Positions 1 through 64,000 of a stretch of 64,000 bases of DNA are shown here, one piece after another; the stretch's first letter is position 1; each line of letters begins with the position of its first letter. The notes beneath the pieces were generated by a model. That model was not told the DNA's origin, did no database searches, and saw only the letters and a list, made by a program, of their open reading frames with translations. The translations under genes were made by a program, and so were the position numbers. This DNA comes from Rhodococcus sp. CH91 (lineage in GTDB: Bacteria > Actinomycetota > Actinomycetes > Mycobacteriales > Mycobacteriaceae), in the NCBI RefSeq assembly GCF_022554085.1, contig NZ_JAKFYR010000003.1, forward strand, positions 292,074 to 356,073, read 5' to 3'.

Positions 1-648
1 TTCGAGGTTCGTATCCGAGCGTGCCTGCCGGAGCTGTTCGAGGCGCGCGTCGAGTTCGGCCTGCAGTACGGGGTCGGGCCCACCCTGCTCGTCGCCCGTG
101 GCACTCGCAGCGAGGTCGGCGCGCAGACCGGCGACGACGGCGTCGAGTTCGGCGACACGCGCATCGCGCGCCGCCCGATTGCGATCGGTCTGCGCACGGT
201 CGAGTCCGGTGACGACGACCTGCGCGAGGCGGTCGGCGCCCTCCTGAGAATCGGCACGCGCGGTCACTGTGAGCAGGGTCGGCGACGAACCGTATCCGAC
301 GTCGATACTCGATGGGAGTTCCGCAGGATCGGTGTTCGTCTCGGCAGCCACCGCGGCGACCACGGCGGAATCCTGGGAGAGCGCCACATAGGGGGCGATG
401 AGCTGCCCGAGCGTCGCATCCGAGCCGGAGACCGACGAGGTCGTGCGGATCTCGGCGACGAGCGACGATTCGTACACCCCGGGACCGCTGTCGCGGACGA
501 AGAACACCGCGACCGCGGCGACCGCGGCGACGAGGGCGGCGGGCACGGCGACCCGGGCGAGATCGCGGGCATGCCCCACGAGATCGACGGTCGGTGGAAC
601 ACCGAGCTCACGACGCAGTTCTGCATCGCGGATGCTTCGTTCGGACAC
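1..648 (-). CDS. Wzz/CpsC-like chain-length protein (partial)
   Basis: The gene runs off the left edge; 216 codons are visible. The product has a short cytoplasmic N-terminus, one hydrophobic segment at about residues 31-50, an extracytoplasmic region, and a helical stretch rich in Leu, Arg, Glu and Ala from about residue 165 to the edge, which reads as coiled coil. This is the architecture of Wzz/CpsC-type proteins that set polysaccharide chain length at the membrane. A second membrane segment or a C-terminal kinase domain would lie outside the window. GTG 648 is the chosen start; an AAAGG lies about 10 nt before it. The glycosyltransferases to the right support a polysaccharide role. The family call rests on architecture rather than on a diagnostic motif. 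Confidence 0.6.
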   Translation of the reverse strand, partial: MSERSIRDAELRRELGVPPTVDLVGHARDLARVAVPAALVAAVAAVAVFFVRDSGPGVYESSLVAEIRTTSSVSGSDATLGQLIAPYVALSQDSAVVAAVAAETNTDPAELPSSIDVGYGSSPTLLTVTARADSQEGADRLAQVVVTGLDRAQTDRNRAARDARVAELDAVVAGLRADLAASATGDEQGGPDPVLQAELDARLEQLRQARSDTNLE

Positions 649-736
649 GTTGCACAGGCCTTTCGCTGCCGCCCGGACAGGGCACGTCGCCAGTGTGTCG
701 CGACGAATCGGGCAAACGTTACCCCGGCGGCCCGTG

Positions 737-1510
737 TCAGCTTCCGAGGAGCCAGCGCGGTCGCGACCACATCTGCCAGGTTTCCGCGACACGCGCCCCC
801 GCAGCGAGATAGAGGGGCGTGACCCGCGGCCGCGTCAGCCCGCACATGGTCACCGGTCCACGCTGCGCGTAGGTGTGTGCGGCACCCGCCCGGATCAGAC
901 TGTTCGCGTATCCGCGGCGCTGCCGCCCGGCGCGGGTTCCGAGCGACCACACCGTCCGGATCGGCCCGCTGTCCAGTAGCAGCGTGCAGCACTGCAACTG
1001 TCCGTCGTCGACGATGCCGACCACGGCGGCACCGGGTGTCCGCGCGACGGCATCCGCGTAGGCGACGGCGGCGGTACCGGGAACGATGCCGAACGCTCCG
1101 GAAGCGAGTTCCCGGGCCTGCGCCATTTCGGCTCCGCCGAGTGTCCGGAACCGAGGGTCGACCGGCGCATCGTGGGCGTCGAGACAGGTCAGGTCCAGCG
1201 AACCCGCACACACCCAGCCGTGATCGGCCAGGACCTGCGCGGCACCGAGACCGTGCCCGGCGAGCAGGATGATGGAGGGGTGCCCGGCGTCGGTCAGCAC
1301 CTCGTAGACGTGTTCCGCATGGGCGGCGACGTCACCGTCGTGCACGAGTGCGAGGTTGTAGTCGGGATCGGGCGCACCGGTGATACCCACCCACCAGCCT
1401 TCCCCCTCGTCGTAACCACCCGCGGACGTCAGGGCACGCATGCTCGCGCCGTAGGCACGGCGTATGTCTCCCGGTGACGCGAAAGCTCTCTTCTCGGAGA
1501 CGATCTCCAC
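737..1510 (-). CDS. GNAT-family N-acetyltransferase
   Basis: Encodes 257 residues. The C-terminal half carries the acetyl-CoA pyrophosphate-binding pattern of GNAT enzymes (Q-R-R-G-Y-A within about residues 195-203), followed by the expected strand and helix up to the C-terminus. The N-terminal half is less typical and may be a second, degenerate GNAT fold. The substrate cannot be told. GTG 1510 was preferred over upstream in-frame starts because a strong GGAAGGAGGGG ribosome site sits just before it. It lies 88 nt upstream of the Wzz-like gene and is transcribed with it, so it could modify a surface sugar or amine, but that is only inferred from position. Confidence 0.75.
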   Translation of the reverse strand: MEIVSEKRAFASPGDIRRAYGASMRALTSAGGYDEGEGWWVGITGAPDPDYNLALVHDGDVAAHAEHVYEVLTDAGHPSIILLAGHGLGAAQVLADHGWVCAGSLDLTCLDAHDAPVDPRFRTLGGAEMAQARELASGAFGIVPGTAAVAYADAVARTPGAAVVGIVDDGQLQCCTLLLDSGPIRTVWSLGTRAGRQRRGYANSLIRAGAAHTYAQRGPVTMCGLTRPRVTPLYLAAGARVAETWQMWSRPRWLLGS

Positions 1511-1621
1511 GCGCCCCTCCTTCCTGCTGCACGGACTCCCGGCTGTATCCCTACACGCTCGCCGCAGAGAACACATCGGCGGCGCCCGTCCGGGTGCCGC
1601 CGATGTCCCGAATTCCGTGGA

Positions 1622-2251
1622 TCAGGACGGGTTGCCGATCAGATCGCGCAGGAACTTGATCACGAACTGGAGCGGATCGACCGGCGCGGGTGCGGTCTCG
1701 GGGGCCGGAGGCACCTCGCCGGACTCCGGCGCCGGGGCCGGCTTCGCCTGCGGCGCCGGGGCCGGCTTCGCCTGCGGTGCTGCACCGCCGCCGTTGCCGA
1801 CCGTCACGGGAATACCACCGGTGAAGGGGCGGCCCGATGCGTCGAAGATGTTCTCGTACTGCTTGCCGGACGCGTCCTGGCAACCCCAGAACACCTTGTA
1901 GGTGCCGTCGGTGATCGCCTGCGGACCGGCCTGGGACGGTGCGCCGTTGTTCACGTAGAGCGCGCTCGAGGTGCTCGTGTTACGCACCGAGAAACTCGAG
2001 CCCGCGGGCTGATTGTCGATCCGGCCCGACGGATCGGCGGTGTCCACGGTGCCGGGCTTCAGAACGTAGGTGACACAGGTGACGCCGAGATCGACGTCGG
2101 CCCGGGACAGGTCGAAGTCGACGACGACGGCGCCGTTCTCCGCCTTCACCGACACGCTCGGACCCGCAGCGGACGAGACGCCGGGAACGGCGAGTGCCAG
2201 CAAGGCGGCACCCGACGCCGCGACGGCAGCCTTCTTCACAACAGAATTCAT
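1622..2251 (-). CDS. Exported protein with Pro/Ala-rich tail
   Basis: Encodes 209 residues that I do not assign to a named family. An N-terminal signal peptide is clear (two Lys at 6-7, hydrophobic core 8-23, likely cleavage after SSA near residue 28). The mature part has two cysteines (about 59 and 124) that could form a disulfide, then a low-complexity stretch at about 158-192 with a repeated Pro-Gln-Ala-Lys-Pro-Ala-Pro-Ala unit, and a short hydrophobic end. ATG 2251 was chosen over an upstream in-frame ATG because it starts a proper signal peptide and has GGGGAGG in front. A secreted, wall-spanning protein is the best reading; its function is unknown. Confidence 0.75.
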   Translation of the reverse strand: MNSVVKKAAVAASGAALLALAVPGVSSAAGPSVSVKAENGAVVVDFDLSRADVDLGVTCVTYVLKPGTVDTADPSGRIDNQPAGSSFSVRNTSTSSALYVNNGAPSQAGPQAITDGTYKVFWGCQDASGKQYENIFDASGRPFTGGIPVTVGNGGGAAPQAKPAPAPQAKPAPAPESGEVPPAPETAPAPVDPLQFVIKFLRDLIGNPS

Positions 2252-2392
2252 CGATTTTCCTCCCCGTACTTCGATGTCGGCGGCCGCTTTCGGGCGGCAC
2301 ACCGTCGATCGCGCCCGACTCGCGTAGTCGCGGGCACGTATACGAGGACGTTACCGTGAGGTCTCGGTGCTGTCGCGGCGAGATGGCCGGCG

Positions 2393-2683
2393 CTACGGAG
2401 ACGTCCGATCCACGTGCCCGAGGTCACGGCCGGGATCGACGATGTCGCGTACACGCTGCTTCAGCGTCGATATTTCCGGGAAACCCTTGTCCCTCTGCCG
2501 ATCCCACACTGACGTCTCGTTCACGTCGATTCGGAACACTCCGCCGGTCCCGGGGACGAGCGCCACCTCCCCGAGGGCGGTACCGAAGGTGTTCAGCAAT
2601 TCCTGGGCCATCCAGGCCGCACGCAGCAACCAGCGGCACTGCGTGCAGTAGGTGATCGCCACGCGGGGAGCCTGCTCCGTCAT
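2393..2683 (-). CDS. SelW/Rdx-family CxxC protein
   Basis: Encodes 96 residues. The protein matches the Rdx (SelT/SelW/SelH) thioredoxin-like fold: a first beta strand ending in Tyr-Cys-Thr-Gln-Cys (Cys13, Cys16), a helix with Arg-Trp-Leu, and the later strands with Gly-Gly-Val-Phe and a Trp. In eukaryotic SelW the second residue of the pair is selenocysteine; here both are cysteine, as in most bacteria. A thiol redox role in the cytoplasm is expected from the family, with unknown partner. ATG 2683 starts the protein directly before the first strand. The gene is alone on its strand between the exported protein and a pair of hairpins. Confidence 0.85.
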   Translation of the reverse strand: MTEQAPRVAITYCTQCRWLLRAAWMAQELLNTFGTALGEVALVPGTGGVFRIDVNETSVWDRQRDKGFPEISTLKQRVRDIVDPGRDLGHVDRTSP

Positions 2684-2737
2684 GGGCGAAGAATATCGAT
2701 CCGTCGGACCACGAACATCCCGGCCTCCGGAAAGGGT

Positions 2738-2777
2738 GAAGCCCCGGCAATCGTGGTGGTGGATCGGCCGGGGCTTC
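2738..2777. terminator. Perfect 11-bp hairpin
   Basis: GAAGCCCCGGC at 2738-2748 pairs perfectly with GCCGGGGCTTC at 2767-2777 across an 18-nt loop. It lies in the gap between the start of the SelW-like gene and the end of the small membrane-protein gene, so it most likely ends transcripts coming leftward from 2911-3072. There is no U-run. Confidence 0.55.
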
Positions 2778-2778
2778 G

Positions 2779-2812
2779 GCACAGACCGATGATGGGGGTG
2801 ACCGGTCTGTGC
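2779..2812. terminator. Second perfect 10-bp hairpin
   Basis: GCACAGACCG at 2779-2788 pairs with CGGTCTGTGC at 2803-2812 over a 14-nt loop. It begins two bases after the previous hairpin. The tandem pair may be a two-part terminator or part of a structured RNA; sequence alone cannot separate these. Confidence 0.5.
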
Positions 2813-2910
2813 AGTCGCCCTCACAGGGGGGACAGGAGGACGACGCGGAGCCGAGTCTAATCAGACGGTTCGGTTACTCGCGAGTACCGCGACAAGTCCG
2901 TCCCGGCGTG

Positions 2911-3072
2911 TCAGGACGTCACCGGAGGATTCGCGGAATCGCGCTGCTCGCGCTGCGCCTCGACGAGTTCTTCCTCGGTCTCGGCGACGTACAGGAACCG
3001 CCCGAGCACGAGCGCGCCGAGAGCCGAGAGGCCCAGCCACGCTGCCAGAGCCGATGCGATCCACACCCACAT
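2911..3072 (-). CDS. Small single-span membrane protein
   Basis: A 53-residue open frame from ATG 3072 to TGA 2911. Residues 2-27 form one clear membrane helix (Trp-Val-Trp-Ile start, Ala/Leu-rich), and the rest is a charged Glu/Gln/Arg tail of about 25 residues with a helical pattern. Codon choice is GC-rich in third positions like true genes nearby, which supports expression. I do not recognise the family. It sits upstream of the tandem hairpins and downstream of the glycosyltransferase pair on the same strand, with 83 nt between, so it may belong to the end of that transcript. Confidence 0.6.
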   Translation of the reverse strand: MWVWIASALAAWLGLSALGALVLGRFLYVAETEEELVEAQREQRDSANPPVTS

Positions 3073-3155
3073 GGCTCACAGTGTGCGCGAATCCTCCGCC
3101 GACACCAAACATGCGAGATCACAACATGGTTGCGAATGCACTACTCGAGGATGAC

Positions 3156-4268
3156 TCACAACGGCGTTTCGGACATCCCCAGCGCCCTCGCCATCGCCGG
3201 AAGTGTCACGCCGATATCGTGATGCTCCTCCACTCTGCGACGGGCAGAAGCGACGGTCCCCTCTCGCAAGGCGGGTTCGGCGAGGATCCGCCGCAGCGCC
3301 TCTACCAGGGCTTTCGCGTCTCCCGGAGGCACCAGCACGCCTGCTCCGCCGGCCAGATATTCCGCGGTGCCGCCGTGATCGGTTCCCACGACGGGCACCC
3401 CGTGCGCCATCGCTTCGAGCACCCCCAGGGGCCCGGCCTCGGGCGACGTACTGGCCGAGACCATCACGTCCCAGACGGCGAAGACATCCGCGGGATCGAC
3501 CGAGCCGAGGAACGAGACCCGCCCACGCAGATCGGGACGATCCGCACGACGTTTCAGTTCGTCGAGAAAGGGTTCGTCTCCGGGGAACGGCACTCCCGCC
3601 ACGTCGAGGTGGAGATCGGGAATCTCCGCGACGGCCTCCAGCAGGACCCGATGCCCTTTCCACTCCGTCACCGAGGCGAGGATGCCCACCCGCGGCAGCG
3701 GGACCGCCCTCCGCACCTCCGCGGGCGGAGCTGCCGGGATCGGGACACCGTTCGGTGCGACGACCACGGAGTATCCGCATTCACGGACGGGGACGGCCGT
3801 GGCCCCGGAGACCGCGACCGCCTCCATCACCGCGGCCCTGCCCAGCCATGCGACGAGACGCTGCTTCCGGGACGACAGGGTGTCGTGCACCAGCCACGAG
3901 ACGCGATCGCATCGTGGCGCGCCCGCCACCGCGAGCCGCACCGACGGCAGCGCGAACAGCGAGTTGCAGACCACCCGGGCCGGCCGGCGGGCGAGCTCGC
4001 GGCGAATCCGCACACCTCCCGCCAGCCATCGGAACGGCAGGCTCACGAGCCCGGCGAGCCGGCCGAGACCGGTTTGCCCCCACATCCCCAGCCTCGGCAT
4101 CCTGACGTGCGCGCAGCCGGCCGGCAGCGCGTCGGCGAGCGGCCCGTCCGGGCACGCCACGCAGACCCGCAGGCCCTGTGCGAGTGCGACGTCCACGAGC
4201 GCGAGCATGACCTTCTCGGCACCCGAACGCTGTCCCGTGTGGCCGACGAACAACAGCGAACCATTCAC
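3156..4268 (-). CDS. Family-4 glycosyltransferase
   Basis: Encodes 370 residues, the usual length for a GT-B fold GT4 enzyme. The N-terminal acceptor domain opens with a first strand and a Gly-rich loop containing Ser-Gly-Ala-Glu (about 15-18). The C-terminal nucleotide-sugar domain has the GT4 signature E-A-G-P-L-G-V-L-E-A-M followed by G-V-P-V-V at about 276-294. A cytoplasmic, membrane-associated transferase that adds a sugar to a growing lipid-linked glycan is expected. Its ATG overlaps the end of the next upstream gene by 4 nt (ATGA), so the two transferases are translationally coupled. The donor and acceptor are not predictable. Confidence 0.88.
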   Translation of the reverse strand: MNGSLLFVGHTGQRSGAEKVMLALVDVALAQGLRVCVACPDGPLADALPAGCAHVRMPRLGMWGQTGLGRLAGLVSLPFRWLAGGVRIRRELARRPARVVCNSLFALPSVRLAVAGAPRCDRVSWLVHDTLSSRKQRLVAWLGRAAVMEAVAVSGATAVPVRECGYSVVVAPNGVPIPAAPPAEVRRAVPLPRVGILASVTEWKGHRVLLEAVAEIPDLHLDVAGVPFPGDEPFLDELKRRADRPDLRGRVSFLGSVDPADVFAVWDVMVSASTSPEAGPLGVLEAMAHGVPVVGTDHGGTAEYLAGGAGVLVPPGDAKALVEALRRILAEPALREGTVASARRRVEEHHDIGVTLPAMARALGMSETPL

Positions 4269-5416
4269 CGCGGGGCGACCGTCCGGTGCACTCGGTACAG
4301 CAGGTCGGTCAGCCGCGCGGCGGTGGTGCGGATATCGAACGACTCCGCGATCCGCGCGTGTGCTGCGACCCCCATCTCCCGGCGGCGGACACCGTCTGCG
4401 AGCAGCAAGCGCAGCGCAGCGAGGAGCGCGTCGTCGTCGCCGTGCTCGACGAGAAGGCCGGTCTCACCATCGACGACCATCTCCGGAATCGCCCCCACCG
4501 TCGAGGCGACGACGGGGAGTCCAGCCGCACCGGCTTCGAGAATCACGTTGGGTGCCTGGTCCATTCCCGAGGGGAAACACATCAGATCCGCGGCGGCGAG
4601 GATGTCCCACAACCGGTCGTCGCCGCTGACGAGGTCGTTCACGACCTGTACTCCCGGCAGATCCGGAACGCGATCGTGCGTGACGAGAACCAGATCGCAG
4701 ACCTGCCGCAGATACTGCTGATGCAGTCGCAGGAGGGTGTTGCCGCCCTTGCGTTCCATGCTCGTACCGACGAAGACGATCGAGGGCCGCGAGTGGTCCG
4801 AGCGATCGGGCACGCGCCGCTCCCCCGTGAGGAAGGGCGACCAGATACCCGGCGCCATCGTCACCACCTTCTCCTCGGGCAGCCCGTAGACCGGTCCTGT
4901 CAACGACGACGCGGTGCGCCGGCCGTTGGCGACCACGGTCGTGGCCGCGTCGAGTACCGGTCGCTCGAAACGCGCCGCGGCACGCACCGCGAGCGAAGTG
5001 AAGCGGGTCGGCGCGCGGTACGGGAGCAGGTAGGCGTTGAGCTCGTTGGTGCTGTCGGTGGTGACGACGGTGGGATACGAGGCCACCAGGTCGGCCGAGC
5101 CGAGCATGCAGTTCTGCGTGTACACGTGCAGGACGTCGATATCGCCGCGGGCCAGTCGTTCGTCGACGCGGCGCCGCAACCCCCGGGAATGGACGAGTTG
5201 CCCGCGCAGAGCCTGCAGATCGAGATCGAGCCGCCCGAGGACCGGGACCGGCGCCCGCAGGATCTTCCCGCCGAGTCCGGGTCCGTCGGCGTCGAGGAAC
5301 TCGACGACGAGATCGTCGCGTTCGGCGAACGCCCGCCGCAGCGAGTGATGGACCGTTGCGTGCCCACCGATGTTCTCGTTGACGAACAACGCCCGCAGAG
5401 GTTGCCGCACTTGCAC
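4265..5416 (-). CDS. Family-4 glycosyltransferase
   Basis: Encodes 383 residues. The N-terminus has the GT4 first strand with Asn-Glu-Asn-Ile-Gly-Gly-His, and the C-terminal half carries the donor-binding pattern A-P-N-V-I-L-E-A-G-A-A-G-L-P-V-V at about 288-303, with the Glu of the EX7E motif near 293. It is the first gene of a two-gene leftward unit. It diverges from the cellulose-synthase-like operon at 5551, and the 134-nt gap between them must hold promoters for both directions. Likely role: building a surface polysaccharide or glycolipid; specificity unknown. Confidence 0.88.
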   Translation of the reverse strand: MQVRQPLRALFVNENIGGHATVHHSLRRAFAERDDLVVEFLDADGPGLGGKILRAPVPVLGRLDLDLQALRGQLVHSRGLRRRVDERLARGDIDVLHVYTQNCMLGSADLVASYPTVVTTDSTNELNAYLLPYRAPTRFTSLAVRAAARFERPVLDAATTVVANGRRTASSLTGPVYGLPEEKVVTMAPGIWSPFLTGERRVPDRSDHSRPSIVFVGTSMERKGGNTLLRLHQQYLRQVCDLVLVTHDRVPDLPGVQVVNDLVSGDDRLWDILAAADLMCFPSGMDQAPNVILEAGAAGLPVVASTVGAIPEMVVDGETGLLVEHGDDDALLAALRLLLADGVRRREMGVAAHARIAESFDIRTTAARLTDLLYRVHRTVAPR

Positions 5417-5550
5417 ATCTCCGTTTCGCCCGATTCGCGTACTGCGTGGGGATCGAGGTCCCCCACAATTTCGTTACAAGAAGGCAACAACCCGACGGAT
5501 GCTCCGAGTATCTGCAACAAGATCATGATCACTCTGAATAAGTTGGACGA

Positions 5551-7539
5551 GTGACTTTTCTTCGTTCCGGCCCCAACCTTCGGCGCAGAATTCCCGCGAC
5601 CCTCTTGGCGTCGATCCTGTTGTGCGCGAACCCTTTTACCGCTTCCGCACAGGAATATCCTGCTCCGTCGCTCGCCGGGACGGGCGAAGTGAGCTTTCCG
5701 GCGCGCACTCTCGGATTCGGACCGAGCGTCGATTTCCGTGGCCATTCCGACACCGTCACCCTCACCGTTCCCGTGCCGGACGGGCTGACTCCTGCGGCGC
5801 TGGACACCACCGCGCAGCTCCCGGCGAACGTGGCGCGGGGATGGCTCGACGTCGAGTCCGACGGCCGGTTGCTCACCCGGGTCGAGCTACCGCCCGGCGG
5901 TGACCTCGTACCCCTGTCGATCCCTCTCACCGGTGCCGTCGTGGACGACGACGTCGCCGTGATCTCACTCGATCTGAATCTGACCGCCGTCGACAACATC
6001 TGTCCGGAGGACTGGACCTCCGAGTCGGTGCGATTGCGCGACGGCGTGATCCGTTACGCCGGAATCCCGACGATCCCGGCGGTGGTCGCCGACTATCTGC
6101 CACCTGTCCTCGACCGTCTCGAACTGTATCTGACCGAAGGACCCACGGACGCCGAGGCGACTCTCACGCTCGATCTCGCCGCAGCCGTGACGGCGCGCTA
6201 TTCCGGGCGGCAGGTGCCGGTGGACGTACGCGAACTGCCACCGAACGGCATTCCGCCGGCTGCGGACAGCCCGTTCGTCCGGCAGATCGTCGTCCGCGAA
6301 GGCGGAGAGACGGGCATGGAGCTCGGCGCCGTGCCCGGAGGACCACCCGCCCTGTACATCCGCGGCGACTCCGGCACCCTGCTCGACCAGGGCCGCATGG
6401 TCACCGGGTCGCTGTCCGGCCTCGCCGTGGGCTCCGATGTCGCCGCCGGCTCGGCCGGGATCTCCCCGATGCTCCCACCCGAGTCGACCACCCTGTCCGA
6501 TCTAAGGGTCACCGACCTCGAGGTGAGCGGACTCGGCGCCGCCGAGGTGCATCTCTTCCTCGACCAGGCGGAATTCGGCCGTCCGGTCCGCGACGTGAGC
6601 ATCGACCTGAAGGGGTCCTACACCCCGCTCCCCGACAATCAGGGCGGGCTGATCACCGTCACCGCCGGGGACGTTCAGCTCGACGCGTGGGCAGCCGACG
6701 CGAGCGGCGTCATCGACCGCGTCGTCACCCTCCCGAACTCGTCCCTCGGGCGGCTCACCGATGTCACCGTCGCGCTCCGCACCACCGGTGCGCAGCAGCA
6801 CTGCGGCCTCCAGCAACCCGTCGCCCTGAGTATCGACGGCAACAGTCGTGTCTCGAGCACCCTCGCCGATCCGCCCGCCCCCGTCGGTTTCCCGTCCGTC
6901 CCGCAGAGCCTGATGCCGCAGATGAACGTCACCACCGCGGACCGCACCCTGATCGACGTCGCACGCGCGGTCGAACTCGTCGCAGGACTCCAGTCGCTCA
7001 CGACCCGTCCCCTCGACCCGGAATGGGTCTCGATCGACGAAGCGCTGGCCTCGACGGCCCCCGCTCTCGTCGTCTCGGCGAACGGCGTCATGCCCGAGCA
7101 ACTGCAGTCGAAGCTGCCGCTCGTCCGCACCGAGGACCGCCGGTTCGAGGTGCGCAACGCCACCGGTGAGAGCACCAGCCTCACCTTCGGAACCGAGGTG
7201 GACTTCGCGTCGCTGCAGGTCGTGCGGGACGGTGGGCGTACCGTGCTCGTCGCCACCTCCACCGGCGTGCCCGAGGAACTCGACCGGACCCTCGCGTGGC
7301 TCGCCGCCGAACCCGGTCGCTGGTTCGAGCTCCAGGGCAGCGTACTGTTCACCGCCCCCGACCGGGATCCGATCGCTCTCACCGAGGCCGGTGCTCAGGG
7401 CGACGGCAGCGAGCCGGTACCGGGATCGGACAGCACGGTGACGACGGTGGTGATCGCGGGCGTGGCCCTGCTCGTCGCCGGTGCGGTGGGCGCCGCAGCA
7501 TGGGTGCTCTCACGCCGTCGCGGCGCGCAGTCACGGTGA
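5551..7539 (+). CDS. BcsB-like exported polysaccharide synthase subunit
   Basis: Encodes 662 residues: a signal peptide (cleavage near Ala-Ser-Ala at 31-33), a long beta-rich extracytoplasmic region, and one C-terminal membrane helix at about 631-653 followed by an Arg-rich stop. This is the layout of BcsB, which anchors the cellulose-synthase channel outside the membrane. The first repeat reads like BcsB: a start near Leu-Gly-Phe-Gly, alternating hydrophobic strands, and a Cys-Pro-Glu-Asp-Trp segment at 151-155; a second Cys lies near 418. GTG 5551 directly precedes the signal peptide. Its stop overlaps the next start. The assignment is by architecture and context, since BcsB proteins diverge strongly. 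Confidence 0.68.
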   Translation: MTFLRSGPNLRRRIPATLLASILLCANPFTASAQEYPAPSLAGTGEVSFPARTLGFGPSVDFRGHSDTVTLTVPVPDGLTPAALDTTAQLPANVARGWLDVESDGRLLTRVELPPGGDLVPLSIPLTGAVVDDDVAVISLDLNLTAVDNICPEDWTSESVRLRDGVIRYAGIPTIPAVVADYLPPVLDRLELYLTEGPTDAEATLTLDLAAAVTARYSGRQVPVDVRELPPNGIPPAADSPFVRQIVVREGGETGMELGAVPGGPPALYIRGDSGTLLDQGRMVTGSLSGLAVGSDVAAGSAGISPMLPPESTTLSDLRVTDLEVSGLGAAEVHLFLDQAEFGRPVRDVSIDLKGSYTPLPDNQGGLITVTAGDVQLDAWAADASGVIDRVVTLPNSSLGRLTDVTVALRTTGAQQHCGLQQPVALSIDGNSRVSSTLADPPAPVGFPSVPQSLMPQMNVTTADRTLIDVARAVELVAGLQSLTTRPLDPEWVSIDEALASTAPALVVSANGVMPEQLQSKLPLVRTEDRRFEVRNATGESTSLTFGTEVDFASLQVVRDGGRTVLVATSTGVPEELDRTLAWLAAEPGRWFELQGSVLFTAPDRDPIALTEAGAQGDGSEPVPGSDSTVTTVVIAGVALLVAGAVGAAAWVLSRRRGAQSR

Positions 7540-9029
7540 ACACGATGACCGCAACGCTCGAACGACCCGCCTTCACCGAGCGGTTATTCACCCGAGGGCT
7601 GCGGGACACCACGATCCGGTGGATCGTGATCGTCGCCGCGACCCTGATCGCCTTCCACTCCACCTGGCTGCAGCTGATCGACGAGATCCGCGCGAGTACC
7701 ACGGGCGGCTACGTCCTGATCGTGCCGCCACTCGTCGCAGTGGTCGCGCTCGGCGTCACGCGCCGCCGGCGGAACGAGCTGCCCATCCACGACCGTCAGA
7801 CCGACATCATCACGTCCGTCCTGCTGCTACTGATCGCCCTGGCGATCAAGGCATTGCTGATGCCGCGGTACGCGACGAACTATCAGGCCATGCACCTCGA
7901 CGTGCTCGCCGCATGGGTGTTCGTGTGCGGCGCATGCGTCGCGCTGTTCGGCCTGCGAGTGACCGCCGCGTACTGGGAAGCATGGATGATGCTCTTCCTG
8001 AGCTCGCCGATCGTGTACCGGATCGTGCTCGTCGAACTCGGCGGGACGAAGTTCGTCGCAGGCGCGGTCACCCTCGTGCTGGCCGCCTCCGCGATCGGAC
8101 TCGCGGTGCGGCGCAACCGATGGCGAGGGTTCAGGTACGGCACCGCGACCTTCGTGGTCGGTCTCGTCGTCCTCGTCGTGATCGACCGGCGGTGGCCGGA
8201 CGCTCCCATCGCCGTGGATCAGTACGTTCCGGCGCTGGTGTCGACGGTGACGGTGGGCTCCGGTGCCTATCTGTGGACATTCCGCGGGCTCGCGCCTCGT
8301 ACCCTGCCGCGGAATCCGGTGTCGGCATCCCAGGCTGCACGGGGAGCACTGTGTGTATCGGTGGCGGCGTTGCTTGCTGCGTTCGTGCCGCTACCCGATC
8401 AGCGGCTGACACCCGTGTCGGTGGGGCCGCCCTATTCGGGCAGCACCACTCAGATCGTCCCACCCGGCTGGGTGCAGTTGTCGTCCGTCGACTACGACTG
8501 GCCGCGGGCCTATTTCCGGCAGAACTCGGTGCTGCGCCGGCAGATGATCCGGGCGGAGGAACCGAACCCGGAATGGGATCGGCTCCTGCGTCCCCGCACC
8601 ATCGCCGTGCAGACGCTGCAGGTTCGCCGGGTCGGCTCGTTCGCGGTCTACCCCTCCGAATCGATGTACGAGCTCGGCAAGTCGCGCGTGAGCCCGAAGG
8701 AATACGTCGATCTGGGCCGCGGCGTGACCGCCGAGTACTTCACCGTCGTGGACGACAAGCTGCTCCTGACCTGGAGCATGCTCAGCTTCGTGTGGACCCG
8801 GAGCGAGGACGTCGCGCAGCGGGTGAGCCTGCTGACCGTGGACAATCACGAATTCGACGCCCCGTTCCCTCAACCCGAGCCGAACACCGTCGCGAACGTC
8901 CGTACTCTCATGCGAGTGCTGTTGCGCGGCAACGGCACCGTCGAGGACACCGATCCCGAATTCAAGGACAGGTCCATGCTGATCGACGTCGGTCGCGAAC
9001 TCGTGGAGGCACAATGGCAGGGAGCGTGA
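7536..9029 (+). CDS. Polytopic membrane protein with exported C-terminal domain
   Basis: Encodes 497 residues from GTG 7536, which overlaps the previous stop as GTGA; ATG 7545 is an in-frame alternative. About nine membrane segments lie within residues 29-290, followed by about 200 residues of soluble, probably exported domain beginning near a Pro-Pro-Gly-Trp-Val-Gln-Leu segment. The order of segments, including Gly-Gly-Tyr-Val-Leu-Ile-Val-Pro and a later Leu-Asp-Val-Leu-Ala-Ala stretch, resembles the first half of exosortase-family proteins joined to an EpsI-like domain. I do not see the catalytic Cys/Arg/His set, so a protease role is doubtful. It may be a structural partner of the synthase. 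Confidence 0.55.
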   Translation: MNTMTATLERPAFTERLFTRGLRDTTIRWIVIVAATLIAFHSTWLQLIDEIRASTTGGYVLIVPPLVAVVALGVTRRRRNELPIHDRQTDIITSVLLLLIALAIKALLMPRYATNYQAMHLDVLAAWVFVCGACVALFGLRVTAAYWEAWMMLFLSSPIVYRIVLVELGGTKFVAGAVTLVLAASAIGLAVRRNRWRGFRYGTATFVVGLVVLVVIDRRWPDAPIAVDQYVPALVSTVTVGSGAYLWTFRGLAPRTLPRNPVSASQAARGALCVSVAALLAAFVPLPDQRLTPVSVGPPYSGSTTQIVPPGWVQLSSVDYDWPRAYFRQNSVLRRQMIRAEEPNPEWDRLLRPRTIAVQTLQVRRVGSFAVYPSESMYELGKSRVSPKEYVDLGRGVTAEYFTVVDDKLLLTWSMLSFVWTRSEDVAQRVSLLTVDNHEFDAPFPQPEPNTVANVRTLMRVLLRGNGTVEDTDPEFKDRSMLIDVGRELVEAQWQGA

Positions 9030-10489
9030 ACGTCGGTTCGGGACACGACGTTCCCCCCGAGGGCACCGAGGAGTTCGCTGCCTACCGGGAGGCGGCGCTG
9101 CACGAGGCCGTGCACGGGCTCCGCGAGCGCAGTCCGGTCTCGTCCGCGTCCGTCGCGTTCGTGCCGTGGCAGAAATATCTCGGGTTCGCGCTCGCCGCGG
9201 GCTTCCTGATTTCTCTGGTCGTGGCCACCAGACCCACCCTGATCGTTTTCACCGTGCTGTGCACCGTGGGCTACATCGCCACCCTTGCCGACCGGTTGTT
9301 GCTGTTCACCCGAGGCATGGCACGCGACGCGCAGTTCATCGTCGACGACGAGGAAGCCCGCGCACTCACCGACGACCAGCTCCCGCCGTACACGGTGCTC
9401 GTGCCCGCCTACAACGAACCGGAAGTGGTCGGTGATCTGCTCGCCGCCATGGCCGCACTCGACTATCCGGCCGACAAACTCCAGGTGCTGCTGCTGCTCG
9501 AGGAGGACGACGCCGTCACGATCGAGGCGGCGGAGAAGGCCGGACTCGGGGAGAGCGTCGAGATCCTGCTCGTGCCGGCGGCCGACCCGAGGACGAAACC
9601 GAAGGCGTGCAATTACGGTCTGCACTTCACCACCGGGGAGATCGTCACGATCTTCGACGCCGAGGACCTTCCCGAGCCGTTGCAATTGCGGCGGGTCGTG
9701 GTCGTCTTCGATCGTCTCGGCGACGAGGTGGCATGTGTGCAGGCGAAACTTGCCTTCCACAACGGAACCCAGAATCTGCTGACCGGATGGTTCACAGCCG
9801 ATTACGCACTCTGGTTCAACTTCGTCCTGCCCGGATTGATGCGGTCCCGGTCGCCCATTCCACTCGGTGGCACCTCCAACCACATCCGCCGGTCGGTCTT
9901 CGACGAGATCGGCGCGTGGGATCCGTACAACGTCACCGAGGACGCCGATCTCGGTGTCCGTATCGCCGAATCGGGCTACTCCACCGCGGTTCTCGACTCG
10001 ACCACGCTCGAGGAGGCCAACAGTGATCCCATCAACTGGGTTCGGCAGCGCTCCCGTTGGTACAAGGGATATCTGCAGACCTGGCTCGTTCACATGCGCC
10101 GGCCCGTCCGGCTGTGGCAAGTGATCGGCACCGTCGGGATGCTGCGGTTCACGACCCTGCTCGCGGGAACACCGATCATCGCGTGCCTGAACATGGTGTT
10201 CTGGATGACGACCCTGTCCTGGCTGCTCGGACAGGCAGAGCTCATCGAGGAGATCTTCCCTTGGTACGCCTATTTTCCCGCGCTGGTCTCCCTCGTGTTC
10301 GGCAACGTCGCGGTGATCTACATGAACTTCGTCGCGTGTCGCGAGACCGGCCATGCGAATCTGTGGTGGCCGTGCCTGACCGTGCCGCTGTACTGGGTGC
10401 TCATGTCGATCGCGGCGATCAAGGGCACCTACCAGCTCGTGCGCAACCCCTCCTACTGGGAGAAGACATTCCACGGGTTGTCGTCGTGA
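9014..10489 (+). CDS. Cellulose-synthase-like family-2 glycosyltransferase
   Basis: Encodes 491 residues. Two N-terminal membrane helices (about 55-98) precede a GT2 domain with Val-Pro-Ala-Tyr-Asn-Glu-Pro (129-135), an acidic Glu-Glu-Asp-Asp at 163-166, the metal-binding Asp-Ala-Glu-Asp at 215-218, the base motif Thr-Glu-Asp-Ala-Asp at 308-312 and Q-R-S-R-W at 345-349. Several helices follow. D,D,D,QxxRW is the processive beta-glycan synthase signature of the BcsA, hyaluronan and curdlan synthases. No PilZ domain is present, so c-di-GMP control as in BcsA is not indicated. ATG 9014 has GGAGG five bases before it and overlaps the previous gene by 16 nt. The polymer made is not known. Confidence 0.85.
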   Translation: MAGSVNVGSGHDVPPEGTEEFAAYREAALHEAVHGLRERSPVSSASVAFVPWQKYLGFALAAGFLISLVVATRPTLIVFTVLCTVGYIATLADRLLLFTRGMARDAQFIVDDEEARALTDDQLPPYTVLVPAYNEPEVVGDLLAAMAALDYPADKLQVLLLLEEDDAVTIEAAEKAGLGESVEILLVPAADPRTKPKACNYGLHFTTGEIVTIFDAEDLPEPLQLRRVVVVFDRLGDEVACVQAKLAFHNGTQNLLTGWFTADYALWFNFVLPGLMRSRSPIPLGGTSNHIRRSVFDEIGAWDPYNVTEDADLGVRIAESGYSTAVLDSTTLEEANSDPINWVRQRSRWYKGYLQTWLVHMRRPVRLWQVIGTVGMLRFTTLLAGTPIIACLNMVFWMTTLSWLLGQAELIEEIFPWYAYFPALVSLVFGNVAVIYMNFVACRETGHANLWWPCLTVPLYWVLMSIAAIKGTYQLVRNPSYWEKTFHGLSS

Positions 10490-12120
10490 GGGCGCGCAGC
10501 CGGTGGGTGTTCTGGTCCTCGTGCCTGATCTATCTGATGGTGGGTCTGTGGCTCGCCCTCGACGTGCAGTACTACCAAGGGGATTCGCTGAGCCGGGTGA
10601 GCGCGGCCCGGACGGTTCTGCTGAGCCGCGATCCGCATCTCGCCGCCATCGGATTCGTGTTCACCCCACTGACCGCACTCGTCCAGGTACCCCTCACCGG
10701 ATTGTCGGCGTGGTTTCCCGGACTGACGGCCTATTCGGTGACGGCCGTGCTCATGTCCGCGCCGTTCATGGCCGGCGCCGCCGTGCAGATCCACAAGATC
10801 GCCTGCGATCGCGGATGCGCGCCGTGGTTCGTGTGGACGGTGACAGCGGTGTTCGCCCTGAACCCGATGATCGTCTACTACGGTGCGAACGGGATGAGTG
10901 AGGCGCCGTTCCTCTTCGCCCTGTGCTGGGCCACACGCCGGTTGATCCGGTGGTGCAGCACCGACGACATCCACGATCTCGCCCTCGCAGGTATCGCCCT
11001 CGGCATCGCGTATCTGGCACGCTACGACGCCCTGGCCGTCGGTGGTGCGGTGACGATACTCGTCGTCCTGCTCGTGCGGTACCGGTCCCGCCGCTACGCC
11101 CCGGGGCTGGGATGGCACCCGGCGATCATGGATGCGATCCTCGTCGCCGCTCCCCTGGCTCTGGCCTTCGTCGCGTTCGTCGCCACGAGCTGGCTCGTGA
11201 CGGGCGAAGCATTCGCGCAGTTCACCTCGACCTACGGCAATGCGGCCATTCTCGAGCAGAGCGGTGGCGGGTCGTCGGGCGGGCTCGGCGCGATCGCGTT
11301 CTCGCTCGCCGAGATCGTCGTGCTCGGTCCTGCTCTGCCACTGCTGATCCCGGTGGTCGCGCTGCTCGCGTGGCGACGCCGTGATCTCGAGCCGCTCGTA
11401 CCGTTCGTGGTCTTCGGCGCGGTACTCGGATTCGCGGCACTGTCCTACGCGCGCGGGATGACCTTCCCGTTCCTGCGGTTCTACATCTGTGCGGTTCCCC
11501 TGCTCGCGGTGTGGGTCGTACAACTGGCGCCGCGTCGCGGACGGTTCACGGCACGGCGTCCGGGACCACACGCCGTCCCCAGAACCGAGGACGCGAGGGG
11601 TGCCGCCCCGCTCGGTGCGACACTCATGGTGTGCAGCCTGCCCGTCACCTTCGTCGCGATGCTCTCCCCTACGCTGTCGCAGGAACAGCACGCGCTGCGC
11701 ACCGTCCTGTTCCCGGACGACGACGATCCCTCCGACGTGCGTGAGCAACAGCGGCGGGTGATCGCCGCATTCTCCACCGAACGTCGCATCGCCGAGAATC
11801 TCGACGCGATGGACCTGCCTCCCGGCTCGGTCCTGATGGACACCGTCTACGGCTTCGCGATCTTCACCGCGACGGAACGACCCGAGACCTTCGTCATCCC
11901 GTCCGACGCCGACTTCACCAGCCTGCTCAACCGCCCCGCCGAGTCCGGGGTCCGGTACATCCTGTCGGTCCCCAACGAGGGACGGGGAACCTCGGATGCC
12001 GTCAACCGCCGCTATCCCACGATGTTCGAGACCGGAAGCGACATCGCCGTCCTCGAGCTCGAGATCCCCAACGACGGTGACAACCAACCGGACTGGAGGT
12101 TGTTCCGGGTCGTCGATTGA
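10486..12120 (+). CDS. GT-C-type membrane glycosyltransferase (ArnT/GT39-like)
   Basis: Encodes 544 residues from GTG 10486, which overlaps the preceding stop by 4 nt. There are about ten membrane segments up to residue 345 and a soluble C-terminal part of about 190 residues. The first external loop carries an Asp (Gln-Gly-Asp-Ser, near residue 37) as in GT-C transferases, and Ala-Arg-Tyr-Asp-Ala follows in a later loop. GT-C enzymes move sugars from polyprenyl-phosphate donors on the outer face of the membrane. As last gene of the operon it could decorate or start the polymer made by the GT2 enzyme. The substrate is unknown and the family assignment is tentative. Confidence 0.6.
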   Translation: MRARSRWVFWSSCLIYLMVGLWLALDVQYYQGDSLSRVSAARTVLLSRDPHLAAIGFVFTPLTALVQVPLTGLSAWFPGLTAYSVTAVLMSAPFMAGAAVQIHKIACDRGCAPWFVWTVTAVFALNPMIVYYGANGMSEAPFLFALCWATRRLIRWCSTDDIHDLALAGIALGIAYLARYDALAVGGAVTILVVLLVRYRSRRYAPGLGWHPAIMDAILVAAPLALAFVAFVATSWLVTGEAFAQFTSTYGNAAILEQSGGGSSGGLGAIAFSLAEIVVLGPALPLLIPVVALLAWRRRDLEPLVPFVVFGAVLGFAALSYARGMTFPFLRFYICAVPLLAVWVVQLAPRRGRFTARRPGPHAVPRTEDARGAAPLGATLMVCSLPVTFVAMLSPTLSQEQHALRTVLFPDDDDPSDVREQQRRVIAAFSTERRIAENLDAMDLPPGSVLMDTVYGFAIFTATERPETFVIPSDADFTSLLNRPAESGVRYILSVPNEGRGTSDAVNRRYPTMFETGSDIAVLELEIPNDGDNQPDWRLFRVVD

Positions 12121-12123
12121 TCC

Positions 12124-13188
12124 TCAGCCGATGCGGTGGTGCCGCCGGAGCACGTCGCGCACCGGGTCGCCGGGACCGATGTCGTAGGTGCACTCGTCCG
12201 GGCGCGGATCGGGGACGAACGACCACAGCAGTGCGCCGTCGGCACCGAGTTCGCGGTACCGCGTGAGGGTACGGTCGACGATCGCGGCCCGGTCGGTCGT
12301 CCCACGGCACGGGCCTGCCTCGACACCCAGTTCGGCGACGAGCACCGGCTTCGACAGCTGCGCGAGACGCTGCTCCAGGAACTGCGCGTCGTCGTAGTCG
12401 TGGTACTGCAGGACGTCGAGATGGTCCGCCTCCGCGACGGTCGCGAAATCGCCTCCGGCCGAACCGCATTGGTCACCGCCGATGGTGCCGACGGTGACGA
12501 GCCGGTCCGGATCGTGTTCCCGGACGATCGCGGCCGCCTCGCCGATCCAGTCGCGGAGCAGGCCCGCACCGCCAGGGGCGCACTCGCGCCGTTCGAGTGT
12601 GCACTCGTCGTCGGTGCAGGTCGCGGCTTCGGGCTCACCGATCAGCTCCCACATCGCCACGGACGGCGACGATCCCCAGCGTTCAACGGCTGTCGCGACC
12701 CAGTCGTCGTAGGCGAGGACGTGGCCGGGCAGCGGGTCGCGCCAACCGGAGACGTACCAGTCGGCCTGCTTGTATCCGCCCGCGTCGCAATCGCTGTCGT
12801 GTGGGGCGAGGACCGGGATCACGTACACCCGGTGCCGCTCGGCGGCGGCGAAGACCGCGTCGAGCGCCGAGAAGTCGAGGACGTCGCTCAGCCGGTGCAC
12901 GGCGTGCGACTGGAAGGCATCGAAACGGACGATCGAGCGGGGCGGGAACGAGCCGAAGAACTCGTCGAGATCCACCTGGCCTCCACAACCACGGTTGACC
13001 TCCCATCGGGTGCCGAGCTGGTAGGCGTTGAGGCCCGCGGGCCACCACGGCCGGCCGTCCAGAAGAAGCCGGTCGCCGTCGGCGCGGACCGTGGGGAGCT
13101 CTTCGGGTGGCGACGGGCGCGATGAGGTGTCCTGCGCGCACGCCGCGAGCAGGAGCAGAGCAGCGATGCCGACCGCAGCGACGCGCAC
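12124..13188 (-). CDS. GH5-like glycoside hydrolase lipoprotein
   Basis: Encodes 354 residues. The N-terminus is a lipoprotein signal with lipobox Leu-Ala-Ala-Cys (Cys17). The rest resembles the GH5/GH-A barrel of cellulases and mannanases: Gly-Leu-Asn-Ala-Tyr after a Trp-rich strand, a general acid at Glu185 in Ile-Gly-Glu-Pro-Glu, and a nucleophile at Glu286 in Val-Ala-Glu-Leu-Gly. The usual Asn before the acid Glu is a Gly here. Several cysteines suggest disulfides. It lies convergent to the synthase operon, three bases after its end, much as cellulase genes accompany cellulose operons. A role in trimming the exported glycan is inferred. Confidence 0.78.
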   Translation of the reverse strand: MRVAAVGIAALLLLAACAQDTSSRPSPPEELPTVRADGDRLLLDGRPWWPAGLNAYQLGTRWEVNRGCGGQVDLDEFFGSFPPRSIVRFDAFQSHAVHRLSDVLDFSALDAVFAAAERHRVYVIPVLAPHDSDCDAGGYKQADWYVSGWRDPLPGHVLAYDDWVATAVERWGSSPSVAMWELIGEPEAATCTDDECTLERRECAPGGAGLLRDWIGEAAAIVREHDPDRLVTVGTIGGDQCGSAGGDFATVAEADHLDVLQYHDYDDAQFLEQRLAQLSKPVLVAELGVEAGPCRGTTDRAAIVDRTLTRYRELGADGALLWSFVPDPRPDECTYDIGPGDPVRDVLRRHHRIG

Positions 13189-13215
13189 GTCCCGAGATTA
13201 GCCGAGTACCGGAGC

Positions 13216-13548
13216 TCAGAGAGTGTCGAGAAGCGGGATGATCATCCCCATGTCCTTGCTCTCCGTGTTGTGGACGAGGCCGACGAGGACCGACGTCAAC
13301 GGGTCGGGACGTGCGACGACTTTGCCGAGGGTGGCGACGTCCCGGTCGAGGACGTCCGTCACCGCTGGACGCATCCACTCGTCCAGCCGCGACAGCATCT
13401 CGTCCTCGATTCCCCGCCGGACCGCCAGGGTCATCTGCCGGTAGACGGCCGCGAAGCATCCCCGCGGATCACCACGGGCAGCCGTGTCCGCGACGATTCC
13501 TTCGAGAATCCGCAGTACTTCGTCGATGTTCTTCGCATGCAGCGCCAC
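13216..13548 (-). CDS. Short DUF5995-like protein
   Basis: Encodes 110 residues. The start (Ile-Asp-Glu-Val-Leu, then Gly-Cys-Phe-Ala-Ala-Val-Tyr-Arg) resembles the N-terminal part of the actinobacterial DUF5995 family, whose members are usually near 200 residues or more; this one may be a short version or a truncated relative. It is helical and charged, has no signal peptide, and contains an Asn-Thr-Glu-Ser-Lys segment near the end. GTG 13548 was chosen because GAGGAGGGG lies directly upstream. Function unknown. It precedes dcd on the left with 69 nt between them, on the same strand. Confidence 0.6.
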   Translation of the reverse strand: MALHAKNIDEVLRILEGIVADTAARGDPRGCFAAVYRQMTLAVRRGIEDEMLSRLDEWMRPAVTDVLDRDVATLGKVVARPDPLTSVLVGLVHNTESKDMGMIIPLLDTL

Positions 13549-13617
13549 GGCCCCTCCTCCTCGTGGATGAGGTCCATTGTGGCCCCGCATCGGGAGGGCG
13601 GAGGGAGTTACGAGACG

Positions 13618-14208
13618 TCAGCTCGGGCGGGTGTCGGGATGGCTGTGCACGAAGTTCAGGTACGCCTTCGACGGCGTGGGCCCGCGCTGACCCTGGTACT
13701 TCGATCCGACCTTCGCGCTGCCGTAGGGATGCTCCGCGGGGCTGGTCAGCCGGAACAGGCAGAGCTGACCGATCTTCATGCCCGGCCAGAGCGTGATCGG
13801 CAGATTCGCGACGTTGGACAGCTCGAGAGTGATGTGCCCGTCGAAACCCGGGTCGATGAAGCCGGCTGTCGAGTGTGTGAGCAGACCGAGACGGCCGAGC
13901 GACGACTTGCCTTCGAGACGACCCGCGAGATCGGCCGGCAGGGTGCACCGTTCCATCGTCGACCCGAGTACGAACTCACCGGGGTGCAGCACGAACGGCT
14001 CCCCGTCGGGCACCTGCACCAGCGAGGTCAGTTCGTCCTGCTGCTTCGCCGGATCGATATGGGTGTAGCGGGTGTTGTTGAAAACCCGGAACAGGCTGTC
14101 GAGCCTGACGTCCACACTCGAGGGCTGCACGAGTTCCGGATCGAACGGGTCGATGCCCAGATGCCCGGATTCGAGCTGGGCGCGGATGTCACGATCGGAG
14201 AGCAGCAC
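13618..14208 (-). CDS. dcd: dCTP deaminase (dUMP-forming type)
   Basis: Encodes 196 residues, the normal length. It converts dCTP to dUTP, and in mycobacteria the same enzyme goes on to dUMP, feeding dTMP synthesis. Diagnostic parts are Met-Leu-Leu-Ser-Asp-Arg-Asp-Ile at the start, Gln-Pro-Ser-Ser-Val-Asp-Val-Arg at 28-35, Glu-Gly-Lys-Ser-Ser-Leu-Gly-Arg at 99-106, T-H-S-T-A-G at 111-116 and the catalytic Glu129 in G-H-I-T-L-E-L. The THSTAG loop fits the bifunctional enzyme of M. tuberculosis, though bifunctionality is inferred. It is transcribed alone, leftward, 34 nt after the end of a TetR gene. Confidence 0.95.
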
Positions 14209-14242
14209 GAGTAGAGGTTAACAACCTGGTCTTCCGCAGCTT

Positions 14243-14878
14243 TTATGTGGCCGAGTCGTGCCGGAGCTGGGCCGACATCGTGAGCAGCAGTTCGGTGCAT
14301 TCGTCGACGACCTCGCCCCGGCTCAGCGGCACCGTGCCGTCGAGCCAGGCGGTGAGTGCCTGCGCGAGTCCGCCCACGACGTAATGCGCAGCCAGGTCGA
14401 GCCGGGGGCTGGGTGTGATGGCATAGATGTTCTCGGCCTGCGCGGTGACGAGACCGGCGAACATGCGGGACGAGTCGAGACGCCGCCTCGCGAGTTGCGG
14501 GTTGGCCTGACTGACGGAGAACAGCATGCGGCCCAGCCGGGGATCCTCGCCGATCTCCCGGACGATGTTCTCGACACATGCCCGCACGATGGCACGATCG
14601 TCACCGGCCGGTGCCGACGCCACGGCGGTCAGTGTGCTCTCGGCGATGCGCTGGACGACGTGGTCGTAGACGGCGCCGGTGAGCTCGTCGCGGTCGGCGA
14701 AGCTCTCGTAGAAGTAGCGCGAGGCCAGACCGGCACGCTTGCAGACGCCACGGACCGACAGCGTGGGTTCGCCGTCCGCTGCCCCGAGGAGGTCGAGACC
14801 GGCATCGATCAGCTGCGCTCGCCGATCCGCCTGTCGTTCCTCACCTGCGCGTCCACCGTAGAGCCGTCCCGTCGTCAT
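14243..14878 (-). CDS. TetR-family regulator
   Basis: Encodes 211 residues. A helix-turn-helix lies at about 39-66 (Leu-Ser-Val-Arg-Gly-Val-Cys then Arg-Tyr-Phe-Tyr-Glu-Ser-Phe), preceded by an Arg-rich first helix, and a helical ligand-binding domain follows. It is divergent from the MpaB-type oxygenase at 14968 with 89 nt between the two starts, the usual arrangement for a local repressor of its neighbour. I see no convincing palindrome in that gap. The inducer is unknown. Confidence 0.88.
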   Translation of the reverse strand: MTTGRLYGGRAGEERQADRRAQLIDAGLDLLGAADGEPTLSVRGVCKRAGLASRYFYESFADRDELTGAVYDHVVQRIAESTLTAVASAPAGDDRAIVRACVENIVREIGEDPRLGRMLFSVSQANPQLARRRLDSSRMFAGLVTAQAENIYAITPSPRLDLAAHYVVGGLAQALTAWLDGTVPLSRGEVVDECTELLLTMSAQLRHDSAT

Positions 14879-14967
14879 ACCCCCATCTTCGCAGCGTCCG
14901 GGTCTTTACGCGCCGAGGGTATCTGAGTACAGTCGTGGTCACTTTCGAAGCGAGGAGGAATCTTCCG

Positions 14968-15792
14968 ATGACGACGACCGCCGACAAGCCCGTCGGCCTG
15001 GACGACACGATGGACGGGCTCGGCCTGGCTGCCGGCGCCGCGAACATCATCATGCAGTTGTCGTGGCCCGGCGTCGGCTACGGCGTCTACGAATCCCGCG
15101 TGGAGTCGGGCCGGTTGTTCGACCATCCGATCAAGCGCACCCGCACGACCCTCACCTACCTCGCGGTCGCGGCGCGCGGCACCGATGACGAGAAGCGCTT
15201 GTTCCGTCGCGGCGTGAACAAGGCCCACGCCCGGGTGCGCTCCACCGATTCGAGCCCCGTCGAGTACAACGCCATGGACCCGGAACTCCAGCTGTGGGTC
15301 GCGGCGTGCATCTACCGCGGCTTCGAGGACGTACACCGTGCGCTGTACGGGCCGATGCCCGACGACGCGATCGAGTACTTCTACCGCAACGGCGCAACAT
15401 TCGGGACGACACTGCAGGTGCCGCAGGAGATGTGGCCGACGGACCGTGCGGCCTTCGAGCAGTACTGGAACGACAATCTCCACAAGGTGAAGATCGACGA
15501 CACGATTCGCGAGCACCTGCTGTCGATCGCGCGCATCGAATTCCTGCCCCAGCCCGTCCCGGCCCTGTTCGGCCGACTCAACCTGTTCTTCACCGCCGGC
15601 TTCCTGCCCCCGCTGTTCCGCGAGCAGATGCTGCTGCCCTGGACGCCCCGCGACCAGCGCCGCTTCGATCGCCTCATGAGGGTTCTGGGCACCGTGAACA
15701 AGCGCCTGCCGGTCGCGGTGCGGGAACTGCCCTATCGCGTCCTTCTCGCCGACATGCGGTGGCGGATCCGCACGGGTCGCTCACTCGTCTAG
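14968..15792 (+). CDS. MpaB-family oxygenase (DUF2236)
   Basis: Encodes 274 residues. The sequence matches the oxygenase-MpaB/DUF2236 family: an early Arg-Val-Glu-Ser-Gly-Arg-Leu-Phe-Asp-His-Pro, the Arg-Arg-Gly-Val-Asn-Lys-Ala-His segment that supplies a haem-side His in relatives such as latex-clearing proteins, and a Pro-Trp-Thr-Pro near the C-terminus. Members are b-type haem proteins, but substrates are known for few of them. ATG 14968 follows GAGGAGGAA with good spacing, so an upstream in-frame GTG was not used. It diverges from the TetR gene, which probably controls it. Confidence 0.82.
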   Translation: MTTTADKPVGLDDTMDGLGLAAGAANIIMQLSWPGVGYGVYESRVESGRLFDHPIKRTRTTLTYLAVAARGTDDEKRLFRRGVNKAHARVRSTDSSPVEYNAMDPELQLWVAACIYRGFEDVHRALYGPMPDDAIEYFYRNGATFGTTLQVPQEMWPTDRAAFEQYWNDNLHKVKIDDTIREHLLSIARIEFLPQPVPALFGRLNLFFTAGFLPPLFREQMLLPWTPRDQRRFDRLMRVLGTVNKRLPVAVRELPYRVLLADMRWRIRTGRSLV

Positions 15793-15877
15793 GGGTGCCG
15801 CGGTCGACGCGGAGAGTCTGCTAAAGTTTGCTCCGAAGCTCGGGCCGAGCCGGTGAGAATCGGCAAAAGCCCAGCGT

Positions 15878-15951
15878 GCCGATGTAGTTCAATGGTAGAA
15901 CATCAGCTTCCCAAGCTGAATACGCGGGTTCGATTCCCGTCATCGGCTCCA
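15878..15951 (+). tRNA. tRNA-Gly(CCC)
   Basis: A complete cloverleaf of 74 nt including encoded CCA. The acceptor stem is GCCGATG/CATCGGC, the anticodon stem TCAGC/GCTGA, and the loop TTCCCAA places anticodon CCC at positions 34-36. The T arm GCGGG-TTCGATT-CCCGT is intact. An integrase remnant starts immediately after the CCA end, which marks this gene as a former attachment site. Confidence 0.97.
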
Positions 15952-15952
15952 C

Positions 15953-16152
15953 GACAAGCGGGTCACCAGCGGCCTGCCCGTCCACATCGGTGCCCACCTC
16001 CAGCGCCGACTGGGATTGCGTCCCGTCGAGGAGTGCCGTCCGGTCACCGACGAAGAACGGGCCGAACTCGAAGAGCACTTCGACAAACACAGCTCGAACT
16101 CGAATCATGCAGGCGTCCCTACGCCACACCCTGCAACCACGAACACCCCTGC
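15953..16152 (+). pseudogene. Remnant of tyrosine-type site-specific integrase
   Basis: Directly behind the tRNA the forward frame reads Val-Thr-Ser-Gly-Leu-Pro-Val-His-Ile-Gly-Ala, then jumps to His-Leu-Gln-Arg-Arg and Arg-Pro-Val-Glu-Glu-Cys-Arg-Pro-Val-Thr-Asp-Glu-Glu with Glu-Glu-His-Phe-Asp-Lys. Shifting one base near 16090 continues as Leu-Glu-Ser-Cys-Arg-Arg-Pro-Tyr-Ala-Thr-Pro-Cys-Asn-His-Glu-His-Pro-Cys. These pieces match in order the C-terminal part of large actinobacterial tyrosine recombinases with a Cys-rich tail. About 27 residues that hold the Leu-Gly-His motif and the catalytic Tyr are deleted, there is a frameshift, and no N-terminal part exists. The recombinase is dead. The alignment is from memory of the family. 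Confidence 0.72.
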
Positions 16153-16309
16153 CTCACTTCGAGCTTCTTGCGCAGAAAGCAACGAGGCGAATCGGGCGCC
16201 CGTTCGGATCACCGTTCTCGGGACACCGACACCGCGAGGAATCGGAACCTGACCGGATCGACGCTGCAGATCTGCAGTGACAGCGTCCACCTTGTGGGCA
16301 CAGTCCAGG

Positions 16310-16669
16310 TCATCGGCAGCAGTTCGGGTCCAGGACCGTGCGCAACGCGTCGAGGGCCTCGGTGCGGGCGCGGTGATAGACGTTCATCCCCCGGCGCTCC
16401 GATTCGACCATGCCGGCCTTGCGCAGCTGCCCGAGATGGTGGCTGACGGTGGATTCGGCCAGATCGACGCCGGAAGCGAGATCGCACGTGCACACCGCAC
16501 CGTCGGCATGGGTGAGCAGGATCGACATGAGCTTGATCCGGACCGGATCCGCCAGGGCCTTCAGGCGCAGCGCGAGCCCGAGAGCCGCGTCGTCACTCAT
16601 CGGTGCGGCCGAGACCGGCTCGCAGCAGATAGGGGCACTGACGTCGATCACGGGCAGGGCTTTCGGCAT
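16310..16669 (-). CDS. arsR: ArsR-type arsenic-sensing repressor
   Basis: Encodes 119 residues. A winged helix of the ArsR/SmtB family spans about 30-105, with the recognition helix near 66-85 (Ala-Glu-Ser-Thr-Val-Ser-His-His-Leu). Metalloid ligands are likely Cys15-Cys16 near the N-terminus together with Cys60 and/or Cys62; this spacing resembles the As(III) site described for C. glutamicum ArsR (C15, C16, C55). A further Cys117-Cys118 pair ends the protein. It is divergent from the arsI-like gene, and the 96-nt gap contains a perfect palindromic pair that is the probable operator. Confidence 0.92.
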   Translation of the reverse strand: MPKALPVIDVSAPICCEPVSAAPMSDDAALGLALRLKALADPVRIKLMSILLTHADGAVCTCDLASGVDLAESTVSHHLGQLRKAGMVESERRGMNVYHRARTEALDALRTVLDPNCCR

Positions 16670-16694
16670 GATCCCAGCCTACCGACTTCCTTGA

Positions 16695-16745
16695 CATATA
16701 TCGAAAGGTGTCGCACCCTGAACGCGTCCAGTAATTCGATATATG
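16695..16745. promoter_or_regulatory. Paired ArsR operator half-sites
   Basis: CATATATCGAA at 16695-16705 is repeated as its exact inverse TTCGATATATG at 16735-16745, with 29 bases between. The pair lies between the divergent arsR and arsI-like genes. AT-rich inverted repeats of this kind are typical ArsR/SmtB binding sites. A TTGACA-like -35 box overlaps the left arm at 16691. Confidence 0.72.
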
Positions 16746-16765
16746 CCACATAGGTGGAGGCTGTC

Positions 16766-17260
16766 ATGTCACGCGTACAACTTGCCCTCAACGTCGACGA
16801 CCTGCAGGAAGCGGTCACGTTCTACACGAAGCTGTTCGGCACCGAGCCGGCCAAGCTCGAGCCCGGTTACGCGAACTTCGCGATCGCCGAACCACCGCTG
16901 AAGCTGGTCCTGCTCGAGAACCCCGGCAAGGGCGGCACCATCAACCACCTCGGCGTGGAGGTCGAAGCGAGCGAGAAGGTGCACGCCGAGATCGCTCGCC
17001 TGACCGGCGAAGGGCTGTTCACCGATGAGGAGATCGGTACCACCTGCTGCTTCGCCACCCAGGACAAGGTGTGGGTCACCGGTCCGGCCGGAGAGAAGTG
17101 GGAGGTCTACACCGTCCTCGCCGACTCGGAAACCTTCGGCTCGAGCCCGCAGCACCTCGACGACCCCGCCGCTGCCGAGGGCGGCATCTGTTGCGGCACC
17201 GCCGCGGCGGCCGGCACCGAGGATCCAGCACCGGACTCGGCCGAGGCGTCGTGCTGCTGA
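16766..17260 (+). CDS. arsI: ArsI/CadI-family dioxygenase (C-As lyase-like)
   Basis: Encodes 164 residues of the vicinal-oxygen-chelate fold. ArsI enzymes use Fe(II) and O2 to cleave the carbon-arsenic bond of trivalent organoarsenicals; close relatives are named CadI. The vicinal Cys94-Cys95 in Gly-Thr-Thr-Cys-Cys-Phe-Ala matches the organoarsenical-binding pair of ArsI, and His61 and Glu113 fit the metal ligands. The tail has two more vicinal pairs, Cys142-Cys143 and Cys163-Cys164, which could bind As(III). ATG 16766 follows GGTGGAGG. The gene diverges from arsR. Enzyme activity versus simple metal binding cannot be decided from sequence. Confidence 0.88.
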   Translation: MSRVQLALNVDDLQEAVTFYTKLFGTEPAKLEPGYANFAIAEPPLKLVLLENPGKGGTINHLGVEVEASEKVHAEIARLTGEGLFTDEEIGTTCCFATQDKVWVTGPAGEKWEVYTVLADSETFGSSPQHLDDPAAAEGGICCGTAAAAGTEDPAPDSAEASCC

Positions 17261-17306
17261 ACACGACCGGTGGGCAGACCGCCACCCGAAACGGCCTGCC
17301 CACCGA

Positions 17307-17717
17307 TCAGTGGACCGAGCCGATCGTGAGCTCGGCGATCAACGCTTCGACCTTGGCGCGGATCTCGTCCCGAATCGGGCGCACCGCCTCGAGGCCCTGG
17401 CCGGCAGGGTCGTCGAGCACCCAGTCACGATAGGACTTGCCGGGGAACACCGGGCAGGTGTCCCCGCAGCCCATCGTGATCACCACATCCGATGCCTGCA
17501 CCGCCTCGGCGGTGAGGATCTTCGGATTCTCGGTCGAGATGTCGATGCCGACCTCGGCCATCGCCGCGACCGCGGCCGGGTTCACCCGTTCGGCCGGAGC
17601 ACTGCCGGCCGAACGCACCTCGATCCGGTCCCCAGCGAGAGCGGTGAGGAACCCGGCGGCCATCTGCGAGCGACCTGCGTTGTGGACACAGACGAACAAC
17701 ACACTCGGAGTGCCCAC
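17307..17717 (-). CDS. arsC: Arsenate reductase, low-molecular-weight phosphatase type
   Basis: Encodes 136 residues. It reduces arsenate to arsenite in the cytoplasm for export. The P-loop Cys-Val-His-Asn-Ala-Gly-Arg-Ser sits at 10-17 with nucleophile Cys10 and Arg16. Cys84 and Cys88 in M-G-C-G-D-T-C-P are placed like the redox relay cysteines of thioredoxin-coupled ArsC, and Asp102-Asp103-Pro104 gives the general acid. In actinobacteria mycothiol-linked forms also occur, but the two extra cysteines favour a thioredoxin-type relay. It lies three bases after the end of acr3 on the same strand and is the last gene of that operon. Confidence 0.93.
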   Translation of the reverse strand: MGTPSVLFVCVHNAGRSQMAAGFLTALAGDRIEVRSAGSAPAERVNPAAVAAMAEVGIDISTENPKILTAEAVQASDVVITMGCGDTCPVFPGKSYRDWVLDDPAGQGLEAVRPIRDEIRAKVEALIAELTIGSVH

Positions 17718-17720
17718 GGT

Positions 17721-18818
17721 TCAGACCTCTCTCGATGCAGGTATGTGCGCCGACTCGCGACGGGCGAAACGAGTGCGCAGGGCGAGCGAGACATACACCA
17801 GCGCAACAAGAACGGGAACCTCGATGAGCGGTCCGACCACCCCCGCCAGAGCCTGACCGGAAGTCACCCCGAAGGTGCCGATCGCTACCGCAATCGCGAG
17901 CTCGAAGTTGTTACCTGCCGCCGTGAACGCGAGCGTGGTGGTGCGTTCGTAGCCGAGACCGATCGCGGCACCGAACAGATAACCGCCGCCCCACATGATC
18001 GCGAAGTACGCCAGCAACGGCAGCGCGATCCGCACCACGTCCAGGGGCCGGGAGGTGATCTGCTCGCCCTGCAACGCGAACAGGATCACGATGGTGAACA
18101 GAAGCCCGTACAGGGCCAACGGCCCGATCTTCCGCAGGAAGGTGTCCTCGTACCAGGTGCGACCCTTGGCTTTCTCACCGAAGTGCCGGGTGAGGAACCC
18201 TGCGATCAGGGGAATGCCGAGGAAGATCAACACCGATTTCGCGATCTGCCACGGCGACACGTCCAGGGTGGCCTGCTCGAGACCCAGCCAGCCGGGGAGC
18301 ACCGACAGGTAGAACCAGCCGAGCACGGCGAACATGATCACCTGGAAGACCGAGTTGATCGCCACCAGCACCGCGGCCGCTTCCCGGTCCCCACAGGCGA
18401 GGTCGTTCCAGATGATCACCATGGCGATGCACCGCGCCAGACCCACGATGATCAACCCGGTCCGGTACTCCGGTAGATCCGGCAGCATCAGCCAGGCCAG
18501 CGCGAACATCAACGCAGGCCCGAGAATCCAGTTGAGGATCAGCGACGAGACCAACAGCGAGCGATCGCCGGTGACGGTGTCGAGACGGTCGTAGCGCACC
18601 TTCGCCAGCACCGGATACATCATGATCAGCAAACCGAGAGCGATCGGCAACGAGATGCCGTCGATCTCGATGAAGCTCAACGCTTCACCGAGTCCGGGGA
18701 TCATGCGGCCGAGCAGCAGGCCCACGACGATGGCGGCGCCTATCCACACGGCCAGATACCGGTCGAGGGTCGACATCTTCCCGACGACAGTCGGGTGTTC
18801 GGTGTTCGTCGTGGTCAT
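17721..18818 (-). CDS. acr3: ACR3-family arsenite efflux permease
   Basis: Encodes 365 residues with ten predicted membrane helices. The opening Leu-Asp-Arg-Tyr-Leu-Ala-Val-Trp-Ile-Gly and the segment Cys-Ile-Ala-Met-Val-Ile-Ile-Trp-Asn-Asp-Leu-Ala carry the conserved Cys of ACR3 transporters in the fourth helix region. ACR3 exports arsenite using the proton gradient. Its ATG overlaps the upstream arsR stop by 4 nt and arsC follows by 3 nt, giving an arsR-acr3-arsC operon. Confidence 0.95.
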   Translation of the reverse strand: MTTTNTEHPTVVGKMSTLDRYLAVWIGAAIVVGLLLGRMIPGLGEALSFIEIDGISLPIALGLLIMMYPVLAKVRYDRLDTVTGDRSLLVSSLILNWILGPALMFALAWLMLPDLPEYRTGLIIVGLARCIAMVIIWNDLACGDREAAAVLVAINSVFQVIMFAVLGWFYLSVLPGWLGLEQATLDVSPWQIAKSVLIFLGIPLIAGFLTRHFGEKAKGRTWYEDTFLRKIGPLALYGLLFTIVILFALQGEQITSRPLDVVRIALPLLAYFAIMWGGGYLFGAAIGLGYERTTTLAFTAAGNNFELAIAVAIGTFGVTSGQALAGVVGPLIEVPVLVALVYVSLALRTRFARRESAHIPASREV

Positions 18819-19216
18819 CGCGTCGCCTCGACCGCATCGTCGACCACAGCGCAGTCCGAACCCGGCAGGACCCCGACCTCGGCGGAGAGCACGGCTGACA
18901 ACTGCGCCAAGGCCGACGGGACCACCCGGTAGTACACCCAGGTGCCGCGGCGCTCACACTCGAGCAGACCGGCATCGCGCAGCACCTTCAGGTGATGCGA
19001 GATCGTCGGCTGCGACAGATCGAACGAACCGGAGATGTCGCACACGCAGGCCTCACCGCCCACATGGGAGGCGATCAGCGACAGCAGGCGTAGGCGCACC
19101 GGATCACCCAACCCTTTGAACATCCGGGCCAGGCCACCGGCCCAGTCCTCGGTCAGCGGCTCGCGCGCCAGCGGCGGGCAGCACGCACCACCGTCAACCC
19201 GATTCTGATTCGACAT
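18815..19216 (-). CDS. arsR: Second ArsR-type repressor
   Basis: Encodes 133 residues from ATG 19216. The winged helix is clear, with recognition helix near 68-80 (Gln-Pro-Thr-Ile-Ser-His-His-Leu). Sensor cysteines are Cys12-Cys13 near the N-terminus and Cys57/Cys59 in the Ala-Cys-Val-Cys-Asp segment, again the C. glutamicum-like layout. It heads the leftward arsR-acr3-arsC operon and so should autoregulate it. It differs clearly from the repressor at 16310, so the cluster probably has two separately controlled promoters rather than a recent duplication. Confidence 0.92.
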   Translation of the reverse strand: MSNQNRVDGGACCPPLAREPLTEDWAGGLARMFKGLGDPVRLRLLSLIASHVGGEACVCDISGSFDLSQPTISHHLKVLRDAGLLECERRGTWVYYRVVPSALAQLSAVLSAEVGVLPGSDCAVVDDAVEATR

Positions 19217-19218
19217 AC

Positions 19219-19240
19219 ATCTATATTGACAGATATCTAT
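19219..19240. promoter_or_regulatory. AT-rich ArsR-type operator
   Basis: Just upstream of the second arsR start, ATCTAT occurs at 19219-19224 and again at 19235-19240, with the 8-base palindrome AGATATCT at 19231-19238. The patch is strongly AT-rich against the GC-rich background, as expected of an ArsR site overlapping the promoter. Confidence 0.5.
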
Positions 19241-19366
19241 GCAGTGGCCGAAGTCCGGTCGGTCCAGCACTGCGAGTCGGTTTTCACTGCGCAGCCACTG
19301 TCCACTCCCCTCTTCCGTCTCGTCGACCAGGGCGAGGAGCAGAAAGGCGAGTGAGAACCCGGAATC

Positions 19367-19867
19367 TCACCGGCACCGATCCGGACGGCCCTCGAGGTAC
19401 GAGCAGGCGGTGTCGAGAAGCTCGGGGAGCGGCAGGGTGCCGTCCAGGACGACGCCGTGCTCGTCGGGTCCGAGCGGTTCGAGTGCGTCGAACTGCGAGG
19501 CCACCAGCTCTTCGGAGAAGAAATGGTCAGCGCGTGTGAGAACCCTGAAGTTCACGACCTCCCGGGGCACATCCAGATGCAGGAACACGACCGGGGCGGC
19601 GGCACGCAGGATGTCTCGATACGACCGTTTCAGTGCCGAGCACGCAACCACCGGCGTCTCGGCGCTGTCGGCAGCGGCCGCCGCGACCGCACGCAGCCAC
19701 GGCTCACGATCCCGGTCGTCGAGCGCCCGACCGGAGCGCATCTTCTCGATCGACGCCTCGCTGTGATAATCGTCCGCGTCGATGAAGACGCCGCCGATCC
19801 CGCCGGCAAGCAGCCGCGCGAATGTCGTTTTCCCACATCCACCTACGCCCATCACCACAACGGTCAT
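19367..19867 (-). CDS. gntK: Gluconokinase
   Basis: Encodes 166 residues, the usual length. It phosphorylates D-gluconate to 6-phosphogluconate with ATP. The P-loop Gly-Val-Gly-Gly-Cys-Gly-Lys-Thr-Thr is at 7-15, followed by the family pattern Asp-Ala-Asp-Asp-Tyr-His (about 30-35), Ala-Cys-Ser-Ala-Leu-Lys-Arg-Ser-Tyr-Arg, and Asp-His-Phe-Phe. No gluconate transporter or regulator adjoins it. It follows the alcohol dehydrogenase on the same strand with a 51-nt gap. Confidence 0.92.
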   Translation of the reverse strand: MTVVVMGVGGCGKTTFARLLAGGIGGVFIDADDYHSEASIEKMRSGRALDDRDREPWLRAVAAAAADSAETPVVACSALKRSYRDILRAAAPVVFLHLDVPREVVNFRVLTRADHFFSEELVASQFDALEPLGPDEHGVVLDGTLPLPELLDTACSYLEGRPDRCR

Positions 19868-19918
19868 GCAACATCGTAGCGAGCGGGAGGTTGTTGCCGC
19901 CTTCGTTCGGCCACGCGG

Positions 19919-20932
19919 TCAGAACTCGAACACCACCCGAGCGGGCACGGCTCCGCTCAGCACGTCGCTGATCGACTCGTTCACCCTTTCCAAGGGGCGT
20001 GTCTCGGCGATGACCTGGGTACGTCCGGCTGCGTGCAGCACGAAGACGTCCGCCAGGTCGTTGCGTGTGCCCACGATCGATCCGATGACGGATTTTCCGC
20101 CGAGCACCGTATCGAAGATCGGTACCGGCAGCGACGCGTCGCCGGCAGGTAGCGCGACGCAGACGAGTCGCCCGCCGCGACGCAGGGAGGCGTATGCCTG
20201 TTCGAAGGATGCGGCAGAGGCCACCAGAGCAAGGGCCACATCCGCTCCCCCGAGTCGGGCGATCGCCTCCACCGGGTCCTCTGTCTTGGCGTTGACGACG
20301 TGGTCTGCGCCGAGACGCCGCGCCATCTCGAGCTTGTCGTCGGCGACGTCGACAGCGATCACGAAACCGCCCGCGATGCGGGCGTACTGCACCGCCAGGT
20401 GCCCGAGCCCACCGATGCCGAAGACCGCGACGGTCTGGGCCGGACGCACCTGCGCCACCTGCACCGCCTTGTAGGTGGTCACCCCAGCACATGTCAGCGG
20501 ACCCGCGTCCACGGACGACACGCTGTCGGGGACAGGCGTTGCGAAAGCAGCGGGAAGAACGGCGTACTCACCGAAGCTGCCGTCGACGGAGTACCCGGAG
20601 TTGCGCTGGTTCTCGCACAGCGTCTCCCAGCCGGAGATGCAGTACCGGCACGCACCGCACGCATATCCCAGCCAGGCGATGGCGACCCGCTCACCCAGCG
20701 TTCGGCCGGTCACCTCCGGTCCCATCGCCTCGATACGGCCGATACCCTCGTGACCGGGCACGAAGGGTGGCGACGGTTTGACCGGCCAATCCCCGTGTGC
20801 GGCGTGGATATCGGTGTGGCACAGTCCGCTGACCTCCATCTTCACCAGCACGTCGGTGGGCCCGGGTTCGGGGACGGGCAGATCCTGGATTTCGAGAGGG
20901 ACCGTGAAGTCGGTGACGACTGCTGCTTTCAT
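19919..20932 (-). CDS. Zinc-dependent alcohol dehydrogenase (AdhP-like)
   Basis: Encodes 337 residues of the medium-chain family. Catalytic zinc ligands are Cys38, His61 and Cys148; structural zinc is held by Cys92, Cys95, Cys98 and Cys106. The NAD-binding loop Gly-Ile-Gly-Gly-Leu-Gly is at 172-177. It should interconvert primary alcohols and aldehydes. ATG 20932 has AGGAG upstream; longer in-frame starts would add a Cys-rich, non-homologous leader. It lies 52 nt behind the glutamate decarboxylase and may share its transcript. Confidence 0.9.
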   Translation of the reverse strand: MKAAVVTDFTVPLEIQDLPVPEPGPTDVLVKMEVSGLCHTDIHAAHGDWPVKPSPPFVPGHEGIGRIEAMGPEVTGRTLGERVAIAWLGYACGACRYCISGWETLCENQRNSGYSVDGSFGEYAVLPAAFATPVPDSVSSVDAGPLTCAGVTTYKAVQVAQVRPAQTVAVFGIGGLGHLAVQYARIAGGFVIAVDVADDKLEMARRLGADHVVNAKTEDPVEAIARLGGADVALALVASAASFEQAYASLRRGGRLVCVALPAGDASLPVPIFDTVLGGKSVIGSIVGTRNDLADVFVLHAAGRTQVIAETRPLERVNESISDVLSGAVPARVVFEF

Positions 20933-20984
20933 CCCAGTTCTCCTGTGGTGGACGTGCCCGCACATCCGCGAGCCGGTCGGTCCT

Positions 20985-22400
20985 CTAATGGTGGAACAGC
21001 ACCGGCTGACCTTCACGAGGTACGGGAGCCTCGAGCCGGTCGAGGAAATCCACTTCCGTCCTGATCGCGGCCAGCAAGGCGCTAGCGAGGTCGTGGCTCA
21101 ACCCGTTGCGCACCACGATTCGCTGCACGGTGATGTCGGTCAGGTCGTCGGGCAAGGGATAGGCGGGTACCAGCCAGCCTTTCATCCGCAATCTGTCCGA
21201 CAGGTCGTAGAGATTCCATTTGTCGGTATAGCCCTTTTTCAGCATCCATGCGAAGACCGGAATATCGGCGCCGTCGTTCCACAATTCGAAAGCCGGCATC
21301 TTCGCCAGTTCATGCGCGAGGTACCGGGCGACCGCCAGCGACTCCTCCTGGACCCGCTTGTACCCGTCGAATCCCAACCGCAGGAACATGTAGTACTGCA
21401 ACAGCACCTGAGCGCCGGGACGCGAGAAGTTGAGCGCGAAGGTGGGCATGTTGCCACCGAGATAGCTGACGTAGAAGACCAGTTCGTCGGGCAGTGCGTC
21501 CTTGTCGCGCCAGACCACCCAGCCCACGCCGGGATAGACGAGACCGTACTTGTGGCCGGAGGTACTGATCGATGCGACCCGGTCGAGCCGGAAGTCCCAC
21601 ACCAGATCCGGCTGACAGAACGGCGCGATCATCGCTCCGGACGCGCCGTCGACATGGATCGGGACGTCGACGCCGGTCTCCTCGGCGATCCGGTCCAGTG
21701 CCGCCCCGATGTCGGCGACGGGTTCGTACGCACCGGTATAGGTGACACCCATGATGGCGACGACACCGATGGTGTTCTCGTCCACATACTTGTCGAGGTC
21801 GTGCCCGTCCAGTGTTCTGTGCTCGAGGGTGATGGGCACATATCTCGCCTCGACTTCGAAATAATTGCAGAACTTCTCCCAGCACACCTGCACAGCGCTC
21901 GAGAGCACGATGTTCGGCGCCTCCGTGGACTTGCCTTCGGAACGCCGGCGCTTCTGCCAGCGCCGCTTGAGGGCGAGACCACCGAGCATGCAGGCCTCGG
22001 AGGAACCGATCGTGGAGGTCCCGATGGCACGACGGGAATCGGGAGCGTTCCACAAGTCGGCGAGCATTGTCCAGCAACGTGTTTCGATCGCCGCGGTCTG
22101 CGGATATTCGTCCTTGTCGATCATGTTCTTGTCGGCCGCCTCGGTGTAGAGACGAACGGCCTGGTCGTCCATCCACGTACCGACGAAGGTGGCGAGATTC
22201 AGGCGTGAGTTGCCGTCGAGCATCGCTTCGTCGTGCACGATCTGATACGCGGTGTCGGGAAACGATTCCGACTTCGGCAGCCGTGATTTCGGAAGGTCGG
22301 TGGCCTCCCCCGGACGCTCGAAGATCGGATTGACCGACACCGAGTCACTGGTGCCGACACCGCGGCCGCGGAATTCGGTGGGATCGATCGGTTCGGGCAT
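20985..22400 (-). CDS. gadB: Glutamate decarboxylase
   Basis: Encodes 471 residues, typical for bacterial GAD. It converts glutamate to GABA and CO2 with PLP, consuming a proton. The PLP lysine is Lys284 in Ser-Thr-Ser-Gly-His-Lys-Tyr-Gly, and Asp251 in His-Val-Asp-Gly-Ala-Ser-Gly binds the pyridine nitrogen. Gly-Ser-Ser-Glu-Ala at 132-136 forms part of the cofactor site. The C-terminal Phe-His-His matches the tail that closes the active site at neutral pH in E. coli GadB. No glutamate/GABA antiporter adjoins, so acid-resistance use is uncertain. ATG 22400 follows GAGGGGGAG. Confidence 0.94.
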   Translation of the reverse strand: MPEPIDPTEFRGRGVGTSDSVSVNPIFERPGEATDLPKSRLPKSESFPDTAYQIVHDEAMLDGNSRLNLATFVGTWMDDQAVRLYTEAADKNMIDKDEYPQTAAIETRCWTMLADLWNAPDSRRAIGTSTIGSSEACMLGGLALKRRWQKRRRSEGKSTEAPNIVLSSAVQVCWEKFCNYFEVEARYVPITLEHRTLDGHDLDKYVDENTIGVVAIMGVTYTGAYEPVADIGAALDRIAEETGVDVPIHVDGASGAMIAPFCQPDLVWDFRLDRVASISTSGHKYGLVYPGVGWVVWRDKDALPDELVFYVSYLGGNMPTFALNFSRPGAQVLLQYYMFLRLGFDGYKRVQEESLAVARYLAHELAKMPAFELWNDGADIPVFAWMLKKGYTDKWNLYDLSDRLRMKGWLVPAYPLPDDLTDITVQRIVVRNGLSHDLASALLAAIRTEVDFLDRLEAPVPREGQPVLFHH

Positions 22401-22596
22401 GGCTCCCCCTCGGAAGGCGGATCGGACAGCGGTCGTGCACAGAAACGGTGCGTCCGTCCGATCGGATACATCCCGACCAGCGGTGTCGATGTCGTGCTCC
22501 CTACGGAATGCCATCGTAACGTGTTAGGGAACAAGGGAACTGTGAACGATGTAAATCGCCGGGTGTCGCGAATCGTGCGCCGCCACGAGGGATATA

Positions 22597-22640
22597 CGAC
22601 AGAACGCACGGCCGGAGGATTCCGGCCGTGCGTTCTGTCG
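22597..22640. terminator. Perfect 19-bp bidirectional hairpin
   Basis: The 19-base arm at 22597-22615 pairs without mismatch with 22622-22640 around a 6-base loop. It lies 13 bases beyond the ahpF stop and is the likely terminator for the ahpC-ahpF unit; the symmetric stem could also stop forward transcription. Confidence 0.82.
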
Positions 22641-22653
22641 TGTCTGCGGAGTG

Positions 22654-24246
22654 TCAGACGGTTGTGACCGCTTCCTCGGCCTGAGCCGGGGCACTCGTGC
22701 GGATCAGGTGGTCGAACGCGCCGAGCGCGGCGGTCGCACCTGCACCGGCGGCAACGATGATCTGCTTGTACGGGGCGGTCGTGCAGTCGCCGGCGGCGAA
22801 CACACCCGGCACCGAGGTGCGGCCGTGGTCGTCGACGACGATCTCACCGCGCGGGCTGAGTTCGACCGCGTCGCTGAGCCATTCGGTGTTGGGCAGCAGG
22901 CCGATCTGCACGAACACACCGTCGAGTTCGAGGGTGTGCGAGGCATCGGTGGTGCGGTCGGTGTAGCTCAGACCGGTGACCTTCGAACCGTCGCCGAGCA
23001 CCTCCGTGGTCAGGGCGCTGACGATGATGTCGACATTGGGCAGGCTGCGGAGCTTGCGCTGCAGCACCTCGTCGGCGCGCAGCACCGAATCGAACTCGAT
23101 GAGCGTCACGTGCGCGACCACACCGGCGAGGTCGATGGCCGCCTCGACGCCGGAGTTACCGCCGCCGATCACCGCGACACGCTTGCCCTTGAACAGCGGG
23201 CCGTCGCAGTGCGGGCAGTAGGTGACGCCCTTGTTGCGGTACTCCTCCTCACCCGGCACGTTCATCGCGCGCCAGCGTGCACCGGTCGCGAGGATCACGC
23301 TGCGCGACAGCAACCGGGCACCGCTCTCGAGCTCGATCTCGACGAGGCCGCCCTCTGTGGGGGCGGGGGTGAGCTTCGCGGCCTTCTGGACGTTCATGAT
23401 GTCGACGTCGTACTGGCGCACGTGGTTCTCGAGTTCGGCGGCGAACTTCGGGCCCTCGGTGTAGGGGACGGAGGAGAAGTTCTCGATGGCCATGGTGTCG
23501 AGCACCTGCCCGCCGAAGCGCTCGGCCAGGACGCCGGTGCGGATCCCCTTGCGGGAGGCATAGATCGCGGAGGTCGCGCCGGCGGGGCCACCACCGACGA
23601 CGAGGACGTCGAAGGGGTCCTTCCCGGTGATCGCGGCAGCGGTGCGCTCGGCGGATCCGGTGTCGAGCTTGCCGACGATCTGCTCGAGGTTCATGCGTCC
23701 GGAACCGAACAGCTCACCGTTGAGGAAGACGGTGGGAACGGCCATGACCTGGCGGGCGTCGACCTCGTCCTGGAAGAGGGAGCCTTCGATCGCGGTGTGC
23801 TTGACGCGCGGGTTGACCACGCACATCACGTTGAGGGCCTGCACCACGTCGGGGCAGTTCTGGCACGACAGCGAGAAGTAGGTCTCGAAGTGGAAGTCGC
23901 CCTCGAGGTCGCGCACCTGTTCGAGCAGCTCTGCGGCTTCCTTCGAGGGGTGACCGCCGACCTGCAGCAGGGCGAGCACGAGGGAGGTGAACTCGTGGCC
24001 GAGGGGGATACCCGCGAACTGGACCTCGATGTCGGTGCCGACGCGGCGGATCACGAAGGACGGGCGACGGGCGTCTTCCCCGGTGCGAGTGTGGGTGACC
24101 AGGTCGGACATGCCGGCGATCTGGTCGAGGAGGTCACCGAGTTCTTTCGACTTCGGGCCGTCGTCGAGGGAGGACTCCAGCTCGATCGGCTGGGTGACTT
24201 TGTCGAGGAGGGACTTCAGCTGGGCGGCGAGGGAGGCATCGAGCAT
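22654..24246 (-). CDS. ahpF: Alkyl hydroperoxide reductase subunit F
   Basis: Encodes 530 residues. AhpF passes electrons from NAD(P)H through FAD and two disulfides to AhpC. The N-terminal tandem thioredoxin-fold domain carries Cys128-Gln-Asn-Cys131. The reductase part has the FAD loop Val-Val-Gly-Gly-Gly-Pro-Ala-Gly (216-223), Cys344-Pro-His-Cys347, the nucleotide loop Ile-Gly-Gly-Gly-Asn-Ser-Gly (360-366), and Ala-Ala-Gly-Asp-Cys near the C-terminus. A plain thioredoxin reductase would be about 320 residues, so the extra N-terminal domain decides for AhpF. It follows ahpC after 145 nt that contain a strong hairpin. Confidence 0.95.
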
Positions 24247-24340
24247 GAGGAATCAACTCCAGAGGTGGAAGAACTGTGACCGGAAGAGAGGGGAGTCGGC
24301 GAACTTCTCAGCTCGAGCCGAGCGGACCCGGGACGGTGCC

Positions 24341-24372
24341 CGGTGGCACGAGACAGCTGTCCCGTGCCACCG
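24341..24372. terminator. Hairpin between ahpC and ahpF
   Basis: CGGTGGCACG at 24341-24350 pairs with CGTGCCACCG at 24363-24372, and the centre GACAGCTGTC is itself palindromic, so 32 bases fold almost fully with one mismatch. Placed after the ahpC stop and before ahpF, it may weaken read-through and give more AhpC than AhpF, or protect the ahpC end of the mRNA. Confidence 0.65.
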
Positions 24373-24391
24373 AACGAATTCCGTCGACGAA

Positions 24392-24955
24392 TCAGATCTT
24401 GCCGACGAGCTCCAGCGACGGAGCGAGGGTGTCGTCGCCCTCTTCCCACTTGGCGGGGCAGACCTCGCCCGGGTGCGACCGGACGTACTGCGCAGCCTTG
24501 ACCTTGCGGACGAGCTCGGCGGCGTTGCGGCCGATGCCCTCGGCGGTGACCTCGGTGAACTGGATGACGCCGTCCGGGTCGACCAGGAAGGTGCCGCGGT
24601 CGGCGAGGCCCTGGTCCTCGCGGAGCACCTCGAAGTCGGTGCTGATCTGGAGGGTCGGGTCACCGATCATCGCGTACTTGATCTTGCCGATGGTCTCCGA
24701 CGAGCCGTGCCACGCCTTGTGCGTGAAGTGCGTGTCGGTGGAGACGGAGAAGACCTCGACGCCGAGCTTCTGCAGCTCCTCGTAGTGGTCCGCGAGGTCG
24801 CCGAGCTCGGTCGGGCAGACGAACGTGAAGTCTGCGGGGTAGAAGAAGAAGATCGCCCACTTGTCCTTGATGTCCTCGTCGGACACGGTCACGAAGGCGC
24901 CGTCCTTGAAGGCCTCCGCCTTGAACGGCTTGATCTTCTTGTTGATCAGCGACAT
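24392..24955 (-). CDS. ahpC: Alkyl hydroperoxide reductase subunit C (2-Cys peroxiredoxin)
   Basis: Encodes 187 residues, the exact length of enterobacterial AhpC. Peroxidatic Cys47 lies in Phe-Val-Cys-Pro-Thr-Glu-Leu and resolving Cys166 in Glu-Val-Cys-Pro-Ala-Lys-Trp. The protein follows the E. coli sequence closely from Met-Ser-Leu-Ile-Asn to the final Val-Gly-Lys-Ile. That differs from M. tuberculosis AhpC, which has a different N-terminus and three cysteines and works with AhpD. The downstream ahpF fits this other type. ATG 24955 was taken over a start four codons upstream by homology. No oxyR gene adjoins. Confidence 0.96.
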
Positions 24956-25029
24956 GTAGAACCTCACTCGTCTCGATGGGGTTGGCCATCTCGACGTTAA
25001 CGCCGAACCATTAATCGTGCCAATCGATT

Positions 25030-25041
25030 ACTTCTAGAAGT
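25030..25041. promoter_or_regulatory. Palindrome in the ahpC promoter region
   Basis: ACTTCTAGAAGT is a perfect 12-base palindrome about 75 bases before the ahpC start, in an AT-rich patch and flanked by ATCGA and TCGAT. It could be a regulator site for the peroxide response. It does not match the full OxyR tetrad, and the 192-nt gap shows nothing else clear. Confidence 0.35.
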
Positions 25042-25147
25042 TCGATAAGAAAGGGCTATAACACACGATCCGGCCAGCTCGCCGCCTGTCGCAAAACTCC
25101 GGTGTGACCGAATACACACGATTGTGCTCGCAACCAGGGGTCGTCAC

Positions 25148-25390
25148 CTACTGCCGGTAGGACTCCACTTCGTCGACGGGGCGAGGTTGTGCCTCGTCCG
25201 GATCCTCACCGAACTCGGCCTTCGCCCGGCGCTGACGAAGCAGGTCCCAACACTGGTCCAGTCGTTCCTCGACGGTGCGCAAACGTTGCCGATCCTCGTC
25301 GCTCGGACCGTCCTCATCCGCCCGCGAGCGCAACGTCTTCTCCTCGTCCACCAGCTTCTCGATGTACTGGAAGAGATCGTCCTCGTACAT
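25148..25390 (-). CDS. DUF2630 family protein
   Basis: Encodes 80 residues, normal for DUF2630: an N-terminal helix with Glu-Lys-Leu-Val-Asp-Glu-Glu, a turn, and the conserved Arg-Leu-Asp-Gln-Cys-Trp-Asp-Leu-Leu-Arg-Gln-Arg-Arg followed by Asp-Pro-Asp-Glu-Ala. It is a small, charged helical-hairpin protein found across actinobacteria; its function is not known. ATG 25390 has AAGGGAAT in front. It is divergent from the DUF5709 gene at 25491. Confidence 0.85.
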   Translation of the reverse strand: MYEDDLFQYIEKLVDEEKTLRSRADEDGPSDEDRQRLRTVEERLDQCWDLLRQRRAKAEFGEDPDEAQPRPVDEVESYRQ

Positions 25391-25490
25391 GGAAATTCCC
25401 TTCGTCGGATGTCCCGAACGCATAGCCTGTTCCACTCCTGGTGAAACCGGGAGCGGTTTCCCTCGTCGGACGGTCGGGTAATTCTGCGAC

Positions 25491-25913
25491 ATGAGCATCG
25501 AAGACGGTCCCGGCGACACCCTCAGCCCCAGCGAAGGCCTCGATTCGGACGAAGTACGCAACGACGACGGCGACGAGGTCGTCGATCCGCCCGAGGGCTG
25601 GAGTGAAGCCGACAAGTTCGGCACGACCCCACGAGAAGAGAAGGAAGGCGAATCGCTGGATCAGCGCCTCGCCGAGGAGGAACCCGACGTCGAACCCGTC
25701 GACCCTCTCGACAAACCCGTTGCCGTCACCCCGGAGGACGAACTCACCGAGGACGTGGACGAGGTGATCGACGACGCCACGACCGGTGCCCCCGAGGACA
25801 CCAAACTGGCGGACGTGGTGGACGGCGTGATCGTGGAGGATTCGCGCATCGATCGCGGCCAGATCGACGGCACCCCGGAGGACGGCGAGTCGATCTTCCC
25901 GATCGTGGAATAA
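25491..25913 (+). CDS. Acidic DUF5709 family protein
   Basis: Encodes 140 very acidic residues. The N-terminal half shows the DUF5709 pattern Gly-Asp-Thr-Leu ... Pro-Pro-Glu-Gly-Trp ... Lys-Phe-Gly-Thr-Thr ... Glu-Gly-Glu-Ser-Leu-Asp-Gln-Arg-Leu-Ala-Glu-Glu, while the rest is low-complexity Asp/Glu/Val with little predicted structure. No signal peptide or membrane helix. Such proteins are common in actinobacteria and often lie near stress genes, but no role is established. Confidence 0.8.
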   Translation: MSIEDGPGDTLSPSEGLDSDEVRNDDGDEVVDPPEGWSEADKFGTTPREEKEGESLDQRLAEEEPDVEPVDPLDKPVAVTPEDELTEDVDEVIDDATTGAPEDTKLADVVDGVIVEDSRIDRGQIDGTPEDGESIFPIVE

Positions 25914-25921
25914 CCTCCGGC

Positions 25922-26425
25922 CTACAACACCTTCGATCCGTACATCTCACCGAGCGGGTCGGCGATCAGTTCGAGCCGGGCGCCGTCGGGGTCGCGGAAG
26001 TACAGCGATACCTCGCTGTGCTCGACGAGTTCGACCCCGGCGGCGACGAGCTTGCCCCGAAGGCGTTCCCAGATGCCGGGAGCCACACTGATGGCGATGT
26101 GGTGCAACCCGCCGAGAACCTCTCGATACGGGCCGAGGTCGAGGCCCGGAAAATCGAAGAAGGCCAGCAGGTTGCCGTTGCCGATATCGAAGAAGAAGTG
26201 CGATGACCCGGGATAGTCGCGGTTCTCGATCAGTTCCGTCAGCGGGAACTCGAGAAGATCCTGATAGAAGCGCACGGTTCGCTCGACGTCACTGCTGATC
26301 AGCGCGGTGTGGTGCAGCCCGCGCGCCGACGAGCGCGGACGTGACCCGGCCGGCTTCAGGTGGGCCTCGCGGATGGGCTCGCGCCTGCGCTCGACCTCGC
26401 GGCGACGCTGCTCGTCCGACGTCAT
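25922..26425 (-). CDS. VOC-family metalloprotein (glyoxalase fold)
   Basis: Encodes 167 residues. After an Arg-rich N-terminal extension of about 35 residues, two beta-alpha-beta-beta-beta modules follow: Leu-His-His-Thr-Ala-Leu-Ile with a likely metal His in the first, Leu-His-His-Ile-Ala-Ile-Ser in the second, and a Glu in Ala-Arg-Leu-Glu-Leu-Ile near the end. The layout His/His/Glu fits glyoxalase, dioxygenase or resistance subfamilies, so the reaction is undetermined. The promoter carries two MarR-type sites. ATG 26425 was chosen because it lies just downstream of those sites. Confidence 0.82.
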   Translation of the reverse strand: MTSDEQRRREVERRREPIREAHLKPAGSRPRSSARGLHHTALISSDVERTVRFYQDLLEFPLTELIENRDYPGSSHFFFDIGNGNLLAFFDFPGLDLGPYREVLGGLHHIAISVAPGIWERLRGKLVAAGVELVEHSEVSLYFRDPDGARLELIADPLGEMYGSKVL

Positions 26426-26439
26426 CGACACTCCCAAAA

Positions 26440-26491
26440 TAGTTGCATTATCAACTAGATTGAGAGTACGCCCTGTCGTTGCAATGTCAAT
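26440..26491. promoter_or_regulatory. Tandem MarR-like operator sites
   Basis: TAGTTG-CATTAT-CAACTA at 26440-26457 is a perfect 6-bp inverted repeat. A second related site, GTTGCAATGTCAAT at 26478-26491, repeats the core 36 bases further on. Read on the minus strand both give GTTGA/ATTGA plus TGCAAC, the common MarR core. They overlap the VOC gene promoter; no MarR gene is in the window. Confidence 0.6.
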
Positions 26492-26660
26492 CAGTCCGCT
26501 CCGTGCCGGCAACCATCCCGTGACCCGCCGGGTAACGAAACCGGCACGACGAGCCCGGCCTGATCACGGCTTCTTCACGACCATCCGATTCGCCCGGTCC
26601 TGCTGTCACATGCCCTCCACCATCGAGGCGTCGGGGCCACCGGTTTCGGAAGGACGTCCC

Positions 26661-27104
26661 ATGAGCCACCGGAGAAGACCGTCCGCTCGGAGAACACTGC
26701 GCACGGTGACGGCAGCGCTTGCCCCGCTCGCCCTCGCCGCTGCCCTCGCACCCACCGCCCAGGCTGCCGATACCGGCACGCGGGGACTGTGGACCCTCAG
26801 CACGCGCGGGGACACCGTGGTGCTGAAATTCGTCTACACCGCTCCACCCGAGGACGAGGACGCCCCCTACCGCTGCGTCGCAGTCCTCGATACCGGCCGT
26901 TCGGTCACCGCCGGGATCGGCGGCACGAACTACCGGACAGTCGAGCTGGTCGAGAGCTCCGGCGGCCACCGGGTGGCAACCGCCAGGTGCGAGGACAACG
27001 ACGGGGAGTTGCGGTCGGTGGGCTCGATCGACTTCCGCCTGCCCGGCCCACCGACCCTGCACTACGTCGCCACCCGGCACTTCTGGTTCGACGACGACGA
27101 CTGA
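26661..27104 (+). CDS. Small secreted protein
   Basis: Encodes 147 residues. A twin-Arg-containing, Arg-rich N-region and hydrophobic core give a signal peptide with cleavage after Ala-Gln-Ala at about 33-35. It lacks a proper Tat motif, so Sec export is more likely. The mature protein of about 110 residues is beta-rich with one probable disulfide (Cys72, Cys110) and an acidic Asp-rich end. It resembles subtilisin-inhibitor-sized secreted domains in length and cysteine content, but I see no diagnostic motif. ATG 26661 follows GGAAGGAC. Confidence 0.72.
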   Translation: MSHRRRPSARRTLRTVTAALAPLALAAALAPTAQAADTGTRGLWTLSTRGDTVVLKFVYTAPPEDEDAPYRCVAVLDTGRSVTAGIGGTNYRTVELVESSGGHRVATARCEDNDGELRSVGSIDFRLPGPPTLHYVATRHFWFDDDD

Positions 27105-27107
27105 CCG

Positions 27108-27944
27108 TCACATCTTGGCGTCGCGCGCCATCACGAAGCTGAAGAGGCCGTAGACGGCGATACCGAGGCCCATCAGCAGGAGCAGCACCACACCGAACGG
27201 CTGCGATCCCAGTGTCTTCAGCGCTCCGTCGAGTCCTGCGGCCTTCTGCGGGTCGGCCTGGAAGACCGCGACGATGACGAGTACACCGATGAGACCGATC
27301 GCGATTCCCTTCGCGACGTACCCGATCATGCCGAGGCGCTTCACGAAGGTACCGGGGTGACTCTTCAGGTCGTCGACGAAGTTCTTCGACGCGCCCTTGT
27401 AGACGTGATAGGCACCCACACCGAGGATGACGAGGCCCGCGACGACGAGGACGAACTTCCCGGCACCGGACTCGAGCAGCTTCGCCGTGAGTCCGGCGTT
27501 CTGCTCCCCACTCGACTTGCCGCTGCCTCGGGCGAATCCGAAAGCGGTGTAGGCGAACGCGAGGTAGACCACCCCGACACAGAACGCCTTGAACCGGTTG
27601 AACATCCGATCCTTCGTGTCGGCATCGGACCGCTGCGGTTCCGAGGCCTTACCGAAGGCCGCCTCGGCGAACCGCCACAGTCCCATCATCACGAACACGA
27701 CGACGGCGATCCACAGCGCGATCTTCCCACCGGGTTGCTCCCCCAGTTCCGCCATCGCGCCGGACTGCGACGCCTCCTGATCGTTGCGGCCGAACGCGAC
27801 GAGGACCGCGAGGTAGCCGATGAGCAGATGGACGATGCCACTGCCGATGTATCCGGCACGAGCGAACTTCTCGAACACACCGTTCTGCGCAAGGCGCTCG
27901 GCGGAGCTCGACGCGCTTCGCGACGCCGGTACCTGACTGTTCAC
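27108..27944 (-). CDS. DUF1206 integral membrane protein
   Basis: Encodes 278 residues with six membrane helices arranged as three similar two-helix repeats, each starting with a phrase like Phe-Ala-Arg-Ala-Gly-Tyr-Ile-Gly, Arg-Phe-Lys-Ala-Phe-Cys-Val-Gly and Arg-Leu-Gly-Met-Ile-Gly-Tyr-Val-Ala-Lys-Gly. This is the DUF1206 family of uncharacterised actinobacterial membrane proteins. GTG 27944 is preceded by GAGGAGACGAGG. It is divergent from putA, with a 128-nt intergenic space, and convergent with the secreted-protein gene. Confidence 0.88.
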   Translation of the reverse strand: MNSQVPASRSASSSAERLAQNGVFEKFARAGYIGSGIVHLLIGYLAVLVAFGRNDQEASQSGAMAELGEQPGGKIALWIAVVVFVMMGLWRFAEAAFGKASEPQRSDADTKDRMFNRFKAFCVGVVYLAFAYTAFGFARGSGKSSGEQNAGLTAKLLESGAGKFVLVVAGLVILGVGAYHVYKGASKNFVDDLKSHPGTFVKRLGMIGYVAKGIAIGLIGVLVIVAVFQADPQKAAGLDGALKTLGSQPFGVVLLLLMGLGIAVYGLFSFVMARDAKM

Positions 27945-28072
27945 CCTCGTCTCCTCTTTGTCCTGGATTGCCCCCTTCGCCCTGTATTCCCGAGACGGCG
28001 GACTGCAAACGCGAATCGGCTCCGCTGGGTAGATTGGCCTCAGGCCCGAACGCCGTCGAGCGGAGGTGCGTC

Positions 28073-31000
28073 GTGCAGATCGTCGAGGACGCCGTCGCAC
28101 TGGCCCGCCGATGGGTCGACGAGTCCTCGGGCATCGCACCCGACCGCGCCGCCCGGCATCTCGCCGAGCTCCTGAAGGACCCTCACGGCCTCGACTTCAC
28201 CGTCCGATTCGTCGACGAGGTGATCCGTCCCGAGGACCCGGCCGCGGCCGCACGCGCCCTGGCCGAATTGTCCCGCGACATACCGGATTTCCTTCCCGTT
28301 CATCTCCGGGCCGCCGTGGGGGCGGGCGGCATGCTCGGACCCCGGTTCCCGCACCTCGTCGTCCCCGCCGCGCGCCGGGCGCTCCGCGCGATGGTCGGCC
28401 ACCTGGTCGTCGACACGGACGACGATGCGCTCGGCCGCGCGATCGGTCGCCTACGACGCCCCGGCATCCGGTTGAACCTCAACCTGCTGGGCGAGGCCGT
28501 ACTCGGTGACGTCGAGGCCAACCGCCGCTTCGAGGGAACCCTCGCGCTGCTCGCCCGTGAGGACGTCGACTACGTATCCCTCAAGGTCTCGGCGGCGGTC
28601 GCACCGCACTCCCCCTGGGCGTTCGATGAGACCGTCACCGACATCGTCGACCGCCTTCTCCCCCTCTACCGGCGTGCTGCCGCGTCACCGGTGCCGAAGT
28701 TCGTCAACCTCGACATGGAGGAGTACCACGACCTGGCCGTGACCGTCGCGACGTTCACGGCCCTGCTGGACCGTCCCGAATTCCTGCATCTCGAGGCCGG
28801 GATCGTGTTGCAGGCCTATCTCCCCGACGCCGCGGCCACGATGATGCACCTGCAGCAGTGGGCTGCGGCGCGACGCGCGCGGGGCGGAGCGGCGATCAAG
28901 GTGCGCGTGGTCAAGGGCGCGAACCTGCCGATGGAACGGGTCGACGCGTCACTGCACGACTGGCCGCTCGCGACCTGGCACACCAAACAGGAGACCGATA
29001 CGAACTTCAAACGCCTGCTGCACTGGGCGTTCACTCCCGAGCGCATCGAGAACGTGCGGATCGGCGTAGCCGGCCACAACCTCTTCGACATCGCCTACGC
29101 CTGGCTGCTCGCAGGTCGCCGGGAGGTGCGCCACGGGATCGACATCGAGATGCTCCTCGGCATGGCACAGGGTCAGGCCGAGGTGGTGCGCCGGCATGTG
29201 GGCGGTCTGCTGCTCTACACACCGGTGGTCCGCCCCGACGAGTTCGACGTCGCCATCTCGTATCTGGTGCGCAGACTCGACGAGGGTGCGGGGCAGGACA
29301 ATTTCATGTCCGCGGTGTTCGACCTCGCGGACGATCCCGCCCTGTTCGCGCGGGAGGAGCAACGGTTCCGCGCGTCGGTGGCCGCCCTCGACGAGACAGT
29401 CCCCTCACCCCACCGCACCCAGAACCGGCTGGAACCACCCCCGTCGACAGCATCGGCACCACCACCTTTCACCAACACCCCCGACACCGACCCCTCGCTG
29501 CCGCAGAACCGTGCATGGGGACGCCGGATCCTCGAGCGGGTGCCGTCGTCCAAATTGGGCGTCGACACCGTCCGGGCTCACAGCCTGGGGTCCGAGGACC
29601 GACTCGAACGTGTGCTGACCGCCGCGACCGCCGCGGGGCGTTCCTGGGGCGCCCGTAGTGGTGCCGAACGGGCGCGGATCCTCGAGAGGGTGGCCGACGT
29701 GCTGGAAGCGCGGCGCGCCGATCTGGTGGAGGTGATGGCAGCGGAAGGCGGCAAGACCCTCGACCAGTCCGATCCGGAGGTCTCCGAGGCGATCGACTTC
29801 GCACGGTACTACGCGGAACGGGCACGCGAACTCGACACGATCGACGGTGCGCGGTTCGTGCCGTCGACCCTGACCCTCGTGACGCCGCCCTGGAACTTCC
29901 CGGTGGCGATTCCGGCCGGATCGACACTCGGAGCGCTGGCGTCGGGCTCCGCGGTGATCCTCAAACCCGCCGGACTCACCGCCCGCTGCGGGTCGGTGCT
30001 CGCGGAGGCGATGTGGGATGCCGGGGTGCCGCGCGAGGTACTGCACCTCGTCCACCTCGACGAGCGCTCACTGGGTACGGCGCTCGTCGCCGACGAGCGT
30101 GTCGACCGTGTCGTGCTCACCGGCGCCTACGAGACGGCCGAGACGTTCCGTTCGCTCCGCCCCGGCATGCGGCTGCTCGCCGAGACCAGCGGCAAGAACG
30201 CGATCGTGGTGACGCCGAGCGCCGATCCGGACCTGGCGGTGCGCGACGTCGTCGCGTCGGCGTTCGGGCATGCGGGACAGAAGTGCTCGGCGGCCTCACT
30301 CGTGATCCTCGTCGGCTCGGTGGCGACCTCCCGGCGTTTCCGTGATCAGCTGGTCGACGCGGTGCGTTCCCTGCCGGTCGGTCCCGCGCACGACCCTCGA
30401 ACCCGCATGGGGCCGTTGATCGAACCCGCACAGGGCAAACTGCTCGATGCGCTCACGACCGTCGAGGAAGGCGAGTCGTGGCTCGTCGAACCACACCGGC
30501 TCGACTCCGAGGGCCGGCTGTGGAGTCCCGGCGTCCGCACGGGTGTGCGCCGCGGATCGCGCACCCATCTCGTCGAATTCTTCGGTCCGGTGCTGGGGAT
30601 GATGACCGCGCGTGATCTCGACGAAGCGATCGCGATTCAGAACGAGGTGGAGTACGGACTCACGGCGGGACTGCACTCGCTGGACTCCGAGGAGATCGCC
30701 CGCTGGCTCGATCGGGTGGAGGCCGGAAATCTGTACGTGAACCGCGGGATCACCGGTGCCGTCGTGCGGCGGCAGCCGTTCGGCGGATGGAAGAGGTCGT
30801 CGGTGGGAGCCGGGTTCAAAGCGGGGGGACCGAATTATCTCTTCGGCTTCGGATCCTGGGAGGGCGGCGTCGCCGACGAGGCAGCTCTGGACCGGGCACT
30901 CGCGAGCGACGAGCAGGCATGGCGTTCGGAGTTCGGCGTCGCGAAAGATGTCACCGGGCTTTCCGCGGAACGAAATCTCTTCCGGTACCGCCCCGTTCCC

Positions 31001-31393
31001 ACACATGTCCGACTCGGCGAGAACGGGCGCCCCGTCGATCTCGTGCGCGTGCTCGCCGCCGCGGCGCGCGCCGACGCGCCGGTGGAGATATCCTCGGCTC
31101 ACGCAGCTGATCTCGTAATATGCTCTACTACAGCATGTTTCGACGGACGAGTATGTGTGGAAAGTGATGCGGAATGGGAGGAGCGGATCGTCGGCATCGA
31201 TGTCGTGCGAGCTCGCCTGATCGGAGCAGCACCTCCCGCCGAGTGGAACACCCGGTGCGAGACGACGGTGTTCGATCATCCGGTGACCGGATCCGGACGA
31301 ATCGAAATGCTCCCGTTCCTGGCCGAGCAGTCCGTCGCGATCACCGCGCACCGCTTCGGCACGCCGAACCGGCTCACCGACGAGATCATCTGA
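28073..31393 (+). CDS. putA: Bifunctional proline dehydrogenase / P5C dehydrogenase
   Basis: Encodes 1106 residues. The N-terminal FAD domain oxidises proline to pyrroline-5-carboxylate, and the C-terminal NAD domain oxidises glutamate semialdehyde to glutamate. The proline dehydrogenase barrel spans about 60-430 with Tyr-Val-Ser-Leu-Lys-Val-Ser and Gly-His-Asn-Leu-Phe-Asp. A Pro/Thr-rich linker (about 445-475) leads to an aldehyde dehydrogenase with Pro-Trp-Asn-Phe-Pro, catalytic Glu704 and Cys738 (Gly-Gln-Lys-Cys-Ser). There is no DNA-binding N-terminal domain, so it does not act as its own repressor as in E. coli. GTG 28073 follows AGCGGAGG. M. tuberculosis uses two separate enzymes instead. 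Confidence 0.95.
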   Translation: MQIVEDAVALARRWVDESSGIAPDRAARHLAELLKDPHGLDFTVRFVDEVIRPEDPAAAARALAELSRDIPDFLPVHLRAAVGAGGMLGPRFPHLVVPAARRALRAMVGHLVVDTDDDALGRAIGRLRRPGIRLNLNLLGEAVLGDVEANRRFEGTLALLAREDVDYVSLKVSAAVAPHSPWAFDETVTDIVDRLLPLYRRAAASPVPKFVNLDMEEYHDLAVTVATFTALLDRPEFLHLEAGIVLQAYLPDAAATMMHLQQWAAARRARGGAAIKVRVVKGANLPMERVDASLHDWPLATWHTKQETDTNFKRLLHWAFTPERIENVRIGVAGHNLFDIAYAWLLAGRREVRHGIDIEMLLGMAQGQAEVVRRHVGGLLLYTPVVRPDEFDVAISYLVRRLDEGAGQDNFMSAVFDLADDPALFAREEQRFRASVAALDETVPSPHRTQNRLEPPPSTASAPPPFTNTPDTDPSLPQNRAWGRRILERVPSSKLGVDTVRAHSLGSEDRLERVLTAATAAGRSWGARSGAERARILERVADVLEARRADLVEVMAAEGGKTLDQSDPEVSEAIDFARYYAERARELDTIDGARFVPSTLTLVTPPWNFPVAIPAGSTLGALASGSAVILKPAGLTARCGSVLAEAMWDAGVPREVLHLVHLDERSLGTALVADERVDRVVLTGAYETAETFRSLRPGMRLLAETSGKNAIVVTPSADPDLAVRDVVASAFGHAGQKCSAASLVILVGSVATSRRFRDQLVDAVRSLPVGPAHDPRTRMGPLIEPAQGKLLDALTTVEEGESWLVEPHRLDSEGRLWSPGVRTGVRRGSRTHLVEFFGPVLGMMTARDLDEAIAIQNEVEYGLTAGLHSLDSEEIARWLDRVEAGNLYVNRGITGAVVRRQPFGGWKRSSVGAGFKAGGPNYLFGFGSWEGGVADEAALDRALASDEQAWRSEFGVAKDVTGLSAERNLFRYRPVPTHVRLGENGRPVDLVRVLAAAARADAPVEISSAHAADLVICSTTACFDGRVCVESDAEWEERIVGIDVVRARLIGAAPPAEWNTRCETTVFDHPVTGSGRIEMLPFLAEQSVAITAHRFGTPNRLTDEII

Positions 31394-31459
31394 AAACAAA
31401 CCCCGAATCGGTTCTGCCGAACCCCGGTGAACCCCGACACTGTGAGGTGGAATAGGACA

Positions 31460-31840
31460 ATGGATATCGCCACGACACCCCCGACCGAACGTCGCAAACT
31501 CGCACTCGCCGCACTGAAGGAACTCGGACCGCAACGCACCGAGAAGGCGGTCCTCAAGGTCCGCTGCCCCAAGGGCCACACCGTAGCGGCGGTGTACAAC
31601 ACCTCCGAGGGTCAGGTCGTGGTCTCCCGCAGCGGCCCCGGCGGCCGTGGCAACCGCGACCGCGAGGCCACCCCGCACAACGGCACGTCGCTCAATTCGG
31701 AATATGTGGACACCCTCGAAGCAACCCAGTTCGAGGACGACGCCATCCCGTCCGGATGCGCCTGCGGTCCCCGCTCACTGTCGCGGCAGAAGATGCAGGA
31801 CGCCGTCGCATCGCACGCGCACGTCGTCAATCTGACCTGA
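31460..31840 (+). CDS. Hypothetical protein with Cys pairs
   Basis: Encodes 126 residues that I do not recognise. After a helical N-terminus (Pro-Thr-Glu-Arg-Arg-Lys-Leu-Ala) comes Val-Arg-Cys-Pro-Lys-Gly-His-Thr-Val, then strands, and Ser-Gly-Cys-Ala-Cys-Gly-Pro-Arg. The Cys/His spacing suggests a small zinc-binding or ribbon fold. No signal peptide. ATG 31460 follows AGGA. It stands 66 nt behind putA, same strand, and ends 12 nt before the convergent SGNH hydrolase gene. Confidence 0.7.
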   Translation: MDIATTPPTERRKLALAALKELGPQRTEKAVLKVRCPKGHTVAAVYNTSEGQVVVSRSGPGGRGNRDREATPHNGTSLNSEYVDTLEATQFEDDAIPSGCACGPRSLSRQKMQDAVASHAHVVNLT

Positions 31841-31852
31841 TCCGCACGTCCC

Positions 31853-33439
31853 CTACAGACCCGGTCTCCACTGCACGCGGAGCACATCGAGTATCTCGTC
31901 GAGCCACCCGAGGATCGCCAGCGTCGAATCGATGTTCTGCGGTGGGCTGCGCACGAGCGTGTCGCGCCGGAGCAGCCGCTCGAAGTCCACGCTGACGCGA
32001 CCACTGCGCACCGTGCCGTTCGGACTGCGGAATTCGACGCCGGCACGCACCATCACGTCGATGATCTCCTGGGCCAGGATCCCGTAGGCGACCGTCGTCG
32101 GGTGCACGCCGTCGAGGGAGAACAGTCCCCCGCTCGCGCGACCCCCACGACCGTCGGCGGACAGGAATCGCGTGTCGGGGACCGGGTCGAGAGCGGACAG
32201 AGTAGGCGGAAGCGGATACGGCTCCCACCAGTCCGGTCGCGCTTCGGGGTCGTCGGCGTAACGGCGGGCGGCGAAGCGATCGAGGATGCCCGCGGTGTCG
32301 AGCAGGTACCAATCCAGCCCGGCGCGACGCGCGTCGGCCACGGCGCGTGTGATCGTCTCGTCGAACAGGTCGATCGCGGCATCGATCAGGCGCGCCTGGT
32401 CGCCGGTGAGGTGCTCGTCGCGGGTGGCGTCGAAACGGTCCTCGCTCACCCACGGCCGGGTGTAGTAGGGAAAGTACGGTGAGCCCTTCTTCGTGCCGAG
32501 TCCCCGGGCGATGGGTGCGATGGTGACGTGCGGGACGGTGCACAGCACGACGTGCCGGGCACCGATGGTGCGCAGCCGGGCGACGATCTCGGCGAACTCG
32601 GTGTCGAAGTGCTCGGGCCGCCAGATCGTGTAGGCGCGTGTGTGATCGAGTTCCCGGAAGTCCTCGCCGCTCCACACGACCCGCAGTTCGGTGACGGTCC
32701 GCAACGCATTGTTGGATCCGAGGAAGACGACGAGAGTCTCGATGCCGGATTCGGCGTCGTCACGCTCGTCGCCGAGTGCGGCCGCAGCGTCGAACAGGGT
32801 CTCGTCGCGGCGCCGCTCGTCGCCGTTCGGGTACACGTACAGCGCAGCGCGCTCCCCGTTGTTCTCCGCCAGCTGGCGCACGAGGTCGTCGCGCGGTGCG
32901 CCGATCCGCGCAGCACACTCCCGCGCCGTCTTCTGCAGCGCGTCGCGCAGATCCCAGCCGTAGCACGACAGGTTGTGAAGACGACCGACGAGCGGAGGCG
33001 TGGAGCCGGGTCCACGCTCCCAGTAATCCTCCACCTCGTCCATGAATCCGCGTGCGGTGAACAACGCCGCCGGCAGCTCCCACGGCCGCAGCTCGGATCC
33101 GTGCCGCTCTTCGATCCGGCGCAACAGCAGTTCGATGTTCAGCGGAAGCCCGCCCGGGCCGCCGTAGCGCGGATACCGGAAGTCCGCGCCCAGTTCGTGG
33201 GCGACGATCGCGGGAACGGAGAGGTCGGTGTTGTAGATCGCGCCGCTCTGGAAGCCCTGCAGGACGGAATCGCCGAGAGCGACCAGGCGGTGCGGGGGTG
33301 TGCCGCGGACGGCTCGGGAGACCTCGATGCCGAGGGTCGGATCGAACTGCGGAATCCGCGGCGGCGCGGCCGCGCGGGCCAGGACGGACTCGGGTGTGTC
33401 CTCGGGAACGGTCGGCACGGCGGTCTCCCCTGCCCCCAT
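31853..33439 (-). CDS. SGNH/GDSL-family hydrolase
   Basis: Encodes 528 residues, large for the family. Block I is Leu-Val-Ala-Leu-Gly-Asp-Ser-Val-Leu-Gln-Gly with nucleophile Ser58; a Gly in Tyr-Gly-Gly-Pro-Gly, the block III Phe-Leu-Gly-Ser-Asn-Asn, and block V Asp443-Gly-Val-His446 complete the set. It has no signal peptide, so it probably acts in the cytoplasm on an ester or acetyl group. Insertions between blocks explain the length. ATG 33439 was preferred because upstream in-frame sequence is Arg/Pro-rich and lies over a likely promoter. Divergent from the small gene at 33538. Confidence 0.87.
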   Translation of the reverse strand: MGAGETAVPTVPEDTPESVLARAAAPPRIPQFDPTLGIEVSRAVRGTPPHRLVALGDSVLQGFQSGAIYNTDLSVPAIVAHELGADFRYPRYGGPGGLPLNIELLLRRIEERHGSELRPWELPAALFTARGFMDEVEDYWERGPGSTPPLVGRLHNLSCYGWDLRDALQKTARECAARIGAPRDDLVRQLAENNGERAALYVYPNGDERRRDETLFDAAAALGDERDDAESGIETLVVFLGSNNALRTVTELRVVWSGEDFRELDHTRAYTIWRPEHFDTEFAEIVARLRTIGARHVVLCTVPHVTIAPIARGLGTKKGSPYFPYYTRPWVSEDRFDATRDEHLTGDQARLIDAAIDLFDETITRAVADARRAGLDWYLLDTAGILDRFAARRYADDPEARPDWWEPYPLPPTLSALDPVPDTRFLSADGRGGRASGGLFSLDGVHPTTVAYGILAQEIIDVMVRAGVEFRSPNGTVRSGRVSVDFERLLRRDTLVRSPPQNIDSTLAILGWLDEILDVLRVQWRPGL

Positions 33440-33537
33440 CCCCTGCTCAGAGTAGGCAGTGCGGTCCGGTGACGCAGGGAGATCCGGTCCCGTTCCGGGC
33501 ACGACGGCGATTCCGGCGGCGCGTACCGTCTGAAGGC

Positions 33538-33861
33538 ATGAGCGACGCCGATTTCGCCCACACCGATCGCGCGGAGAAGAACCGGCGCGACAAGGCCGTG
33601 ACCCTGGCCCGGTATGCGTGGAACCGCGGCATCTCGGGCGCGGAGCTGCTGGCCATGTCCGAGGAGACACGGCGCAGACTGGCACGGGCCGCGGACGCGC
33701 ACCCACCGCGCACGATGGAGACCTGGGAACTGGCCGCGCGCCTCATGGACGAGAAGACGGAGTGGGCCCGGCAGCATCCCGGCCACCCGTCGGCGACACC
33801 GACCGATGCGGACGAGAGGATCATGTGGGTGAAGCCGCCGCTGAGGTCCTGGCTGGAGTGA
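33538..33861 (+). CDS. Small hypothetical helical protein
   Basis: Encodes 107 residues, mostly helical and charged, without cysteines, signal peptide or membrane segment. It opens Met-Ser-Asp-Ala-Asp-Phe and contains Ala-Arg-Tyr-Ala-Trp-Asn-Arg-Gly-Ile-Ser-Gly-Ala-Glu-Leu, a helix-turn pattern. I know no function. A GAAGG lies a few bases before ATG 33538. It is 124 nt ahead of the MFS gene on the same strand. Confidence 0.68.
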   Translation: MSDADFAHTDRAEKNRRDKAVTLARYAWNRGISGAELLAMSEETRRRLARAADAHPPRTMETWELAARLMDEKTEWARQHPGHPSATPTDADERIMWVKPPLRSWLE

Positions 33862-33964
33862 TCCGGGGATAATCGTTTGGCAGCCGACTGCATCGGGTGC
33901 CACAATTTTCGATCGCCGTGCTTCGGACAGATCTCGCTCGTACGGCAGTTCGTTCTTTCGATAG

Positions 33965-35629
<1,665 letters not shown>

Positions 35630-35672
35630 TCGAATAGGGCCCTGCATCGGACGAGGGATAGGGAGACGACAG

Positions 35673-36443
35673 GTGGGACGAACGATCACACCGGTCCGCG
35701 TCAAGGACGTGGTGATCGGCGAGGGCGCACCCACCATCGTCGTCCCCGTCACCGGCCGCACCCCCGACGCACTGCGGGAGCAGGTCGCGGCCGCCGCGGG
35801 ACGGGCGGACGTCGTCGAATGGCGCGTGGATTTCTTCCACCTCGTCGACGATCCCGCCTCGGTGGTCGCGCAGGCCGTCAGCCTGGCCGGGCACCTGCAG
35901 GGCACCCCGCTGCTCGCGACCTGCCGCACCGCGAACGAGGGCGGGGAGATCGCGATCGCCGACGACGCGTACGCCGATCTGACGGTCGCGCTCGCCGAGA
36001 GCGGCGCCGTCGATCTCGTGGACGTGGAGTACCGCCGCGACCGTGCCGCCGTCGACCGGATCCTCGAGGCGGCGCATTCCTGCGATGTCGCGGTGGTGGC
36101 GTCGAATCACGACTTCGACGCCACTCCGCCCCGGGACGAGATCGTCGCGCGTCTGCGGGAGATGCAGGATCTCGGTGCCGACATCTGCAAGATCGCGGTC
36201 ATGCCGCGCTCGACCGGGGACGTCCTCGTCCTGCTCGACGCGACCCGCACGATGCACGAGAACTACGCCGACCGCCCGTTGATCACGATGTCGATGGGCG
36301 GTCTCGGCGTGGTGTCGCGGATCGCCGGTCAGGTCTTCGGGTCGGCGGCGACCTTCGGGATGGTCGGCGCCGCATCGGCTCCCGGCCAGATCGACGCCGA
36401 CGAGTTGCGTTCGGTCCTCGACCTGCTCGAGCGGTCGCGCTGA
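35673..36443 (+). CDS. aroD: Type I 3-dehydroquinate dehydratase
   Basis: Encodes 256 residues, normal for class I. It dehydrates 3-dehydroquinate through a Schiff base: Lys173 in Asp-Ile-Cys-Lys-Ile-Ala-Val-Met and general base His146 in Ala-Ser-Asn-His-Asp-Phe, with Glu49-Trp-Arg-Val-Asp in an early strand. Actinobacteria normally use the unrelated type II enzyme for aromatic synthesis, so this copy may serve quinate or shikimate catabolism; that is an inference supported only by the MFS neighbour. GTG 35673 follows GGGAGA. Confidence 0.93.
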   Translation: MGRTITPVRVKDVVIGEGAPTIVVPVTGRTPDALREQVAAAAGRADVVEWRVDFFHLVDDPASVVAQAVSLAGHLQGTPLLATCRTANEGGEIAIADDAYADLTVALAESGAVDLVDVEYRRDRAAVDRILEAAHSCDVAVVASNHDFDATPPRDEIVARLREMQDLGADICKIAVMPRSTGDVLVLLDATRTMHENYADRPLITMSMGGLGVVSRIAGQVFGSAATFGMVGAASAPGQIDADELRSVLDLLERSR

Positions 36444-36458
36444 TCAGCGGCGGAACGT

Positions 36459-37355
36459 TCAGTCCTCCCACAACTCCAGCACGGTCGTGAGGATCTCCTC
36501 GGCCGCGCCGAGGCCCCCGAGGTGGCTCTCCCCCGGCAGGTGATGGAACCGCGCGTCGGGCAGCAACTCCACCATGTGCAGACCGTGTTCGATCGGGATG
36601 ATGTGGTCGGTGTCGCCGTGCCACCACCGCACGGGCACCTTCACGTCGGCGACCCGGAAACCCCAGTCGCGGGTGAACACGACGATGTCGGCGAAGGGCG
36701 CGGCCATCTGACGGCGGCTGCCGTTGAGCAGGTCGTCGAGAAACATCGCCTTGAACTCGGGGCGGGCGAGCAGACGGCGATCGGCCTCGGGTGACAGGCG
36801 CCCGTACAGGTCGATGATCGGCGACGCGAACGGACGCACCACGCGGATCGCGGCGCTGACCGCCGCACCGATCGGGACACCCGCGGCCTGCAGGGCCGGC
36901 GCGACGAGCGTGCCCAGCTTCATCAGGTTGCTGCCGATCGCCTCGGGACCCACCACCGGTGCCACGCCACCGAGGACCGCGGCCGCCACCACCCGTTCAC
37001 GCAGCGCGTAGGCCGTGGCCAGGGTATAGGGGCCGCCGCCGGACAGTCCGACGAGTGCCATGCGGTCGACACCCAGGGTGTCGGCGACGATGCGCAGGTC
37101 GTCGCTGAACGCGAGAACGTTCTCGTAGATGTGGGGTGTCGACGAACCGATACCCGGACGGTCGATTCCGATGAGACGCACGTCGTGCCGCTCGGCGAAG
37201 GCACGTGCTTCGATCGGGACCTGGCGGCGGGCGCCCGGGGTGCCGTGCAGCCAGAACACCGTCCGCCCCTGCGCAGACCCGAACTCGGCGAATCCGAGTC
37301 GCCGACCCTCCCCGACCGCGACGGTGCCTTCGAGTTTGGGGCGTTCGACGTCCAT
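36459..37355 (-). CDS. Alpha/beta hydrolase
   Basis: Encodes 298 residues. The oxyanion loop His-Gly-Thr-Pro-Gly is at 38-42, the nucleophile elbow Gly-Leu-Ser-Gly-Gly-Gly places Ser105, an acidic residue lies in His-Gly-Asp-Thr-Asp-His near 248-250, and His278 in Gly-Glu-Ser-His-Leu completes the triad. The HGTPG form is shared with proline iminopeptidase-like and epoxide hydrolase-like members, but the substrate is open. It has no signal peptide. The gene is divergent from the P450 gene with about 140 nt between starts. Confidence 0.9.
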   Translation of the reverse strand: MDVERPKLEGTVAVGEGRRLGFAEFGSAQGRTVFWLHGTPGARRQVPIEARAFAERHDVRLIGIDRPGIGSSTPHIYENVLAFSDDLRIVADTLGVDRMALVGLSGGGPYTLATAYALRERVVAAAVLGGVAPVVGPEAIGSNLMKLGTLVAPALQAAGVPIGAAVSAAIRVVRPFASPIIDLYGRLSPEADRRLLARPEFKAMFLDDLLNGSRRQMAAPFADIVVFTRDWGFRVADVKVPVRWWHGDTDHIIPIEHGLHMVELLPDARFHHLPGESHLGGLGAAEEILTTVLELWED

Positions 37356-37493
37356 GGCGTCAGCATCGCACGCGTCTGCGGACGCGACCAGCATCCGTCC
37401 CGTGGGACGAATCGACCCGGCCGAAATGTGATGCGCGCTACATTGGGATCTGCCTACGGACAGTGCCTGATGTCGACCATCGGAGATACGCAC

Positions 37494-38840
37494 GTGACGA
37501 AGATGCTCGCTCCCCCGCCGCCCGGCCTCGCTCCCGTCCCCGGCGACAGCGGTCTTCCCTACGTCGGTTACGCGCTGAAGTACATGCGCGATCCCGTTGC
37601 GGCGTACACGCATCGGTATCAGGAGCACGGTCCGGTGTCGTGGTTCCGATTCGCCGGACGGCCCTGGGTGGTGCTCCTCGGACCCGACGCGGTCGGCGCG
37701 GCACTCCAGAACCGCGACCGCGCGCTCCTGAACGGGCCGGGCTGGCGCGCCCTGATCGGCCCCTTCTTCGATCGCGGCCTGATGCTGCTCGACGGCGACG
37801 AACACACCGCACACCGCCGCATCATGTCGCAGGCGTTCACCCGCGACCGGCTGGCCCTCTACACCGACCGCATGCATCCGTCGATCGAGCGGACCCTCGA
37901 CGACTGGGTCCCGCGCGGAGATTTCCGCGTGTACCCGGCACTCAAGGAACTCACCCTCGGTCTTGCGACGGAGATCTTCATGGGTGGCGCCGAAGGATCG
38001 TCCGCGCGCGAGATGGCCGACGTCAACCGGGCTTTCATCGGATGCGTCCAGGCGGCCACCGCGATCGTGCGTTATCCCCTGCCGGGCACGCGGTGGCGTC
38101 GCGGCATCACCGGGCGGGCGCGACTGGAGAAGTTCTTCCGGCACTACCTGCCTGCGCGTCGCGCGGGGGACGGCGACGACATCTTCTCGGTGTTCTGCCG
38201 TGTCGAATCCGAAGAAGGCGAGCGATTCTCGGACGACGACGTCGTCAACCACATGATCTTCCTGATGATGGCCGCGCACGACACGTCGACCATCACCCTG
38301 TCGACGGCCATGCAGTATCTCGGTCAGTTCCCCGAGTGGCAGCAGCGGTGTCGCGACGAATCGGACGCACTCGGCACGACCACCCCGAATTTCGAGCAGT
38401 TGGACCTTCTGACCTCGCTGGATCTCGTGATCAAGGAATGCCAGCGGCTCGTCACCCCGGTACCGGGCATCGTGCGACGCGCGGCGGCCGACACCGAGAT
38501 CCTCGGTCATTTCGTCCCGAAGGGCACGCTGCTCAATGTCGGCGTGCACTTCACCCACCACATGCCCGAATTGTGGCCCGATCCGGAACGTTTCGACCCC
38601 GAGCGGTTCGCTCCCGAACGCCGCGAGGATCGCGTGCACAAGTACGCCTGGACGCCCTTCGGTGGGGGCGCGCACCGCTGTCTGGGCATGCACTTCTCGG
38701 GCGCCGAGATCAAGACCGTCCTGCACCACCTGCTGCTGCGGTACCGGTGGCAGGTTCCGGCCGAGTACGTCGCACCCATGAACTTCACGTCGTTGCCGTT
38801 CCCGAACGACGGCGGTCCGATAGATCTCCGCGCGCGATAG
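37494..38840 (+). CDS. Cytochrome P450
   Basis: Encodes 448 residues from GTG 37494 (GGAG eight bases upstream); ATG 37470 would add eight residues. The haem loop Phe-Gly-Gly-Gly-Ala-His-Arg-Cys-Leu-Gly has Cys396, the K-helix Glu315-x-x-Arg318 is present, and the I-helix Ala-Ala-His-Asp263-Thr264 provides the oxygen-activation residues. A soluble, ferredoxin-dependent monooxygenase is expected; no ferredoxin gene is adjacent. The Ala-Pro-Val-Pro-Gly-Asp start resembles sterol- or fatty-acid-type P450s, but the subfamily is not certain. Its TAG overlaps the next start. Confidence 0.95.
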   Translation: MTKMLAPPPPGLAPVPGDSGLPYVGYALKYMRDPVAAYTHRYQEHGPVSWFRFAGRPWVVLLGPDAVGAALQNRDRALLNGPGWRALIGPFFDRGLMLLDGDEHTAHRRIMSQAFTRDRLALYTDRMHPSIERTLDDWVPRGDFRVYPALKELTLGLATEIFMGGAEGSSAREMADVNRAFIGCVQAATAIVRYPLPGTRWRRGITGRARLEKFFRHYLPARRAGDGDDIFSVFCRVESEEGERFSDDDVVNHMIFLMMAAHDTSTITLSTAMQYLGQFPEWQQRCRDESDALGTTTPNFEQLDLLTSLDLVIKECQRLVTPVPGIVRRAAADTEILGHFVPKGTLLNVGVHFTHHMPELWPDPERFDPERFAPERREDRVHKYAWTPFGGGAHRCLGMHFSGAEIKTVLHHLLLRYRWQVPAEYVAPMNFTSLPFPNDGGPIDLRAR

Positions 38841-41008
38841 TGCTCGATCCGGCACCGGTCCGAGTCACGGCAGCGTCGAAACGAGAGGTGACCGCCGCCG
38901 GCGAACTCGACGAACGTTTCGTCGCCGCGGTGCGAGCCCTGCCCGGGCCTGCACCGCGATCACGGGGGGCCGGCCGACGGGTCGACGACGACCTGTTGTT
39001 GCGGTACTTCGATGCGCAGATGCAGTCGCGGCATCTCGATTTCGCGGCCCGTGCCGTGCAGGAGCGTGGGGAGGGCTTCTACACCATCTCGTCGGCGGGG
39101 CACGAATCGAACGCGGCGCTCGGCCTGTCTACGCGGGTGACGGATCCTGCTCTGCTCCACTACCGTTCGGGTGGCTTCTATGCCGCGCGCGCGTCGCTGG
39201 TCGAGGGCAGCACACCGATCCGCGATGTCCTCGCCGGTTGCGCGGCGTCCACACTCGACCCGATCTCCGCGGGCCGGCACAAGGTGTTCGGGAACGCCGA
39301 GCTGAACATCCTGCCGCAGACGTCGACGATCGCCTCGCACTTCCCCCGGGCCGTGGGAATCGCACTCGCGCTGCCGCGGATGGAGCGACTCGGGCTCGAT
39401 GCGGCCTGGCCGACGGACTCGGTGGTGGTGTGCAGTTTCGGTGATGCCTCGGCGAATCATTCGACGGCGGTCGGCGCTATGAATGCCGCAGCCTACTGCC
39501 GTCACCGCGGGCTGCCGTTGCGGTTGCTGCTGGTGTGCGAGGACAACGGCGTCGGCATCAGTGTTCCCACACCGGCGGGGTGGCTCGAACGGGCACTGTC
39601 GTCCTATCCGGGGATCGAGTACCGGGCGGTCGACGGGGCCGATCCGGTGGCGATGCTCGCCGCGGCTGCCGATGCGATCGACACGGTGCGCGCGAGCCGG
39701 GCACCGCTCGTGCTGCACGTACGCACCGTGCGTTTCCTCGGCCATGCCGGCTCGGATGTCGAAGCGGCCTATCGCAGCCCGGCCGAGCTCACGGCCGATC
39801 ACGCACGGGACCCGCTGGTCGGGACGGCCCGCGAACTCGTCGCGCGAGGAGTACTGGACCCGGCAGCGGCACTCGACCGGTACGAGCGGATGCGCGATGC
39901 CGTCGCCTCGGTGGCCGACTCGCTGCGCCGGCCACCACGCTTGCGGTCGGCCGCCGAGGTGATGCGCCCGTTCGAGTCCTCGCTGGTGAGGATCGACGAC
40001 GATCCGCACCCGGCCGGTGAACCGCTCACTCTCGCCCGGGCCGTCACCCGCACGCTCGGACAACTCCTCGAGGAAGATCCCCGCACGTGCGTGTTCGGGG
40101 AGGATGTGGGCGTCAAGGGCGGAGTCTACGGGATCACGCGAGGATTGCAGGAACGCTTCGGGCGGTTGCGGGTGTTCGACACATTGCTCGACGAGCAGAC
40201 GGTGCTCGGATTCGCTCTCGGATCGGCCGTGGCGGGGATGCTGCCCATCCCCGAGATCCAGTATCTGGCCTATCTGCACAACGCCGAGGACCAGTTACGC
40301 GGTGAGGCAGCGAGTCTGGCCTTCTTCTCGGACGGGCGGTACCGCAACCCGATGGTGGTGCGTATCGCCGGGCTGCCCTATCAGCGCGGGTTCGGCGGGC
40401 ACTTCCACAACGACGATTCCGTCGCCGTCCTGCGCGACATCCCCGGTCTGGTACTCGCCGTGCCGAGCGCCCCCGCCACGGCCGGCGCCCTGCTGCGCAG
40501 TTGCCTCGCACTGGCCCGCGAGGAGGGACGGGTGTGCGTCTACCTGGAACCGATCGCGCTGTACCACCGCCGCGATCTGTACGAGGACGGAGACGGACTG
40601 TGGCAGCAGGTGCCCGATGCCGCCGGACTGGCACCCGGATCGGTGCGCACCTACGGCGACGGCGACGACGTACTGGTGGTGACCTTCGGCAACGGCGTGC
40701 CGATGAGCCTGCGTGCCGTCCGGCGCGCGGGAGTCGCGGCGACCGTGCTGGACCTGCAGTGGTTGTCTCCCCTGCCCACGGCCGCTCTGCTCGGATGTGC
40801 CCGCGGGTTCGAGCGGGTGGTGGTCGTCGACGAGACCCGCCGCAGCGGAGGCGTCGCCGAGGCGGTCGTCGCGGCGCTCGCCGAGGATTCCCCCCATCGC
40901 CGAATCACGCGGATCACCTCCCGCGACAGTTACGTCCCTCTCGGGCCGGCCGCCGCGTACGTGCTCGTGTCCGAGGACGAGATCGTCCGGGTCCTGCGTG
41001 ATCGGTGA
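38840..41008 (+). CDS. Fused E1 alpha-beta 2-oxoacid dehydrogenase
   Basis: Encodes 722 residues. The first half, to about 390, is an E1-alpha thiamine-diphosphate domain (Gly-Asp at 201-202 then Cys-Glu-Asp-Asn-Gly-Val-Gly-Ile, a GDG...N-type motif). The second, from about 393, is E1-beta (Phe-Gly-Glu-Asp-Val-Gly, Gly-Met-Leu-Pro-Ile-Pro-Glu-Ile-Gln, and the C-terminal transketolase-like domain). Branched-chain and acetoin-type complexes normally encode these as two proteins. No E2 or E3 gene is nearby. GTG 38840 shares a base with the P450 stop (TAGTG), so translation is coupled. Substrate unknown. Confidence 0.88.
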   Translation: MLDPAPVRVTAASKREVTAAGELDERFVAAVRALPGPAPRSRGAGRRVDDDLLLRYFDAQMQSRHLDFAARAVQERGEGFYTISSAGHESNAALGLSTRVTDPALLHYRSGGFYAARASLVEGSTPIRDVLAGCAASTLDPISAGRHKVFGNAELNILPQTSTIASHFPRAVGIALALPRMERLGLDAAWPTDSVVVCSFGDASANHSTAVGAMNAAAYCRHRGLPLRLLLVCEDNGVGISVPTPAGWLERALSSYPGIEYRAVDGADPVAMLAAAADAIDTVRASRAPLVLHVRTVRFLGHAGSDVEAAYRSPAELTADHARDPLVGTARELVARGVLDPAAALDRYERMRDAVASVADSLRRPPRLRSAAEVMRPFESSLVRIDDDPHPAGEPLTLARAVTRTLGQLLEEDPRTCVFGEDVGVKGGVYGITRGLQERFGRLRVFDTLLDEQTVLGFALGSAVAGMLPIPEIQYLAYLHNAEDQLRGEAASLAFFSDGRYRNPMVVRIAGLPYQRGFGGHFHNDDSVAVLRDIPGLVLAVPSAPATAGALLRSCLALAREEGRVCVYLEPIALYHRRDLYEDGDGLWQQVPDAAGLAPGSVRTYGDGDDVLVVTFGNGVPMSLRAVRRAGVAATVLDLQWLSPLPTAALLGCARGFERVVVVDETRRSGGVAEAVVAALAEDSPHRRITRITSRDSYVPLGPAAAYVLVSEDEIVRVLRDR

Positions 41009-41015
41009 CGCGCGG

Positions 41016-41705
41016 TCAGCACGCCGCGAGGACCCGCTTCATGGCGTCGCGTTCCTGAGGCGTGACCCACAGTTCGTAGACCGTCTTCACCTCGATCTGC
41101 TGCTCGACGTAGCGGCAGTGGTACGCACTGTCGGGGGGCAGCCACTCCGAGGCGTCCGAGTCGCCCTTGGACTGGTTGGTCGGCCCGTCCACGGCCTGCA
41201 GGTTGCGGGGATCGTTGGCGAGATTGCGCCGCTGCTGCTCGTCGAGGTGACGGGCGCCCTTCTTCCACGCGTCCGACAGCGCCACGATGTGGTCGATCTG
41301 CACGGCCGACGACGTGTCGACGCCGCGCCGGAAGGCGATCTCCCGTCCCGTGTAGGGATCATGGAGGGTGCCGCTGCGGACGGTGCACCCCTTCTCGAGC
41401 GAGACGTCGACGAGGTCGCGTCGGAGGATGTCGTTGCGGGTGTCGCACCCGTTGCCGCCCATCCCCACGGTGACATTGTCGGTCCAGGCGGAACCGAAGA
41501 GATTGCGGTCGTATCCGTCCTGCGGTTCCTCGTCGCGCACCGGCAGGGCCGCCAGCGCTTCGAGAGCCTGCGAAGGATTCTCGACCACAACGGTTCCGGA
41601 GTCGTCGTCGCTCACCGGTTCGAGGAGGACGACGATCACCGAGACGACGATGACGCCCAGGATCCAGAGCCATCGGGGAACCGACGGTTTACGAGCACCA
41701 GCCAT
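41016..41705 (-). CDS. Membrane-anchored HNH-family nuclease (GmrSD C-domain-like)
   Basis: Encodes 229 residues. One membrane helix at about 12-28 leads to an exported part; a DUF1524/HNH-type core follows with Gln-Ile-Asp-His139-Ile-Val-Ala-Leu-Ser-Asp-Ala-Trp and Asn-Gln-Ser-Lys-Gly-Asp-Ser-Asp-Ala-Ser-Glu-Trp-Leu-Pro (177-190). Cysteines 87, 107 and more could form disulfides outside the membrane. Relatives are secreted nucleases and the C-terminal part of GmrSD restriction enzymes. Alone here, it is more likely a DNA-degrading surface nuclease. It ends 8 nt from the convergent E1 gene. Confidence 0.86.
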   Translation of the reverse strand: MAGARKPSVPRWLWILGVIVVSVIVVLLEPVSDDDSGTVVVENPSQALEALAALPVRDEEPQDGYDRNLFGSAWTDNVTVGMGGNGCDTRNDILRRDLVDVSLEKGCTVRSGTLHDPYTGREIAFRRGVDTSSAVQIDHIVALSDAWKKGARHLDEQQRRNLANDPRNLQAVDGPTNQSKGDSDASEWLPPDSAYHCRYVEQQIEVKTVYELWVTPQERDAMKRVLAAC

Positions 41706-41741
41706 GTACTGCTACCGAGTCGTGCTTGCTACTGCTGCCCT

Positions 41742-42764
41742 CTACTTCGCCAGCGGGGGCATCTTCACGACCTGGCCCGCGTACGACAGGCCGGCACCGA
41801 ACGCGAGGAGCAGCGCGGTGGATCCGGTCTCGACCTGACCGGTGCGCAGCATCTTCTCCATGGCCAGCGGGATGGACGCGGCGGAGGTGTTGCCGGTCTC
41901 GATGATGTCGTCGGCCACCGCCACCGTCTCGGGCAGCTCGAGCTGCTTGACGATCACGTCGTTGATACGCAGGTTGGCCTGGTGCGGGACGAAGGCGTCG
42001 AGATCCTCGAGCGCCACGCCCGCCTTGTCGGCGATCTGCCGGGCGTACTTGCTCATCTCGAAGGCTGCCCAGCGGAAGACCGCGGTGCCTTCCATGATGA
42101 TCCAGGGGCGCTTCTGATCGGGATTGTTCGCGAAGTCGACCCAGTCGGGTTCCTGGCGGATGGCGTTCGCCTGCGACCCGTCGGAGCCCCAGACGGTGGG
42201 CCCGATACCCACTTCGTCGGACGGTCCGACCACGACGGCGCCGGCACCGTCGCCGAAGATGAAGCGCACCGAGCGGTCGGTGGGCTCGGTGGTGTCGCTC
42301 ATGCGCTCGACGCCCACGACCAGCACGTGCTCGGCGGAACCGGCGCGCACGAGGTCGGAGGCGACACCGAGGGCGTAACAGAAGCCCGCGCAACCCGCGG
42401 CGATGTCGAGAGCGGCCGCCCCGCCGGTGCCGATGCGATCTGCGACGAGGGCCGCGGCCTGCGGCGTCTGGAAGGGATAGGTGGAGGTCGCGACGACGAC
42501 GGTGTCGATCTGGGCACCGGTGAGGCCTGCGGCGGCGAGGGCCTGCTCGGCAGCGCTGGTCGCCATGTCGACGACCGACTCCTCCGGATGCTGCTTCGCG
42601 AAGCGGCGTTCCTTGATGCCGGACCGCGACTGGATCCACTCGTCGCTCGAGTCGATCTGCTCGCAGATCTCGTCGTTGGTGACGATGCGCTCAGGCCGGT
42701 GCACACCCAGGCCGAGCAGCGCGCTGTTCCTCAGCGGGGCAGGGACAGCGATCTGTGCACCCAT
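41742..42764 (-). CDS. fabH: Beta-ketoacyl-ACP synthase III
   Basis: Encodes 340 residues. It condenses an acyl-CoA with malonyl-ACP to start fatty-acid or mycolate meromycolate chains. The triad is complete: Cys125 in Ala-Ala-Gly-Cys-Ala-Gly-Phe, His261 in Val-Pro-His-Gln-Ala-Asn, and Asn292 in Glu-Thr-Gly-Asn-Thr-Ser. The start Ala-Leu-Leu-Gly-Leu-Gly-Val-His-Arg-Pro is typical of actinobacterial FabH. ATG 42764 follows GGAGGAG. It is alone on its strand beside the nuclease gene and divergent from the methyltransferase. Confidence 0.92.
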   Translation of the reverse strand: MGAQIAVPAPLRNSALLGLGVHRPERIVTNDEICEQIDSSDEWIQSRSGIKERRFAKQHPEESVVDMATSAAEQALAAAGLTGAQIDTVVVATSTYPFQTPQAAALVADRIGTGGAAALDIAAGCAGFCYALGVASDLVRAGSAEHVLVVGVERMSDTTEPTDRSVRFIFGDGAGAVVVGPSDEVGIGPTVWGSDGSQANAIRQEPDWVDFANNPDQKRPWIIMEGTAVFRWAAFEMSKYARQIADKAGVALEDLDAFVPHQANLRINDVIVKQLELPETVAVADDIIETGNTSAASIPLAMEKMLRTGQVETGSTALLLAFGAGLSYAGQVVKMPPLAK

Positions 42765-42927
42765 CAGACGAACTCCTCCTCCTCGACCCACCGCGTGTCG
42801 GCGCGTCGCATCCGGATTACGATACCGTAGGTCACGGTTTCGTCACAGCACCGCCTCGGCGATGCACTCCCGCAACCTCCACCGCAACAAGTGGTCCCGT
42901 CCGTATCGCGGCGTTAGCGTCGCGGTC

Positions 42928-43536
42928 ATGGACGCACAGGACTGGGACGAGAAGTACGCGGCATCGGAACTGATCTGGGGTGCGCCGCCGAATCCGGTGA
43001 TCGTGGAGTACGCGGCGTCCTTGCCGCACGGTCGCGCGCTCGATCTCGGTTGCGGGGAGGGCCGCCACTCGCTGTGGCTGGCCACGCGCGGCTGGGAGGT
43101 CGTGGGGGTCGATTTCTCCGAGGTCGCGCTCGACAAGGCCCGGCAGATCGCCGCACAGGCGCCTTCACGTTCGCGCGATCGTCTTCACTATGTGCGTGGA
43201 GATGTGACGGCCGACTCTTTCGACGGGGAATATGACCTGATTCTCTCCGTCTTCCTGCATTTCCCTCCACCACAACGACGCGCACTTCTCGAGCACGCGA
43301 TCAATTCACTGAAACCTGAAGGAATCCTCATATTCCTGGGCCACGACGCGATAAATCCCGACGAGGGCGTCGGGGGGCCACAGGACAAGGAAATCCTCTA
43401 CACACCAACAGATCTCGTGGAGGAAATCGACGACCGTCTGGACATCACGACCGCCGAACGGCGATATCGGGAAACCGATTCGGGAACGGCGATCGACGCA
43501 CTCGTCGTGGCCCGTAAACCACCTCTTGGCAGTTAG
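42928..43536 (+). CDS. SAM-dependent methyltransferase
   Basis: Encodes 202 residues of a class I methyltransferase. Motif I is Ala-Leu-Asp-Leu-Gly-Cys-Gly-Glu-Gly-Arg at 37-46, an acidic residue follows strand 2 (Val-Asp-Phe-Ser), and Asp-Leu-Ile-Leu-Ser-Val-Phe-Leu-His marks motif IV. The N-terminal Trp-Asp-Glu-Lys-Tyr and Trp-Gly-Ala-Pro-Pro-Asn resemble the small TehB/UbiE-like group. Substrate unknown. ATG 42928 is used. It lies ahead of fadE5 with 97 nt between, where an operator site appears, so they are probably separate units. Confidence 0.88.
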   Translation: MDAQDWDEKYAASELIWGAPPNPVIVEYAASLPHGRALDLGCGEGRHSLWLATRGWEVVGVDFSEVALDKARQIAAQAPSRSRDRLHYVRGDVTADSFDGEYDLILSVFLHFPPPQRRALLEHAINSLKPEGILIFLGHDAINPDEGVGGPQDKEILYTPTDLVEEIDDRLDITTAERRYRETDSGTAIDALVVARKPPLGS

Positions 43537-43560
43537 TTGCCTGGCGAGTAACATAGAGAT

Positions 43561-43578
43561 GTTACCGACGAGTAATAA
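43561..43578. promoter_or_regulatory. Shared TetR-type operator before fadE5
   Basis: On the minus strand this reads TTATTACTCGTCGGTAAC. The same pattern occurs before fadA2/fabG4 (53687) and the tetR gene (56694). Here a second CGAGTAAC lies 24 bases upstream (43545-43552), giving a related half-site. Position just upstream of fadE5 fits a repressor site over its promoter. Confidence 0.7.
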
Positions 43579-43633
43579 CTTGGGCGGTACTTGAAACCGG
43601 CCGGACCGCACCGCACTGGGAGACACCGACGAC

Positions 43634-45469
43634 ATGGGCCACTACAAGAGCAACCTCCGCGACCTCGAGTTCAATCTCTTCGAGTTCCTGAAGATTCAGA
43701 AGGTCCTCGACGCCGGCAAGTTCGGCGACATGGACGAGGACACCGCACGCGGCATCCTCGCGGAGGTCAAGGCGCTGGCCGAGGGGCCCGCTGCCGAGGG
43801 CTTCGCCGACGCCGACCGCAACCCGCCGGTCTTCGACCCCGAGACCCATTCGGTGTCGCTTCCCGAGCCGTTCAAGAAGTCGTTCCGCGCCTGGTGGGAC
43901 GCCGGTTACTGGTCGATGGGCATTCCCGAGGAGATCGGCGGCACCGACGCACCCCGCAGTCTCCTGTGGGCCGTCAACGAGATGATGCTCGGCGCCCAGC
44001 CCGCGGCGTTCATGTACGCGGCCGGTCCGGCCTTCGCGGGCGTGCTCTACGACAACGGCACCGATGAGCAGAAGAAGTGGGCCGCCACCTGCGTCGAGCG
44101 CGGCTGGGGTGCCACCATGGTGCTCACCGAGCCCGACGCCGGTTCCGACGTCGGCGCCGGTCGTACCAAGGCGATCAAGCAGGACGACGGCTCCTGGCAC
44201 ATCGAGGGCGTCAAGCGGTTCATCACCTCCGCCGACTCCGACGACCTGTTCGAGAACATCTTCCACCTGGTCCTCGCCCGCCCCGAAGGTGCCGGCCCCG
44301 GCACCAAGGGCCTGTCGCTGTTCTTCGTCCCGAAGTTCCACTTCGACTTCGAGAAGAACGAGATGGGCGAGCGCAACGGCGTCTTCGTCACCAACGTCGA
44401 GCACAAGATGGGCATCAAGGCCTCCGCGACCTGCGAGGTCACCTTCGGCGGCCACGGCGTCCCGGCCCAGGGCTGGCTCGTCGGCGAGGTCCACAACGGC
44501 ATCGCGCAGATGTTCGACGTCATCGAGCACGCCCGCATGATGGTCGGCACCAAGGCCATCGCGACCCTGTCGACCGGTTACCTCAACGCGCTCGCGTACG
44601 CCAAGGAGCGCATCCAGGGCGCCGACCTGACTCAGATGTCCGACAAGACCGCGCCGCGCGTGTCGATCATGCGCCACCCCGACGTGCGTCGTTCGCTGGC
44701 GATGCAGAAGGCCTACTCCGAGGGTCTGCGCGCCGTTTACCTGTACACCGCCGCGCATCAGGACGACGCTGTCGCCGAGCAGGTCTCGGGCGCCGACGCC
44801 GGTCTCGCGCACCGCATCAACGACCTGCTCCTGCCGGTCGTCAAGGGTTGCGGCTCCGAGCGTGCCTACCAGTACCTGAAGGACTCCCTCCAGACCCTCG
44901 GCGGCTCGGGCTTCCTGCAGGACTACCCGATCGAGCAGTACATCCGCGACTCGAAGATCGACTCGCTGTACGAGGGCACCACCGCCATCCAGGCGCAGGA
45001 CTTCTTCTTCCGCAAGATCGCCCGCGATCGCGGCGTGGCCCTCGCCCACCTCGCCGGTGAGATCAAGAAGTTCGTCGAGCGCGACGACGCCGACCAGCGT
45101 CTCAAGAAGGAGCGCACGCTCCTGGCCACCGCGCTCGGCGAGACGCAGACGATGGTCGCGACGCTCACCCAGTACCTCATGGGCGCGCAGGAGCAGCCCA
45201 CCGAGCTGTACAAGGTCGGTCTCGGATCGGTCCGCTTCCTCGAGGCGTTCGGCGACCTGATGATCGGCTGGCTGTTGCTCGAGCACGCCGAGATCGCCCT
45301 CGCCGCGCTCGACGCCGGTGCCGGAGCCTCCGACAAGGCGTTCTACGAGGGCAAGGTCGCCGCGGCGTCCTTCTTCGCCAAGAACGTCCTGCCCGAGCTG
45401 AGTGTCGCGCGTCAGCTCATCGCCGACGTCGACCTCGACATCATGGAGCTCGACGAAGCCGCGTTCTGA
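43634..45469 (+). CDS. fadE5: Acyl-CoA dehydrogenase FadE5
   Basis: Encodes 611 residues, matching long mycobacterial FadE5, which oxidises medium to long acyl-CoAs with FAD. The FAD/acyl-CoA region shows Thr-Glu-Pro-Asp-Ala-Gly-Ser-Asp-Val and the catalytic base Glu447 in Leu-Tyr-Glu-Gly-Thr-Thr-Ala-Ile-Gln. An extra C-terminal helical domain of about 140 residues explains the length. The start Met-Gly-His-Tyr-Lys-Ser-Asn matches this family. The codon bias is very strong, as for a highly expressed gene. A terminator follows, so it is monocistronic. Confidence 0.95.
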
Positions 45470-45489
45470 CACGCCTCCGTCCAGCGACC

Positions 45490-45524
45490 GCAGTGACCCC
45501 GCCGTTCTCCGGCGGGGTCACTGC
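45490..45524 (+). terminator. Rho-independent terminator after fadE5
   Basis: A perfect 15-bp stem, 45490-45504 with 45510-45524, has a 5-base loop and is followed by CGTTTC. It lies 20 bases after the fadE5 stop and may also serve the convergent dehydrogenase gene. Confidence 0.85.
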
Positions 45525-45548
45525 CGTTTCTGCGCTCACCGCATCCGC

Positions 45549-46664
45549 TCAGAACAGGACGACGCCGCGCAGATTCCTGCCCTCGTGCATGTCGACGAAG
45601 CCCTGGGCGATGTCGTCGAGCTTGTAGGTGGTCGTGACGAGTTCGTCGAGTTTCAGTGCACCCGAGATGTACAGGTCGATGAGCCACGGGATGTCGGCGG
45701 TCGGCGCGGAAGCACCGAAGAGCGAACCCTGCAGGCGCTTCTGGTAGAGCACCAGTTCCATCGCACTGATGGGGATACCGAAATCGGTCATCTTCCCGAG
45801 GCCGGTGACGACACAGGTTCCCGCCTTCCGGATCGCGGAGAACGCCTCGGCGATGTGCTCTCCGGTCGTCACCCCGACCGTCACGATTGCGGAGTCCGCG
45901 CCCTGGCCGTTGGTGTACGACCGGGCGATCTCCGTCGCTTCCGCCATGCCGGCGACAGCGTGGGTGGCACCGAAGCGCAGTGCCGCCTCCCGCTTGAACG
46001 GCACCGGATCGACAGCGATGATCCGCGCGGCCCCCGCATGCGCGGCGCCCTGGACGGCGTTGATCCCGATTCCGCCGATACCCTGGACGATCACGGTCTG
46101 CCCCGGATACACCTCCGCCGAGTTGACCGCGGCACCCCATCCCGTGCCGACACCGCAACCGAGCAGGCACAGTGTGCCGAGCGGAAGATCCTTGTCCACC
46201 TTGACAGCCGAGTCCACACTCACCGTGGTGTACTGACTGAAGGTCGACAGCCCGCACGTCTGCGCCACCGGTACTCCGTCGAGGCTCAGCCGGAAACTCG
46301 ACGGATCGTCGGGACGGCTGCCCGTCATGATCGCCGCACCGCGGTCGCACAGATTCTGCAGTCCCTTCGCACACCAACGGCATCGGCCGCAGGCCGCCAG
46401 GAACGAGAAGACCACGTGGTCACCCACATTCCAGCCGGGTGTCTCCGGGCCGACCTGCACGACGACGCCGGCGCCCTCGTGCCCACCGCAGATCGGGTAA
46501 CTTCCGACCGCGTGGTCGCCGGTGGCGATGTGGTCGTCGGAGTGGCACAGACCCGCCGCCACCATCTCGACCATGAGCTCACCGCGGCGCGGCTCGTCGA
46601 GTTCGAGATCGACCACCTCGTAAGTGCCGGGTGCGCTGCGGATGATCGCGCCGCGAGTTCTCAT
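45549..46664 (-). CDS. NDMA-dependent-type alcohol dehydrogenase
   Basis: Encodes 371 residues of the zinc medium-chain family. Catalytic zinc ligands are Cys40 and His62 with a later Cys in Leu-Leu-Gly-Cys-Gly-Val; structural zinc ligands are Cys92, Cys95, Cys98 and Cys106. The cofactor loop is Gly-Ile-Gly-Gly-Ile-Gly. The overall sequence, with Gly-Ala-Ile-Ile-Arg near the start and a Cys-Gly-Gly-His-Glu-Gly block, fits the actinobacterial NDMA-dependent group, which holds NAD tightly and hands electrons to an unknown acceptor. The aldehyde dehydrogenase upstream suggests a two-step alcohol oxidation. Confidence 0.87.
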   Translation of the reverse strand: MRTRGAIIRSAPGTYEVVDLELDEPRRGELMVEMVAAGLCHSDDHIATGDHAVGSYPICGGHEGAGVVVQVGPETPGWNVGDHVVFSFLAACGRCRWCAKGLQNLCDRGAAIMTGSRPDDPSSFRLSLDGVPVAQTCGLSTFSQYTTVSVDSAVKVDKDLPLGTLCLLGCGVGTGWGAAVNSAEVYPGQTVIVQGIGGIGINAVQGAAHAGAARIIAVDPVPFKREAALRFGATHAVAGMAEATEIARSYTNGQGADSAIVTVGVTTGEHIAEAFSAIRKAGTCVVTGLGKMTDFGIPISAMELVLYQKRLQGSLFGASAPTADIPWLIDLYISGALKLDELVTTTYKLDDIAQGFVDMHEGRNLRGVVLF

Positions 46665-46710
46665 CGGTTGTCTCCTGAGGGTGTCGAAGGACTGTGCACA
46701 TAGGGTGGGG

Positions 46711-48141
46711 TCACGGGGTCACCTGGGCGGACATGCCGGCCCGGTAACCCTCGGCGTAGGGCGGCAGCATGCCCCATTCACGACGGGGATCGACGTCCGG
46801 TGCGACGAAGACCGTTCTGGCGTGGCTGAACTCGAGGAAACCCTCCCGGCCGTTGTAGTGCCCCGTACCGGACGGCCCGATGCCTCCGAACGGCGCATCG
46901 AGCATGCCGGGATGCATTGCGATGTCGTTGACGGTGACACCACCGGAAATGGTGCATTCCAGCACGATTCGTTGCTCGTCCTCGTCCCGGCCGAAATAGT
47001 AGAGCGCCAGCGGTTCGGGGCCGGAGTTGATCGCGCCCAGCACCTGGCCCAGGTCGTCGTAGGTACGCACGACCATGACCGGACCGAAGATCTCCTCCTT
47101 CGATACGGCGGCGGACTCGGGTGGATCGATGACGACGCGGAGGGGGCGGCGCCGGTCGTCGGTGGCGATGGGCTCGTCCGGAGCCGTCACGACCCGCACG
47201 CCGAGTTCCTGCGCCTGGCGGATGTATCCGTCGATCCGTGCCGCATGGCGGTCGTCGACGATCGCGGTGACATCCGGGTTTCCGGCAATCGTCGGAAACA
47301 GTTCGGTGTAGGTCTCGCTCACCTGCTCGAGGAACGGGTCGAGCTTCTCCGCCGGGACGTACACGGTGTCGGCGGAGACGCACAACTGACCGCTGTTGGT
47401 CGACTTGCCGACCGTGATGCGGTAGGCGGCCGTGTCGAGATCCGCGGAACGACCCACGATCACCGGCGACTTACCACCGAGCTCGAGCGTGACGGGCACG
47501 AGATTGAGAGCGGCGTTCGCCATCACCGACCGGCCGGCGGCTTCGCCGCCGGTGAACACGATGTGGTCGAACGGCAGGGAGGTCAGGGCTTTCGCGACAT
47601 CCGGTCCACCGGTGACCACCGCGATCTCGGCGGGATCGAGGAAATCCGCAGCGGCCTCCGCCAGCGCCCTCGCGGTGCGCGGCACCACCTCGGAGGGCTT
47701 GAGGACAGCGCGGTTGCCCGCAGCCAGAACCCCAGCAAGCGGGCTCAGCAGCGTGAACACCGGAGCGTTCCACGTTCCGATGATCGCGATCGAACCCTTG
47801 GGCCGGTACTGAACCGACGCGGTGGCCCCCAGCTGGTCGTACGGCGGGAACGGGGTGCGCTGCTCCGAGCGCATCCAGTCCTCGAGATGGTCGCGCGCGT
47901 ACTTCAGCGCCGAGAGCGAACCGAGCACGTCGTTGGTGGTGGAGTATCCGGGGTGCCGCCCACCGAAGTCGGCGTCGATCGCGTCCACGATCTCGTCGGT
48001 GCGGGCGACGAGCATGTCGATCACGCGCTGAATGCGCTCCCGGCGCTGCGAAGCCGAACTGCTGCGCTGTGAACGGAACTGTCGCTGCTGCTTCTCGAGC
48101 AACTCACCGAGGACGGGATCGGCGCTGGTCACAATGGTCAT
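46711..48141 (-). CDS. Aldehyde dehydrogenase, coniferyl-aldehyde type
   Basis: Encodes 476 residues. Catalytic Glu220 (Thr-Leu-Glu-Leu-Gly-Gly-Lys) and Cys254 (Asn-Ser-Gly-Gln-Leu-Cys) are in place, with the Trp-Asn-Ala-Pro cofactor segment at 124-127. The short N-terminus and the pattern Asp-Ala-Ile-Asp-Ala-Asp-Phe-Gly-Gly resemble CalB-type coniferyl aldehyde dehydrogenases and class 3 enzymes; the true substrate may be any fatty or aromatic aldehyde. ATG 48141 was chosen over an upstream in-frame ATG lacking conserved sequence. It precedes the NDMA-type dehydrogenase by 46 nt, same strand. Confidence 0.9.
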   Translation of the reverse strand: MTIVTSADPVLGELLEKQQRQFRSQRSSSASQRRERIQRVIDMLVARTDEIVDAIDADFGGRHPGYSTTNDVLGSLSALKYARDHLEDWMRSEQRTPFPPYDQLGATASVQYRPKGSIAIIGTWNAPVFTLLSPLAGVLAAGNRAVLKPSEVVPRTARALAEAAADFLDPAEIAVVTGGPDVAKALTSLPFDHIVFTGGEAAGRSVMANAALNLVPVTLELGGKSPVIVGRSADLDTAAYRITVGKSTNSGQLCVSADTVYVPAEKLDPFLEQVSETYTELFPTIAGNPDVTAIVDDRHAARIDGYIRQAQELGVRVVTAPDEPIATDDRRRPLRVVIDPPESAAVSKEEIFGPVMVVRTYDDLGQVLGAINSGPEPLALYYFGRDEDEQRIVLECTISGGVTVNDIAMHPGMLDAPFGGIGPSGTGHYNGREGFLEFSHARTVFVAPDVDPRREWGMLPPYAEGYRAGMSAQVTP

Positions 48142-48254
48142 GAGGCGGACGGTATGAGGAGCATCACACCCCACGCACGCAATTCCCGCTCACCGGGACC
48201 TCTCGACGCCGGAACGTCGGCGAGAGACGATCGGGCGGCGCCGAACGAGGATAT

Positions 48255-48272
48255 TGACAACATGCATTGTCA
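48255..48272. promoter_or_regulatory. Inverted repeat between aldehyde dehydrogenase and MpaB genes
   Basis: TGACAA-CATGCA-TTGTCA is a perfect 6-bp inverted repeat ending 16 bases before the GTG of the MpaB gene, in an AT-richer patch. Repressor sites of TetR/GntR type look like this. No regulator gene is adjacent, so the binding protein is unknown. Confidence 0.5.
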
Positions 48273-48288
48273 GTAGGACGCTGACCAC

Positions 48289-49497
48289 GTGACCATCACC
48301 GGTACGTCGACCACCCGGTACATGCGCGACCGCAAGAAGGCCGCGCGCATCACCGCGCCACTGCGTCCTTTCGCAGGACGAGCGCCGGATGCCACCCCCG
48401 ACGAAGAGCAGGCCTTGCGCCGCGCCCTGCTCGAACGCGACGAACCCAGCGCCGAACTCGTGCGCGCCATCCGACAGGACCGGACCGTCACCCTCGCGCA
48501 GTTCCGGACGGCGCTCGCAGAGGGAATCGACGCCGTGCCGGACGCCCCTGATGTGCTCCGGAAATATTTCGCGATGCTCGAGGACACCCCCGGCTGGGTC
48601 GACCGCGACAAGATCGCGCTCGGTGCGCGCACCCTGCGCAGGGTCGGCTCCGATGTCGGCGATGTTCTCGCCTACGGTTCCCTGCTCGGTGGCTACAACA
48701 ACTCCGGCCCCCTACCGGTCCTCACGTCGTCCGGGCGGCTCACCGGCGAACGCACCCGACGACGCATCGCCGAAACGGGCACCTGGTGGAACGCATGCGT
48801 CACCGACGGGGGTCTCGAACGCTTCGGAGAAGGGTTCAGGCTCTCCGTGCACGTGCGTCTCATGCACGCCTTCGTCGACTATCACCACGAGCACGACGCC
48901 GGCTGGGACACCGAGTTCCGTGGCCTACCCGTCAACCAATTCGACCAGGCGGGCACGCTGGGCCTGTTCTCGATCACCTTCCTGCTGCACACCCGTGTCC
49001 TGGGTGTGCGATACACCCGGCGCGAGGCCGAGGCCGTACTGCACCTGTGGGCCTACGTCGGGTGGCTGATGGGCGTCGACCCGACATGGCTGCGCTTCGA
49101 CGAGCGGGCCGGACTGCGGATGATGTACCAGATCGGCTCGTCGTCCCCCGCGGCCGACGAGAACAGCCACCTGCTCGCCGCATCGCTCGTGGAACTCCCC
49201 CTCCTGATGCCGTATCCGCGTTTCCGCACGCTCCGCCGCCGGTACGAATACGAACGCGGACTGTCGCTGGCGACGACCCTGCTCGGCCCATCCGGAGTCC
49301 GCGCCCTGAAGGTTCCCATGCGACCGCCCTGGTATCCGGTCGGCCGCTTCGCCGTCAATGTCGCCAAACACCATGTGATCGGCCGTTTTCCGGCCGGAAA
49401 AGCATGGTTGCAGCGACTCGGGGAGAAGCAGTTGCGCGACGCGCAGCTGAGCATTCTCGACGGAGAGATCCCCGACGTGGTGCCGTTGCCGGAGTGA
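48289..49497 (+). CDS. MpaB/Lcp-like oxygenase (DUF2236)
   Basis: Encodes 402 residues, longer than the first family member at 14968. DUF2236 features include Ala-Tyr-Gly-Ser-Leu-Leu-Gly-Gly-Tyr, Thr-Trp-Trp-Asn, Arg-Leu-Met-His-Ala-Phe-Val (probable haem ligand His), and Trp-Leu-Met-Gly-Val-Asp. The length and Lys-Val-Pro-Met-Arg-Pro end resemble latex-clearing-type proteins, but those are exported and this one has no signal peptide. A haem oxygenase on an unknown hydrophobic substrate is the safest reading. GTG 48289 is the chosen start, just after the inverted repeat. Confidence 0.82.
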   Translation: MTITGTSTTRYMRDRKKAARITAPLRPFAGRAPDATPDEEQALRRALLERDEPSAELVRAIRQDRTVTLAQFRTALAEGIDAVPDAPDVLRKYFAMLEDTPGWVDRDKIALGARTLRRVGSDVGDVLAYGSLLGGYNNSGPLPVLTSSGRLTGERTRRRIAETGTWWNACVTDGGLERFGEGFRLSVHVRLMHAFVDYHHEHDAGWDTEFRGLPVNQFDQAGTLGLFSITFLLHTRVLGVRYTRREAEAVLHLWAYVGWLMGVDPTWLRFDERAGLRMMYQIGSSSPAADENSHLLAASLVELPLLMPYPRFRTLRRRYEYERGLSLATTLLGPSGVRALKVPMRPPWYPVGRFAVNVAKHHVIGRFPAGKAWLQRLGEKQLRDAQLSILDGEIPDVVPLPE

Positions 49498-49518
49498 TCG
49501 AGGAGGCAGGAGGGTGGC

Positions 49519-52077
49519 CTACTCCGGGGTCTCTCCCTGCGCGGGCGCCTCGGGTTCCGCCGGAGCGGCGGTGTCGGGACCGGAGTCCGAATCACCCGAA
49601 TCCGAACCCTCGCCCTCACCGGACGGCGCGGGTTCGTCGCGCTGCTCCGGCTCGGGACTGACGCACTTGACGATCGGAACCGGGTCGTAGCGCACAGTGC
49701 GGGTCGTGTTCGAGATCTGCGCACCGGTCCGGGCATCGGTGACGATCCGGGTGTCGCTGACCGTGAAGCCCTGCGCACCGCTCGACGGGATGCAGCTGGG
49801 ACCGGCAGGCAGCGTGATGGTGTTGGGCGAGGTGAAGTTCGTGCGCTGTCCCGTGATGGACTGCACGTCGACCGTCTTCGTCCCCCAGATGCGCACGGTG
49901 ATGTCGGAGCTGGTACCGATCGCCTGGATCAGCACACCCGTGTCGAAGGGATTGCGGAACTTCAGATCGATGGCACCGTCGTAGATCGTTGCCTCACGCG
50001 CGGCCGGATACCGCGAGATGTAGTAACTGTGCTCGGTGTGCTCGACGTCCTCCATCCCGGCGAAATAGGTCGCGTTGTACAGAGTGGTCGCGAGCTGGCT
50101 GATGCCACCGCCCACCGCCTTGCCGGGGCGTCCGGCCTCGATGATGCCCGACTCGACGTAACCCTGCGCCGCACCCCGCGGCCCGGTGTAAGCGTTGAAG
50201 GAGAACGTCTCCCCCGGCTTGACGATGGCGCCGTTGATCTCCTGGGCCGCCAGCCGGATGTTGACGCCGGAGGCGTACTCGAACCCGCTGGTGGTGAACT
50301 CCGACACCACTTCCTTGATGCCCAGCTTCTCGGCGCCCTCGGTGGTGAGCTCCGGCTCGGCCTTCTCGTACACCGCGTCGATGCTGCGGTCGCCCTCCTC
50401 TTTCAACAGGTCGGGCAGATTCTCCAGCGTGACCGGCCAGTCGACGAGCTCACCGGTCCGGCTGGGCACGATCGACGGGCGACCACCCTCGAGGACGATC
50501 TGTGCGTCCTTCGGTTCGTTCTCCGAAGATGCGAGTTGCGGCGCGAGGATCCCGATCGCGGCGTCGGTGTTGTACTGCGGTTCGAGGCCACCCGAACCGT
50601 CCGGAACGAACGACAGCACCGCACCCACGGCATCGCGCGGAAGCACACCGGTGACACCGTCGAGTCCCCGCACGACCAGATCCTGGGAGACGGCGGGAAC
50701 CGCGATCTCGGCGAGCGCCCGGTCCAGCCCCTCACGGGTGACCGTGACGTCCACGCTCTCGACAGGCAGCGACACGTCACCGAACGGCCATCGCTCCGCG
50801 AACACGTCGGCGGCCAGCACCGGGTCGACCTGCTGCCCGGGCTGGGGCGTCACGGGCACGGGTGTGCCCTCCTCGAAGAGGATGTTGCCTTCGCGAGGTT
50901 CGTGAGCCGCCGCGGCGGTCGCCTTCTCGATGGCAGCGGTGAGTGCGGCATCGTCCCGGGTGGAGACCACACCGATCTCCTCGTCACCGAAGAACGACGC
51001 CAGTCGCGTGAACGGATTCAGAGGTTGCGATCCGACGCGGTCGAAGGTCGCGGCCCAGTCGATGCCGATACCGGCCTCCGCCGGCACGATCTGCCCCTCC
51101 GTGTCACCCGCGGTCACCACGACCGGAGCCTCGAGGCGCGGTGTGAGTTCCTCGGTCAACTTCGCCTCGGCCGAATCGAGCGACATGCCGCCGATCTCGA
51201 TGCCGGCGACAGTGACACCTCGCGGGACCTTGCCCGACGACACAGCGAGATCGGCCACGTACAGGACGGCGAGCAGCGCGACCACTCCACCGACGACGAG
51301 AGCGATCGTGCGCTTCGGCAGATTCGACCACGGTCGGCCCGAATCACCTCCGGAGCCTCCGGGGCCTCCCGTCGGAGGTGGTGTGACGGGCGGCGGACCC
51401 TGGGGAGGCGATCCGGCCTGCAGATGCTCCGTCGGTGCGTCCGGCTGCGCCGGGCGGCCGGCCGGGGGCATCGCCGTCGTCGCAGGCGGAGGATTCTCTC
51501 CTCGCCCCTGGGGGATCCGAGCGGTCGCCGCGGCGGACCCGTCACCCGGGCTGCGCTCGGCGGGCCGGACGACCGGGATGACCGCGGTGGGCGCTTCCGA
51601 CGGGGGGACCTCCTCGGCCGGAGTGGCCTCGCCGTCCTGGGCTGAGGTCTCCTTCGAGCCCTCGGCCGGAATCGCCTCCGTGTCCTCGGGCGCTCCTTCC
51701 CTGGAGCTGCCGGCCGGTGCTACCTGCTCGGCCGCATCGCTCGCCTTCGGCTCGGCCGCATCGCTCGCCTTCGGCTCGGCCGCATCGCTCGCCTTCGGCT
51801 CGGCCGCATCGCTCGCCTTCGGCGCGGTGACACCGGTCGCCTTCGGCTCCGCCACATCGGCCGCCTTCGGCTCTGCCGCATCACTCGCCTTCGGCTCGGT
51901 GACATCGCTCGCCTTCGGCTCGGTCACCTCACGTGGAGGAACGACCGCTTCGAAACGCTCGGTGGGAGCCGACGCGCCATCGTCCTCACGAGCCGATTCC
52001 GCCGGCACACCGGGGTCGTCGACCCGTGCGTCATCGTGCTCGTGATGGGAATCGTCGGTCCCGTTACTGCCGCTCAC
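49519..52077 (-). CDS. VanW-family membrane protein with repeat-rich N-terminus
   Basis: Encodes 852 residues. A cytoplasmic, low-complexity N-terminal region (1-250) contains eight copies of an octapeptide at 51-114, then Pro-rich sequence; one membrane helix spans 257-278. Outside are two peptidoglycan-binding-4-type repeats (about 290-590) and a VanW domain (about 600-705: Glu-Thr-Phe-Ser-Phe-Asn, Gly-Gly-Gly-Ile-Ser-Gln, Tyr-Asn-Ala). An acidic tail follows. This matches the YoaR/VanW class anchored in the membrane and facing peptidoglycan; no enzyme activity is established. GTG 52077 has AAGGGAT before it. Confidence 0.88.
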   Translation of the reverse strand: MSGSNGTDDSHHEHDDARVDDPGVPAESAREDDGASAPTERFEAVVPPREVTEPKASDVTEPKASDAAEPKAADVAEPKATGVTAPKASDAAEPKASDAAEPKASDAAEPKASDAAEQVAPAGSSREGAPEDTEAIPAEGSKETSAQDGEATPAEEVPPSEAPTAVIPVVRPAERSPGDGSAAATARIPQGRGENPPPATTAMPPAGRPAQPDAPTEHLQAGSPPQGPPPVTPPPTGGPGGSGGDSGRPWSNLPKRTIALVVGGVVALLAVLYVADLAVSSGKVPRGVTVAGIEIGGMSLDSAEAKLTEELTPRLEAPVVVTAGDTEGQIVPAEAGIGIDWAATFDRVGSQPLNPFTRLASFFGDEEIGVVSTRDDAALTAAIEKATAAAAHEPREGNILFEEGTPVPVTPQPGQQVDPVLAADVFAERWPFGDVSLPVESVDVTVTREGLDRALAEIAVPAVSQDLVVRGLDGVTGVLPRDAVGAVLSFVPDGSGGLEPQYNTDAAIGILAPQLASSENEPKDAQIVLEGGRPSIVPSRTGELVDWPVTLENLPDLLKEEGDRSIDAVYEKAEPELTTEGAEKLGIKEVVSEFTTSGFEYASGVNIRLAAQEINGAIVKPGETFSFNAYTGPRGAAQGYVESGIIEAGRPGKAVGGGISQLATTLYNATYFAGMEDVEHTEHSYYISRYPAAREATIYDGAIDLKFRNPFDTGVLIQAIGTSSDITVRIWGTKTVDVQSITGQRTNFTSPNTITLPAGPSCIPSSGAQGFTVSDTRIVTDARTGAQISNTTRTVRYDPVPIVKCVSPEPEQRDEPAPSGEGEGSDSGDSDSGPDTAAPAEPEAPAQGETPE
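51736..51927 (-). repeat. Eight 24-bp in-frame repeats
   Basis: 192 bases hold eight tandem 24-base units coding variants of Ala-Ala-Glu-Pro-Lys-Ala-Ser-Asp. The last four copies (lower coordinates) are nearly identical in DNA; the outer copies have drifted (Val-Thr-Glu-Pro, Val-Ala-Glu-Pro, Val-Thr-Ala-Pro). This points to recent slippage within one side of an older repeat. Unit length is a multiple of three, so copy changes keep the VanW frame. Confidence 0.93.
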
Positions 52078-52284
52078 CCGGATCCCTTCGCAAAGCTGGC
52101 GCACCCTCGGATTCGCGCGCCGACTACCTGCTTCAAGGGTAGTGCCCCGCTTCGACACGGCTGCGCGGGGAAGGGCGCATGCGGGGGTGGTCCGGGAATG
52201 CGAAGACCCCGCGTTGCTACCAGGTCGGGGGTCAGGCAGCAGCGCGGGGTCGCTGGGTCTATCGCTGTGGAGCCTCCGGCGTTA

Positions 52285-52317
52285 CACACCGGTCGGAATT
52301 TTTTTCCGGCCGGTGTG
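52285..52317 (-). terminator. Terminator after fadA2
   Basis: CACACCGGTCGGAA at 52285-52298 pairs with 52304-52317 with one G-U type mismatch around a 5-base T loop. It is 14 bases beyond the fadA2 stop and upstream of the VanW gene start, on the same strand. Confidence 0.75.
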
Positions 52318-52330
52318 CACGACCTCCGGA

Positions 52331-53644
52331 TCAGGCCTCGAGGATGGCCGTCACACCCTGCCCGCCCGCGGCACAGATGGAGATCAGACCGCGCACGGGC
52401 TTGCCGGTCTCCTGCTTCTTCTCGTGCAGCATCTTCGCCAGCGAGGCGACGATCCGCCCGCCGGTCGCGGCGAAGGGATGACCGGCGGCCAGCGACGAGC
52501 CGTTGACGTTGAGCTTGCTGCGATCGATCGATCCCAGAGGCGCGTCGAGGCCCAGCTTGCCCTTGCAGTACTCCTCGGACTCGAACGCCTGCAGCGTGGC
52601 GAGAACCACCGAGGCGAACGCCTCGTGGATCTCGTAGAAATCGAAGTCCTGCAGCGTCAGGCCGTTGCGCTGCAGAAGACGCGGGATCGCATAGGTGGGA
52701 GCCATGAGCAGGCCGTCGCCACCGTGGATGTAGTCGACCGCAGCGGTCTCGGAATCCACCAGGTAGGCGAGCACCGGGAGCTTGCGCTCGGCGGCCCACT
52801 CCTCGCTCGACAGCAGGGCGGCGGACGCACCGTCGGTCAGAGGCGTCGAGTTACCGGCAGTCATGGTGGCGTCACCGAGCTTGTTGCCGAAGACCGGCTT
52901 CAGCGTCGCCAGCTTCTCGACCGACGAGTCGGGACGCAGGTTGTCGTCGCGCGTCAGGCCGAGGAACGGCGTGACGAGATCATCGAAGAATCCGCGGTCG
53001 TAGGCCGCGGCCATGTTCCGGTGGCTGGCGACCGCGAGTTCGTCCTGCGCCTCCCGGGCGATGCCGAATTCCTTCGCGGTGATCGCGGCGTGCTCACCCA
53101 TCGACAGGCCGGTGCGCGGCTCCCCGTTGCGAGGGATCTCGATGCCGAGCATCGACGGACGTACGTTGCCGAGGAGCTTGACGCGGTCGGCCGTGGAACG
53201 GGCGCGATTGAGGGACAGCAGGAACTCGCGCAGCTGATTGTTGACCGCGATCGGGGCGTCGGAGGTGGTGTCGACGCCACCACCGATGCCGGCCTCGATG
53301 CGTCCTGCGGCGATGGCATCGCCGACAGCGATGATCGACTGCAGGCCGGTGCCGCACGCCTGCTGGAGATCCCAGGCGGGGGTGTACGGGCTCAGTGCGC
53401 TACCGAGAACGCATTCGCGCATGAGGTTGAAGTCGCGGCTGTGCTTGAGGACCGCACCGCCGACCACCGCGCCGAGCCGTTCGCCCTGGAGGTTGAAGCG
53501 ACCCACCAGTCCGTCGAGGGTGGCGGTGAACATGTCCTGGTTCGAGGCGCGCGCATATTTGCGGTCGGAGCGGGCGAACGGGATCCGGTTGCCTCCGAGA
53601 ACGGCGACACGGCGCTCTTGCTTGGAACGGGCTTTGGTGGTCAC
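52331..53644 (-). CDS. fadA2: Acetyl-CoA acetyltransferase FadA2
   Basis: Encodes 437 residues of the thiolase family. Nucleophile Cys97 lies in Gln-Ala-Cys-Gly-Thr-Gly, His389 in Ala-Ala-Gly-His-Pro-Phe and the second Cys424 in Ile-Cys-Ala-Ala-Gly-Gly-Gln-Gly, so thiolytic and condensing chemistry are both possible. Length and neighbours match mycobacterial FadA2 (Rv0243 type): it is divergent from fabG4-htdX. It probably cuts 3-ketoacyl-CoA in fatty-acid degradation. A shared operator lies in the 124-nt gap to fabG4. Confidence 0.94.
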
Positions 53645-53686
53645 TGGTGTCTCCCGGTTTCGGACGGATTCGAATTCTGGCTACTA

Positions 53687-53704
53687 TTCTTACTCACGGG
53701 TAAG
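53687..53704. promoter_or_regulatory. Shared TetR-type operator between fadA2 and fabG4
   Basis: Reads TTCTTACTCACGGGTAAG. It contains the inverted arms CTTAC and GTAAG around six bases and sits between the two divergent starts, so one protein bound here could control both directions. It matches the sites at 43561 and 56694. Confidence 0.72.
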
Positions 53705-53768
53705 TTTGTTGTCGAACACGCTTGCTGTCGAACACTGCACCGACGACCGAATCGAAGAAGGTGGAATC

Positions 53769-55115
53769 GTGGCCGAAGCCAAGGGCGCACCCAAGCTCTA
53801 CGCCCAGCTCATCTCGTCCGCACCCGGAGCGTTCCTCGCCAAGCAGTTCGGTCTGCCACAGCCCGAGAAGCTCCGCCGCTACCAGCCCGGCGAGCCTGCG
53901 CTCCCCGGCCCCGTCCTGCTCGGCGGCAACGGCCGCCTCGTCGAACCGCTCCGCACCCTCCTGAGCGACTACACGTTCGCCGAACCGTCCGACACGAAGT
54001 TCGGTGCTCTCGTCTTCGACGCTACCGGGATCACCGACCCGGCGGGCCTCGAACAGCTCTTCACGTTCTTCCAGCCCAGCCTGCGCAATCTCGCACCCAG
54101 CGGTCGCGTCGTCGTCCTCGGCACCACGCCCGAAGAGGCCGGATCCGTCGACGAGCGCATCGCCCAGCGTGCACTCGAGGGCTTCACGCGCAGTGTCGGC
54201 AAGGAGCTGCGCCGCGGCGCGACCGTGCAGCTCGTCTACGTCTCCCCCGAGGCCTCCACCGGCCTGTCCGGTGTCGAGTCGACGCTGCGTTTCCTGCTCT
54301 CGGCGAAGTCGGCCTTCGTCGACGCGCAGGTGATCCGCATCGGTTCCGGCGAAGCGACCGCCCCCGAATCCTGGGATCGTCCGCTCGCCGGCAAGGTCGC
54401 TGTCGTCACCGGCGCGGCCCGAGGTATCGGTGCGACGATCGCCGAGGTGCTCGCCCGCGACGGTGCGACCGTCGTTGCCGCCGACGTCCCCGCCGCCGGA
54501 GACGCCCTCGCCGAAACCGCCAACAGGGTCGGCGGCACCGCGTTCGCGCTCGACGTCACGGCCCCCGATGCGGGCGACAAGCTCGCCGCGCACCTGCTCG
54601 AGCGCCACGGCGGCGCCGACATCATCGTCCACAACGCCGGCATCACCCGCGACAAGCTGCTCGTGAACATGGACGCCGCCCGCTGGAACGCAGTGATGGC
54701 GGTCAACCTCATCGCCCCGCAGAAGATCACCGAGGTGCTCGTCGAGAAGGGTGCGCTGAAGGAGGGCGGCCGGGTGATCGACGTGTCGTCGATCGCGGGT
54801 ATCGCCGGTAACCGCGGCCAGACCAACTACGGCGCTTCCAAGGCCGGCGTCATCGGCCTCGTCCAGGCCACCTCCGAGGTCCTCGCCGGCAAGAAGATCA
54901 CCGTCAACGCCGTCGCTCCCGGTTTCATCGAGACCGCCATGACGGCCGCGATCCCCGTCGCCACGCGCGAGGCCGGCCGCCTGATGAGTTCGCTTCAGCA
55001 GGGCGGCGAGACCGTCGACGTCGCCGAGACCGTGGCGTGGTTCGCGAATCCGGCGTCGAGCGCCGTGACCGGTCAGGTCGTGCGCGTGTGCGGCCAGTCC
55101 ATGCTGGGGGCATAG
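53769..55115 (+). CDS. fabG4: 3-oxoacyl-ACP/CoA reductase FabG4
   Basis: Encodes 448 residues, the two-domain high-molecular-weight FabG form. Residues 1-200 form an N-terminal domain with a flavodoxin-like fold that no longer has the reductase motifs. The C-terminal part holds the Rossmann loop Thr-Gly-Ala-Ala-Arg-Gly-Ile-Gly at 214-221 and active residues Ser340/341, Tyr354 and Lys358, and uses NADH in the mycobacterial enzyme. It reduces 3-ketoacyl-CoA/ACP. GTG 53769 follows GAAGGTGG. The htdX start is directly after its stop, giving one operon. Confidence 0.95.
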
Positions 55116-55973
55116 ATGGCGCGGATCGAACTGTCCTCGCTGCCGTCGACCTTCGACATCTACAGCCGGGCCGTGCTCGGGGCACTGCCCGTGGTCGGCG
55201 CCTCGGGCGAGAGCCTGCCCGACGACGTCCTCTCGTTGCGGTCGCTGAAGGTCGATCCCGACAATCTCGCCGAGTACACCAAGGTGTGCGGTCTGCGTTT
55301 CGGCGACACTCTGCCGGTGACCTATCCGTTCATCCTCACGTTCCCGCTCGTGATGAAACTGATGGTGGGCCGCGGCTTCCCGTTCGCGGCGGTCGGGTCC
55401 GTCCACGCCGAGAACGTCATCGAGCAGTTCCGGCCGATCTCGGTCACCGAACCGCTCGACATCGCGGTGCACGCGGAGAACCTGCGCGAACACCGCAAGG
55501 GCCTGCTCGTCGATCTCGTCAGCGAGGTCAACGTCGGGCGCGAACTCGTGTGGCGGCAGACGTCGGCCTTCCTGCACCAGCAGCGCACCTCGCTGTCGGG
55601 CCGGCCCAGGCCGGAGCCGAAGGAGGAGGAGATCCCCGTGGTTCCCACCTCCACCCTGCGGGTCGATCAGAAGATCATCGACCGTTACGCCGCGGTCTCG
55701 GGCGACCGTAATCCCATCCATGTGTCCACCTTGGGCGCCAAGGCATTCGGGTTCCCGAGGACCATCGCCCACGGCATGTGGAGTGCGGCGGCCGCCCTGT
55801 CCGCCGTAGAGGGCCGGATTCCCGGCAAGGTCACCTACGCGGTGCGTTTCGGTAAGCCCGTCCTGCTGCCGTCGTCGTTGAGCCTGTACGCGCAGCACGT
55901 CGCGGACGGATGGGATCTCGCGCTGCGGCATCCGAAGAAGCAGTACCCGCATCTGACCGCCACCCTGCGGTAG
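55116..55973 (+). CDS. htdX: (R)-3-hydroxyacyl dehydratase HtdX (MaoC-like)
   Basis: Encodes 285 residues with a double hotdog fold. The hydratase-2 motif is in the second half: Tyr-Ala-Ala-Val-Ser-Gly-Asp197-Arg-Asn-Pro-Ile-His202, then Ile-Ala-His-Gly-Met. The first half is a decayed hotdog used for structure. It dehydrates 3-hydroxyacyl thioesters after FabG4. In M. tuberculosis, fabG4 and htdX are paired in the same way (Rv0242c-Rv0241c). The ATG abuts the fabG4 stop, so translation is coupled. Confidence 0.94.
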   Translation: MARIELSSLPSTFDIYSRAVLGALPVVGASGESLPDDVLSLRSLKVDPDNLAEYTKVCGLRFGDTLPVTYPFILTFPLVMKLMVGRGFPFAAVGSVHAENVIEQFRPISVTEPLDIAVHAENLREHRKGLLVDLVSEVNVGRELVWRQTSAFLHQQRTSLSGRPRPEPKEEEIPVVPTSTLRVDQKIIDRYAAVSGDRNPIHVSTLGAKAFGFPRTIAHGMWSAAAALSAVEGRIPGKVTYAVRFGKPVLLPSSLSLYAQHVADGWDLALRHPKKQYPHLTATLR

Positions 55974-56057
55974 TACCGGACACTCGGGCGGGGCGGGACG
56001 CGATGGGGGCGTTCCGCTCCGCCCGAACCGATTGCACCGCAGGGATGTTCGCGGAGA

Positions 56058-56666
56058 TCAGTTCGCCTGGTCCGAACGCTTCCTGCCCGCCAGGCCGCGC
56101 CACGCGAGATTCTCCAGCAGATCCGCCGCCTGCTGCACGTCGATCTCACCCCCGGCAATACGGTCGGCGACGGCCTCACCGGCGCCGACGAGCGCGACAG
56201 CCATGATGGTGAAGTTCGTCCCCGGTTCCGGATCGCGAGTGCTCGATTCGAGCAGATGTGCGGTGAGCTCGATGAGCCGATCACGGCTGCCCTGCACCTG
56301 GGGAGCGAAGGCCTGTTGCGAGAGTGCCTGACGGTACAGGACCATCCACGACGGCCGGTGCCGGTCGACGAAGCCGAGGAACGACTCGAGCGCGACGCGG
56401 AGTTGTTCGCGCGGCGCGAGGTTCGGCGCCCCGGCGGGGGTGAGTGCTTCGACGAACCGCTGCCCTTCGCGGGCGATGCACGCGGCGAACAGTTCGTCCT
56501 TCGACCCGTAGTACAGGTAGAGCATCGGCTTGGAGATCGACGCCCGTGCCGCGATCGCGTCCATGGACGTGTTGTGAAAGCCGTTCTCGGAGAACACTTC
56601 GACCGCGGCGTCCAGCATCTGCTGCTCGCGCACCGCACGCGGCAGTCGCTTGGTTCCGCCAGCCAT
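56058..56666 (-). CDS. TetR-family regulator (Rv0238-like)
   Basis: Encodes 202 residues. The helix-turn-helix spans about 28-55 (Phe-His-Asn-Thr-Ser-Met-Asp-Ala-Ile-Ala, Ser-Lys-Pro-Met-Leu-Tyr-Leu-Tyr-Tyr), followed by a helical ligand domain. Its place between htdX and an lpqI-type gene matches Rv0238 in M. tuberculosis. The 18-bp element in its own promoter recurs before fadE5 and fadA2/fabG4, so this protein is the best candidate to bind all three. An acyl-CoA ligand would fit but is not shown. Confidence 0.92.
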   Translation of the reverse strand: MAGGTKRLPRAVREQQMLDAAVEVFSENGFHNTSMDAIAARASISKPMLYLYYGSKDELFAACIAREGQRFVEALTPAGAPNLAPREQLRVALESFLGFVDRHRPSWMVLYRQALSQQAFAPQVQGSRDRLIELTAHLLESSTRDPEPGTNFTIMAVALVGAGEAVADRIAGGEIDVQQAADLLENLAWRGLAGRKRSDQAN

Positions 56667-56693
56667 GACTCCTCCCAGCCCTCTCGACTCGAG

Positions 56694-56711
56694 TTCTTAC
56701 TCTACGGTAGG
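56694..56711. promoter_or_regulatory. Shared operator before the tetR gene
   Basis: Reads TTCTTACTCTACGGTAGG, 28 bases upstream of the tetR start, matching 13 of 18 positions or better with the fadE5 and fadA2/fabG4 sites. The position suggests autorepression. Confidence 0.68.
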
Positions 56712-56740
56712 AAACCTCCGGTCGGAGTACCTGCGGTATT

Positions 56741-57925
56741 TCAGCAGTCCGGTACACTCTTCGCGCGTGTCACCGTCCGCACCGAATCGTCGACCCATTG
56801 CGGCGAGAGGGTGCCCTCGGCGACGACGTCCTCGAGGTGATCGAGCACTGCGGGGACCTCGTCGGTGGTCAGCCACAGCGCCTGGTTCACGCCCGCCACC
56901 ATGGCGGCCTCGACCGCCTCGGTGATGTCGTAGGTGTCGGTGATCGCCCGCATCCCCGACAGGTCGTCGGTGAAGATCACCCCGTCGAAACCCGGGCCGC
57001 CGTAGGCACCCGAACGGAGCAGGTCCACGGCCGCCGGGCTGATGCTCGCCGGAAGTCCGTCCGTCAGTCCCGGCACATCGAGATGGCCGAGCATCACGCC
57101 CACCTCGGCTGAGACGAGGCTGCGGTACGGCACGAGGTCGATCTGCTGCAACTGCTCGATCGGCGGCGTGGTCACCGCGCCCGTATGCGAATCCCCCGAA
57201 GCGGAACCATGCCCCGGGAAGTGCTTGATCACGGGCATGATTCCCGCATCGAGGAGACCCCGTGCGTACGCGCCGGCATACTGCGTGACGATCTCGGGAT
57301 CGTCCGAGAACGAACGATCGCCGATGACGGAGTCGTCGGGCTGGCTGCTCACGTCCACGTCCGGGGCGAAATCGACCGTGATACCCAGCGACTTCAGTTC
57401 CCGGCCGCGTTCGAACGCCATCCGGTAGGTCTCGTCGACCGTCATCGTCCGCGCCGTCACCCGCGCCGACGGATCGGGACCGAACAGCGAGCCGACGCGG
57501 GACACACGGCCGCCCTCCTCATCGATCGTGACCATCAACGGCAACGGGCTCTGCTCCGCCACCTGCGGCACGAGCCGGTCGGTGAGCATCGCCGGGTCGG
57601 TCCAGCTGCCGATGAAGATCCCGCCGATCTGCTCGGATTCGACGATGGCCTGCGCGTCCGCAGCTCCGGTGACGCCGACGTTGAGCAACTGCGCGAGCTT
57701 CTGACGCAGGGTCATGCGAGCGAGCATCTCGTCGCCGCAGGTCGCGGAGGTTGCAGCGGCGGTCGCATCCGCCGTGGCCGTCGTGGTGGCCGGGGCTGCG
57801 GGGGACGAGCCCGTCGCCGGGCTCGATTCCGGAGCCGCCGCGTCGCCCTGAGAATCGGAGGAACTACAGCCGGCGGTGGCGAGGACGGCCGCGAGCACGG
57901 CAACGACAGTGTTACGGATCCGCAT
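56741..57925 (-). CDS. lpqI: Beta-N-acetylglucosaminidase lipoprotein, GH3 (LpqI/NagZ type)
   Basis: Encodes 394 residues. The signal ends in lipobox Ala-Thr-Ala-Gly-Cys with Cys20. After an Ala/Thr-rich linker the GH3 barrel holds Val-Ile-Lys-His-Phe-Pro-Gly-His-Gly with the NagZ-type Gly-Asp-Ser-His loop, and the nucleophile Asp in Phe-Thr-Asp-Asp-Leu-Ser-Gly. LpqI of mycobacteria removes GlcNAc from peptidoglycan fragments outside the cytoplasm. It is upstream of tetR on the same strand, as in M. tuberculosis (Rv0237-Rv0238 neighbourhood). Confidence 0.93.
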   Translation of the reverse strand: MRIRNTVVAVLAAVLATAGCSSSDSQGDAAAPESSPATGSSPAAPATTTATADATAAATSATCGDEMLARMTLRQKLAQLLNVGVTGAADAQAIVESEQIGGIFIGSWTDPAMLTDRLVPQVAEQSPLPLMVTIDEEGGRVSRVGSLFGPDPSARVTARTMTVDETYRMAFERGRELKSLGITVDFAPDVDVSSQPDDSVIGDRSFSDDPEIVTQYAGAYARGLLDAGIMPVIKHFPGHGSASGDSHTGAVTTPPIEQLQQIDLVPYRSLVSAEVGVMLGHLDVPGLTDGLPASISPAAVDLLRSGAYGGPGFDGVIFTDDLSGMRAITDTYDITEAVEAAMVAGVNQALWLTTDEVPAVLDHLEDVVAEGTLSPQWVDDSVRTVTRAKSVPDC

Positions 57926-58038
57926 GCTGCCGACGGTAGCGGACGGCCCGCGGACACCCCCGACTCGAACCTCCCCGAGGGAGGTCCCGGCAGGTTAAGG
58001 TGCACCCGAACATCCGAATCCTATCCAGGGGGTACGCG

Positions 58039-58506
58039 GTGGGCGCAGATCTGATCCTCATCGCCTACGACGGTTCCGAGAACTCGAAACGTGCCGTACG
58101 GCACGCCGGCCGTTTCCTCGAATCCTGCCGTGCCGTGGTCGTCACCGCCTGGGAACCGATGGTTCGGCAGGCCGCCCGCATGTCCGGTCTGTCCGGCGTC
58201 ATGCAACCCGACTGGGTGCCCGACGAGGACAGCGAGGACGTGGCACTGACCGACGCGCGGCTCACCAACGACGAGGGCCTCGAACTGGCACGTTCGGTGG
58301 GCCTGCACTCGGAGGGACGCACCGTCGAGGTCGTCAACGCGGTGTGGTCGGCGATCATCGAGGCCGCCGACGAACTGGACGTCGACATCATCGTCACCGG
58401 CACCCGCGGCACGACGGGCCTGCGGTCGCTCCTGCAGTCGTCGGTGGCCGATCACGTGCTTCGGCACAGTCACCGCCCCGTGCTGATCGTGCCGCCGGGG
58501 CGCTGA
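58039..58506 (+). CDS. Universal stress protein (UspA family)
   Basis: Encodes 155 residues. The first strand Leu-Ile-Leu-Ile-Ala-Tyr-Asp-Gly-Ser-Glu-Asn-Ser and the late Gly-Thr-Arg-Gly-Thr-Thr-Gly-Leu ... Gly-Ser/Gln-Ser-Ser-Val-Ala-Asp loop give an ATP-binding type Usp domain, single copy. A stress- or dormancy-linked role is typical. GTG 58039 follows AGGGGG; an upstream in-frame ATG would add 13 residues outside the fold. It is divergent from lpqI. Confidence 0.9.
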   Translation: MGADLILIAYDGSENSKRAVRHAGRFLESCRAVVVTAWEPMVRQAARMSGLSGVMQPDWVPDEDSEDVALTDARLTNDEGLELARSVGLHSEGRTVEVVNAVWSAIIEAADELDVDIIVTGTRGTTGLRSLLQSSVADHVLRHSHRPVLIVPPGR

Positions 58507-58561
58507 CGCCCCGGACCGGGTCGCCGGTCTCCGGCGCGGGCGGGGATATTGTCGATTCACC

Positions 58562-59641
58562 ATGGACGGTTTCCTGCTCTCGCGCGCCGAACACACAGTG
58601 CACGCCACCGGCACCCGCCGGCTCTTCGACGACGTGCCCGCCGCGACGCGCGCCCTCCGGCGGGGAGACGCGGATCTCGTCGTGGGCGCGCTGCCGTTCT
58701 CACCACATCGTCCGGTCGCACTCGCGCAGCCCGAGGACGTCGACATCACCGACGGGCCGTGGCAGGCGCCGGACGACCTGACGGATCTCCCCCGGGTGCG
58801 GCTGTCCGCAGAACTCCCCCTGCCCCGCGTGCACGTCGAGCGGGTACGACGACTCGTCGAGCAGCTCTCCCTCGGCGAGATGGAGAAGGTGGTGCTGGCA
58901 CGCCGGGTCGCGCTCGAGGTCGACGAACCACTCGACCCGCTCGCCCTGGCGGCCCGGATGATCGAACGGCATCCGGACGCCACGACCTACGCACTGGACC
59001 TGAGCGCCGCGGGAGAACGGTATTGGGGGCACACCCTCGTCGGCGCAAGTCCCGAACTGCTCGTGAGGCGTCGCGGCCGCACCGTCACGTGCCGTCCGCT
59101 CGCCGGCACCGCGGCACGGCATCCGGATCCCGAGGACGACCGGCGCGCGGGCGACGAGCTGTTGTCGTCGGCGAAGAATCTCACCGAGCACGGTTACGTC
59201 GTCGAGTGGATCCGCTCCCGGCTGACGCCGCTGTGCAGCGAACTCCGCATCTCGGACCCCGAGCTCACCGCGACACCCGACGTATGGCATCTCGCCACCT
59301 CGATCACGGGCACCCTGCGCGACAGCGACACCGATGCGCTGACCCTCGCGCGGCTCCTGCATCCCACACCGGCAGTGGCCGGCACTCCTACCGCGGCCGC
59401 GCTGGACGTCATCGCCCGTGTCGAGGGCGACCGGCGCTTCTACGGCGGCGCGGTCGGCTGGTGCGATGCGGACGGCGACGGCGACTGGTTCGTGGCGATC
59501 CGATGCGCCGAACTGAGCTCCGACGGGCGGCGCGCGGTCGCGTGGGCCGGCGGGGGCATCGTCGCCGACTCGGATCCGGCCGCCGAACTGGACGAGACGA
59601 GCGCGAAACTGCGCACCCTGCTCGGCGCGCTGGGCGTGTAG
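58562..59641 (+). CDS. Isochorismate synthase
   Basis: Encodes 359 residues of the chorismate-binding family. Conserved blocks include [10 protein letters not shown] (catalytic Lys of EntC/MenF), Gly-Ala-Ser-Pro-Glu-Leu-Leu, Pro-Leu-Ala-Gly-Thr, [11 protein letters not shown] and Tyr-Gly-Gly-Ala-Val-Gly-Trp. The last block's Gly and the lack of an aminotransferase context favour isochorismate formation for menaquinone or a siderophore. The window has no other gene of either pathway. ATG 58562 is the start. Confidence 0.9.
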
Positions 59642-59781
59642 ACCCTCGCGGTGAGCACGGAGCTCGCGTCGATGGCTCGGTCCGTCCGCCGACACCTCCC
59701 GGGGTGATAGTTTGGCGCGGACCGATAGACAATGTGACGCCCGGTGCACGCACCCGGTGCCACTGGAGATGGGGAGACGGA

Positions 59782-59955
59782 ATGGGGAAGTTCCTGGGAC
59801 CGGGCCTGGGCAGCGCGGTCATCGGCGCCGTGCTCGGTGTGGTGGCGGTCTTCGGTGTGACGGCTGCCGTGCAGGAGAACTCGCGCCCTCAGATCGACCG
59901 CAGTGGCAATGCCGATTCGTCCCTCCTGAACCAGGTTGAGTACGGCAGCCGCTGA
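59782..59955 (+). CDS. DUF2613 small exported protein
   Basis: Encodes 57 residues. One hydrophobic segment at about 7-29 acts as signal or anchor, followed by a short polar tail. It corresponds to the M. tuberculosis Rv0236A type (DUF2613), a tiny protein located just before aftD. ATG 59782 has GGAGA before it. Its 3' end overlaps the aftD start by 20 nt, which couples the two. Function unknown; a role near the arabinogalactan machinery is inferred from conserved position. Confidence 0.85.
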   Translation: MGKFLGPGLGSAVIGAVLGVVAVFGVTAAVQENSRPQIDRSGNADSSLLNQVEYGSR

Positions 59956-62900
59956 CGGCGCCGGCAACGCTTCGAGTTCACGTAACTACCGAGGCGAGAC
60001 GGACCTCCCGTCCGCCGAACCGCTGTCCCGGCGGTGGCTGTACGCAGTCACCGCGGTGGCGGTGGTCCTGTCGTTCACCCAGGTCCCGGGCCTGGTCGTC
60101 GCCGACACCAAGTACGACCTGACGCAGAACCCGATCGGTTTCCTCACTCGCGCCGCGCACCAGTGGAGCAGTGTGGCGCCCCTCGGGCAGGTGCAGAACC
60201 AGGCGTACGGCTATTTCTTCCCGCACGGCTCGTTCTTCGCCGCGGGACAACTCCTGCACATCCCCCCGTGGATCACGCAGCGCGTCTGGTGGGTGCTGCT
60301 GCTCGTCGCGGGCTTCTGGGGCATCGTCCGTCTGACCGAAGCACTCGGGATCGGGAGCCGTAGTTCACGACTGATCGCCGCGACCGCCTTCGTGCTGTCC
60401 CCGCGTGTGCTCACCACGCTCGGGTCCATCTCCTCCGAAGCGCATCCGATGATGCTTGCACCGTGGGTGCTGCTGCCCCTGGTGCGGTATCTGCGAAACC
60501 CCGACCCGGGCTCGCCTCGTCGCCTCGCCGCACAGTCCGCGGCCGCCGTGGCCCTCATGGGCGCGATCAACGCCGTCGCGACCGCCGCGGCCTGCCTCAT
60601 CGCAGGTCTGTGGTGGGCAGCGCACCGGCCCGACCGCCGGTGGTGGCGTTTCACCCTGTGGTGGCTCCCCCTGTGCGTCGTCGCGGTCACCTGGTGGATG
60701 GTGCCGCTTCTGCTGCTGGGCCGCGTCAGCCCACCTTTCCTCGACTTCATCGAATCCTCCGGCGTCACCACCGAGTGGACGTCGCTGGCGGAGGTCCTGC
60801 GCGGCACCAGCAGCTGGACGCCCTTCGTCTCTCCCGAACGCATCGCGGGTGCCGTACTCGTCACGCAACCGGCCGCGGTCCTCGTCACCGGCGCTCTCGC
60901 CGCTGCCGGGCTCGCCGGCCTCGCGATGCGGTCGATGCCCGCACGCGGACGCCTCACCCTGATCCTGCTGGTCGGTCTCGTGGGAATGGGCGTCGGTTAC
61001 GTCGGCCAGCTCGACTCGCCGCTCGCCGAGCAGGTCCGGCTGTTCCTCGACGGCGCCGGCGCCCCGCTGCGCAATGTGCACAAGCTCGAACCGCTCGTGC
61101 GCCTGCCGATCGTGCTCGGACTCGCGCACCTGCTGCGAGCGGTGCCCCTGCCGGGTTCGGTGCCGTGGTCCCGCGCCCGCAGCGCCTTCGCCCACCCCGA
61201 ACGCAACCCGATGGTCGCAGCGACGACGCTGATCCTCGTCGCACTGACCCTCGCGACGTCGCTCGCGTGGACCGGCAGGCTCGCCCCGCGCGGTGCCTAC
61301 GACGAGGTCCCCGGGCACTGGCACGCCGCAGCGGCATGGCTCGAGGAACACACCGGCGATCGCGGGGAACGAGCCCTGATCGTTCCGGGAGCCCCCTTCG
61401 GCAGCCAGCTGTGGGGCCTGACCCGCGACGAACCGCTGCAGGCACTGGCCTCGACGCCGTGGGCGGTCCGCGACGCGGTACCCCTCGTCCCCCCGGGCGC
61501 GATCCGGGCGCTGGACGCCGTGCAACGCGACATCGCCGACGGCCGCCCGTCCGACGGTCTGGCCGCGACCCTGCGCGGACAGGGCATCGGCTATCTGGTG
61601 GTGCGCAACGACCTCGACCCGGAGACCTCCCCCGCCGCGCGACCCGCACTCGTCCATCGCGCGCTCGACGAGTCGCCGGGCATCGAGAAGGTCGCGGAGT
61701 TCGGCGACGACGTGGTGTTCGAGAACCCCGACGACTTCGTCACCGACGCCGATCTGCGTCCGGCCTATCCGGCCGTGGAGATCTATCGTGTTGCCGAACC
61801 GGCCACCGCGCCCTTCGGTCCCTACGCGGTGGACCTCGCCGACGTGCCGGTCGTGCAGGGCGGGCCCGAGTCGCTGCTGCGCCGCAACACCGCGCAGCCC
61901 GATTTCGTCGGCCCCACACTTCTCGCGGCCGACGCGGTGCGGGCCGGTGTCCCCGCCGAGCCGGTGACGGTCACCGACACCCCGACGGATCGGGAAACGG
62001 ACTACGGGCAGGTCGATCATCATTCGTCGGCGATCCGGGCCGCGGACGACCCCCGCCGGACGCACAACGCCGTCCCCGACTATCCGGTGCCGGGCACCGA
62101 GCTCGTGCGCGCCGAATGGGAGGGCGCGCGCATCAGCGTGTCGAGCGCGGCGTCGGATGCGACCCAGCTCGGCGGCACCTCGGTCACGAGCAGCCCCGCG
62201 GCGGTGGTGGACGGCGACCCGACGACCGGCTGGCACAGCAACGGTCTCGAATCCGCGATCGGACAGTGGTTGCAGCTCGACCTCGACCAGCCGATCGAGG
62301 CAGGCCTGTTGCGCCTGACGACGAGTTCCGGGGCGCTCGGCGACCCCGTCGAATGGATCGAGGTCGCCACCGACCGGGGCAGCACGGCGGTGCGCATCGA
62401 CGAGCCCGGACGCGAGCAGACCGTCGCGTTGCCGCTCGGCACGACGACGTGGATCCGCATCACCTCCGTGCACACCTCGCGCGGGACCGTCGGCAACCAG
62501 TTCGGTCTCACCGAGGTCGCCGTCGAGGACTTCAGCGACCGGGACAACCCGCGCATGCTCGATATCCGGCGCCGCATCGTGGTGCCCGGACCCGCCGGGG
62601 ACACGCCGGTGCGCGAGTGGCATCTCGGGCAGGAATATCCCGGCCGGGGAAGCTGCGTCGACACCCCCGACCGGGTGCGGTGCGCGCGCGGACTGGCTGT
62701 TTCCGCGGAGGAACCCGGTGCCTTCACCCGCACTCTGACGGTGCCGGAGGAGACGTGGGTCCGCCCGGAACTGTTCGTGCGGGCCCGTCCCGGACCGGCG
62801 CTCGAGGGTGTGATCGACCGAACCGGTCGGGTCGTCGCGCGCGGTGAGGCCGAGGTCGTCGACCTGCAGGGATCGGCCTTCGCGCTCACCGACGGAGACC

Positions 62901-64000
62901 CGCGGACGTCGTGGGCGGCCGAGGAGGGCTCGCTCGAGCCGGGCGCCCCGCGACCCTCGCTCACCCTGGAACTGCCCGGTGCGCGCCGGGTGACCGCACT
63001 CGATATCGCGACGTCGGCGGGGACGCTGCCGGTCGCGCCCGCGGCGGTCGCGGTGAATCTCGGTAACGGTCCGCAGGTGCGCGAGCTCGACGGCGAGAAC
63101 ACCGTCGTCGAACTGACCCCGCACGTCACGGACCGGATCGAGCTCACGGTCGTCGGCTGGCGCGACACACTCGACCGCACCGCTCTGGGGTTCTCGAAGC
63201 TCACACCGCCCGGACTCGCGGAAGTCACGGTGCTCGGCGAGGAGGGTCCGATCGGGACGCAGACCCCGATCCGCGACGAGACGGTGACGGTCGGATGTGA
63301 TGCCGGGCCGGTGGTGACCATCGACGGGCAGAGCTATCGCACGTCCGTCACCGCGACCGTCGCCGAACTCGAGGCGGGCGCGGAAGTCCCGGCGACCCTG
63401 TGTGCGACCGACGTCGCCGGGATGAACCCCGGCCGGGTCGACGTCGACGTCGAACCCGGTTCGGCCTTCGTCGTCTCACGCCTGCGGCTCACCGTGCCCG
63501 GTTCGGAGACGTCCGTCCCCGAACCGGTCGAACTGCGCACGGGCGAGTGGACGGAGAATCGGCGCGAGGTGACCGTTCCGGCCGGCGACGAGGACCGGCT
63601 CGTGGTGGTGCCGGAGAGCACGAACATCGGCTGGGTGGCCCGCACTCCGGACGGCACCGAGGCGACACCCGTCGTCGTGGACGGCTGGCAACAGGGGTGG
63701 ATCGTCCCGGCCGGAGCGGAGCAGGTCCTGACCCTCGAGTTCGCGACCGACCGCTGGTACCGCCTCGGGATCTTCGGTGGACTGGCGTTGCTGATCCCGC
63801 TGTTCGCAGCCGCGCTGTGGTCCGCCCGCCGGAAGAACGGAACCGATCCGGGTCCGCCGACACGCACCTGGCGGTCGTCGGCGGTCGCCCTGACCGGTGT
63901 GCTGGCCGCCGCCGTGCTCCTCGCGGGTTGGGTCGGTGCCGCGGTGACCGTCGCCGGAGCGGTGGGGATCGGCGTGCTCGCATCACGACGCGGCACGGCC
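59936..64000 (+). CDS. aftD: Alpha-(1->3)-arabinofuranosyltransferase AftD (partial)
   Basis: 1355 codons are visible; about 1400 are normal, so only a short C-terminus is missing beyond the right edge. AftD adds arabinofuranose to arabinogalactan/lipoarabinomannan from decaprenyl-phosphoarabinose outside the membrane. About 11-13 GT-C helices fill residues 30-440. Then come soluble domains with discoidin/F5-8-like carbohydrate-binding repeats (Val-Val-Asp-Gly-Asp-Pro-Thr-Thr-Gly-Trp, and Thr-Asp-Gly-Asp-Pro-Arg-Thr-Ser-Trp), and two helices near 1275-1350. TTG 59936 is the first possible start after an in-frame TGA at 59927; no ATG or GTG precedes the first helix. Confidence 0.93.
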   Translation, partial: MSTAAADGAGNASSSRNYRGETDLPSAEPLSRRWLYAVTAVAVVLSFTQVPGLVVADTKYDLTQNPIGFLTRAAHQWSSVAPLGQVQNQAYGYFFPHGSFFAAGQLLHIPPWITQRVWWVLLLVAGFWGIVRLTEALGIGSRSSRLIAATAFVLSPRVLTTLGSISSEAHPMMLAPWVLLPLVRYLRNPDPGSPRRLAAQSAAAVALMGAINAVATAAACLIAGLWWAAHRPDRRWWRFTLWWLPLCVVAVTWWMVPLLLLGRVSPPFLDFIESSGVTTEWTSLAEVLRGTSSWTPFVSPERIAGAVLVTQPAAVLVTGALAAAGLAGLAMRSMPARGRLTLILLVGLVGMGVGYVGQLDSPLAEQVRLFLDGAGAPLRNVHKLEPLVRLPIVLGLAHLLRAVPLPGSVPWSRARSAFAHPERNPMVAATTLILVALTLATSLAWTGRLAPRGAYDEVPGHWHAAAAWLEEHTGDRGERALIVPGAPFGSQLWGLTRDEPLQALASTPWAVRDAVPLVPPGAIRALDAVQRDIADGRPSDGLAATLRGQGIGYLVVRNDLDPETSPAARPALVHRALDESPGIEKVAEFGDDVVFENPDDFVTDADLRPAYPAVEIYRVAEPATAPFGPYAVDLADVPVVQGGPESLLRRNTAQPDFVGPTLLAADAVRAGVPAEPVTVTDTPTDRETDYGQVDHHSSAIRAADDPRRTHNAVPDYPVPGTELVRAEWEGARISVSSAASDATQLGGTSVTSSPAAVVDGDPTTGWHSNGLESAIGQWLQLDLDQPIEAGLLRLTTSSGALGDPVEWIEVATDRGSTAVRIDEPGREQTVALPLGTTTWIRITSVHTSRGTVGNQFGLTEVAVEDFSDRDNPRMLDIRRRIVVPGPAGDTPVREWHLGQEYPGRGSCVDTPDRVRCARGLAVSAEEPGAFTRTLTVPEETWVRPELFVRARPGPALEGVIDRTGRVVARGEAEVVDLQGSAFALTDGDPRTSWAAEEGSLEPGAPRPSLTLELPGARRVTALDIATSAGTLPVAPAAVAVNLGNGPQVRELDGENTVVELTPHVTDRIELTVVGWRDTLDRTALGFSKLTPPGLAEVTVLGEEGPIGTQTPIRDETVTVGCDAGPVVTIDGQSYRTSVTATVAELEAGAEVPATLCATDVAGMNPGRVDVDVEPGSAFVVSRLRLTVPGSETSVPEPVELRTGEWTENRREVTVPAGDEDRLVVVPESTNIGWVARTPDGTEATPVVVDGWQQGWIVPAGAEQVLTLEFATDRWYRLGIFGGLALLIPLFAAALWSARRKNGTDPGPPTRTWRSSAVALTGVLAAAVLLAGWVGAAVTVAGAVGIGVLASRRGTA

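Follow-up and report, generated by a model that had tools for sequence, protein, structure and literature searches.

Candidate operators at the locus

The stretch of Rhodococcus DNA analyzed here (64 kb, called the window) carries a fadE5-type acyl-CoA dehydrogenase gene and, further along, a fadA2-type thiolase gene divergent to fabG4-htdX, with a TetR repressor gene behind htdX on the opposite strand (Table 1). A preliminary description had placed one 18-bp operator in the promoter regions of fadE5, fadA2/fabG4-htdX, and tetR. All three 18-mers lie at the claimed coordinates and on the claimed strands, namely 43561-43578 (-), 53687-53704 (+), and 56694-56711 (+). Each agrees with TTMTTACTCNNNGGTARS without a mismatch, and the window holds no further exact match. 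With up to three mismatches allowed, there were five matches in the window against a shuffle mean of 1.17, and 1 of 100 shuffles reached five. The matches to the proposed consensus thus stand, but its asymmetric form does not, as it captures only part of a palindrome that has the core TTACYNNNNRGTAA and of which the three window sites are imperfect copies. This core was scored out of 9. A core score of 8 also occurs at position 2874, an unrelated place in the window.

Table 1. Genes, candidate operators, and promoter-like elements in the window
Feature	Position	Strand	Remarks
Candidate palindromic operator before fadE5	43562..43575	+	Core score 9/9; GTTACCGACGAGTAAT with flanks; exact in the pattern of the preliminary description; fadE5 start 58 bases on
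-10-like hexamer TAACTT adjoining the fadE5 operator	43576..43581	+	Inferred; three bases off the usual place in relatives
fadE5-type acyl-CoA dehydrogenase, 611 aa	43634..45469	+	ORF; acyl-CoA dehydrogenase domains; name fadE5 from the preliminary description
fadA2-type thiolase, 437 aa	52331..53644	-	ORF and profile/domain matches
Candidate palindromic operator, fadA2/fabG4 divergent	53690..53703	.	Core score 9/9; 45 and 65 bases from the two starts
-10-like hexamer TAAGTT, fabG4 side, overlapping the operator	53701..53706	+	Inferred
fabG4-type reductase, 448 aa	53769..55115	+	Start inferred; PRK08261-type 3-oxoacyl-ACP reductase, above cut-off
htdX-type MaoC dehydratase, 285 aa	55116..55973	+	Directly after fabG4; ORF and domains; name htdX from the preliminary description
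TetR repressor, likely operator reader (FdmR/Rv0238 counterpart), 202 aa	56058..56666	-	PF00440 and PF21943; synteny; 3f1b
Imperfect candidate palindromic operator before tetR	56697..56710	-	Core score 8/9; 30 bases from the tetR start

The relation of the sites to -10 boxes was examined with the hexamer TANNNT. All 72 fadA2-fabG4 sites have it at the fabG4-side place, but no more than 44 of the 72 have it toward fadA2. Of 20 fadE5 sites, 18 show it on the gene side and 2 on the other side, and it is also found on the other side at 43 of 59 tetR, 8 of 8 etfB, and 5 of 6 etfD sites. In the window, neither the tetR site nor the fadA2 side has a -10-like hexamer. We consider the -10 argument to be weak at palindromic sites.

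Conservation and size of the predicted regulon

Conservation was counted over the window and 80 named relatives. A core score of at least 8 was found in all 72 fadA2-fabG4 intergenic regions (each of which reaches the full 9), in all 20 fadE5 upstream regions, and in 61 of 81 tetR upstream regions, while only 1.5-2% of random stretches reach this score. The expected conservation of the sites in relatives was therefore borne out at all three promoters. The tetR site scores at least 8 at 56 of 56 loci outside Mycobacterium and at 5 of 25 within it. It is thus mostly absent in Mycobacterium, where 20 of the 25 loci are without it. Several TetR orthologs of other families are preceded by sites of their own, up to three in tandem, and the residues of the helix-turn-helix are invariant among 18 aligned TetR proteins.

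When the genome from which the window comes was searched with TTMTTACTCNNNGGTA, five exact matches were found, and eight with at most one mismatch; the reversed-pattern control gave one at one mismatch. Exact matches were present in all 18 genomes of the genus that were searched, at 53 places including the five just mentioned, and the control gave none. Other genomes account for 48 of these places; 29 of them were examined as loci, and 25 of the 29 adjoin fadE5 (13), fadA2/fabG4 (7), tetR (3), or lsr2 (2), while at the remaining four, none of the six tested genes is adjacent. At lsr2 the site runs over the end of a coding gene and may be due to coding constraint, for which reason it was left out of the regulon.

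Four genomes of the genus together have 44 palindromes. Of these, 32 belong to eight promoter families that recur in all four, and all eight concern fatty-acid breakdown, ETF and EtfD included (reversed-pattern controls: 0, 1, 3, and 3). The predicted regulon is therefore larger than the three promoters of the preliminary description. What can be kept from its proposal is a fatty-acid regulon with the neighboring TetR as the likely reader, its own gene included.

The neighboring TetR protein and other candidate readers

The gene order GH3-tetR-htdX-fabG4-fadA2 is kept in many of the 80 named relatives, Mycobacterium included. The window TetR, of which 3f1b is a close solved relative, likely corresponds, by synteny, to Rv0238 (FdmR). 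In the cited passages, Rv0238 is FdmR, a mycobacterial repressor of fatty-acid degradation that responds to long-chain acyl-CoA (PMC12403877), and FdmR of Mycobacterium marinum is a TetR repressor attributed to Dong et al. 2021. The same body of passages names fadE5 as an FdmR target in mycobacteria. The regulator is thus known in mycobacteria under the name FdmR, whereas the preliminary description knew of no described regulator with this site. The literature passages on FdmR, which do not include its original description, contain no operator sequence, and a text search of the literature for the string TTACTCCAGAGTAA gave no match. Although the finding is real, for the most part it extends a switch that was already known. 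What the present work contributes is the Rhodococcus member, the palindrome, and the predicted targets; we make no claim that the operator or the ETF targets are absent from the literature. FdmR from M. marinum and the window TetR share the gene neighborhood, the TetR type, and, as predicted targets, genes of fatty-acid breakdown with fadE5 among them, and the predicted operators are kept before fadE5 and other fatty-acid degradation genes. They differ in the site before their own gene, which is present in Rhodococcus and mostly absent in Mycobacterium.

Several other explanations have to be weighed. That the sites are promoter elements which happen to look palindromic might be suggested by the overlap of -10-like hexamers with the sites and by the letters common to both, but the conservation across genera and families, the symmetry on both sides of the center, and the reversed-pattern controls make this extremely improbable. 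FasR (Rv3208), an acyl-CoA-responsive TetR activator of fas-acpS according to the passages available (PMC7382501), resembles the window TetR as a related protein with a long-chain acyl-CoA effector, but it activates synthesis. Among curated families FasR comes closest (93 bits), and its helix is similar; FasR-type proteins are present in genomes without FdmR, and in one genome (G031) a FasR-type gene (L368) is preceded by a palindrome at a distance of 66 bases. However, the window TetR reaches only 93.2 bits against a cut-off of 330 (NF053731), and a true FasR (387 bits) is encoded elsewhere in its own genome, with no palindrome in the 1.5-kb flanks of the gene. Six further weak-match loci that are FasR-type by their helix (L062-L067) also carry no palindrome at the threshold used. 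We consider FasR a very unlikely reader in place of the neighboring TetR. A PF17951 search for the fas gene had no match in the own genome or in 14 controls, a result which is no evidence of absence. FadR (YsiA) from Bacillus subtilis, a TetR-type repressor that responds to acyl-CoA and controls beta-oxidation together with etf genes, works alike; the window TetR, with 42.2 bits against a cut-off of 200 (NF053878), is not a member of this family. Another TetR repressor is MadR, which is Rv0472c. MadR is reported to respond to acyl-CoA and to repress desA1/desA2, and it is like the proposed switch in being relieved by long saturated acyl-CoAs (PMC8872791). It was rejected as the reader, as its targets are others and the consensus TCTGTGxxxxxxxGT given in that source does not, by eye, fit the three sites.

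The palindrome is not confined to genomes with FdmR. There were 56 palindromes against 10 in the control in 22 genomes with a strong FdmR match, and 22 against 9 in 38 genomes without one; the FdmR genomes outside families f1 and f5 (14 genomes) show a small excess of 18 against 6. Genomes without detectable FdmR keep the palindrome before etfB (5 of 6), etfD (6 of 6), and fadE5 (ten loci). The neighboring TetR is thus the likely reader, as had been proposed, but the link to this one protein is not exclusive. In family f2, which has no detectable FdmR, a PF19344-type TetR is divergent to a fadA2 ortholog with the palindrome between them (L339, L344), and the operator may therefore predate FdmR. 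It is conceivable, though we put this forward tentatively, that the palindrome serves as a beta-oxidation operator throughout the order and arose before FdmR, with fixed operators and an exchanged regulator. Families without FdmR would then use another TetR, such as the PF19344-type protein of f2, and FdmR would have joined or replaced an earlier reader in other families. When a reader for the genomes without FdmR was sought among the TetR_C_46 proteins of eight genomes, 0 of 29 loci had a palindrome scoring at least 8 near the start, in a survey whose helix pattern recognized only part of the proteins.

The bases flanking the core differ by target, being C/G in 72 of 72 fadA2-fabG4 sites and G/C in 8 of 8 etfB sites, which may mean two readers. 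FdmR would then read the CTTAC..GTAAG form (fadA2/fabG4, tetR, lipase, and second acyl-CoA dehydrogenase), and the GTTAC..GTAAC/T form (fadE5, etfB, and etfD) would be read by another TetR, possibly L071, a PF19344-type protein encoded in the own genome. The flank classes are kept by target, genomes without FdmR have GTTAC..GTAAC before etfB, etfD, thiolases, and fadE5, and L071 is a 34%-identical relative of the f2 protein that stands beside the palindrome. Nevertheless, mixed flanks occur often and are themselves conserved (G/T at echA, C/C at ECH), and in mycobacteria, where the sites before fadE5 have the G/C form, fadE5 is named as an FdmR target. Moreover, the 1.5 kb on either side of L071 contain no palindrome, and the relative in family f16 (L312) adjoins fadA2 without a palindrome. 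On balance, we regard a regulon shared in this way as rather unlikely.

Proposed switch and its implications

The palindrome, its conservation, the gene content, and the site before tetR are observed, and we think it probable that the window TetR reads the three sites as the FdmR counterpart, with repression of the beta-oxidation genes lifted by long-chain acyl-CoA. An FdmR dimer would bind the palindrome at or next to the -10 box and may thereby exclude RNA polymerase, which would shut the promoters of fadE5 and of tetR itself and both divergent promoters of fadA2 and fabG4-htdX. Long-chain acyl-CoAs would release FdmR and turn the beta-oxidation genes on; repression and this response are suggested by analogy with papers on mycobacteria. 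Predicted targets beyond the window are etfB, etfD, a further acyl-CoA dehydrogenase, two enoyl-CoA hydratases, and a secreted lipase, with FdmR as the putative reader of all of them.

A concrete operator is now available to test for the FdmR switch. It predicts that ETF and the membrane oxidoreductase EtfD are switched with the first beta-oxidation enzyme, so that the electron outlet would match fatty-acid oxidation. Should the operator predate FdmR, it would exemplify a change of regulator at DNA sites that themselves stayed fixed.

Form and conservation of the shared site

The three 18-mers that the preliminary description had reported from the fadE5, fadA2/fabG4-htdX and tetR promoters were recovered in place with 0 mismatches, with no further exact match in the 64 kb. 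By domain search, the gene products include an acyl-CoA dehydrogenase, a thiolase, an SDR reductase, a MaoC dehydratase, a TetR protein and a GH3 protein; the names fadE5, fadA2, fabG4 and htdX, which come from the preliminary description, agree with M. tuberculosis synteny. An asymmetric consensus had been proposed for the site, but comparison of the same promoters in the window and 80 named relatives gave instead a palindrome with the core TTACYNNNNRGTAA, whose commonest fadA2-fabG4 form is AACTTACTCCAGAGTAAG.

With matches to the core scored out of 9 and a threshold of 8, the fadA2-fabG4 regions scored 9 in 72/72, the fadE5 upstream regions 9 in 16 and 8 in 4 (n = 20), and the tetR upstream regions 9 in 56 and 8 in 5 (n = 81); the first count omits 9 and the second 61 of the 81 loci, in which the flank was too short for the gene or the match started away from the gene start. 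Random equal-length stretches of the same loci, with the true sites left in, reached at least 8 in 2.0% (n = 1440), 1.5% (n = 400) and 1.6% (n = 1620), respectively. The shared site is real and well above chance, and poor conservation in relatives, which had been named as grounds against it, was not found (72/72, 20/20 and 61/81 at the threshold). The tetR site reached at least 8 in 56/56 loci outside Mycobacterium and in just 5/25 within it, two of these five overlapping the start codon (3/25 when the region ends are trimmed). In distant families, with 43-53% identity, several tetR orthologs have between one and three palindromes upstream, in some cases as tandem copies; for other orthologs in this range no palindrome was found. 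Five loci (L049, L050, L052, L053 and L055) carry two or three tandem palindromes upstream of tetR, spaced about 15-16 bases.

Palindromes and associated features in the window and promoter families in the genus
Feature	Window position	Placement
TetR gene	56058-56666	
Putative operator before fadE5 (shared promoter family)		58 bases upstream of gene
Putative operator between divergent fadA2 and fabG4-htdX (shared promoter family)		45 and 65 bases away
Putative operator before tetR		30 bases upstream
Second inverted repeat, GTAACAT-AGAG-ATGTTAC	43548-43565	links fadE5 operator to half-site upstream
Additional 8/9 palindrome, TTACTCGCGAGTAC	2874-2887	distant from all three promoters
etfB (shared promoter family)		
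etfD (shared promoter family)		
Acyl-CoA dehydrogenase, 464 aa (shared promoter family)		
Enoyl-CoA hydratase divergent to tRNA-editing protein (shared promoter family)		site touches start codon of the latter
Second enoyl-CoA hydratase (shared promoter family)		
Secretory lipase (shared promoter family)		

The TetR protein and its proposed mode of repression

The closest named relatives of the window TetR are from Rhodococcus, which is therefore the probable genus of the window and its 17 genus mates. The HTH residues of the protein are invariant across 18 aligned orthologs. The solved structure 3f1b belongs to a close relative and is annotated simply as a TetR-like regulator. FasR was rejected as the identity of the window TetR: the protein scores 93 bits where the FasR cut-off is 330, and the genome encodes a FasR of 387 bits at another locus. 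Synteny with mycobacterial loci suggests that it is most likely the counterpart of FdmR, and the palindrome is most likely the operator of this neighbouring TetR. The preliminary description knew no regulator for the site; as regards the protein this does not hold, since PMC12403877 describes FdmR (Rv0238) as a mycobacterial repressor of fatty-acid degradation that responds to long-chain acyl-CoA. In two further papers, fadE5 is listed as an FdmR target (PMC9262360) and Rv0238 is one of five TetR regulators kept in all mycobacteria analysed (PMC4482099).

TetR bound to the palindrome would block the −10 box, and acyl-CoA would release it. The hexamer TANNNT, scored where it begins within the right half of the palindrome, lies on the gene side in 18/20 fadE5 sites (opposite side 2/20), on the gene side in 54/59 tetR sites (opposite 43/59), and on the fabG4 side in 72/72 and the fadA2 side in 44/72; the gene side and the opposite side give 7/8 and 8/8 at etfB and 5/6 and 5/6 at etfD. 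The palindrome itself supplies the TA, and therefore the last T alone is informative; at symmetric sites this T may be part of the operator. Of the window promoters, that of fabG4 has the hexamer at the usual position and that of fadE5 has it three bases away, while those of tetR and fadA2 lack it. Since clear one-sidedness is confined to fadE5 and the window set is incomplete, the −10 block is proposed conditionally.

A predicted regulon extending beyond the window

A regulon of three promoters proved too small. The core TTACYNNNNRGTAA occurs 11, 10, 11 and 12 times in four genomes of the genus (reversed pattern 0, 1, 3 and 3), and 32 of the 44 sites fall into eight promoter families, each found in all four. 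The families were tested on proteins of the window's genome and copies elsewhere matched by eye from protein starts, those of fadE5 and fadA2 by tblastn; identical letters and spacing were the sole basis for including fadE5 of G014 among the 32, and at L201 the site fell within a frame predicted by the gene caller. The remaining 12 sites, whose genes were named from familiar protein starts rather than by family search, lie at isocitrate dehydrogenase-like genes of two kinds or in a WhiB/GroEL neighbourhood (three genomes), or occur singly (five). The isocitrate dehydrogenase-like sites are of two types, in two genomes each (L191, L216; L198, L207).

Across the order, a score of at least 8 was found upstream of etfB in 28/30 (30 genomes; random stretches 4.1%) and of etfD in 27/30 loci (29 genomes; 5.9%). 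The inclusion of both genes makes sense because, as stated in PMC8593149 and PMC13083937, EtfD is essential for beta-oxidation and accepts FadE5 electrons together with ETF.

Related sites occur in other neighbourhoods. In the window's genome (C1:515560) and three genus mates (L194, L204, L214, L244), a palindrome with one mismatch is found 43-46 bases upstream of an lsr2-like gene and shares bases with the end of the preceding gene, which is nucleoside-hydrolase-like; both names are tentative. At C1:59070 of the same genome (L195), a site one mismatch from the originally proposed pattern separates cutinase-like and fatty acyl-AMP ligase-like genes, a pair which we take to mark the mycolic-acid cluster. 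In two genomes of presumably mycobacterial nature (G051, G024; L226, L231), TTACTAGCCAGTAA or TTACTGGCTAGTAA lies between what we take to be fatty-acid desaturase-like and reductase-like genes. At C5:14319 of the window's genome (L007), the related inverted repeat TTACTCGAAAGTAG has a nitronate-monooxygenase-like gene on one side and, on the other, a 462-aa frame composed of two TetR-like halves. In a genome of family f14 (L368, G031:C42), a palindrome stands 66 bases upstream of a FasR-type TetR gene, and control of fatty-acid synthesis and breakdown may be linked there.

The palindrome in genomes without detectable FdmR

It is possible that a second protein besides FdmR reads the palindrome, which is also present in FdmR-less genomes. 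Across the 22 genomes that gave a strong FdmR match, TTACTNNNNAGTAA occurs 56 times and its reversed control 10 times (f1, 27 versus 2; f5, 11 versus 2; remaining 14 genomes, 18 versus 6); the 38 genomes lacking such a match have 22 versus 9. The genomes with FdmR also tend to be larger. In the etfB/etfD survey, where two genus mates (G001, G006) count as FdmR-positive by label without a test of their own, FdmR-less genomes carry the palindrome before etfB in 5/6 and etfD in 6/6. It also precedes fadE5 orthologs (62-68% identity) at ten loci in FdmR-less genomes of f2, f3, f4 and f16, which were found through the palindrome and so yield no rate. The window TetR has a weak match (about 1e-21) in four of these ten genomes, and two of the four matches were seen to be FasR-type. 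A candidate second reader is the PF19344-type TetR of family f2, whose gene and a fadA2 of 70% identity run in opposite directions from the palindrome between them (L339, L344), but a related TetR in f16 (L312) adjoins fadA2 with no palindrome there. The flanking bases depend on the target, in keeping with more than one reader: C/G in 72/72 fadA2-fabG4 sites, G/C in 8/8 etfB and 5/6 etfD sites, and mixed at fadE5.

The regulator itself, FdmR, is already described in mycobacteria, and parts of what follows may be published for it. The present analysis adds the extension to Rhodococcus, the palindrome and its spread, the ETF and EtfD members, and an operator that persists without FdmR.
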